DNA from: a virus
DNA: 24,902 bases
Virus record (IMG/VR): IMGVR_UViG_3300048686_000643
Span: 1-24,902 of that record
Reading direction: 5' to 3' (one strand)
Below are positions 1 through 24,902 of this stretch, in pieces. How positions within the stretch are numbered: position 1 is the first letter of the stretch; each line of letters opens with the position of its first letter. The notes below the pieces were generated by a model. It saw nothing but the letters and a program-made list of their open reading frames with translations, was not told the origin of the DNA and searched no databases. A program made the translations under genes and the position numbers.

Positions 1-2031
1 GGGGATTGAACTGGTGCGCTCAGCAGGTTCACTACCTTGTTGAACGCCGATTCCCATGGGTTGCTCTGGGTTTCCGCCGGTTGGGATTGGGGGGCGTACT
101 GAGTAGGGGCGGATTGGTAACTGATAGTCGGCTGAGGGACCGCTTGGGGGTAGCTGGTACCCACTTGATACGCCACTGGAGCTTGAGGTGCCGGAGCTTG
201 GGCCGGTACCACGTAGCTGCTTGGAGCCACCGCCACTGGTGCTTGGCTCGTCTGTGGGATCGATTGGACGGTAGCGTCCTGCATAACTCATCTCCTTTTG
301 TAGAGCTTCTAATGTTCGATACAGATATGGCGTTAAATCCAATCTTGGATCCGCAGCCATCGGAAGATCCGGTGCTTGCGGGTGAGGAGTCTGCATCATT
401 CCCCCCACTAGTTTAGCAAATTGAGAGTAAGCACCCTGCAATTCGTTCACCATCCTGAACGGGAACCCAGATAACATCTCGGCCCGCTCCTCATCCGTCT
501 TAGACGGGAAGAGGTATTTCAGTGCTTCAATGCTATCAACACCTAACTCCTGCAGATTTCGTACCACGATGGAGTTGTTGAGGATGTCTTGGGTGGAGTC
601 CTCGTAAACAGGGCCAAGCCACCGCCATAAAACAGTGACATCGCCATCGGGAATCAAGCCCATAACACCTGGAGGAATCTGCTGGGCCTCCACGCAAGCA
701 AGCATCAAGTTCTTCACTTGATCATTGAATTGTTTAAGTGCTTGTTCGTAAGCCGCCTTCTCCTCTTCTGAAGCATCAGAAGCTGGTTTGATGGGCTTTT
801 CGATTTGAGCGGCTTGAGCAAGAGTTGATTTAAACAACTGCTCTTCTTGATAAACAATTAGCTCTAAGCAACGACAAATGCCATGGGTATAGATGGCATT
901 TGCTTTTTTCTTCGATGTTGCAGAAACACGACCAAACAGTGATTTGTACTCAGTTGCAGTAACGCCAGCAGAAATCGAAAGTTCATCAACACCACCAAGT
1001 GCTGTACGAATTTCTTCTCGATACTGACGAGCAAATGCGTTTTGATCACCAGTAATTGCATCTGGAACAATATAACCAACTCGGTCGTTTGGTTCCAGGT
1101 TTGCGATAACGCGTGGAACACGGATCTGGCCATCGATGCCACGGCTGACAGGATCAGCCTTGAACATTGAACGGCTCATCGGAGATGGGCTTGTAAAACC
1201 AGAGTTCGCAGCAATAGAAGGTCGCTGTACCGCCATATCGCCTCCAGCCTCCATGAGGTCTGTCTTGGGACGAGACGACAACAATGTTGGGTTGCCAAAG
1301 AAGGTGATATTTTTACGCATGGTACGCATTAATTCATCATGCGTGATGATGTGATTTGCCATTGAATCAAACTCACCAACGCCTTCATTAGAGAAGCCTT
1401 TTGGATTGTTAAGGATTTCTACGCAAGGAATGAAACCAAGACTATTGGTAAAAGTTTGGGTTTTCCCTGGTGTCGCATAGTTTGGCATCTCGAAAGAAAT
1501 TTCACCTTCCGAATGCACTTCTTCAATAGTGTCGTTTTTGATTGAAAGTTTAATGTAACGCTTGGCCCCTTGTCCTCCAGTGGTTGCTGTACCTGTAATC
1601 GATGCTATGTTAATACCTTCATTAAGGCCAAATCCCTTTTTGACCTTATAGCTATAGATGATCACCACCTCTTCCAGTTCACCGTCTACGTTGTAATACG
1701 CTCGATATTCGTGCTCACGGAAATAGTAGAGACGATAGCTGAATTTAGTAGGGCGGATATAGAAAAGACCCTTGCCATCACACAGGAAATACTCCCAGAT
1801 CGAATCCAGGCGTGTATCCATCTTGTTGTACTTCATCACACGATCGATGAAGTCTTTGCGTTGATTACCAAAGTTATCCTGTGACGGAAAAAATTCAACT
1901 CCTTGGCGAATACCAAAGAGTTTCATCTGTGCAATATGAGACGCAACAATGCCCGTATCAACAACAATATTGCTATCCTTCTCCAGGTAAGCGTTGATAA
2001 TTTCTTGTAAACGGGCTTTAGCGTCAGCCAT
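1..2031 (-). CDS. Putative portal protein, C-terminus cut by window edge
   Basis: An uninterrupted minus-strand frame of 677 codons starts at ATG 2031 and is still open at base 1, so its C-terminus lies outside. A portal forms the ring at the capsid vertex through which DNA is packed and leaves. The call rests on size, on position shortly after the large terminase, and on the N-terminal style (MADAKARLQEIINAYLEKD, then RLDSIWEYFLCDGKGLFYIR at about residue 77), which suits portals. No single catalytic motif is expected in this family. From about residue 590 the visible C-terminus turns rich in Gly, Ser, Pro and Gln and is probably flexible. Codon choice also becomes rich in G/C third positions there. 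Other large virion proteins cannot be excluded. Confidence 0.6.
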   Translation of the reverse strand, partial: MADAKARLQEIINAYLEKDSNIVVDTGIVASHIAQMKLFGIRQGVEFFPSQDNFGNQRKDFIDRVMKYNKMDTRLDSIWEYFLCDGKGLFYIRPTKFSYRLYYFREHEYRAYYNVDGELEEVVIIYSYKVKKGFGLNEGINIASITGTATTGGQGAKRYIKLSIKNDTIEEVHSEGEISFEMPNYATPGKTQTFTNSLGFIPCVEILNNPKGFSNEGVGEFDSMANHIITHDELMRTMRKNITFFGNPTLLSSRPKTDLMEAGGDMAVQRPSIAANSGFTSPSPMSRSMFKADPVSRGIDGQIRVPRVIANLEPNDRVGYIVPDAITGDQNAFARQYREEIRTALGGVDELSISAGVTATEYKSLFGRVSATSKKKANAIYTHGICRCLELIVYQEEQLFKSTLAQAAQIEKPIKPASDASEEEKAAYEQALKQFNDQVKNLMLACVEAQQIPPGVMGLIPDGDVTVLWRWLGPVYEDSTQDILNNSIVVRNLQELGVDSIEALKYLFPSKTDEERAEMLSGFPFRMVNELQGAYSQFAKLVGGMMQTPHPQAPDLPMAADPRLDLTPYLYRTLEALQKEMSYAGRYRPIDPTDEPSTSGGGSKQLRGTGPSSGTSSSSGVSSGYQLPPSGPSADYQLPIRPYSVRPPIPTGGNPEQPMGIGVQQGSEPAERTSSIP

Positions 2032-2065
2032 TATTCACCTTGTACATTAATTAAATACTAGCAGC

Positions 2066-2488
2066 TCAAGAAACGTATTTACCACCAAAACCAACAGGAG
2101 TTTGTACGGGCGGGAAAGCACGATTACGGAATTGCTCAAGAAGCATTTCACGTTGAAACTGCTCTTCAGCCTCATCAGGAATGACTGGCATATTTGAGTA
2201 GGTACCAGGAGCTGGTCCCATATCAATCGTATCTCCGTAGAAAGGAGAAGCCTGAGCAAGCAGTACGCCGCCTACATTTCCGATACCTGCAGAAGGCATT
2301 TGTCTTTGAAGTGGATTTTGACGTTGATAATCTTTTATTTGCTGGCGCCAACTACCAGGATCTTTGAACCGTTCTTTGAATTGTGCTTCCTCATCTGGGT
2401 CGGATTTTTGAGGCCCAATAGGAAAGCTAATGCCACCAGCAATTGCTCCTAAATTTCCGCCTACTGGCATGCCACCCGTGATACGCAT
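2066..2488 (-). CDS. Hypothetical protein between AbrB-like gene and portal
   Basis: A 140-aa frame starts with ATG at 2488. It lies 25 bases after the AbrB-like gene and 34 bases before the portal gene, in the same direction, so it is probably in the same late operon. The N-terminus is rich in Gly and Ile (GGMPVGGNLGAIAGGISFPI). The middle is polar with many Gln, Arg and Pro. The C-terminal third has a helix-like EEQFQREMLLEQFRNRAF segment at about 107-124 and ends in GFGGKYVS. No catalytic motif, clear membrane span or known domain is visible. Position suggests a virion or assembly role, but this is only context. Confidence 0.7.
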   Translation of the reverse strand: MRITGGMPVGGNLGAIAGGISFPIGPQKSDPDEEAQFKERFKDPGSWRQQIKDYQRQNPLQRQMPSAGIGNVGGVLLAQASPFYGDTIDMGPAPGTYSNMPVIPDEAEEQFQREMLLEQFRNRAFPPVQTPVGFGGKYVS

Positions 2489-2513
2489 TTATCTAACTGT
2501 CAATCCGTTTATT

Positions 2514-2696
2514 CTACTCTTCTATAACCTCGTAGCCAGCTGCATCATTGACCTTGCTGATGATGATGCCTGTACCACGGACATCCCAGTTAAGAACGTC
2601 TCCTTCTTCCCAGCCCAACTCTTCGGTGACCTCATCTGGAAAGACAATGTATTGATCTCCGTTCTCGTCCTCCTGGACCTCAAGGATGTAGCTCAT
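2514..2696 (-). CDS. Small AbrB/SpoVT-type swapped-hairpin protein
   Basis: A 60-aa protein whose ATG (2696) overlaps the TGA of the preceding gene in an ATGA junction, so translation is probably coupled. Residues about 18-50 follow the AbrB/MazE-type plan: a strand reading YIVFPDEVTEELGWEEGDVL, then an acidic turn and a second strand near GIIISKV. That is the usual 'strand, P-x-E-V, L-G-x-x-x-G-D-x-L' pattern. Such domains bind DNA as dimers or act as antitoxins. No toxin partner is next to it. Its place between terminase and portal genes is odd for an antitoxin and leaves open a structural or regulatory role. The fold is fairly convincing; the job is unknown. Confidence 0.65.
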   Translation of the reverse strand: MSYILEVQEDENGDQYIVFPDEVTEELGWEEGDVLNWDVRGTGIIISKVNDAAGYEVIEE

Positions 2697-2989
2697 TTTG
2701 ACTCAAGCAATTTATCCACTAGCTTATCAAGCTTTGCATTGATCTGATTAAAGTTGTCATGCATCTGTTGGATTTCTCTCAGGAAGTCTACCTTGAGAAC
2801 GTATTCCAAAGGCATCCGTTTTAAGTCGTCTTCCAAAACATCAATCCTACGTTTTTGAGATCCGATGTAATTAAAAGCTTGCTGGATCTGGTCGTTTTGC
2901 CTGCCCAGGATCTTGCCTGCGACCCAACTGCCACCAGTAACAGCAGATACAACGGCCGTTAGACCGATGGCAATGTATTCAGGACCCAC
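2693..2989 (-). CDS. Small membrane-anchored coiled-coil protein
   Basis: A 98-aa protein with a GTG start (2989), 32 bases after the terminase stop. Residues about 4-28 form one hydrophobic segment (YIAIGLTAVVSAVTGGSWVA and onward). Residues about 32-97 look like a long amphipathic helix or coiled coil, ending LDKLVDKLLESK. One N-terminal membrane helix plus a cytoplasmic coiled coil suits small phage membrane proteins such as spanin-like or holin-accessory proteins. The position beside the terminase would also allow a packaging or virion role. There is no strong Shine-Dalgarno, and no ATG lies nearby to offer another start. The function is not recognised. Confidence 0.65.
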   Translation of the reverse strand: MGPEYIAIGLTAVVSAVTGGSWVAGKILGRQNDQIQQAFNYIGSQKRRIDVLEDDLKRMPLEYVLKVDFLREIQQMHDNFNQINAKLDKLVDKLLESK

Positions 2990-3021
2990 GACTAGAATAA
3001 GCTTTTTTCTAATTTTAGGAT

Positions 3022-4548
3022 TTAGTAATCAAGCTGGAGCTTACCTTTACGCATCAATCCGTTAATCATCCAGACCAGTGCGTCAACACAGTCATCATGA
3101 CTGCTAACACCAAAGTTGGTTAGCTCTTCAAACATGGCGGTAAAGTTGCGGTAACGATTGAAGATGATCTTACGGTCTTCAAAGAGACCCATGCAACCTC
3201 GGAAACGTGCCAACTTATCTGCACGAAATCCTTTAACGGGGTGCCAATTTAAGTTATAAAGACTTTCGTTGTTCAGACAGACACGTTTAAAGTCAGCTTC
3301 CAAAGAAGCCTGATACTGCACAGCTTCTGAATAAATGTCACACGTGGAGTAAGTCGGGAAGTAATTGCCGCTTTCATCTCGGCCAAGTACTGACCAATCA
3401 TTAAGCAATTCCTTGAGAGCATCTAGTTTCTCTAGGTTGCCCATGACGCGAAGACGGCGATAATCAATCACATGGATCTGATCACCAATGCGTCCACCAA
3501 GGACCATCACCGTGTAATCATTTTTTTCTTTGGTGCCAGCGGAAAGGTCAACACCAACTGCAAGCGTATCAAACTCTGTAGCAATTTCAGCTTTGACGAT
3601 TAGTTCAGGCGCAAGAGACAATTCGTTTTGTCTAATGACCTGATTCATGTACTGAAATGAAAAAGCAATAGGTGCCTGCCTTTTCTTTTCCTTCAAGTAA
3701 TCCAATGACCACATCTCTGGCCAATACGACCGTTCGTCCCCTGTCTTGGGATCATTAAGAATGGCGGAAAGAACAATCTGTAACCAGTTGTTTTGGGTGT
3801 TGAAGGTTGTGGAGTGAATGTCATCATGGCGAAAACGTGTACCAAGGCAAATAGCCCTGGCCCCTTCAAACATGGTGGGTGCAATCACCGCATTCCAGTT
3901 GTCCTGCATCTGTTTACGGATGTCAGGGTTAGAAATATCAGCGGCTGATTTGATGGCGTCATCAATGATGACAAGGTGTGAACGCTTAGAGGTCACTGAA
4001 CCTTTAAGACCAGCAGCACAAAGCGTGAACTGTTCTTCACCAGTGGTGTCGATGCCTGCAAACTTATGGTCAATGGACCAGTACTCATTACTGGTGACAT
4101 TCTTAAGTAGGCGTACGGTAGGAAAAACTTCTTGGTAGCGCTTGCTCTCAATGATGCGTTTAATGGTTGCCGACTTGGAACGTGCAATATCAACCGTGTA
4201 GGACAAGTAGAGGATCTGTAGGGGCTTCTTGGCTTGTGTATGGATACCAATAGCCCATGCGGTAAACAAGCCAAGGACCGTACTCTTAGCTGAGCCCCTG
4301 GGCGCCAGGAGATCAACATTTGGTCCAGCAATCTTAAGAAGACAACTACTGTCTTCACCTGTCACAAAGTGACGATGCCATTCTTTATGGTGTTGTGCAG
4401 GAGGTTTATCTGCTACGTACTCACAAAAGAAACCAAAATCTTCCCTTGCTTTCTCCAGGGATTCAAGATTTCGTGGGATACGAATTTGTTGCCTGCGTGC
4501 AGCAGCTTGTGCATTCCGTCGATATGCAAGATGTTGATACGCAGGCAC
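3022..4548 (-). CDS. terL: Phage terminase large subunit
   Basis: A 508-aa DNA-packaging motor. It should hydrolyse ATP to drive DNA into the prohead and cut the concatemer. The N-terminal ATPase shows a Walker A-type loop LAPRGSAKST at 81-90, a Walker B strand HLVIIDDA at 191-198 and a coupling-type motif ICLGTRF at 233-239. The C-terminal RNase H-like nuclease shows VGVDLSAG at 331-338, TCDIYSEA at 402-409 and SHDDCVDALVW at 483-493, which supply the expected acidic metal ligands. Length is normal for the family. The start is GTG with no clear Shine-Dalgarno, and no better start is visible. It lies downstream of a candidate small subunit and upstream of the portal, the usual packaging order. 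Confidence 0.95.
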   Translation of the reverse strand: MPAYQHLAYRRNAQAAARRQQIRIPRNLESLEKAREDFGFFCEYVADKPPAQHHKEWHRHFVTGEDSSCLLKIAGPNVDLLAPRGSAKSTVLGLFTAWAIGIHTQAKKPLQILYLSYTVDIARSKSATIKRIIESKRYQEVFPTVRLLKNVTSNEYWSIDHKFAGIDTTGEEQFTLCAAGLKGSVTSKRSHLVIIDDAIKSAADISNPDIRKQMQDNWNAVIAPTMFEGARAICLGTRFRHDDIHSTTFNTQNNWLQIVLSAILNDPKTGDERSYWPEMWSLDYLKEKKRQAPIAFSFQYMNQVIRQNELSLAPELIVKAEIATEFDTLAVGVDLSAGTKEKNDYTVMVLGGRIGDQIHVIDYRRLRVMGNLEKLDALKELLNDWSVLGRDESGNYFPTYSTCDIYSEAVQYQASLEADFKRVCLNNESLYNLNWHPVKGFRADKLARFRGCMGLFEDRKIIFNRYRNFTAMFEELTNFGVSSHDDCVDALVWMINGLMRKGKLQLDY

Positions 4549-4578
4549 AGTAAGTATTGTTCAGTGTATTACTGAATA

Positions 4579-4908
4579 CTACCTCATTTGCCGTCTTTGT
4601 TGGTCTTCTTCTGTTCCTGGTACTTGCGAGCTTTGTCCAGGGCGGCCTTGCGTTTCTCCTTGTCCGACATTTCGCTGCCGTCCTCGTTCTTGGCCTCCTT
4701 CTTTTTGAAGTGCTCCAGGAGCTGGGGCGGCATTTTGTTCTTGGTCATCTGGCGATACTTTATTTAGTAGTTGCTGAAACTGCTGTGGATTTGCCGCCGG
4801 TTGTTGAGAAGCTGCGGTTGCACTGCGTCCCATGCGTTCACGCTGGATCTGCCTAACAAAATTAGGCATGTTCTTAGCGACACCTGCTGCGTTTACGTCG
4901 GCACCCAT
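4579..4908 (-). CDS. Hypothetical protein; C-terminal half overlaps another gene
   Basis: A 109-aa frame with ATG at 4908, 28 bases after the candidate small terminase. Residues 1-58 look natural: a basic helix (FVRQIQRERMGR) followed by an Ala/Gln/Pro linker and LLNKVSPDDQ. From about residue 54 on, the same DNA also encodes the lysine-rich 54-aa protein in another frame. There this product becomes a Gly/Gln/Arg/Glu string with no visible fold. Either both frames are translated, or this gene has lost its own stop codon and carries a meaningless tail. No function is recognised. The TAG stop lies 30 bases before the terminase GTG. Confidence 0.5.
   Translation of the reverse strand: MGADVNAAGVAKNMPNFVRQIQRERMGRSATAASQQPAANPQQFQQLLNKVSPDDQEQNAAPAPGALQKEGGQERGRQRNVGQGETQGRPGQSSQVPGTEEDQQRRQMR
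4584..4748 (-). CDS. 54-aa lysine-rich protein, overlapping frame
   Basis: A 54-aa frame with ATG at 4748, lying wholly inside the 3' half of a longer frame (4579-4908). It begins MTKNKMPPQLLEHFKKKEAK and continues as a charged Lys/Glu-rich helix to a TGA 35 bases before the terminase start. The opening PPQLLEHFKKK looks like natural protein, and I recall similar short starts in marine phage proteins. The competing frame is featureless Gly/Gln/Arg sequence here. By my count only 9 of 54 codons end in A or T, far more G/C-ending than the neighbours, so it may have been acquired separately. The function is unknown; a virion or packaging accessory is possible from context. Confidence 0.6.
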   Translation of the reverse strand: MTKNKMPPQLLEHFKKKEAKNEDGSEMSDKEKRKAALDKARKYQEQKKTNKDGK

Positions 4909-4936
4909 AACAATTCTTTTATTTTAACTTGGACTG

Positions 4937-5542
4937 TTATTCGTCTAATTGCATTTTAGCCCAGATACTCATCGAGGCTTCTTCTAGCGGTATTTCAATC
5001 GGATCATCTTTAAAGATGACCATGAGTTCACGAATGGCACGGTCAGCACCAGCCATCAATAAACCCTTGCGATCACGATTAGCTGTAAAAATTTCAACTT
5101 GAGCAATCGTGCCACGCAATTCTTTCTGCATGCCTGCAATACGAGCAACACCTGCATCACGTTTTACTACACCATTATCAACATCTTCTCTAAGCTTCCG
5201 GATATCTTCTTGCATCTCCTCGATTTCATATAGGAGTTTCTTGCGGTGATCCGGCTTTGGATAGTTGTCCTTAAGCCAAGCTTCACACGAAGTAATACTT
5301 CCGTTGTAACCAAGGAATCTTGCGTATAGAAAAATTTCAACCACAGAAAAACAATCTGCGGCAAATGCAGTAAACGATTCTTGTTCTGCAGACGTTAAGT
5401 TATCGACCCACTGGTCAAATAACTCAATATTTATAAGCTCGTTGGGCCTGGTTGTAATCTCTTTCTTCGTCGCTCTGGGCGAAACGCTGCGCTTGTTCTG
5501 CTGTTTCCCGTTGTTCTGCGGCACCTTTTCCGATTGTTTCAC
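4937..5542 (-). CDS. Candidate terminase small subunit
   Basis: A 201-aa protein two genes upstream of the large terminase. After a polar N-terminus of about 45 residues, residues about 50-92 form helices with a turn (FLGYNGSITSCEAWL) that could be a DNA-binding helix-turn-helix. Residues 93-150 then form a charged coiled coil (IEEMQEDIRKLREDV). DNA-binding helices followed by an oligomerising coil are the usual plan of small terminases, which recognise the packaging site and stimulate the large subunit. The start is GTG at 5542, inside the preceding gene, with AAGGAG nine bases upstream. A shorter protein starting near the upstream gene's stop (5424) is possible. The call is inferred from architecture and position. 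Confidence 0.5.
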   Translation of the reverse strand: MKQSEKVPQNNGKQQNKRSVSPRATKKEITTRPNELINIELFDQWVDNLTSAEQESFTAFAADCFSVVEIFLYARFLGYNGSITSCEAWLKDNYPKPDHRKKLLYEIEEMQEDIRKLREDVDNGVVKRDAGVARIAGMQKELRGTIAQVEIFTANRDRKGLLMAGADRAIRELMVIFKDDPIEIPLEEASMSIWAKMQLDE

Positions 5543-5708
5543 GTTCTTGAGCTCCTTGCTCTTTCATTTTTTCTTTGCTGGAGCCAACGGAGACATCCTG
5601 GAAAATTTTAACTGCAGATGCAGCTTTTTTGGCTTTATCTTCGTCAAACAAAAACGAATAGGGATCATTGGAGAGGTCATCTCCAGTGTTGAGAAAACTG
5701 CTAGACAT
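5424..5708 (-). CDS. Hypothetical coiled-coil protein
   Basis: A 94-aa protein whose ATG (5708) shares one base with the previous gene's stop (TAATG), a typical coupled junction. The first 45 residues are acidic and mixed (NTGDDLSNDPYSFLFDEDKA). Residues about 45-94 are strongly charged and helical, with repeated Glu-Arg-Glu and Gln-Arg patterns (GAQERETIGKGAAEQRETAE), then Tyr-containing Gln/Ala repeats. Its last 119 bases overlap the start of the candidate small terminase in another frame. The helix resembles in style the periodic helix of the 220-aa protein at 6178-6840. No domain is recognised; a virion-assembly role is only a guess from context. Confidence 0.65.
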   Translation of the reverse strand: MSSSFLNTGDDLSNDPYSFLFDEDKAKKAASAVKIFQDVSVGSSKEKMKEQGAQERETIGKGAAEQRETAEQAQRFAQSDEERDYNQAQRAYKY

Positions 5709-5875
5709 TATTCAAGGTCCTCCCCTTCGTTTTTGTTTTGGTCAGAAGACATTGTATCTTTCTCTTGATCTGCTTTGTTTCTAGCGTATTGATACGCGAC
5801 TTCTGCTGCTTTTTGATAAAACCGAAGATCTTGACCTTCGCCCGAATCGTTCTTTTGTGCAGCAGTGTCTTGCAT
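5708..5875 (-). CDS. 55-aa hypothetical protein linked by one-base overlaps
   Basis: A short frame, supported by its junctions. Its ATG (5875) shares one base with the TGA of the upstream gene (TGATG), and its TAA shares one base with the ATG of the next gene (TAATG). It fills exactly the 168 bases between two convincing genes. The product begins MQDTAAQKNDSGEGQD and contains a helix-like FYQKAAEVAYQYARNKADQE stretch with an acidic polar tail. It has no membrane segment or known motif. The tight fit argues for real, coupled translation within the late operon. The function is unknown. Confidence 0.65.
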   Translation of the reverse strand: MQDTAAQKNDSGEGQDLRFYQKAAEVAYQYARNKADQEKDTMSSDQNKNEGEDLE

Positions 5876-6135
5876 CAGAAGTTGCTCATCATGGAGGCCA
5901 GGCCTTGGCTCATCACGTCACGACGGCCTTCAACGCTCTTCTGGCGTTGTTGACGCATCTTAGAACCTTCAAGGCGGCCCAGGAGATCCTGGAACTCATT
6001 GATGTCAAAAGATTTGGCACCATACTGACCTTCAACTGCTTGCTTCTTGAGGTCAGCAGCCTGTTCGGCAGTAATGTTACCGGCTGCCAGGGCTTGATTA
6101 ATACCAGCAATCTGTTGGTCGTAAGATGAAGTCAT
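5875..6135 (-). CDS. Hypothetical protein, 86 aa
   Basis: An 86-aa frame beginning MTSSYDQQIAGINQALAAGN. The ATG at 6135 is preferred over a TTG two codons upstream. The sequence is a run of short helices: an Ala/Gln-rich segment, EQAADLKKQAVEGQYGAKSF, then EFQDLLGRLEGSKMRQQRQK and a Gly/Met/Ser-rich C-terminus. It resembles small helical scaffold or internal virion proteins in general composition, but no family is recognised. The gene is 42 bases downstream of the 220-aa gene and overlaps the 55-aa gene by one base. Confidence 0.65.
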   Translation of the reverse strand: MTSSYDQQIAGINQALAAGNITAEQAADLKKQAVEGQYGAKSFDINEFQDLLGRLEGSKMRQQRQKSVEGRRDVMSQGLASMMSNF

Positions 6136-6177
6136 TGTCAAAACATCTTTGGTTTAAAGATATTCTAGTGCAATTAA

Positions 6178-6840
6178 TTAAAAACTAAAAGCACCAATCA
6201 AAGCGTTACGGTAAGCCGATTCAGAACCAATCTTGGCAATGTCTTTTTGACCGCGTTGACGTTCAGATTCTTGTTTAACGCCAAACTCACCAGTAATCGT
6301 TGCAATATCTCTGCCACCTTGCTGACGAATACCTTCCACATCCTTAAGACCAGCGTTAATAATGTCTTGTAGACGCAGATTATTCTCTGCCTGGATCTTT
6401 GCTACGTCTGTTCGGCCCAGGTAATCTTTATCGGCAAGATACTTACGCGCTTCGTTATCAAGTTCGGCAGAACGAACAGTAGCACCAGCTTGGATATTGG
6501 CAACAGAAGACAATCCTGTAGCTCTAAGTTTTTCTAGTTCTTGCTGAATGTTCCCTTGAAGAGTAGTAATACCAGACTCATACAGGTAGTCTCCATACTG
6601 CTCTTGGGACATCCCTGATTTACTGTCATCAATGCCACCACCGGGCTGAACGTTGTAACTGACAGGGATATTTGCTGCAGGTGTATTACTACTGCCTGCC
6701 GCTGCCGAGGGACCACGGCGATCAACAACACGTTGAGCAACTGCTCTACTTACACCAGTTGCTTCCCTGATATCTTTTACGGATTCACCGCGTGCGGCCA
6801 TCCGCCGTGCTTTTACAAGATTTTGATTTTTCGTTGTCAT
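6178..6840 (-). CDS. HTH plus periodic-helix protein of the virion module
   Basis: A 220-aa protein, four bases after the previous gene's stop. Residues about 7-42 (KARRMAARGESVKDIREATG then VSRAVAQRVVDRRG) fit a resolvase-like helix-turn-helix. A Gly/Ser/Asn linker follows to about residue 85. The remaining 130 residues form a long polar helix with recurring Asp-[Ile/Val]-x-x-Ile units (DVAKIQ, DIINAG, DVEGIR, DIATIT, DIAKIG), ending in NALIGAFSF. A DNA-binding head on a long repetitive helix is unusual within a structural cluster. It might contact packaged DNA, but no family is recognised and that is inference. Confidence 0.7.
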   Translation of the reverse strand: MTTKNQNLVKARRMAARGESVKDIREATGVSRAVAQRVVDRRGPSAAAGSSNTPAANIPVSYNVQPGGGIDDSKSGMSQEQYGDYLYESGITTLQGNIQQELEKLRATGLSSVANIQAGATVRSAELDNEARKYLADKDYLGRTDVAKIQAENNLRLQDIINAGLKDVEGIRQQGGRDIATITGEFGVKQESERQRGQKDIAKIGSESAYRNALIGAFSF

Positions 6841-6844
6841 TGTT

Positions 6845-7501
6845 TTAACCGAACGTAGTGTTTAACATCTGCGCAAAAGCAGCAGAATCTTGATTTAATT
6901 TAGGCATATCTGGTTTAAAACGATATTGACGTGATTTGTACTCGTCACTTGTAGTCAGGTATTTACCAAATGTAGCTGCCACATCTGCTGGATTGCTAAT
7001 GCCCATGCCCTGGAAGGCACCTACATAGTTTTGAATTTCAGGATCACTTAATGTACGTCCCAGCATCTGTTGTGCTGTCTGTTGGAAGAAAGGAGTATAA
7101 CGTGTGTATTTATCGGCGGAAGGAACACCGGCTTGTGTGCGAGAAAGTTTAGAAGCTTTCTCGATTACTTTTTTACTGAAATCTCCAGCACTACGTGATG
7201 CATTCTCGAAGGCAGTAGAAGCCTGTGAGGGCGTCAATCGACCCTCAGCAATATCTGTTAAATAGCGATCAAATAATGCAGGTAGTTGTTCTGTTTTATA
7301 TTGTTTTCCGCTCTTCTCAATATCTTTAATTGCCTTTACGCCATAGCGTGCAGGGTTAAAGGCACCTCCTCCTAGGCCACCGTAGATATCTTCACCTTTA
7401 ATGGCGCTAATGAGTTCCTGTTGTTGCTCGAGAAGTTTAGTAAATTGATCTTCTTGGCTAACAACTTGTTGATTGCCTGCGCCGTAAATATTATCTGCCA
7501 T
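6845..7501 (-). CDS. Hypothetical protein, 218 aa
   Basis: A 218-aa frame with ATG at 7501, 32 bases after the 160-aa gene. It is mostly helical and polar, with an early Gln-rich helix (FTKLLEQQQELISAIKG). A Gly-rich turn near GGLGGGAFNPARYG, a basic middle (KKVIEKASKLSRTQAG) and a C-terminal region with ITNP-type loops follow. There is no membrane segment and no catalytic motif. The C-terminus (FAQMLNTTFG) is hydrophobic, as in several neighbours. Position within the chain of coupled genes suggests a minor virion or assembly protein. I recognise no family. Confidence 0.7.
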   Translation of the reverse strand: MADNIYGAGNQQVVSQEDQFTKLLEQQQELISAIKGEDIYGGLGGGAFNPARYGVKAIKDIEKSGKQYKTEQLPALFDRYLTDIAEGRLTPSQASTAFENASRSAGDFSKKVIEKASKLSRTQAGVPSADKYTRYTPFFQQTAQQMLGRTLSDPEIQNYVGAFQGMGISNPADVAATFGKYLTTSDEYKSRQYRFKPDMPKLNQDSAAFAQMLNTTFG

Positions 7502-7533
7502 TGTTGCGTAGACTGCTATGTTTTGATTTTAGA

Positions 7534-8016
7534 TCAAACAAACCTTGCTAAAGGCGGCGTGGCAAACCCACTCTTACCAAAATCAGCTTGACGCATCGCA
7601 AGATTTTGTGCCATGGTCTGACGAGCACGTTCTTGTGCACCAAAACCTCCTGCCTGCGCACTAGCGAATTGAGCGTCCTCAAACTCTCTAAAACGTTCCC
7701 TGGGACCACCGGTAAGCATTGACTGCTGTTGTGCCAGATTCTCCAGTCCAAACGTACCAAGAAGGGTTTCTCGGTTAGCTTGAGTGACTTGCTTTGCTTG
7801 TTCAGCTGCAGCTTCTCGTGCTTGTTGTGCAGCACTTTTTGCTCCTTTCCCTGCAGCAGCGCCGCCAACACCACTACCAAGGGCGGAAATGCCTGTACCG
7901 ATTAAAGTGGCTGTTCCGGGATCAATCATACTTCCTCCAAAAGATGAAAAAGGTTCACTTGCATTTAAGTAACTGGTGTTAGGTATAGAGCTAAGAGGTG
8001 TCCCGTAACTTGCCAT
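7534..8016 (-). CDS. Candidate internal virion/ejection protein, 160 aa
   Basis: A 160-aa protein whose ATG (8016) has a good ribosome site, with GGAG eight bases upstream (CTGGAG TTAGAATA ATG). Residues about 34-56 are a Gly/Ala-rich hydrophobic segment (GTATLIGTGISALGSGVGGA). A strongly Ala/Gln-rich coiled coil follows at 58-82 (AKSAAQQAREAAAEQAKQVT), then a Gln/Gly/Arg-rich C-terminal half. Short Gly-zipper segment plus Ala/Gln coil is the composition seen in the ejected internal proteins of several podophages (P22 gp7/gp20, T7 gp14). That parallel is by composition only, with no homology claimed. Confidence 0.7.
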   Translation of the reverse strand: MASYGTPLSSIPNTSYLNASEPFSSFGGSMIDPGTATLIGTGISALGSGVGGAAAGKGAKSAAQQAREAAAEQAKQVTQANRETLLGTFGLENLAQQQSMLTGGPRERFREFEDAQFASAQAGGFGAQERARQTMAQNLAMRQADFGKSGFATPPLARFV

Positions 8017-8031
8017 TATTCTAACTCCAGG

Positions 8032-8484
8032 TTATGAAAGCCACTTTCGATTTGCAATTGGATTTGCGTAGGCTTGGTTTAAGAGGTCTGCAGTACGACC
8101 ACGGATGCCTAACTCGGTTTGAAGACCGGGCTGCTGTGCTTGTACGATATTTTGGAAAATATTGCTGACCATGCCGCCAATTTTAAAAGGCAACTGCATT
8201 TGATAAGCTTCCTGAGCTTCACGTTTGCGCATAGCTTGCACTTCGTTAAATAGCTCGCGTTCAGCAGCTCTTTCCTCTCGACGTTGGTCTTGCGCAAAAC
8301 CTGTAAATAATGCGTAAGGCGCAATGGTGTTTGGATCGACTTTACTCCAATCAAAACCAGGGATAACCGACTGAGCACCAAGACCACCTGTATAACCAGG
8401 CGTCAAGGTGTTTTGAAATACATTTGGGCTGGTACCTGTGCTGCCAGGGGGATTAAGTCCAGCAATAGGAGAGGGGTTTGCCAT
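8032..8484 (-). CDS. Hypothetical virion-module protein, 150 aa
   Basis: A 150-aa frame starting MANPSPIAGLNPPGSTGTSP. The ATG at 8484 lies two bases after the previous TGA and is preferred over a TTG at 8490. The N-terminal 50 residues are rich in Pro, Gly, Thr and Asn and look unstructured. Residues about 65-95 form a charged helix (DQRREERAAERELFNEVQAM), then a weakly hydrophobic segment (LPFKIGGMVSNIFQNIV) and a polar end. Gene order and tight spacing put it in the same unit as the Gly-rich membrane-type proteins on both sides. The function is unknown. Confidence 0.7.
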   Translation of the reverse strand: MANPSPIAGLNPPGSTGTSPNVFQNTLTPGYTGGLGAQSVIPGFDWSKVDPNTIAPYALFTGFAQDQRREERAAERELFNEVQAMRKREAQEAYQMQLPFKIGGMVSNIFQNIVQAQQPGLQTELGIRGRTADLLNQAYANPIANRKWLS

Positions 8485-8486
8485 GA

Positions 8487-9476
8487 TCAACCAATCGATA
8501 CGTTGGGAGCAGCAAGCGCAGTCACATATGGGTTGGTGGCAATAGCTTGACGCATGAGTGCACCGCGTTCCCGTTGTGCATCTAACATCATGTTACCAGC
8601 GGTACCAAGAACCATCTGCTGCATATAAGCATTGTTTTGAGTATTAATTAATGCCTGGCTACGAGCAAGATCAGCATTTTGCTCTGCTTGTACCAGGGGG
8701 AAATCACGTTGGCGATTCAAGTAATCTTGATCGCTAATCTGTTTGTTTAGATCGATAAGAGCACTGGTACGAGTACCAAGGGCATTTCGATATTGTGTCT
8801 CACCAAGCTCACCAAGTTGCTGCATGTATTTCAGCTGTTGAGCAGAAGCATTCAGAGGAAGATCACCGAATGGTGTTGGGATGCTGACGGCTTGCGGAGT
8901 TTTTTCAAGCGCTGCTTTAGTTCCTTGAACCAAACCGCCGCCAACCATGGAACCAACAAAAGAACCGGCAGCAACGCCTAAGGGACCAAGAGGTGCGCCC
9001 AGTAAACCACCCACCAAGGCGCCACCAGAACTTCCGGCAGCACCGGCAATATCACCTTGCATTAATGCGGGAACACCAGCAAGAATTGCACCGCCACCAG
9101 CAAGTGCTCCAGTAGGAACCCTACCAAGAAGGCCGCCTGCTGCACGAAGAGCTGTTCCTGTTTTACCTGCAGCTTGTGTTCCCGCTGCTCTTGCTGCTTG
9201 CGTAGCTTGTTGAGCAGAAGATCCGGCACCAGAAAATAAAGTTTGTGCTTGAGTTGCAGGTCCTACTCCAACAGTACGAATTAAAGAAGGATCAACTCCA
9301 GCTTTACGAGCGGCACGCAACTCACTATAGTTGGGAGAGCTACCTAAGCCTGCAACAGCATCCCCAAGGAATTGTTGAGCGGCTGCTGGACCAGTTCCTG
9401 TATTTACTTCTACAGCTTCTCCGGTCACTGGGTCCCCCATGTAGGTCCTACCACCAACTTGGAAATATCGAGCCAT
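8487..9476 (-). CDS. Gly/Ala-rich protein with long hydrophobic core, candidate ejection protein
   Basis: A 329-aa protein starting with ATG at 9476. The first 30 residues (YFQVGGRTYMGDPVTGEAVE) look like a small beta unit. Residues about 75-112 are Ala/Gln/Thr-rich. Residues about 113-185 form a continuous Gly/Ala/Leu/Val region with Gly-zipper spacing (GGALVGGLLGAPLGPLGVAA) that could span a membrane several times. The C-terminal 120 residues are polar helices with Gln, Asn and Arg. Soluble ends around a Gly-zipper core are what one expects of a virion protein that inserts into the host envelope during DNA entry. This is inference from composition; no family is recognised. Confidence 0.75.
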   Translation of the reverse strand: MARYFQVGGRTYMGDPVTGEAVEVNTGTGPAAAQQFLGDAVAGLGSSPNYSELRAARKAGVDPSLIRTVGVGPATQAQTLFSGAGSSAQQATQAARAAGTQAAGKTGTALRAAGGLLGRVPTGALAGGGAILAGVPALMQGDIAGAAGSSGGALVGGLLGAPLGPLGVAAGSFVGSMVGGGLVQGTKAALEKTPQAVSIPTPFGDLPLNASAQQLKYMQQLGELGETQYRNALGTRTSALIDLNKQISDQDYLNRQRDFPLVQAEQNADLARSQALINTQNNAYMQQMVLGTAGNMMLDAQRERGALMRQAIATNPYVTALAAPNVSIG

Positions 9477-9497
9477 GTATTTAACTGTGTTTATATT

Positions 9498-10433
9498 TTA
9501 GATTCTATCAGAACCCATTATTTCATATTCAGCAGTAGTTGGAAGTTGTGGTCGATTACCAGAAGCAATTGCCTCATTAATAGCATTACCGCCTGCAACA
9601 CCTGTTAAGGAGCCTGCTAAAGCACCGATTGCGCCACGGATGGCACGTTGTTTTGGCGTACTTCCTTTTGCTGTAGCAGCCGCAAGATTGGCTCCAACAC
9701 TACCTGCAACAAAGCCTGTGGTCATTGGAATAGATACAGGGAAGCCAAGGACACGTGCTTCTGGATAACCTTGTAAATTCTCTGCTGTGCCCTTGACAAT
9801 ACCAAGACCAAGCAAACCTTTATCTTGGTACAAGAAATTCATGTAGTTAGCGTAACGCTGTGGTGTTAAAGAAGGAATATCCTGTTTGGCTGTTTCATAC
9901 TTCAAAGGATCACCTGTACGCTGCAAGAAGAAACGCTCAAAAATTTCTTGGGCAGGCTGAGCAGTTTGCCTTCTATCGTCGGCACCAACAGGTGAATACC
10001 GTTGAGCAAAACCTTTTGGTCTACCATATTCTTCGGGATTTGTAATGTCGTATGTACCAGCTGCTGCCACAGCCGGTATGGCAACCCCCAGGGCGGCAAC
10101 AGCACGGCCAGTGGGCGTATCAATTCCTTGTACACCTAATTCCGTAACACGTTGAGCAATAGCAAGGGGATGGTTCCAACGCCACCAATAAGTGCGTGTG
10201 CCATCATTTGCTACATCAATTAGCATGCGTGATGAGTAAGCACCAAGAAACTGGGCAGGTGTTTCACGTGCAGATACACCTTTGGATGCAATAGCTTCTT
10301 TAAAACGTGGATCTAAAACGCTTTCTCCGTAGCCAAGTCCCTTCCTGGCCATACGAACTTGAGCAATATCAGCTTTTTTAAAGCCTCGTTTATATTGCTT
10401 TGCTTGTTGATTTAAAAATTCAAGTGGGTTCAT
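9498..10433 (-). CDS. Membrane-type virion-module protein, 311 aa
   Basis: A 311-aa protein whose ATG (10433) overlaps the upstream TGA (ATGA junction). The N-terminus is basic (FLNQQAKQYKRGFKKADIAQ). Three Gly/Ala-rich hydrophobic segments lie at about 109-127, 232-254 and 266-285 (GAIGALAGSLTGVAGGNAIN). Between them is a soluble region with aromatic residues (TYWWRWNHPLAIAQ at 81-94, RYANYMNFLYQDKGLLGLG at 193-211). It belongs to the same coupled string as the 194-, 205-, 74- and 999-aa proteins. I suggest an internal virion protein that contacts membrane, without a recognised homologue. Confidence 0.72.
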   Translation of the reverse strand: MNPLEFLNQQAKQYKRGFKKADIAQVRMARKGLGYGESVLDPRFKEAIASKGVSARETPAQFLGAYSSRMLIDVANDGTRTYWWRWNHPLAIAQRVTELGVQGIDTPTGRAVAALGVAIPAVAAAGTYDITNPEEYGRPKGFAQRYSPVGADDRRQTAQPAQEIFERFFLQRTGDPLKYETAKQDIPSLTPQRYANYMNFLYQDKGLLGLGIVKGTAENLQGYPEARVLGFPVSIPMTTGFVAGSVGANLAAATAKGSTPKQRAIRGAIGALAGSLTGVAGGNAINEAIASGNRPQLPTTAEYEIMGSDRI

Positions 10434-11014
10434 AGTCCCAGCTCCATTCCTGTTTGTTTCAATAGGGTTGCTACACGTGCTGGAACAGGAAGTGCAGTTT
10501 CTGTTACCTGTGGTGTTAAGTAGTTATTTAAAAACTCAATACCTGACATTTGGAACTGAGTGCCAGGTGCTACCGCTTGTGGTACTTGTAAATCATTAAC
10601 AAGTTGACGTTGCATCATTTCATGCATTAACGTCTGCTCTTGTGAGTTATCTGTTGGCTGAACCGCTGGACCAAAAGGCAAAAGACTTGCGCCAAGTTGA
10701 GCAGAAAGGATCATGCCGCCTATGTTGGCAGCACCCTCTAGACGTGAAGGTTCCATAGCAGGAACCATCTTTCCAGATGGGTCACGTACAAAATTAGTTG
10801 TTGATCGTTTAGGAGGTCTAGCTAGACGTGCAAGTTTAGTTGCAGGGTAAGAGACTGCAAAATCTAATGCAGCAGAACCAAGGCCTAAGGCAGGACCACC
10901 TGCCATCATGCCAAAAGCACCCGATAGAAGACTACCTGGAACAACACTAGAGACAACACTAGGTAATCCAGGAGTTTGCTTTTGGACTGCTTTACCTAAA
11001 CCAGCAAGTCTCAC
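10430..11014 (-). CDS. Gly-rich hydrophobic protein, 194 aa
   Basis: A 194-aa protein with a GTG start (11014) that overlaps the preceding TGA as GTGA, so translation is probably coupled at both ends. Hydrophobic Gly/Ala/Ser/Val stretches span about 19-56 (SSVVPGSLLSGAFGMMAGGP and on) and 95-114 (NIGGMILSAQLGASLLPFG), separated by a basic Lys/Arg-rich segment near 60-72. The C-terminal 75 residues are soluble, with Gln, Pro and Val. It pairs naturally with the neighbouring 311-aa protein as another candidate membrane-active virion component. No known domain is visible. Confidence 0.72.
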   Translation of the reverse strand: MRLAGLGKAVQKQTPGLPSVVSSVVPGSLLSGAFGMMAGGPALGLGSAALDFAVSYPATKLARLARPPKRSTTNFVRDPSGKMVPAMEPSRLEGAANIGGMILSAQLGASLLPFGPAVQPTDNSQEQTLMHEMMQRQLVNDLQVPQAVAPGTQFQMSGIEFLNNYLTPQVTETALPVPARVATLLKQTGMELGL

Positions 11015-11628
11015 GTCTTTTTCTTATCATCTTTTCCTATTGTAGACGGAGGTTCATTATTCTTCTTATAGGTCTCTTTCGAGTTGACAGAGGCTAATGG
11101 CGCTCCAGTGCTACCTTTCTTCGCCAAGAGATCAGCGACCGATGTTTTGCCTTGATCTTCGTTCTTGACTTGATTAACAGCAGAAGACATTAAGAAACCA
11201 CGGGGATCTGGGTCCGCAGCACGCGGCATTGGGTTTTTAATTTTCTTCTCAGGCGGAATAGTTGGGCTTAAGCGGTAGGAATCAGCCCATAGTGGGTTGT
11301 ATCCAGGTTGTTGTTCTGGTCGTTGAGCAGTTAAAGCTCTTCCATCAGTAAAACTGTACTCAGCAACTCGATTAAAGTTTGGAAGACCAGCAAAAACTTC
11401 GTATTGATCTGGGGTATCACCAACAAAATTAAGACCAGGGTTTAATGACAACTTACGTGTCATCATTTTACGCAACAGGTCAGCCCGAGTAAACCGCGAT
11501 GGGTTCCAGGGATATTGACCAGAGCTTGCTGGCGAAAGAAAAAGCTCATCAAAATTGAGTACTTTTTTCTTTCTAAAAGTATCGTCTCTAATGTAACGAT
11601 CTAAAGCAAGCCTATGATCTTTGGCCAT
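11011..11628 (-). CDS. Hypothetical protein with lysine-rich tail, 205 aa
   Basis: A 205-aa protein; its ATG (11628) shares one base with the upstream TAA (TAATG). It begins with a basic helical segment (DHRLALDRYIRDDTFRKKKV), then a soluble region with many Pro, Asn and aromatic residues (NFDELFLSPASSGQYPWNPS). The last 60 residues are low-complexity, rich in Lys, Asn, Asp and Thr, ending KDDKKKT. There is no hydrophobic span, unlike its neighbours, so it could be a soluble partner within the same complex. I recognise no family. Confidence 0.72.
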   Translation of the reverse strand: MAKDHRLALDRYIRDDTFRKKKVLNFDELFLSPASSGQYPWNPSRFTRADLLRKMMTRKLSLNPGLNFVGDTPDQYEVFAGLPNFNRVAEYSFTDGRALTAQRPEQQPGYNPLWADSYRLSPTIPPEKKIKNPMPRAADPDPRGFLMSSAVNQVKNEDQGKTSVADLLAKKGSTGAPLASVNSKETYKKNNEPPSTIGKDDKKKT

Positions 11629-11852
11629 TACGATTTAGATTCTTTTTTCTTCTTGTGTAATCCTACCAAGGTTTGACGCAACCGTGCTTGTTTCACGGTT
11701 TTTTCATCATACTCATCAGGATTAGAAAGAACGTTTTCTTGAAGCTGTGCAGAAGTGATTCCTTTACGTTTGGCTTTGGCAGTGAAGGCACCCTCCTTCA
11801 TGTCCATGCCTTGAATCCACTTCTTGTCTTTTTTCTTTTTGTTGTTAGTCAT
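11628..11852 (-). CDS. Small basic protein with a KEGAFTAKAK-type motif
   Basis: A 74-aa strongly basic protein; its ATG (11852) overlaps the stop of the 999-aa gene as ATGA. After a lysine-rich start it has MDMKEGAFTAKAKRKG at about 16-31, followed by ITSAQLQENVLSNPDEYDEK and a basic helix. I recall similar short 'GAFTAKAKRAGMSVQ...NPDKYS' segments in small proteins or protein ends of marine phages, where the role is unclear. Charge suggests contact with packaged DNA or with a nucleic-acid partner. Family recognition is from memory and tentative; the gene itself is well supported by overlaps on both sides. Confidence 0.72.
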   Translation of the reverse strand: MTNNKKKKDKKWIQGMDMKEGAFTAKAKRKGITSAQLQENVLSNPDEYDEKTVKQARLRQTLVGLHKKKKESKS

Positions 11853-14848
11853 GGCTTACTCCTATTGAGGTATTCTAATAGAAGATCTAATCCGCGACCC
11901 TCGATACCAAGTTGACGAGGATCTGCAGGAGAAGTACGAATGGGTCCACCACGGCGGAAAGCAGAACGCATCAGATCGTCACGCCAATCTTCTGCTCCAG
12001 GATTAATTCCATAGCGAGGAACATTGGTGACAGTTTCACCACGGAAGCCAAGGGCTTTGGCTGGTTTATCCATACGGGGATAAGCAATCCTCTGACCTTG
12101 AGGAGTGAGCTGTGTAACAGGAAGCCCACCTGCGCCTTGTACGGTTTGTTGAGTCATGCCACCAATACGAGATAAACCGGCAGATTGTGTCACAGGTCCA
12201 ATAGGTGCAGGCTCTATCCCAGTGACAAATTCTTGTTGTGGGTACAAACTGAAGTAACGTGATTTCTCGCCACGGCGGGTCAAGTCAATGCTTTGTGCAG
12301 GGGCACCGATATCACGTCGGATGCCAGGGGTTGTAGTCGTTGGGGGAGCGACAACAACTGTGCCTCCGCTCATCTCGCCAATAAAGGGACTTAAAGGAGT
12401 CGGTGAACTAACACCTTGACGGTACTGCGAGTAAAGAGTCCGCTTACTTGGATCGATACCTGGCATGCCTAAAGAAGGAAGAGCAGGTCCTTGAGCAGGT
12501 GGTGGAATCGGGCCAGGGAGTCTTGCAGGTGTCACGTATGGCTCGGCAGCTCTAACACCTTTGGCTTGAAGACCACCGGCAACGGCATCCGCCAAGAACG
12601 ACTGTGCGTTTGCTTCCACCTGAGCAGCGATAGCACGATTAGCTGGCGTACCGGCAACGTTGTAAACAGTACCAAGAACATCAGGATTGTCCTGGGTGAA
12701 ATAACGACCTGTCGGCGTCCCAATGGAACCGGTAATAGGAGGTGTTCTGAGTACAGTATTTGCCTTGCTTTTGCCTGTGAAGATGACAGGGCCTGCCGCT
12801 TCAGCAGCAGCACTTGTGTATACATCAGACGCACCAAGGATCGGGCCAATCTCCTCATCAGATGCATATCCAGTACGTAACTGTTGAACCGAAGGTAATT
12901 CTGGCAGTGGTTCAGAAGGATCTACGATCATGCCACGACGCAATGTTTCCATTGCGCGAGCTACATCTTGTGCAGGACCAGGGGCAATTGTTGGGCGTGG
13001 ATTGCGATTGCTTTGCAGAATTTCTTGCGTTGCAGCAATAGAAGCACGTGCACGATCTAAAGCATCTAACTGCAAACGAGTTGGTTCTGGATTATTTACT
13101 GCTCTGGTTTGTAATAATTGAGACGCAAACCTGGTGGTGTCTGCATCCAGCTTTGTAATTGGTTGGTTATTGGCAAGTGCTTGTTGGCCTTGAAGAACTA
13201 AATCTGTTAATTCTTCGTCAGAAGCAGATCTAAGTTTATTTAAACGTTCAGCCCTGGCTTTGTATTGTTCGCCTTGCCCTTGTCTAGCTTTTACTCCCGT
13301 ATCGGCAGAGGCATATTCTTGACCTGATTCATCCATATAACTAATATCTCCAGCCCTATTAAGTTTGCCGCCACGGAGAGCTTTGCCACGCATTGTGGAT
13401 TCAACTTCAGGAACATCGCCAAGCAACAGCGATACAACATCTTCTCCTTCAACAGCCGCTTGTGCTCCGCGAAGCTCTTGTCGTTGGCGGGCATTATCAA
13501 CGAGCTGCAACTCAGGATTTAATTCTTCCCGGTATTTTTTATTAAAGGCAGCAGCAAATTCTTGAGGAGATAACTGTTCGTTAACTACCGGTCTTTCTGC
13601 TTGAAGCTCTGCAAGAATTTGATTGGCTTGGTTCTGGAGAGCTTGTGCTGTTTCAATGCGATCACGCACTTGTGCAGCTTGTCTTATGTTTTCTGCAGAG
13701 TAATCAAAATCAGTATCAATTTCTTGTGCCCGCAGATACTGGCGAGCCTCTTGCACTAAAGGATCTTGTTCTTGCTCCAGGCCCAGAGCCCTGGGTGAAA
13801 CACGAACAGCTTGTCTCTGCCGTAAATCAAGTATGGGTTTACCTTGCCTTAATAATTCACGTACAGTTACACCTTCTGCTTGATCAATAGGAATGCCATC
13901 TGGTAATTGAGCGGCAGCCTGATTGATGGGTTCATCTGGTACATAGCCAATCATTTGAGATGGCTCTGCCTGTGCACGCATTAATGCATTATTTTGTTGT
14001 GCAATATTCTCAAGAATTTCGACCTGGCTCATATCCAGATCTTCATTACGGCTAAGCTGAGCCTTCATTCGTCCTGTCATCTGATCTTCACCAGACTCCA
14101 GGGCACCGATAGCTTGGTCTACAACTGGTCCACGTACGGCAGCACGTTCTTGTGCAATGATGTCGTCAGCAATACTGCTAATTAAATTGCGATACTCAGC
14201 TTGTGCTTTAGATTGAAAACTACGTGCTTCTGATAATTCTTCTGCAGCTTGTTTCTGAACTAAGGACAATAATTCTGGGTCTTGAGAAAGACGATCTGCT
14301 ACAGAAGCACCGCTTACATCACGGCTAAATTCACGAAATGTGCCGGGAGTACGCGAAATAGGTAGATCAGTTCTTGCATAAGGCAGCGTGCCAGTACCAA
14401 AGGGGTCAGTAATTGTTGTTTTACCGCTCCAGGGATCAAATGAAGTTTTAGGTTGTGGAAGATCTATCAGTACTGTACCAAGGGGACGTTCGGTTCTAGC
14501 TTGACGGACAACTTCTTCTGCAATTTGTTGACGTAGAGGAGCAGCAGAAACAGTACTTACAACCTGTTCAGTGTTTTTAGGAAGAGTAGAAGCAGTAGAG
14601 GCGGAAGCTTGGCCTCGTTTACCAGCTAATGCACGGGCAATACCCACACCACCCGCTAAAGCACCTAAGCCAAGGGCTGCAGCACCCAAGATACCGGGCA
14701 GATTTGACTCTTCTTGCGGCGCACGGAGCTGATTACGACGGAATTCAAGGACAGCCGGTGTAATTTGCGCCCTTTCTTCCGGATCTTCGGGATATGGAGT
14801 ACCAGTGGCGCGGCTGTAGGCGGCATAGTCGGCAGGAGATAACGCCAT
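11849..14848 (-). CDS. 999-aa coiled-coil protein, candidate internal virion/ejection protein
   Basis: The largest gene and the first of the minus-strand cluster, with ATG at 14848. Residues about 50-75 are one Gly/Ala-rich hydrophobic segment (PGILGAAALGLGALAGGVGI). Residues about 180-620 are dominated by Gln/Ala/Glu/Arg helices and probable coiled coils (QKAAEELSEARSFQSKAQAE; RIETAQALQNQANQILAELQ). The last 350 residues are Pro/Gly/Thr-rich, probably extended, ending LLLEYLNRSKP. No lysozyme or peptidase motif is visible. A large Gln-rich helical protein with a single membrane-type segment, at the head of a run of Gly-zipper proteins, suggests a pilot or tape-like component. That is inference only. 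Confidence 0.78.
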   Translation of the reverse strand: MALSPADYAAYSRATGTPYPEDPEERAQITPAVLEFRRNQLRAPQEESNLPGILGAAALGLGALAGGVGIARALAGKRGQASASTASTLPKNTEQVVSTVSAAPLRQQIAEEVVRQARTERPLGTVLIDLPQPKTSFDPWSGKTTITDPFGTGTLPYARTDLPISRTPGTFREFSRDVSGASVADRLSQDPELLSLVQKQAAEELSEARSFQSKAQAEYRNLISSIADDIIAQERAAVRGPVVDQAIGALESGEDQMTGRMKAQLSRNEDLDMSQVEILENIAQQNNALMRAQAEPSQMIGYVPDEPINQAAAQLPDGIPIDQAEGVTVRELLRQGKPILDLRQRQAVRVSPRALGLEQEQDPLVQEARQYLRAQEIDTDFDYSAENIRQAAQVRDRIETAQALQNQANQILAELQAERPVVNEQLSPQEFAAAFNKKYREELNPELQLVDNARQRQELRGAQAAVEGEDVVSLLLGDVPEVESTMRGKALRGGKLNRAGDISYMDESGQEYASADTGVKARQGQGEQYKARAERLNKLRSASDEELTDLVLQGQQALANNQPITKLDADTTRFASQLLQTRAVNNPEPTRLQLDALDRARASIAATQEILQSNRNPRPTIAPGPAQDVARAMETLRRGMIVDPSEPLPELPSVQQLRTGYASDEEIGPILGASDVYTSAAAEAAGPVIFTGKSKANTVLRTPPITGSIGTPTGRYFTQDNPDVLGTVYNVAGTPANRAIAAQVEANAQSFLADAVAGGLQAKGVRAAEPYVTPARLPGPIPPPAQGPALPSLGMPGIDPSKRTLYSQYRQGVSSPTPLSPFIGEMSGGTVVVAPPTTTTPGIRRDIGAPAQSIDLTRRGEKSRYFSLYPQQEFVTGIEPAPIGPVTQSAGLSRIGGMTQQTVQGAGGLPVTQLTPQGQRIAYPRMDKPAKALGFRGETVTNVPRYGINPGAEDWRDDLMRSAFRRGGPIRTSPADPRQLGIEGRGLDLLLEYLNRSKP

Positions 14849-14975
14849 TGGGTTTTATTTGTTGTATATCCTTGTTATTTGTATTTTAAGCTCAAAAATT
14901 TAGGAAAATATCTGCGTTAGACTATTACCAAGAAAAGTTTTAGACCCCATTTGGGTTTTTATAAATTTTTAGACA
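14849..14975. promoter_or_regulatory. Divergent intergenic region between minus and plus clusters
   Basis: This is the only divergent gap in the window: 127 A/T-rich bases between the ATG of the 999-aa gene and the ATG at 14976. It should hold the promoters for the minus-strand cluster and for the first plus-strand gene. Candidate -10 boxes are TAAAAT-like on the minus strand near 14885 and TATAAA on the plus strand near 14959, but neither has a good -35 at the right distance, so phage-type or atypical promoters are possible. The word CGTTAGACTATT at about 14924-14935 recurs before the second HNH gene (about 21169). A short ACCC-CATTT-GGGT hairpin with a T-run lies at about 14943-14960. Confidence 0.5.
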
Positions 14976-15182
14976 ATGGACGCACGTGATAGGGCACAAA
15001 GAGTTATTGGTCTTGAGGCAATTAAGGCCAAAGCAGAGGAATTAGCGGACCAAGGGGCTGCCCCTTTTGAGGTACGTAGTTTTATTAAGGGTGCCAGGGG
15101 GGAGTTAGCCCGTCAAAAGCCTGATTGGCAGCAGTATGCCAAGGCAGTTTCCGCTGCAGAAAGCGCACAAAACACTTTTTAA
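14976..15182 (+). CDS. Hypothetical helical protein, 68 aa
   Basis: A 68-aa frame with ATG at 14976, the first plus-strand gene. It is entirely helical in appearance: RDRAQRVIGLEAIKAKAEEL, then a short turn at DQGAAPFEVRSF and a second basic helix, ending AAESAQNTF. It has no membrane segment or recognised motif. It stands alone, with the divergent promoter region upstream and a strong terminator 25 bases downstream, so it is probably expressed as a single-gene transcript. No Shine-Dalgarno is visible in the A/T-rich leader. Confidence 0.75.
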   Translation: MDARDRAQRVIGLEAIKAKAEELADQGAAPFEVRSFIKGARGELARQKPDWQQYAKAVSAAESAQNTF

Positions 15183-15206
15183 ACACAAAAGAACATCATT
15201 AACACC

Positions 15207-15237
15207 GCCGGGGCCATAAACCCCGGCATTTTTGTTT
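15207..15237 (+). terminator. Rho-independent terminator
   Basis: Perfect 7-bp stem GCCGGGG/CCCCGGC around a 7-base loop, followed by ATTTTTGTTT. It ends the transcript of the 68-aa gene and isolates it from the array that follows. Confidence 0.9.
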
Positions 15238-15347
15238 GTTTTCTTGGGCAAAACCATTGAAACACCTACAAATTTTAGGTGTTATGTACATCTTGATACC
15301 AAAAGACCGGCCCTATAGGGGTCAAAAAAGGAGAAAAAATTATCTGA

Positions 15348-15485
15348 CGCTTCTCCAGTACCCTACGCGTAGCGAATTGCGTATAGAAAAAAAGAAATGT
15401 GTGGGGGTATCACTCGCTTCGCTCGTTATGCGTGACGAAGCATAAGTCATGGAACGCTCACTTCGTTCGCTAAGGATGAGAAGCG
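15348..15485 (+). ncRNA. Candidate branched structured RNA
   Basis: An 8-bp closing stem, CGCTTCTC (15348-15355) with GAGAAGCG (15478-15485), encloses three local inverted repeats: CTACGCGTAG (15363-15372), TTATGC/GCATAA (15426-15445) and GAACG/CGTTC (15452-15468). Folded together they make a cloverleaf-like shape of about 138 bases. The region is non-coding. A DNA-level role (replication or packaging site) is equally possible. Folding is by hand and there is only one copy, so there is no covariation support. Confidence 0.35.
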
Positions 15486-15535
15486 AAAGATTTAAGGAAG
15501 AATGACAGCATTTCAACACATTTATCTTCGTTTTT

Positions 15536-15551
15536 GATACGAATTCGTATC
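15536..15551. repeat. 16-base palindrome GATACGAATTCGTATC, copy 1
   Basis: A perfect 16-base palindrome in the gene-free region, preceded by five T and followed by GCGCGCG. An identical copy is at 17390-17405. It could be a protein-binding site or part of a hairpin. Confidence 0.7.
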
Positions 15552-15672
15552 GCGCGCGATCCTTTTTAGGCTAGGCGTGCTAGGCGGAGAGACAGAACAG
15601 TTGCTAGCAGATACGAAGGTATCACGTCAAGCTGGACGTTAAACGTAGCGTTGCTCAATCGCATTCAACACC

Positions 15673-15849
15673 ATGTCTAATGCCAAGGTTTGGGTAGTAA
15701 CAGCCTGGGAAGAAGAGTATCAACTCCAGAATCTTTTCGCTAAGGAAGCAGATGCTCAAGCATGTGTTTCCAGGTGGAAGGACGACTTGCTTGACTCGGT
15801 AGAGATCAGGCTTGTCGATCTGTGGGAAGAAGACGTTCTTCCCTTCTGA
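15673..15849 (+). CDS. Hypothetical protein, 58 aa
   Basis: A 58-aa frame starting ATG at 15673 after the leader ATTCAACACC. The sequence starts with a beta-like segment (VWVVTAWEEEYQLQNLF), then a helix (AKEADAQACVSRWKDD) and an acidic C-terminus (LVDLWEEDVLPF). The order of a strand with an acidic turn, an Ala-rich helix and a second strand is like that of the 62-aa protein at 16443, so the two may share a fold, though direct identity is low. The stop codon lies in the 5' arm of the following T-loop element. No Shine-Dalgarno is visible. The function is unknown. Confidence 0.65.
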   Translation: MSNAKVWVVTAWEEEYQLQNLFAKEADAQACVSRWKDDLLDSVEIRLVDLWEEDVLPF

Positions 15850-15907
15850 TAGCTGGTGCGCAGCCGGGTTCGATTCCCGGCATCAGACTTGCCACAATCC
15901 AGTGGCA
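15845..15907 (+). ncRNA. T-loop type intergenic element, copy A1
   Basis: Hairpin I has the stem GCCGGG/CCCGGC (15863-15868, 15876-15881) around the heptaloop TTCGATT, a textbook tRNA T-loop. TCTGAT (15845-15850) pairs perfectly with ATCAGA (15882-15887) and encloses it; the stop codon TGA of the upstream gene lies in this stem. Hairpin II is TGCCAC-AATCCA-GTGGCA (15890-15907). The next ATG is 18 bases further. It is not a full tRNA, because the anticodon arm and CCA end are absent. Confidence 0.65.
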
Positions 15908-15925
15908 TTTATGGAATACAGAACC

Positions 15926-16105
15926 ATGGACATCTACTACACCATCGCCACCACTCAAGCCACGTATCACTTCGTGGTCAACACAGAGGTGGGTTTAGCT
16001 CGCATCACCAAGCTGGTCCGCAAGGGACAGAAGGGTAACGACTGCAGCACCACGATGTCAGTGGAGATGGCACGCAAACTTGTGCGTCAGCTCCAGGCCA
16101 GGTGA
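15926..16105 (+). CDS. Hypothetical protein, 59 aa
   Basis: A 59-aa protein starting MDIYYTIATTQATYHFVVNT. The ATG at 15926 is chosen because it follows the first T-loop element at the same spacing as in the sister cassette at 16443; an ATG 15 bases upstream is possible. The first half looks like a beta-hairpin with many Tyr and Thr. The second half is a basic stretch ending in an amphipathic helix (SVEMARKLVRQLQAR). It could bind nucleic acid or a host protein, but no family is recognised. A T-loop element lies on either side. Confidence 0.7.
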   Translation: MDIYYTIATTQATYHFVVNTEVGLARITKLVRKGQKGNDCSTTMSVEMARKLVRQLQAR

Positions 16106-16165
16106 GTTATAGCTCCCAAGCCAGGTGCAATGCCTGGCTCTGGTCATTGCCACAATCCCGTGGCA
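16103..16165 (+). ncRNA. T-loop type intergenic element, copy A2
   Basis: Hairpin I is GCCAGG/CCTGGC (16120-16138) around the loop TGCAATG, which still fits the T-loop rule U-N-C-R-A-N-N. Hairpin II is TGCCAC-AATCCC-GTGGCA (16148-16165). The enclosing stem is weak here: only TGA (16103-16105, the stop codon) with TCA (16144-16146) plus possible G-T pairs. The next start, GTG at 16182, is 16 bases further. Stem sequences differ from copy A1 while pairing is kept. Confidence 0.6.
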
Positions 16166-16181
16166 TCTACTCGATACGACA

Positions 16182-16361
16182 GTGACACAACGCATCGCAT
16201 CCTACGTGATTATTGCTGCTGCCATCATGGGTATCGGTGGCCAGGCCGTCATCCACTTTGTGGATAAGGCAACTGCTCACCAGTGCATCACTCATGACTG
16301 GCCTAAGGAGCATGACACGCTCCACCGTAACTGGTGTATCACCAACGGTTACGACATCTGA
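16182..16361 (+). CDS. Small membrane protein, 59 aa
   Basis: A 59-aa protein starting with GTG at 16182. This start is chosen because an upstream extension of the frame would run through the second T-loop element. Residues about 6-28 are one membrane helix (IASYVIIAAAIMGIGGQAVI). The C-terminal half is soluble and rich in His, Asp and Cys (ATAHQCITHDWPKEHDTLHR). A short N-terminal anchor with a polar His/Cys tail recurs in the 67-aa protein at 17161, which has a similar layout. Role unknown; small single-span proteins are common in early phage regions. Confidence 0.65.
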   Translation: MTQRIASYVIIAAAIMGIGGQAVIHFVDKATAHQCITHDWPKEHDTLHRNWCITNGYDI

Positions 16362-16424
16362 GTCCGTTAAAGCGGCGTTCCAGGGTGCAATCCCCTGGTT
16401 CAGACTTGCCACAATCCAGTGGCA
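16357..16424 (+). ncRNA. T-loop type intergenic element, copy A3
   Basis: TCTGAG (16357-16362, containing the upstream stop codon) pairs with TTCAGA (16399-16404), one pair being G-T. Inside is a loop of about 17 bases and hairpin I, CCAGGG/CCCTGG (16380-16398), with loop TGCAATC, again U-N-C-R-A-N-N. Hairpin II is TGCCAC-AATCCA-GTGGCA (16407-16424). The next ATG follows after 18 bases. The run from CAGACTTGCC to GTGGCAT matches copy A1 exactly. Confidence 0.65.
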
Positions 16425-16442
16425 TCTACTCAAGACAACACT

Positions 16443-16631
16443 ATGCAACTTTTTGCAGTTAGACGATCAGATGAGGGTTACACATCTGTCTGGCGTACAT
16501 ACGACGATGCTTATGCAGCGGCGGGTGAAGCACAGGCAATGGATCCGGAAGTTTGTTACTCGGTCGATACTATCGAACATGAGGAATTTGAAGACTTCTG
16601 GTTCCATAACCCACATCTTGATCTTCACTGA
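16443..16631 (+). CDS. Hypothetical acidic protein, 62 aa
   Basis: A 62-aa protein, ATG 16443, 18 bases after the third T-loop element. It begins MQLFAVRRSDEGYTSVWRTY, a likely beta-hairpin, followed by a helix (DDAYAAAGEAQAMDPE), a strand (VCYSVDTIEHE) and an aromatic, acidic end (FEDFWFHNPHLDLH). The strand/helix/strand order is like the 58-aa protein at 15673. The leader CTCAAGACAACACT has no Shine-Dalgarno and is nearly repeated before the next gene. The function is unknown. Confidence 0.72.
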   Translation: MQLFAVRRSDEGYTSVWRTYDDAYAAAGEAQAMDPEVCYSVDTIEHEEFEDFWFHNPHLDLH

Positions 16632-16651
16632 ACACTACTCAAGACAATATC

Positions 16652-16900
16652 ATGCTGTGCTACTACCCGTACGAAGGTGCAACCGAGCGCATCACTTGGC
16701 ATGGCGGCACATCAACAAGGCTTCATTATGAAGTAGAAGTTGATGACTGCTATGGCAATCCTTGTTGGATTGAGCGTGAGGTCCAGACTCTTGGCGGTGG
16801 CATTCCCACCGGTACCAAAGAGTTGTTAGCTGCAATGTCTGATTACTATCAGCACATTACGACTTTGCACCTCGACAATCTCTACGCAACGATCTTCTGA
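16652..16900 (+). CDS. Hypothetical protein, 82 aa
   Basis: An 82-aa frame, ATG 16652, 20 bases after the preceding stop. The leader CTCAAGACAATATC closely matches the previous gene's leader, but there is no structured element in between, so the two genes probably form one cassette. The product is rich in Tyr, Glu and Cys: MLCYYPYEGATERITWHGGT, then a strand-rich centre (HYEVEVDDCYGNPCWIEREV) with two Cys four residues apart, and a C-terminal helix. The compact beta-rich appearance and Cys pair might suit a metal or disulphide site, which is speculative. Confidence 0.72.
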   Translation: MLCYYPYEGATERITWHGGTSTRLHYEVEVDDCYGNPCWIEREVQTLGGGIPTGTKELLAAMSDYYQHITTLHLDNLYATIF

Positions 16901-16910
16901 CTCTTGCACT

Positions 16911-16929
16911 AAAGGGCTTCGGCCCTTTT
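16911..16929 (+). terminator. Terminator-like hairpin with TTCG tetraloop
   Basis: Stem AAAGGGC/GCCCTTT around TTCG, a C(UUCG)G tetraloop, with a short T-run. It follows the 82-aa gene and is paired with the TGCAGGA hairpin just downstream. The T-run is short, so termination may be partial. Confidence 0.65.
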
Positions 16930-16930
16930 C

Positions 16931-16951
16931 TGCAGGACTCAATATCCTGCA
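16931..16951 (+). ncRNA. TGCAGGA leader hairpin, copy 1
   Basis: Perfect 7-bp stem TGCAGGA/TCCTGCA with the seven-base loop CTCAATA, 18 bases before the ATG at 16970. Nearly identical hairpins are at 17737-17757 and, with a shorter loop, 17421-17437. It takes the place that the TGCCAC hairpin has in the upstream cassettes. Confidence 0.6.
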
Positions 16952-16969
16952 TCCATTCCATACGACACC

Positions 16970-17158
16970 ATGACTGCACTCAACATTCGCAAGAACCTTG
17001 CGTTAATCCTTATCAATACTGCGGCAGCAGTTGAGAATGCCAAGGTACCTACCAAGGCAGACATGACGGAGAAGCTGAACGAGTATCGTACTCGGGCGGC
17101 GGCACTCATCATGCCGAACGATATGGCATTCGTCATCCAACCCAAGCAAGGTAACTGA
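16970..17158 (+). CDS. Hypothetical helical protein, 62 aa
   Basis: A 62-aa protein starting MTALNIRKNLALILINTAAA. The first helix is amphipathic to hydrophobic (residues 5-22), too charged to be a certain membrane span. A second charged helix follows (KADMTEKLNEYRTRAAALIM), then a short strand-like end (AFVIQPKQGN). Its TGA is separated from the next ATG by two bases, so it is probably co-translated with the 67-aa membrane protein. The leader CCATACGACACC lacks a Shine-Dalgarno. Unknown function. Confidence 0.72.
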   Translation: MTALNIRKNLALILINTAAAVENAKVPTKADMTEKLNEYRTRAAALIMPNDMAFVIQPKQGN

Positions 17159-17160
17159 TC

Positions 17161-17364
17161 ATGCAACGTAACTACTTCTCTGATTCCTGTGTTGCTATTG
17201 TTCTCGGCACTGGTTGTGGCTTACTCCTATCTGTTGGAGCACAGAAGATGCTCAACAGACACTACCAAAAGACGTGCCACGACCAACCAGGGCACAATCT
17301 GATCTATACCAAGGGATTCCTTGGTGACGTGTATTACTGCATCAACAGTAAGTACATGAACTGA
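17161..17364 (+). CDS. Small membrane protein, 67 aa
   Basis: A 67-aa protein two bases after the previous gene. After a polar start (MQRNYFSD) residues about 9-27 are hydrophobic (SCVAIVLGTGCGLLLSVGAQ). The soluble tail is rich in His, Tyr, Lys and Cys (KMLNRHYQKTCHDQPGHNL) and ends VYYCINSKYMN. It is similar in plan to the 59-aa protein at 16182: one N-terminal helix and a short His/Cys-containing tail outside the core. Such proteins may modify the host membrane, but there is no direct evidence. Confidence 0.72.
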   Translation: MQRNYFSDSCVAIVLGTGCGLLLSVGAQKMLNRHYQKTCHDQPGHNLIYTKGFLGDVYYCINSKYMN

Positions 17365-17375
17365 TCCCTGCACTT

Positions 17376-17419
17376 AACCCTTCCGTCTTGATACGAATTC
17401 GTATCGGACTGTGGGTTTT
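17376..17419 (+). terminator. Terminator-like hairpin containing the 16-base palindrome
   Basis: AACCC (17376-17380) pairs with GGGTT (17413-17417) and TCC with GGA inside it. The perfect palindrome GATACGAATTCGTATC (17390-17405) forms the tip. TTTT follows. The palindrome is identical to that at 15536-15551, so the element may also be a protein site. Confidence 0.5.
17390..17405. repeat. 16-base palindrome GATACGAATTCGTATC, copy 2
   Basis: Second exact copy of the palindrome found at 15536-15551, here embedded in a terminator-like hairpin between two small genes. Confidence 0.7.
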
Positions 17420-17420
17420 C

Positions 17421-17437
17421 TGCAGGGTTCCCCTGCA
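17421..17437 (+). ncRNA. TGCAGGG leader hairpin, copy 2
   Basis: Stem TGCAGGG/CCCTGCA with the three-base loop TTC, 29 bases before the ATG at 17467. The last stem base pair differs from copies 1 and 3 (G-C in place of A-T), so pairing is maintained through a change on both sides. Confidence 0.55.
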
Positions 17438-17466
17438 CCACACCACACGACACCAACTGGAGAACC

Positions 17467-17706
17467 ATGACTCCTAAAGCTGTTGAACAACTCCTCACAC
17501 AGGATGCTCGCCTGCTTGCCAGGAGAGATGCCCCTGTCATTGATCAAGAACTTGAAGAACAGCGTCAAGCTGCTCTCGAGATTTTTTTCCAATGGCAGGA
17601 TGGCATGCGTGAGTTCCAAGACCTCATGCCGTTCTGCGTGGTACTCCAACGTAAGGTAGATCTCAACAGGGATCTGCTTCGTTGGGAACGCAGGCATGAA
17701 GACTGA
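17467..17706 (+). CDS. Hypothetical helical protein, 79 aa
   Basis: A 79-aa protein starting MTPKAVEQLLTQDARLLARR. It is almost wholly helical and charged: PVIDQELEEQRQAALEIFFQ, then WQDGMREFQDLMPFCVVLQR and RDLLRWERRHED, suggesting a short helical bundle or coiled coil. The start has GGAG five bases upstream (GGAGAACC ATG), one of few Shine-Dalgarno-like sites in this array. Flanked by a terminator-like hairpin on each side, it looks like a one-gene cassette. No family recognised. Confidence 0.75.
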   Translation: MTPKAVEQLLTQDARLLARRDAPVIDQELEEQRQAALEIFFQWQDGMREFQDLMPFCVVLQRKVDLNRDLLRWERRHED

Positions 17707-17716
17707 CTTCTGCTCT

Positions 17717-17734
17717 AAGGGCCTTCGGGCCTTT
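17717..17734 (+). terminator. Terminator-like hairpin with TTCG tetraloop
   Basis: Stem GGCC/GGCC extended by G-T and two A-T pairs (AAG with TTT), around a C(UUCG)G tetraloop. Same design as 16911-16929 with different stem bases. The T-run is very short (TTTA). Confidence 0.6.
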
Positions 17735-17736
17735 AC

Positions 17737-17757
17737 TGCAGGACTCTATATCCTGCA
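17737..17757 (+). ncRNA. TGCAGGA leader hairpin, copy 3
   Basis: Stem TGCAGGA/TCCTGCA with the seven-base loop CTCTATA, one base different from copy 1. It lies 23 bases before the ATG at 17781. Confidence 0.6.
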
Positions 17758-17780
17758 AACCAATCCATTGCTACTACACC

Positions 17781-18053
17781 ATGGCAATTAGTATTGACCA
17801 TCACGACATCACCGAAGCTTTGAAACAATTCAAGCTAGAGGTGACTGACTATTATCTTGAATTTACAGACAACTGTATCTATATGTATTGGGTTGCATGC
17901 CCAAATGATGTTAATGAGTATTTATCGACAGGTGATTGGACATGTCTTGACTTTCAAGTCAAAGGCACATGGATATCTGCCGAAGAGATGTTCGCAAAAC
18001 CTTTTACTGAAAGGCCATTCACTAACTGTCGTTACATTCTTGCAACCAACTGA
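17781..18053 (+). CDS. Hypothetical protein, 90 aa
   Basis: A 90-aa protein starting MAISIDHHDITEALKQFKLE. The middle is strand-rich with aromatic residues (DYYLEFTDNCIYMYWVACPN) and the rest is a mixed region with Trp and Phe (FQVKGTWISAEEMFAKPFTE), ending CRYILATN. The balanced composition suggests a small globular alpha/beta protein. The leader TTGCTACTACACC has no Shine-Dalgarno. The next gene starts one base after its TGA, so they are probably translated together. Not recognised. Confidence 0.75.
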   Translation: MAISIDHHDITEALKQFKLEVTDYYLEFTDNCIYMYWVACPNDVNEYLSTGDWTCLDFQVKGTWISAEEMFAKPFTERPFTNCRYILATN

Positions 18054-18054
18054 G

Positions 18055-18267
18055 ATGAAGACGATCTATCGCATTGGCAAAGGCTATGTGCAAATGGATT
18101 CTTATGGTGAGACTCATGAGACTCGCCTAGGATCTTTTGCCATTGCCCTCCTCTCCCTTGCCCTCGCCACCATCAGTGGCATGGCATTGTTGGGAGTAGA
18201 TCCTACCAACATCAACCCTCAACCCAACTCTGATAACAATGGGACTACACATCGCATTAATCGCTGA
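18055..18267 (+). CDS. Small membrane protein, 70 aa
   Basis: A 70-aa protein with ATG at 18055, one base after the previous stop. Residues 1-26 are polar (MKTIYRIGKGYVQMDSYGET). Residues about 27-47 form a membrane helix (SFAIALLSLALATISGMALL). The tail is Asn/Pro-rich (NINPQPNSDNNGT). Its last 29 bases overlap the start of the next gene in another frame. It is another single-span small protein in this array, with the span central rather than N-terminal. Function unknown. Confidence 0.68.
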   Translation: MKTIYRIGKGYVQMDSYGETHETRLGSFAIALLSLALATISGMALLGVDPTNINPQPNSDNNGTTHRINR

Positions 18268-18463
18268 CCGCACTGGGCGTTATGCCCACGTCTGGGGCAG
18301 CGCACCTACCTGGTCTCAATTCCACGATCAGCTCGAAGATGCTGGCTGTGAAGTCATTGAAGACCAGTCCATTGAATGGGAAGGTTGCACCAGAGATGAG
18401 ATTGCTGAAGACTGTATGTCAGTCCATCAGCTTCTCACCGACTCTGACTTCGTTTCCCACTGA
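18239..18463 (+). CDS. Hypothetical acidic protein, 74 aa
   Basis: A 74-aa frame with ATG at 18239, overlapping the membrane-protein gene by 29 bases. It begins MGLHIALIADRTGRYAHVWG and continues with a helix (TWSQFHDQLEDAGCEVIEDQ), an acidic stretch (SIEWEGCTRDEIAEDC) and a final helix. The mixed strand/helix content, acidity and sensible hydrophobic pattern support a real globular protein. A later start is possible, since no Met lies between residues 1 and 60. No family recognised. Confidence 0.7.
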   Translation: MGLHIALIADRTGRYAHVWGSAPTWSQFHDQLEDAGCEVIEDQSIEWEGCTRDEIAEDCMSVHQLLTDSDFVSH

Positions 18464-18470
18464 CTAATAC

Positions 18471-18493
18471 CTGGGCCTTCGTTGTTGAGAACC
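18471..18493 (+). repeat. 5' half of a CTGGG/TAAGT element before the HNH gene
   Basis: CTGGGC followed by CTTCGTTGTTGAGAA matches the 5' half of the full element just after the HNH gene (CTGGGC, ATTCATTATTGAGAA) at all but a few positions. The 3' half (TAAGT-CCCAG) is missing; the HNH start codon follows directly. Confidence 0.65.
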
Positions 18494-18859
18494 ATGTCTA
18501 AACTTGAATTATTTCAAGAATTGTTTTATTTGGATTCAGAATCTCCATCTTATTTGAGATGGAAGATTCACATTAATAACAGATGTAAAGCGCATTCGGT
18601 AGCCGGCCATCTTGAAAGAGCTGGCTATTGGCGCGTTACTTATAAAGGAATTACATATCCAGTTGCAACAGTTGTTCTATCTCTTCACTCAAAAGATTAC
18701 TGTGAAGATAAGACAGTCGATCACATTGATCGATGTCCATCGAATAACTGCCCATCTAATTTAAGATGGTGCAACAAATCAGAACAGAGTCTCAACAGAA
18801 GGTCCTGGGGTTTTAAAACCATGGACAACTCTCTCAATTCTTTTGAGAAGTCCAAGTAA
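18494..18859 (+). CDS. HNH homing-type endonuclease, 121 aa
   Basis: A 121-aa protein; the ATG at 18494 is preferred over TTG codons just upstream. The C-terminal half carries a clear HNH motif of the phage HNH_3 type: VDHIDRCPSNNCPSNLRW at about 75-92, with the His-Asp-Asn-Asn-Leu-Arg-Trp signature, followed by KSEQSLNRR. The N-terminal half (SPSYLRWKI, YWRVTYKGITYPVATVV) fits the usual beta-rich lead-in of these nucleases. Free-standing HNH enzymes cut DNA lacking their gene and spread by repair. The gene lies between a half and a full copy of the same structured element, which suggests insertion at such an element. Confidence 0.85.
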   Translation: MSKLELFQELFYLDSESPSYLRWKIHINNRCKAHSVAGHLERAGYWRVTYKGITYPVATVVLSLHSKDYCEDKTVDHIDRCPSNNCPSNLRWCNKSEQSLNRRSWGFKTMDNSLNSFEKSK

Positions 18860-18862
18860 ACA

Positions 18863-18910
18863 CTGGGCATTCATTATTGAGAAGATTCTCAATAATGATG
18901 TAAGTCCCGG
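18863..18910 (+). ncRNA. CTGGG/TAAGT element, copy B2
   Basis: CTGGG (18863-18867), CA, bulged T (18870), a 12-bp perfect stem TCATTATTGAGA/TCTCAATAATGA with loop AGAT, TG, TAAGT (18901-18905), CCCGG (18906-18910). The outer stem has one U-G pair. It ends exactly 30 bases before the ATG at 18941. Confidence 0.8.
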
Positions 18911-18940
18911 GTTTACCTCAAACATCACAGCAATTAACCA

Positions 18941-19315
18941 ATGCGTACTCGGATTTCAATCGTCAAAGAAGATAGGATCTGGAACCTGAGGTGCCAGGGC
19001 TATTGCTATGACTCCATTGCACAAATCGTTAATTGCAAACCGGTATCTATTACACAAGTCATTAGACGTGTACGTAACCGTCCTCCGTACGAACAAGATC
19101 CTGTGCGTCGTGGAAGATTTAATTCTTTCTTGAGCGATGCACAGATCGACGATATTCGTACGCGTAAAGCGAACGGTGAACACGTCTCTAAACTTGCAGA
19201 AGAATATTACATCACTATTGCAGCTATCTATCACATCACTTCATACCGCACCTACAAGAATCCTTGTGGTGACGGTGGATATCAATTCAACTTCAGTAAT
19301 CGTTTGATGCGTTAA
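18941..19315 (+). CDS. Protein with two helix-turn-helix units, 124 aa
   Basis: A 124-aa basic protein with ATG at 18941. Residues about 9-46 (EDRIWNLRCQGYCYDSIAQI, then SITQVIRRVRNR) and about 65-106 (LSDAQIDDIRTRKANGEHVS, then KLAEEYYITIAAIYHI) each fit a helix-turn-helix of the resolvase/homeodomain-like kind. Such tandem units occur in DNA-binding ends of phage homing endonucleases and in small phage regulators. Lying directly after an HNH gene, it might be a separated recognition partner or a transcription regulator. No nuclease motif is present. Single-gene cassette between two CTGGG/TAAGT elements. Confidence 0.78.
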   Translation: MRTRISIVKEDRIWNLRCQGYCYDSIAQIVNCKPVSITQVIRRVRNRPPYEQDPVRRGRFNSFLSDAQIDDIRTRKANGEHVSKLAEEYYITIAAIYHITSYRTYKNPCGDGGYQFNFSNRLMR

Positions 19316-19318
19316 CAC

Positions 19319-19354
19319 CTGGGCATCCACGTAATTACGTGGTGTAAGTCCCAG
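19319..19354 (+). ncRNA. CTGGG/TAAGT element, copy B3
   Basis: CTGGG (19319-19323), CA, bulged T, inner palindrome CCACGTAA/TTACGTGG (19327-19342), TG, TAAGT (19345-19349), CCCAG (19350-19354). It ends 30 bases before the ATG at 19385. Confidence 0.85.
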
Positions 19355-19384
19355 GCCTTATTGTCCCTCTACTCAATTCAATTA

Positions 19385-19522
19385 ATGCCTGAACTTGATT
19401 CCAACTACAACGCTGACTTTCTTGATGCAATGGCAGACATTGCTTATCAACAAGAGCAAGCCATGCGTGAAGAATACCAACTCAACCCACCTGAACTGGA
19501 GACCTACGATGACCAAGCCTAA
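19385..19522 (+). CDS. Acidic 45-aa protein
   Basis: A short frame supported by its context: the ATG at 19385 is exactly 30 bases after a CTGGG/TAAGT element, the same spacing as in five other cassettes, and the stop overlaps the next start region by 14 bases. The product is acidic and helical (MPELDSNYNADFLDAMADIA, then YQQEQAMREEYQLN) with a Pro/Glu/Asp tail. No motif. Probably the first gene of a four-gene cassette. Confidence 0.6.
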   Translation: MPELDSNYNADFLDAMADIAYQQEQAMREEYQLNPPELETYDDQA

Positions 19523-19943
19523 GTACACACTGCGTCAAGCATGGGATGACGGTGACATCATCGTCATCTTGATCGCAATCATTTCAATCATCATCACGGA
19601 GTTTGCATTATGCTTCACCCCATCACCCAAGAAATTGCTTCAACCTTTGGCTACGTCCCCTTCACCGAAGAAGAAGGTCAGGAACAGTTCCAGGCAGAGT
19701 GCGACTTCCAAGACGCACCTAAGGGAGCAATTCCCTGCACTGGAAACGTCTACAGAAACAAGCGAGGAATCTTGCGTTGTTACTGGATCCCCGTCTATGG
19801 AGACAAGCAAGCCGAAGGTTGGTACGACATCCCAAGCAACGAAGAAATCGAGGAGTGGGCGTTCGACAGCATCTGTTTCACGCCAGATGACGAAGAAGTC
19901 GAACCAGACCATCCCGACTCGTGGCTTAGGATTCTCGGCTTGA
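19509..19943 (+). CDS. Small membrane protein with a long overlapping tail
   Basis: A 145-aa frame, ATG 19509. Residues 1-15 are polar (MTKPKYTLRQAWDDG) and 16-34 form a very hydrophobic Ile-rich helix (DIIVILIAIISIIITEFAL). After about residue 35 the frame is a Ser/Thr/Lys/Pro string with no fold that lies over the next gene in another frame. The natural-looking part therefore ends where the 112-aa gene begins. Either the real protein lost its stop and carries a nonsense tail, or a translational shift joins it to the next frame. The N-terminal 35 residues are convincing; the rest is doubtful. Confidence 0.45.
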   Translation: MTKPKYTLRQAWDDGDIIVILIAIISIIITEFALCFTPSPKKLLQPLATSPSPKKKVRNSSRQSATSKTHLREQFPALETSTETSEESCVVTGSPSMETSKPKVGTTSQATKKSRSGRSTASVSRQMTKKSNQTIPTRGLGFSA

Positions 19944-19948
19944 TCTGA
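19610..19948 (+). CDS. Hypothetical acidic protein, 112 aa
   Basis: A 112-aa protein with ATG at 19610 and a good ribosome site (CGGAG, eight bases upstream). It starts MLHPITQEIASTFGYVPFTE and is Glu-rich with many aromatic residues: TGNVYRNKRGILRCYWIPVY, GWYDIPSNEEIEEWAFDSIC, then an acidic stretch and WLRILGLI. The pattern indicates a globular alpha/beta protein, and it is clearly the more natural reading over the frame at 19509. Unknown function. The next gene starts five bases after its stop. Confidence 0.78.
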   Translation: MLHPITQEIASTFGYVPFTEEEGQEQFQAECDFQDAPKGAIPCTGNVYRNKRGILRCYWIPVYGDKQAEGWYDIPSNEEIEEWAFDSICFTPDDEEVEPDHPDSWLRILGLI

Positions 19949-19953
19949 TAGAC

Positions 19954-20199
19954 ATGCAAGTACAGAATCAAACCCCTGCACTCAGTATCAACCAACGCAA
20001 TCTCTATGTGTACTACTTGAACCACAAGAAGAAGTATGGAAACACACCATGCTTCGTACCTAAGCTTCCAGCGCAAAGCTCAAGGCTTGAGCAATATCTC
20101 CAGGCCTTGGTGCGGCTGGAAGAATACGGATTGATACGTGTAGACAGAAGCAGTGATAACTACACAGCATGGATCATGCTTGCACCTAAGGGCGCATAA
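19954..20199 (+). CDS. Probable small winged-helix protein, 81 aa
   Basis: An 81-aa protein, ATG 19954. The pattern fits a winged helix: helix 1 NQRNLYVYYLNHKKKYG (14-30), a Pro-containing loop, a long helix RLEQYLQALVRLEEYGLI (44-61), then a wing-like hairpin RVDRSSDNYTAWIML (62-76). The 'L-x-x-L-E-x-x-G-L-I-x-V' run is typical of MarR/wHTH-type DNA-binding proteins. It closes a four-gene cassette (19385-20199) and could regulate early genes. Recognition is by eye, so moderate confidence for the fold. Confidence 0.7.
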   Translation: MQVQNQTPALSINQRNLYVYYLNHKKKYGNTPCFVPKLPAQSSRLEQYLQALVRLEEYGLIRVDRSSDNYTAWIMLAPKGA

Positions 20200-20223
20200 C
20201 GTTATAACAGTGCTGTAGTATTG

Positions 20224-20245
20224 TTCGCTATTTGCGAATAGCGAA
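20224..20245 (+). other. Perfect 9-bp hairpin after the winged-helix gene
   Basis: TTCGCTATT (20224-20232), loop TGCG, AATAGCGAA (20237-20245). No T-run follows, so it is not a standard terminator; it may protect an RNA end or bind a protein. It precedes copy B4 of the CTGGG/TAAGT element by 32 bases. Confidence 0.55.
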
Positions 20246-20277
20246 TACATGCCAATACTTCAGTCATAGCCTTAATC

Positions 20278-20316
20278 CTGGGCATCATCGGTGCCAGCCA
20301 GATGTGTAAGTCCCAG
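20278..20316 (+). ncRNA. CTGGG/TAAGT element, copy B4
   Basis: CTGGG (20278-20282), CA, bulged T, inner stem CATC/GATG (20286-20289, 20301-20304) around an 11-base loop, TG, TAAGT (20307-20311), CCCAG (20312-20316). It ends 31 bases before the ATG at 20348. Confidence 0.85.
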
Positions 20317-20347
20317 GCTTTAATTTATTCACACAACAACTTAATCA

Positions 20348-20680
20348 ATGGCACGAACCAAAGCTGCTGACAAATCAACCAAGGTTTCCAGTGATTATCC
20401 CCAAGGCAAACACACTGTCACGTGGCAAAACATTGATGAAGATGATTGGTGGTTAATCATCAATCTTATTCGTGGTCGAATTGAATACTTTCAGTCAAGG
20501 CTTGATGAAATACTTAAAACAAATGATCCGGATTTAATTCGCAACCAAACTGATTGGTACCGCGAAGCAATCGGAAGATTGACATTACGGTTACATGAGT
20601 TTGAAGATCAGATTAGTCCTACATATTTCAGGCGCAAACGCGCGGAGAAGGCTGCGCGTTTACATCAACCACGTTTGTAA
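20348..20680 (+). CDS. WW-type helical protein, paralogue 1, 110 aa
   Basis: A 110-aa protein, ATG 20348. After a basic N-terminus it reads HTVTWQNIDEDDWWLIINLI, then RGRIEYFQSRLDEI, a second helix and LHEFEDQISPTYFRRKRA with a basic tail. The 105-aa protein at 23670 has the same plan: K-T-V-T-x-x-x-(I/L)-[ED]-E-D-x-W-W, an R-G-x-I helix, and [EQ]-x-Q-I-[SA]-P-x-Y-F followed by basic residues. The two are therefore paralogues, probably helical bundles. Both are one-gene cassettes in the array. The family is not recognised beyond this pair. Confidence 0.8.
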   Translation: MARTKAADKSTKVSSDYPQGKHTVTWQNIDEDDWWLIINLIRGRIEYFQSRLDEILKTNDPDLIRNQTDWYREAIGRLTLRLHEFEDQISPTYFRRKRAEKAARLHQPRL

Positions 20681-20683
20681 CAA

Positions 20684-20722
20684 CTGGGCAACACCTACGT
20701 AAGTACGGTGTGTAAGCCCCAG
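20684..20722 (+). ncRNA. CTGGG/TAAGT element, copy B5
   Basis: CTGGG (20684-20688), CA, bulged A instead of T, inner stem CACC/GGTG (20692-20695, 20707-20710), TG, TAAGC instead of TAAGT (20713-20717), CCCAG (20718-20722). It ends 31 bases before the ATG at 20754. Confidence 0.85.
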
Positions 20723-20753
20723 GCTTTAACTCAATCTCAGCTTCAAACAAACC

Positions 20754-21041
20754 ATGGAACAAGCCAAGAAGTATCCTGAACTCACCTGGACAAAGAATGA
20801 GTACCATCAACTGCAAGTTGCATTGGATGCACTCAAGAACATTCGCAACCGCGAAGATAGACGTCACATGATGGATCAACATCTTGATCCACATACGTAT
20901 GACGTACTTGATGAAGTGATTGGTATGTTAAGCGACGAGCTTGACTACGATCCAACACCTAGTGAACCTGGTGAACCACCCATCACTGCCGCAGAAATGC
21001 ATGCAGCTGCATGGAAAGAACACCAGGAAATGCATCGGTAA
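20754..21041 (+). CDS. Hypothetical helical protein, 95 aa
   Basis: A 95-aa protein, ATG 20754, starting MEQAKKYPELTWTKNEYHQL. Helices continue through QVALDALKNIRNREDRRHMM and DVLDEVIGMLSDELDY. A Pro-rich linker (PTPSEPGEPPI) then leads to a His/Ala/Glu/Met helix at the end (AAEMHAAAWKEHQEMHR). Acidic overall, no Cys, no membrane span. Single-gene cassette after element B5 and followed by a G/C-rich hairpin. Not recognised. Confidence 0.76.
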   Translation: MEQAKKYPELTWTKNEYHQLQVALDALKNIRNREDRRHMMDQHLDPHTYDVLDEVIGMLSDELDYDPTPSEPGEPPITAAEMHAAAWKEHQEMHR

Positions 21042-21063
21042 CATCAGGTAGTACACATGTATT

Positions 21064-21110
21064 CCCCCCTCACACTCCCCCAAAAGAGTACCAGGGGGGA
21101 TCCTTTTATA
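21064..21110 (+). terminator. Terminator-like hairpin with two competing C-tracts
   Basis: CCCCCCT (21064-21070) can pair with AGGGGGG (21093-21099). A second tract, TCCCCC (21076-21081), can pair with the same G-tract instead. ATCCTTTTATA follows. It lies between the 95-aa gene and the HNH-AP2 gene. Confidence 0.55.
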
Positions 21111-21196
21111 TACATCAGTATCTCCTATGCATTACATCTCTTAATACACCAATCAATCCTTGACAACCGTTAGACTATTCCTTGCTTTTTATTTTT

Positions 21197-21706
21197 ATGA
21201 AGCATTTAGTTCTTCCTACTTATCAATGGCTTGAAGAATATCTTCAAGTAAATAGGGACATGGCAAGTGGTTTAATGTGGCGTCGCGATTACAGACACAT
21301 TAAAGCTGGAACCATGGCTGGATCTATTAATACAAATGGCTATTATCAAGTACGTATTAAAAGCAAGCTTTATTTAACTCACCGTATTGTTTATTGTTTA
21401 CTGCATAAACAAGATCCTGGTGATCAAATTATTGATCACCGAATTAATAAACAAGATCATTTAAGTATAAGAATAGCAACGTATTCTCAAAATTCTTTTT
21501 ATTCTAAGAAACAAGAGGGAACTACTAGTAAATACAAAGGCGTTTGTTGGGATAGGAACAAATGGAGAGCAAAGATTTCTTATCAACGTAAAGTATATAA
21601 CTTAGGAAGATTTGAAACAGAAGAAGAAGCTGCTCTTGCTTATGACAAGAAAGCACTCGAGCTTGATCCTTTGTTTGCATTTCTTAACTTTCCGCAATCC
21701 CCTTGA
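21197..21706 (+). CDS. HNH-AP2 homing-type endonuclease, possibly inactive
   Basis: A 169-aa protein; the ATG at 21197 is preferred over a TTG upstream. Residues about 60-80 (YLTHRIVYCLLHKQDPGDQI) and IDHRINKQDHLSIRIATYSQ at about 81-100 correspond to the HNH domain. Residues about 113-165 (YKGVCWDRNKWRAKISYQRK, then LGRFETEEEAALAYDKKALE and FLNFP) are a clear AP2 DNA-binding domain. In family members the stretch after DH normally carries two Asn (D-N-x-x-x-N-[LI]-R); here it reads DHLSIR, lacking both, so nuclease activity is doubtful. A promoter for the next gene overlaps the 3' end. Confidence 0.85.
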   Translation: MKHLVLPTYQWLEEYLQVNRDMASGLMWRRDYRHIKAGTMAGSINTNGYYQVRIKSKLYLTHRIVYCLLHKQDPGDQIIDHRINKQDHLSIRIATYSQNSFYSKKQEGTTSKYKGVCWDRNKWRAKISYQRKVYNLGRFETEEEAALAYDKKALELDPLFAFLNFPQSP

Positions 21707-21731
21707 CAGGGGTTGACGAGCTCTATAGACT
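21703..21731 (+). promoter_or_regulatory. Sigma-70-type promoter for the gene at 21769
   Basis: TTGACA (21703-21708), a 17-base spacer, and TAGACT (21726-21731) make a good vegetative-type promoter. The -35 box overlaps the stop codon of the HNH-AP2 gene and sits inside the inverted repeat CCCCT-TGAC-AGGGG, a possible operator. The start site would be near 21738, about 30 bases before the ATG. Confidence 0.7.
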
Positions 21732-21768
21732 GACACAGTCTTCTAGACAACACATCAATTCAACTCAC

Positions 21769-21978
21769 ATGACAAATCCAAACACTCCTCGTATTCCTGA
21801 TTCACTTGACATGCAACGACTGCAAGCTATGCAGCTCGTAGCCAAGATGAAAGAATCAGCTGAGAGACATGGCATTGGTTTCATTGGGGGCTTCATCGCC
21901 CCCAATGGAGAGAAGTTTGTAATGACAAACATGGACGACGATGATGCTATGGCACTCATGCCGGAGGATCTTAAGTGA
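21769..21978 (+). CDS. Hypothetical protein, 69 aa
   Basis: A 69-aa protein. The ATG at 21769 is chosen because a TTG further upstream would lie inside the promoter. It begins MTNPNTPRIPDSLDMQRLQA, continues as a Met/Gln-rich helix (MQLVAKMKESAERHGIGF), then GGFIAPNGEKFVMTNMDDDD and an acidic end. The Gly/Phe-rich centre could be a small strand pair. Its TGA overlaps the next gene's GTG (GTGA). First gene of a run of four overlapping genes (21769-22700). Unknown function. Confidence 0.75.
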   Translation: MTNPNTPRIPDSLDMQRLQAMQLVAKMKESAERHGIGFIGGFIAPNGEKFVMTNMDDDDAMALMPEDLK

Positions 21979-22199
21979 CACAAGAGAACTACGCAGATAG
22001 AGTATTGCATTACGTATGTGCAGCTATTGCACATCCACATACAACAATCACAGAGCACGACAAACATCGTGCTCTTGAAATCATCAGGTTTTTATATCCT
22101 GGTGAACATACTATTGAACATCTTTATTCTCAAATGAATCAAGATGATTTTAAACAAGTCAAGAACATTCGTGAACACGCACGTAACGCAATCAAATGA
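21975..22199 (+). CDS. Hypothetical helical protein, 74 aa
   Basis: A 74-aa protein with a GTG start (21975) overlapping the previous stop by four bases, and a stop overlapping the next ATG (ATGA). It begins MTQENYADRVLHYVCAAIAH and is helical, with HDKHRALEIIRFLYPGEHTI and DDFKQVKNIREHARNAIK. It has several His and an amphipathic pattern but no known motif. The tight overlaps on both sides argue strongly that it is real and coupled to its neighbours. Confidence 0.75.
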   Translation: MTQENYADRVLHYVCAAIAHPHTTITEHDKHRALEIIRFLYPGEHTIEHLYSQMNQDDFKQVKNIREHARNAIK

Positions 22200-22534
22200 C
22201 ACAAGAACATCCTGTTGTTCCTCCTTATTCTTTACTTCAAGAATGGATTGGACAACATGCCATCAAAATCAAAGGCATCAGAACACTTCTCATTGAAGCT
22301 GCACAATGGGGTGCAGATCAAGAACTTGAGAAGTGTTCTGAAATAATCCCATCTCAACTTTGCTGTGGTACTAAGGCTCAGCGTCGTGTGTTAGTTTCAA
22401 ACTTACAAGAACGACGTAGACCCAAGTCCAAACAAGTATCGATGACAGTATCTATTACAGGTACTGAAGATGAACTTGCTCAACTCATTTCCAAACTTAA
22501 AGATGACTCACAAATCTCCATTCAGTTTCGATAA
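22196..22534 (+). CDS. 'PP-L-W / AxWGADQELE' family protein with altered C-terminus
   Basis: A 112-aa protein, ATG 22196 overlapping the previous stop. The first 80 residues belong to the family repeated further right: MTQEHPVVPPYSLLQEWI, then IEAAQWGADQELEKCSEII and ERRRPKSKQ. The usual end (PPSLKEQALEALD) is replaced by VSMTVSITGTEDELAQLI and KDDSQISIQFR, an unrelated strand/helix unit. It looks like a family member that gained a different C-terminal module. The function of this family is unknown to me; members occur in cyanophages and marine Synechococcus as I recall. Confidence 0.8.
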   Translation: MTQEHPVVPPYSLLQEWIGQHAIKIKGIRTLLIEAAQWGADQELEKCSEIIPSQLCCGTKAQRRVLVSNLQERRRPKSKQVSMTVSITGTEDELAQLISKLKDDSQISIQFR

Positions 22535-22700
22535 GACCATTGCTGGATTTAACATCACAGAAAATGGAATCAAGTCTTACAGCAAATCATTTCAGCTTGG
22601 TCCATTCCAGTTCACTGTCAACGCACGTGAGTCTGGTGTGCGGGGATCTATCAGTATCCCTGGCACAGGATTAAGCAAACAGAATATTAAATTATTCTAA
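22503..22700 (+). CDS. DUF4236-like small protein, 65 aa
   Basis: A 65-aa protein whose ATG (22503) lies inside the end of the preceding gene, overlapping by 32 bases. Residues about 17-60 read FNITENGIKSYSKSFQLGPF and then GVRGSISIPGTGLSKQN. The late S-[IL]-P-G-T-G-L-S is characteristic of the small bacterial domain DUF4236, which is beta-rich and of unknown role. The N-terminus differs somewhat from the usual basic start. Recognised from the motif only. It closes the cassette before element B6. Confidence 0.65.
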   Translation: MTHKSPFSFDKTIAGFNITENGIKSYSKSFQLGPFQFTVNARESGVRGSISIPGTGLSKQNIKLF

Positions 22701-22704
22701 AGAC

Positions 22705-22760
22705 CTGGGCGTCTGTACTCGTTGTGCAAACAGCACAGAAGGAGGCAGTGTAAGTCCCAG
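22705..22760 (+). ncRNA. CTGGG/TAAGT element, copy B6
   Basis: CTGGG (22705-22709), CG (pairs with TG through one G-T), bulged T, inner stem CTG/CAG (22713-22715, 22746-22748) with a second hairpin TGTGC-AAACA-GCACA (22723-22737) in the loop, TG, TAAGT (22751-22755), CCCAG (22756-22760). It ends 29 bases before the ATG at 22790. Confidence 0.8.
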
Positions 22761-22789
22761 ATTTATTTTCCATTTACTCAACACAAGCA

Positions 22790-22996
22790 ATGACTGACAC
22801 CAAGCTCGACGAATTCCACGCAACAGCAGCACAACTGATCCGTGCTATCATCATCAACGCAATCAAAGATACTGCCGATTGCCATTGGCGTGTTGCTGAA
22901 GGACCAGAAGAAGGTAGTCAAATGGTTCGCGTTCGCGACTTAATGGCATGGGTCGAACAAACTGCATCTAACCTGGAGAAAACTGATGACAATTGA
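22790..22996 (+). CDS. Hypothetical helical protein, 68 aa
   Basis: A 68-aa protein, ATG 22790, 29 bases after element B6. It reads MTDTKLDEFHATAAQLIRAI, then IINAIKDTADCHWRVAEG and MVRVRDLMAWVEQTASNLEK: two amphipathic helices around a short polar turn, acidic overall. The last 11 bases overlap the next gene. It appears to open a cassette with three or four genes (22790-23987). No family recognised. Confidence 0.75.
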   Translation: MTDTKLDEFHATAAQLIRAIIINAIKDTADCHWRVAEGPEEGSQMVRVRDLMAWVEQTASNLEKTDDN

Positions 22997-23351
22997 ACAA
23001 AGCCCAGTCATAATATTGGGTGACTTAATAGAACAACTTGAATCGGACATTGATCGGTATGAGATCAGTACGAGCGAGGCTCTTGCACGTGCTTATGCTG
23101 CTGGCGCTGATCAGCAACTAGCAGAAGACGCGAAGTGGCTAGACCACCATGCTCTGAATGAAGCACACCTAAAAACTATTCCCGTGGGTGACTTGCTAAA
23201 AGAAGCTATGCGACCCAAACCGCCGAGCTTGAAAGAGCAGGCCAAATTTGCGGCAGCAGTGCTGCGCTCACCAGACGAAACCTGCTCTATTGCTGAGCTT
23301 CAACAACACTGGCACACCATCTGCAACGCACTGGAGCAACTCAATGACTGA
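22986..23351 (+). CDS. Divergent member of the 'GADQ / RPKPPSLKEQA' family
   Basis: A 121-aa protein, ATG 22986, overlapping the previous gene by 11 bases. The family hallmarks are partly present: AYAAGADQQLAEDAKWLDHH matches the usual AARWGADQELEACCEWL region, and MRPKPPSLKEQAKFAAAVL matches the shared C-terminal part. The N-terminus (SPVIILGDLIEQLESDI) lacks the PITPP start. It is therefore a more distant paralogue of the genes at 22196, 23344 and 24546. Helical throughout; function unknown. Confidence 0.8.
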   Translation: MTIEQSPVIILGDLIEQLESDIDRYEISTSEALARAYAAGADQQLAEDAKWLDHHALNEAHLKTIPVGDLLKEAMRPKPPSLKEQAKFAAAVLRSPDETCSIAELQQHWHTICNALEQLND

Positions 23352-23664
23352 CAACAACCATCCGATTACTCCGCCGGAAGAGCTGGTGCTGCAGTGGATG
23401 CACGAGGCAAGTGGTCAGCCACCTGGGCCTGATGCTCGCATGATCGCCACCCAAGCTGCCCGCTGGGGCGCTGACATAGAGCTGGAAGCGTGCTGTGAGT
23501 GGCTGGTTGCAAAAAACTGGAAGGTGACCCATAAACACCTCCGCGATGCCCGCCGCCCTAAGCCGCCGAGCTTGAAGAAGCAGGCATTGGAGGCAGTCGA
23601 TGCCTTGGAGGGTTTTAAGGGAGTTGGCATCATCCGCCGCGCTCTTGAATCCCTGCCCGACTAA
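23344..23664 (+). CDS. 'PITPP / AARWGADIELEACCEWL' family protein, 106 aa
   Basis: A 106-aa protein, ATG 23344, overlapping the previous stop by eight bases. It is a full family member: NHPITPPEELVLQWMHEA, ATQAARWGADIELEACCEWL, then RDARRPKPPSLKKQALEAVD and RRALESLPD. The conserved Trp-Gly-Ala-Asp-Glu and paired Cys are distinctive. I recall this as a common, multi-copy family in cyanophages and marine Synechococcus with no assigned function. Richer in G/C third positions than the cassettes around it, which hints at separate acquisition. Confidence 0.85.
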   Translation: MTDNNHPITPPEELVLQWMHEASGQPPGPDARMIATQAARWGADIELEACCEWLVAKNWKVTHKHLRDARRPKPPSLKKQALEAVDALEGFKGVGIIRRALESLPD

Positions 23665-23669
23665 ATATT

Positions 23670-23987
23670 ATGGCTAAGAAACCTGAACTCAATCCTCACT
23701 TTCCATCTGGATCAAAGACAGTTACCCTTGATCTTGAAGAGGACCAATGGTGGCATCTTATCTACACTCTCAGGGGTGAGATTGATAACTACAAACAGCG
23801 TCGACTTGATCTTGTTAGCAGGGGTAAAGAGAAATACAAAGAGCACATTGATTTGTACACAAACAGTATTCGAAATACTATTTGTTTATTAGAGACGCTT
23901 GAGACACAGATTGCACCTTTGTATTTCACCAGGGACAGACAAGCTGAATACAGAAAACGTAAGCTTGACACCATAGAATTTGATTGA
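23670..23987 (+). CDS. WW-type helical protein, paralogue 2, 105 aa
   Basis: A 105-aa protein, ATG 23670, five bases after the previous stop. It reads KTVTLDLEEDQWWHLIYTLR, RGEIDNYKQRRLDLVSRG, and ETLETQIAPLYFTRDRQAEY with a basic tail. It matches the 110-aa protein at 20348 in order and in key residues (E-D-x-W-W, R-G-x-I, Q-I-x-P-x-Y-F). Unlike that copy, it is not directly preceded by a CTGGG/TAAGT element but lies at the end of a multi-gene cassette. Function unknown. Confidence 0.8.
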   Translation: MAKKPELNPHFPSGSKTVTLDLEEDQWWHLIYTLRGEIDNYKQRRLDLVSRGKEKYKEHIDLYTNSIRNTICLLETLETQIAPLYFTRDRQAEYRKRKLDTIEFD

Positions 23988-23991
23988 AACC

Positions 23992-24019
23992 CTGGGCATC
24001 CTTTAGGTGTAAGTCCCAG
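23992..24019 (+). ncRNA. CTGGG/TAAGT element, copy B7 (shortest)
   Basis: A minimal copy of 28 bases: CTGGG (23992-23996), CA, bulged T, inner CC/GG around TTTA, TG, TAAGT (24010-24014), CCCAG (24015-24019). It ends 31 bases before the ATG at 24051 and shows what parts are essential. Confidence 0.85.
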
Positions 24020-24050
24020 CTTTAGTCCACTACCTCAACTCAATTCAACC

Positions 24051-24236
24051 ATGCGTACCACAGAATCAAACCTCAGCTTGTTTGATCGGATCAATGTTGC
24101 ACGTTGCGCAATGGAGCGTGCTAACCACAACGCTATTGATCGCGATCGTTTTGTTGATGAGTACACAACTGCAAAGATGTGGACTCGTTACAAATGCTAC
24201 ATCTCAACCACCGTTTCATTCGTGGAGCCTGACTGA
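24051..24236 (+). CDS. Hypothetical basic protein, 61 aa
   Basis: A 61-aa protein, ATG 24051, 31 bases after element B7. It reads MRTTESNLSLFDRINVARCA, then MERANHNAIDRDRFVDEYTT and a Lys/Tyr-containing end (KMWTRYKCYISTTVSFVEPD). It has a helix-rich first part with alternating acidic and basic residues and a strand-like end. Its TGA shares a base with the next ATG (TGATG), so the two are probably co-translated. Not recognised. Confidence 0.7.
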   Translation: MRTTESNLSLFDRINVARCAMERANHNAIDRDRFVDEYTTAKMWTRYKCYISTTVSFVEPD

Positions 24237-24478
24237 TGACAGTTTTAGCCATCGAAGACACTCACTTCACACAGACTCATGTCACAGTTACAGCAGTTGT
24301 TGACGACATGCGCCTGCTCTATCGGGCGACTCGCTTCGACCCTGAAGAGTGGGCTCCTGCATTGTGCACAACAACTATTGAGCTGGATCCAGAGGAACCG
24401 ATTCCTCTTGACGAAGATGGCTTCTGCAGCTATCTTGATCAGCTCGATCCTCAGTGGCAACTCGTCGAACGTGACTAA
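24236..24478 (+). CDS. Hypothetical acidic protein, 80 aa
   Basis: An 80-aa protein, ATG 24236, overlapping the previous stop by one base. It begins MTVLAIEDTHFTQTHVTVTA, a strand-rich region, continues VVDDMRLLYRATRFDPEEWA and an acidic, Pro-rich C-terminal part (ELDPEEPIPLDEDGFCSYL), ending LVERD. It looks like a small alpha/beta protein with an acidic surface, a type often seen among phage inhibitors of host enzymes, but no family or target can be named. Confidence 0.75.
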   Translation: MTVLAIEDTHFTQTHVTVTAVVDDMRLLYRATRFDPEEWAPALCTTTIELDPEEPIPLDEDGFCSYLDQLDPQWQLVERD

Positions 24479-24545
24479 CTAAGTCACACGTCCTGAGCAT
24501 GACATTAAACTGCTTAACCTATCAATTTAAACAATGCATTTAACA

Positions 24546-24902
24546 ATGACGCAAGAACACCCGATTACTCCACCGCCTGAACTAGTAGACCAGTGGCGAG
24601 CAATGCCCGAATATATTGACATTTCAGAAAAGCTTTTTTTAATCAGCATTACAACTAATAAGCTACAAGACATTGCCACTCAAGCTGCTCGCTGGGGCGC
24701 TGATCAGGAGCTGAAGGCGTGCTGTGAGTGGCTTAAAGGCACCGCCCACATTGGTATTGATTTTGAACTGATCAATGCCCGCCGCCCCAAGCCGCAGAGC
24801 TTGAAGGAGCAGGCGTATGACGCATTGGATACCTACATTTACGGCGAACCTAACCCTAAAGATAAGGAGCACACCTACAACATAATCTGTCGCGCTCTGG
24901 AA
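24546..24902 (+). CDS. 'PITPPPEL / AARWGADQEL' family protein, cut by window edge
   Basis: A frame of 119 codons open at the right edge. The ATG at 24546 gives the usual family start MTQEHPITPPPELVDQW; an in-frame ATG four codons upstream is less likely. Then come ATQAARWGADQELKACCEWL, NARRPKPQSLKEQAYDALD and the start of the final IICRALE helix, so only a few residues are probably missing. It is the fourth copy of this family within 2.7 kb. No structured element precedes it; the 67-base gap after the previous gene shows nothing notable. Confidence 0.82.
   Translation, partial: MTQEHPITPPPELVDQWRAMPEYIDISEKLFLISITTNKLQDIATQAARWGADQELKACCEWLKGTAHIGIDFELINARRPKPQSLKEQAYDALDTYIYGEPNPKDKEHTYNIICRALE

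What the first reader, a model, noticed from the sequence alone, without database searches (positions are those of the whole stretch)
15845..16424. Three intergenic elements with tRNA T-loop-like hairpins plus a conserved second hairpin
Each has a 6-bp hairpin with a seven-base loop fitting U-N-C-R-A-U-N (TTCGATT, TGCAATG, TGCAATC), with different stems, followed within about ten bases by TGCCAC-AATCC(A/C)-GTGGCA and then a start codon 16-18 bases later. The first copy's hairpin would pass as a real tRNA T-arm. T-loops usually dock onto other RNA parts, so these may be tRNA mimics or recruit tRNA-handling enzymes or ribosomes.
Basis: partly seen in the sequence, partly recalled or inferred. 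Interest (0 to 1): 0.8.

Follow-up and report, generated by a model that had tools for sequence, protein, structure and literature searches.

The report
Anticodon-less tRNA mimics punctuating cyanophage mRNAs
Between small genes of cyanobacterial viruses, and behind one gene family of the marine cyanobacteria themselves, sits a previously unclassified RNA that folds like a tRNA without its anticodon arm and probably acts as a marker where the cell's tRNA-processing machinery separates or caps neighbouring messages.

Summary
Each of the three window copies is a compact tRNA-like RNA: an acceptor-like stem (P1) whose 5' strand holds or abuts the upstream gene's stop codon, a small D-arm-like hairpin, and a T-arm stacked directly on P1. 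P3+P1 sum to 11-12 bp in relatives although the split varies. Two nucleotides later comes a separate hairpin, or in relatives an H-type pseudoknot. Covariation is overwhelming: 97-98% of cells paired, 420 doubly changed cells versus 97 shuffled. The two loops covary as a tRNA elbow (A18-G19/G55-C56, G18-G19/U55-C56, G18-A19/U55-U56). More than 160 distinct copies were found. Copies precede the major-capsid gene in several T7-like cyanophages (P-SSP7, Syn5, S-TIP37, S-TIP28, P60, S-RIP1). At least 38 of 151 Prochlorococcus-family genomes match; most copies examined follow the stop codon of one uncharacterised gene family, without the second hairpin. Rfam has no such family. Best reading: a 3'-UTR tRNA mimic cut or capped by tRNA 3'-processing (RNase Z-like), followed by an independent 5' stabilising module of the next message. 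The RNA fold is well supported; the processing mechanism is inferred and untested.

The parts
15845..15887 (+). copy 1 tRNA-like element: P1 15845-15850/15882-15887, D-like middle 15851-15862 (CUG-GUGCG-CAG or similar), T-arm 15863-15868/15876-15881 with T-loop UUCGAUU 15869-15875
   Evidence: near-identical element before the major capsid gene in Syn5 and S-TIP28; sub-threshold Rfam mascRNA hit
15847..15849 (+). stop codon TGA of the upstream 58-aa ORF (15673-15849), inside P1
   Evidence: same geometry in most relatives
15890..15907 (+). second hairpin TGCCAC-AATCCA-GTGGCA, 5' module of the next gene (start ATG 15926)
16096..16145 (+). copy 2 tRNA-like element: P1 16096-16101/16140-16145, middle hairpin GAG-UUAUAG-CUC 16104-16115, T-arm 16119-16125/16133-16139, T-loop UGCAAUG 16126-16132
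   Evidence: relative in S-TIP37
16103..16105 (+). stop codon TGA of the 59-aa gene 15926-16105, just 3' of the P1 5' strand
16148..16165 (+). second hairpin TGCCAC-AATCCC-GTGGCA, 5' module of gene 16182-16361 (GTG start)
16357..16404 (+). copy 3 tRNA-like element: P1 16357-16362/16399-16404, middle hairpin CCG-UUAAAG-CGG 16364-16375, T-arm 16380-16385/16393-16398, T-loop UGCAAUC 16386-16392
   Evidence: (36.4 bits, E 2.5e-10 with covariance model R1)
16359..16361 (+). stop codon TGA of the 59-aa gene 16182-16361, inside P1
16407..16424 (+). second hairpin TGCCAC-AATCCA-GTGGCA, 5' module of gene 16443-16631 (ATG start)

Best explanation
Each unit is two RNA modules in a polycistronic phage transcript. 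Module 1 is a 43-50 nt tRNA mimic lacking the anticodon arm: an acceptor-like stem, a D-like hairpin whose loop docks on the T-loop, and a T-arm coaxial with the acceptor stem so that elbow and 3' end are about 12 bp apart, as in tRNA. It belongs to the 3' end of the upstream message. Module 2 (hairpin or pseudoknot) belongs to the 5' end of the downstream message. Most likely mechanism: the host's tRNA 3'-processing enzyme (RNase Z, which clamps the elbow and measures the acceptor length) cuts after the discriminator-like nucleotide, between the modules (window about 15888/15889, 16146/16147, 16405/16406). The upstream mRNA keeps its stop codon and gains a tRNA-like, possibly CCA-tailed, 3' end. 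The downstream mRNA starts within 1-2 nt of a hairpin or pseudoknot that resists 5'-end-dependent decay (RNase E, RNase J). Shown: the fold, elbow covariation, 11-12-bp register, A-U-U tail, stop-codon overlap, 3'-UTR position in host genes, and modularity of the second part. Inferred: cleavage, the enzyme, CCA addition, and stabilisation.
For: Fold: 98.3% of cells paired in 19 aligned copies, 11 pairs with double changes, slid controls 31-45%. In 118 distinct rows 97.3% paired, 14 of 16 pairs with double changes, 420 doubly changed cells versus 97 shuffled (this alignment was fitted to the model). G-U 148 versus A-C 6 cells (61 versus 6 without the common mid-stem U-G pair), so the RNA is the + strand. 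Structural scan: 207 distinct hits versus 16 in Markov sequence of equal size (the DNA was partly chosen by patterns). Elbow: loop end AG or CG goes with T-loop G55-C56 (106 of 109 G55 rows), GG with U55-C56 (6), GA with U55-U56 (2 unrelated copies, L219 and L235, a Watson-Crick change of the 19-56 pair); also P-SSP7 and hosts. Register: P3+P1 = 12 bp in 118 and 11 bp in 46 of 164 members, split 7+5, 6+6, 5+7 and others (the scan itself allowed 11-13). After the stem A-U-U is favoured in phages (where the membership filter leans towards U-U) and UAUU or similar in hosts without any second hairpin. Elbow and acceptor length are what RNase P, RNase Z and CCA-adding enzyme measure (PMC4810234; [quoted passage not shown] mascRNA is a precedent (PMC11693755). 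Host copies follow the stop codon of one gene family; sister copies of that gene carry an ordinary terminator-like hairpin there instead. Second-module type is predicted better by the downstream gene family (conditional entropy 0.67 versus 1.15 shuffled) than by the upstream one (1.12 versus 1.28). Syn5 has only two matches to its polymerase's promoter sequence (recalled from memory), both far from its capsid-gene copy, so that copy probably lies inside a long transcript.
Against: No transcript-end data were available; cleavage is not shown. RNase Z usually prefers a mature 5' end (recalled), whereas here a whole message precedes the fold. The tail of the phage copies runs straight into a hairpin, which might hinder the enzyme. 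A translating ribosome at the stop codon would unfold P1. About a quarter of members have 11 rather than 12 bp. The phage element overlaps the stop codon almost always, which a pure processing model does not require. In hosts A-U-U is less uniform (UAUU, CUUA, GUUU).
Confidence: 0.45

Rival explanations
1. RNase P is the main user: it cuts at the 5' side of P1, so the tRNA mimic becomes the 5' cap of the downstream message (or is released by P and Z together, as with mascRNA).
For: RNase P recognises the same elbow and acceptor length and is known to process phage and polycistronic mRNAs (PMC11143913). In host genes the stop codon lies 7-29 nt upstream of P1, so a 5' cut would spare the ORF.
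Against: In most phage copies the stop codon lies inside P1 (97 of 141 located stops start at offsets +1 to +3 from the first P1 base), so a 5' cut would leave stop-less messages. First pairs are mostly A-U, not G-C, and no CCA follows.
Confidence: 0.2
2. A translation device: the tRNA mimic plus hairpin or pseudoknot acts on the terminating or re-initiating ribosome between tightly packed genes, comparable to the tRNA-like domain plus pseudoknot of tmRNA or an intergenic IRES.
For: The stop codon lies in P1 and the next start 30-50 nt after the element. In some relatives the second module is a pseudoknot followed by Shine-Dalgarno/start-codon hairpins. The ribosome recognises the elbow.
Against: Host copies are 3' UTR elements with no second module and the stop codon outside, and copies before the capsid gene sit well over 100 nt from its start. 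Many downstream genes have their own ribosome-binding features.
Confidence: 0.12
3. A transcription-control RNA: either it forms 3' ends as an unusual terminator or it modifies RNA polymerase like the put RNAs of phage HK022 (recalled).
For: Repeated along early operons; in hosts it occupies the place where sister copies of the same gene have an intrinsic terminator.
Against: No consistent U-tract follows, and in phages coding continues immediately. Conservation of elbow contacts and 12-bp register is unnecessary for a terminator.
Confidence: 0.12
4. A recombination linker: repeated elements serve as homology for shuffling small gene cassettes (like the T4 PeaRL or mycobacteriophage start-associated repeats, both recalled).
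For: One upstream ORF family precedes 24 downstream families, and one downstream family follows 14 upstream families. The 18-mer is identical in many contigs.
Against: Stems change sequence while keeping pairing and tertiary contacts, which homologous recombination does not demand. Host copies are one or two per genome and far apart.
Confidence: 0.08
5. DNA palindromes bound by a protein.
For: The 18-mer of the second hairpin is nearly invariant in S-EIV1-like contigs.
Against: G-U rather than A-C variation, elbow covariation, and replacement of the second hairpin by unrelated hairpins and pseudoknots.
Confidence: 0.02

Closest known systems
mascRNA / menRNA (MALAT1, MEN-beta; Rfam RF01684)
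   Same: tRNA mimic at the 3' end of a longer transcript, reduced D-arm, two D-loop residues docking into a T-loop (PMC11693755)
   Different: Mammalian lncRNAs; has an anticodon-arm-like stem; window copy 1 scores 18.2 against a gathering score of 42.5; here the element sits between or behind protein genes and lacks that arm in nearly all copies (P60 keeps a short one)
tRNA (RF00005) and tmRNA tRNA-like domain
   Same: 12-bp acceptor+T helix, T-loop with C56-R57-A58, G18-G19-type elbow; tmRNA also combines a tRNA-like domain with a pseudoknot
   Different: No anticodon arm, no encoded CCA; ARAGORN finds no tRNA or tmRNA in the window or the typed phages
Bacterial Y RNA (YrlA) tRNA-like module
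   Same: Three-way-junction tRNA mimic in bacteria (recalled)
   Different: A free small RNA bound by Ro60; no Rfam Y RNA hit here; this element is within mRNAs
RNase P-processed phage RNAs (M3, C4 antisense) and RNase III punctuation of T7 mRNAs
   Same: Structured processing sites in phage transcripts (M3 and C4 in PMC11143913; T7 recalled)
   Different: Those are not a repeated tRNA-like family; no match in T7
Plant-virus 3' tRNA-like structures (TYMV)
   Same: 3' tRNA mimic with elbow
   Different: Genomic RNA 3' ends of RNA viruses, different architecture

Membership tests
tRNA gene | cloverleaf with anticodon arm, detectable by tRNA finders or RF00005 | tested here: not met
   ARAGORN 0 genes in the window; no Rfam hit at gathering threshold; no anticodon arm in the fold
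tRNA-like acceptor/T minihelix (tRNA mimic) | acceptor + T stems coaxial, about 12 bp, with T-loop NNCRANN | tested here: met
   in the set found only by the second hairpin, nearly all copies fit without T-loop constraint
tRNA-like elbow | D-loop 18-19 contacts T-loop 55-56 | tested here: met
   covariation AG/GC, GG/UC, GA/UU; hosts and P-SSP7 agree; S-RIP1's capsid copy and class B copies are unclear
mascRNA-menRNA (RF01684) | covariance-model score at gathering threshold 42.5 | tested here: not met
   18.2 bits, E = 1 for copy 1 only
RNase Z substrate | elbow, acceptor length, no CCA after N73, U residues downstream | tested here: met
   sequence features only; U-rule from a reference cited in PMC4919913; a minority of members deviate at positions 73-75
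RNase Z substrate | actual cleavage | not testable with these tools
   no enzyme assay or RNA-end data available
RNase P substrate | RCCA 3' of the acceptor stem | tested here: not met
   tail is A-U-U-G; cyanobacterial RNase P may not need CCA (recalled)
intrinsic terminator | GC hairpin followed at once by a U-tract | tested here: not met
   phage tails continue UUGCC; host tails only sometimes U-rich
any Rfam 15 family | gathering score | tested here: not met
   window 0 hits; 9 host loci only an unrelated tRNA
Y RNA (YrlA) | Ro60-binding stem plus tRNA-like module | tested here: inconclusive
   no Rfam hit; Ro60 binding not testable

The most novel reading that the evidence does not exclude
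A picocyanobacterial 3'-UTR tRNA mimic was captured and multiplied by several unrelated cyanophage lineages (or moved the other way) as a general message-separating device. Host tRNA 3'-maturation enzymes cut phage polycistrons between a tRNA-capped upstream end and a hairpin- or pseudoknot-capped downstream start: tRNA punctuation, as in mitochondria, but with dedicated anticodon-less mimics.
Probability: 0.4. Interest if true: 0.92.

Novelty: new variant of a known kind. Interest (0 to 1): 0.83.

Why it matters
It would be a new, widespread structured-RNA class in the viruses of the most abundant aquatic photosynthesisers and in the hosts themselves, missed by Rfam and tRNA finders. P-SSP7, a well-studied Prochlorococcus phage, carries a copy before its capsid gene. 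It makes a question directly testable: how cyanophage messages are separated and protected while, as published for P-SSP7, host RNase E is induced (PMC9692554). It also shows a tRNA elbow evolving without anticodon or coding duty, including a G-C to A-U switch of the 19-56 pair.

Tried and rejected
Rfam scan at permissive threshold: only a weak mascRNA match and two chance hits. BLAST of element variants in phages: mostly chance Pseudomonas hits, but it led to S-EIV1. Class B pattern: many chance protein-coding hits with no T-stem. The DNA-site reading was rejected by covariation. Known cyanobacterial riboswitch-like motifs (glnA, downstream-peptide) were considered from memory and rejected: no Rfam hit. 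A two-piece-tmRNA relation was considered and not pursued beyond ARAGORN and Rfam. Stazic 2011 and 2016, which may hold P-SSP7 RNA-end data, are not in the library. The host gene's product gave no convincing Pfam, NCBIfam or PHROG family. tRNA-like class is predicted about equally by upstream and downstream gene, so that test did not assign module 1 to a gene; the host copies did.

Full report
WHAT IS THERE. The window is a 24.9-kb virus record with a terminase gene and a block of small rightward ORFs beside a long leftward gene. The exact 18-mer of the second hairpin and the covariance model lead to many IMG/VR contigs up to 86 kb and to Synechococcus phage S-EIV1. The gene layout of S-EIV1 around its copies is the same, so I take the window to be an S-EIV1-like cyanophage (inference). 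The three reported elements are present as described, but each is part of a bigger fold.

ANATOMY. Folding the three copies and parsing about 60 copies that were found only by the second hairpin gives one architecture. P1 is an outer stem of 4-8 bp. A short hairpin follows, most often CCG-YNAAG-CGG, with variants GAG-UUAUAG-CUC, CUG-GUGCG-CAG and GGC-GUGA-GCC. Then comes a T-arm of 4-8 bp with heptaloop NNCRANN. The T-arm's 3' strand runs straight into the 3' strand of P1, so the two should stack. In tRNA the same sum is 7+5 = 12 (PMC4919913). There is no anticodon arm, except a short remnant-like one in the P60 copy. The next nucleotides are usually A-U-U-G-C-C, the second module starting there (the membership filter favoured this tail).

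PROOF THAT IT IS RNA. In 19 aligned copies 98.3% of cells pair and 11 pairs show double changes. In 118 distinct copies 14 of 16 pairs do (an alignment fitted to the model). Slid controls fall to 31-50%. G-U pairs outnumber A-C by 148 to 6 (61 to 6 without the common mid-stem U-G pair), so the functional strand is the gene strand. A generic structural scan found 207 distinct hits in 2.28 Mb against 16 in a Markov control; that DNA was partly chosen by patterns, so the ratio is not an unbiased frequency.

THE ELBOW. In tRNA, D-loop residues 18 and 19 contact T-loop residues 55 and 56, and the 19-56 pair is the flat face that RNase P reads; RNase Z clamps the same elbow (PMC4810234; PMC11693755). 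Here the last two loop nucleotides of the middle hairpin and T-loop positions 55-56 change together: AG or CG with G55-C56 (106 of 109 G55 rows), GG with U55-C56 (6 of 9 U55 rows), and GA with U55-U56 in two unrelated copies (L219, L235), a Watson-Crick replacement of G19-C56 by A19-U56. The last two turned up because the covariance search did not force C56. P-SSP7 (loop UUAAAG with UGCGAGU; loop UACAGG with UUCAAGU) and host copies (loop UCUAGG with UUCAAUG) obey the rule independently. S-RIP1's capsid copy and class B copies (T-loop AUCRAAU, GUGA loop) are not explained by it.

SECOND MODULE. After the tRNA-like part comes either a hairpin (TGCCAC-AATCC-GTGGCA; GCCACAC-ACTGA-GTGTGGC; GCATCAC-ACTGA-GTGATGC; TGACAC-TTAG-GTGTCA and others) or, in 54 copies, an H-type pseudoknot UGCCY-NNN-GCGG-AGAU-RGGCA-CCGC whose second stem appears in several compensated versions (GCAG/CTGC, GAGG/CCTC, AGGG/CCCT, CCGG/CCGG). 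Which type is present follows the downstream gene family more than the upstream one. This module therefore most likely belongs to the next message.

POSITION. In phages the upstream ORF's stop codon lies in or next to P1: of 141 located stops, 97 start at offsets +1 to +3 from the first P1 base. The next start is usually 30-50 nt after the element. Besides small early genes, copies precede the major capsid gene in Syn5, S-TIP28, S-TIP37, P-SSP7, S-RIP1 and P60, some with weak scores individually (E 0.01-0.2) but all at the same place; S-CBP2 has a T-arm there too. T7, S-PM2, P-SSM2 and S-RIP2 have no match. In Syn5 the only near matches to its polymerase's promoter sequence, as I recall it, are at 4929 and 44797, so the capsid-gene copy at 19.8 kb is probably inside a long transcript.

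HOST COPIES. One genome-collection hit was a Prochlorococcus chromosome. The model then matched 38 of 151 genomes of that family (best E 9e-16; in six genomes two copies lie about 10.9 kb apart), and in 194 genomes across the class only members of that family. Most host copies examined lie 7-29 nt behind the stop codon of one gene family (MSQLTIKVSAKADAMIAQLQKEIFNRRRKK..., Lys/Ala/Arg-rich tail; no known family). A few lie in mobile-element-like places with the stop codon inside P1 as in phages (L409, L413, L420). Of 42 distinct 3' ends of that gene, 20 have a strict element, a few more an imperfect one, and several others have an ordinary terminator-like hairpin with a U-run instead. No second hairpin follows in hosts. 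So module 1 is by nature a 3'-UTR element.

HOW IT LIKELY WORKS. Elbow plus fixed acceptor length is what RNase P, RNase Z and CCA-adding enzyme measure. A cut at the 5' side would usually remove the phage stop codon; a cut at the 3' side spares it and falls exactly between the two modules. U residues after the discriminator are the subject of a cited paper on tRNA-maturation activation (title only seen). Cyanobacteria have RNase Z, RNase E and a 5'-3' exonuclease RNase J (PMC10989914), and P-SSP7 infection raises RNase E while phage transcripts are said to be protected by antisense RNAs (PMC9692554). I therefore favour a tRNA-mimic 3' end for the upstream message and a hairpin or pseudoknot 5' end for the downstream one, at about 0.45. 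That it is a tRNA-like RNA I hold at about 0.97.

LIMITS. Copies share ancestry, so shuffles overstate significance; the argument rests on repeated independent double changes. Direction of transfer between hosts and phages is unknown.

Noticed in passing
window 16897-16951 and 17703-17757: 55-nt direct repeat (85% identical) between small ORFs: an AAAGGGC-UUCG-GCCCUUUU hairpin plus a second hairpin GCAGGA...TCCTGC; a different two-hairpin intergenic module.
   Followed up: no
window 15536-15551 and 17390-17405: Perfect 16-bp palindrome GATACGAATTCGTATC in two copies within a 27-nt repeat; looks like an operator or promoter-linked site.
   Followed up: no
L060 4754-4800; L208, L213, L270 and others after the tRNA-like element: H-type pseudoknot UGCCC-NNN-GCGG-AGAU-GGGCA-CCGC with compensated second stems, often followed by small hairpins holding both Shine-Dalgarno and start codon (CAGGAGATTCCTGTG, CACGGAGAACACCGTG).
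   Followed up: partly
L406, L407, L439-L468 (Prochlorococcus family genomes): Uncharacterised gene family with 1-4 copies per genome, conserved N-terminal domain and Lys/Ala/Arg tail; its 3' ends alternate between tRNA mimic, terminator-like hairpin and neither.
   Followed up: partly
L094 1616-1660: A class B tRNA-like element followed at once by a second T-arm-like hairpin (GCCAGG-TGCAATG-CCTGGC).
   Followed up: no
S-RIP2 (L405) about 20880-20930, minus strand: The capsid-gene leader keeps the downstream TTGGCATTGGCCCTTACGAGGATACCC module of its relatives but has a plain hairpin instead of the tRNA mimic.
   Followed up: no
window 11849-14848 (-): 999-aa protein and several neighbours without any PHROG match at E 0.001, in line with an S-EIV1-like phage.
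   Followed up: no
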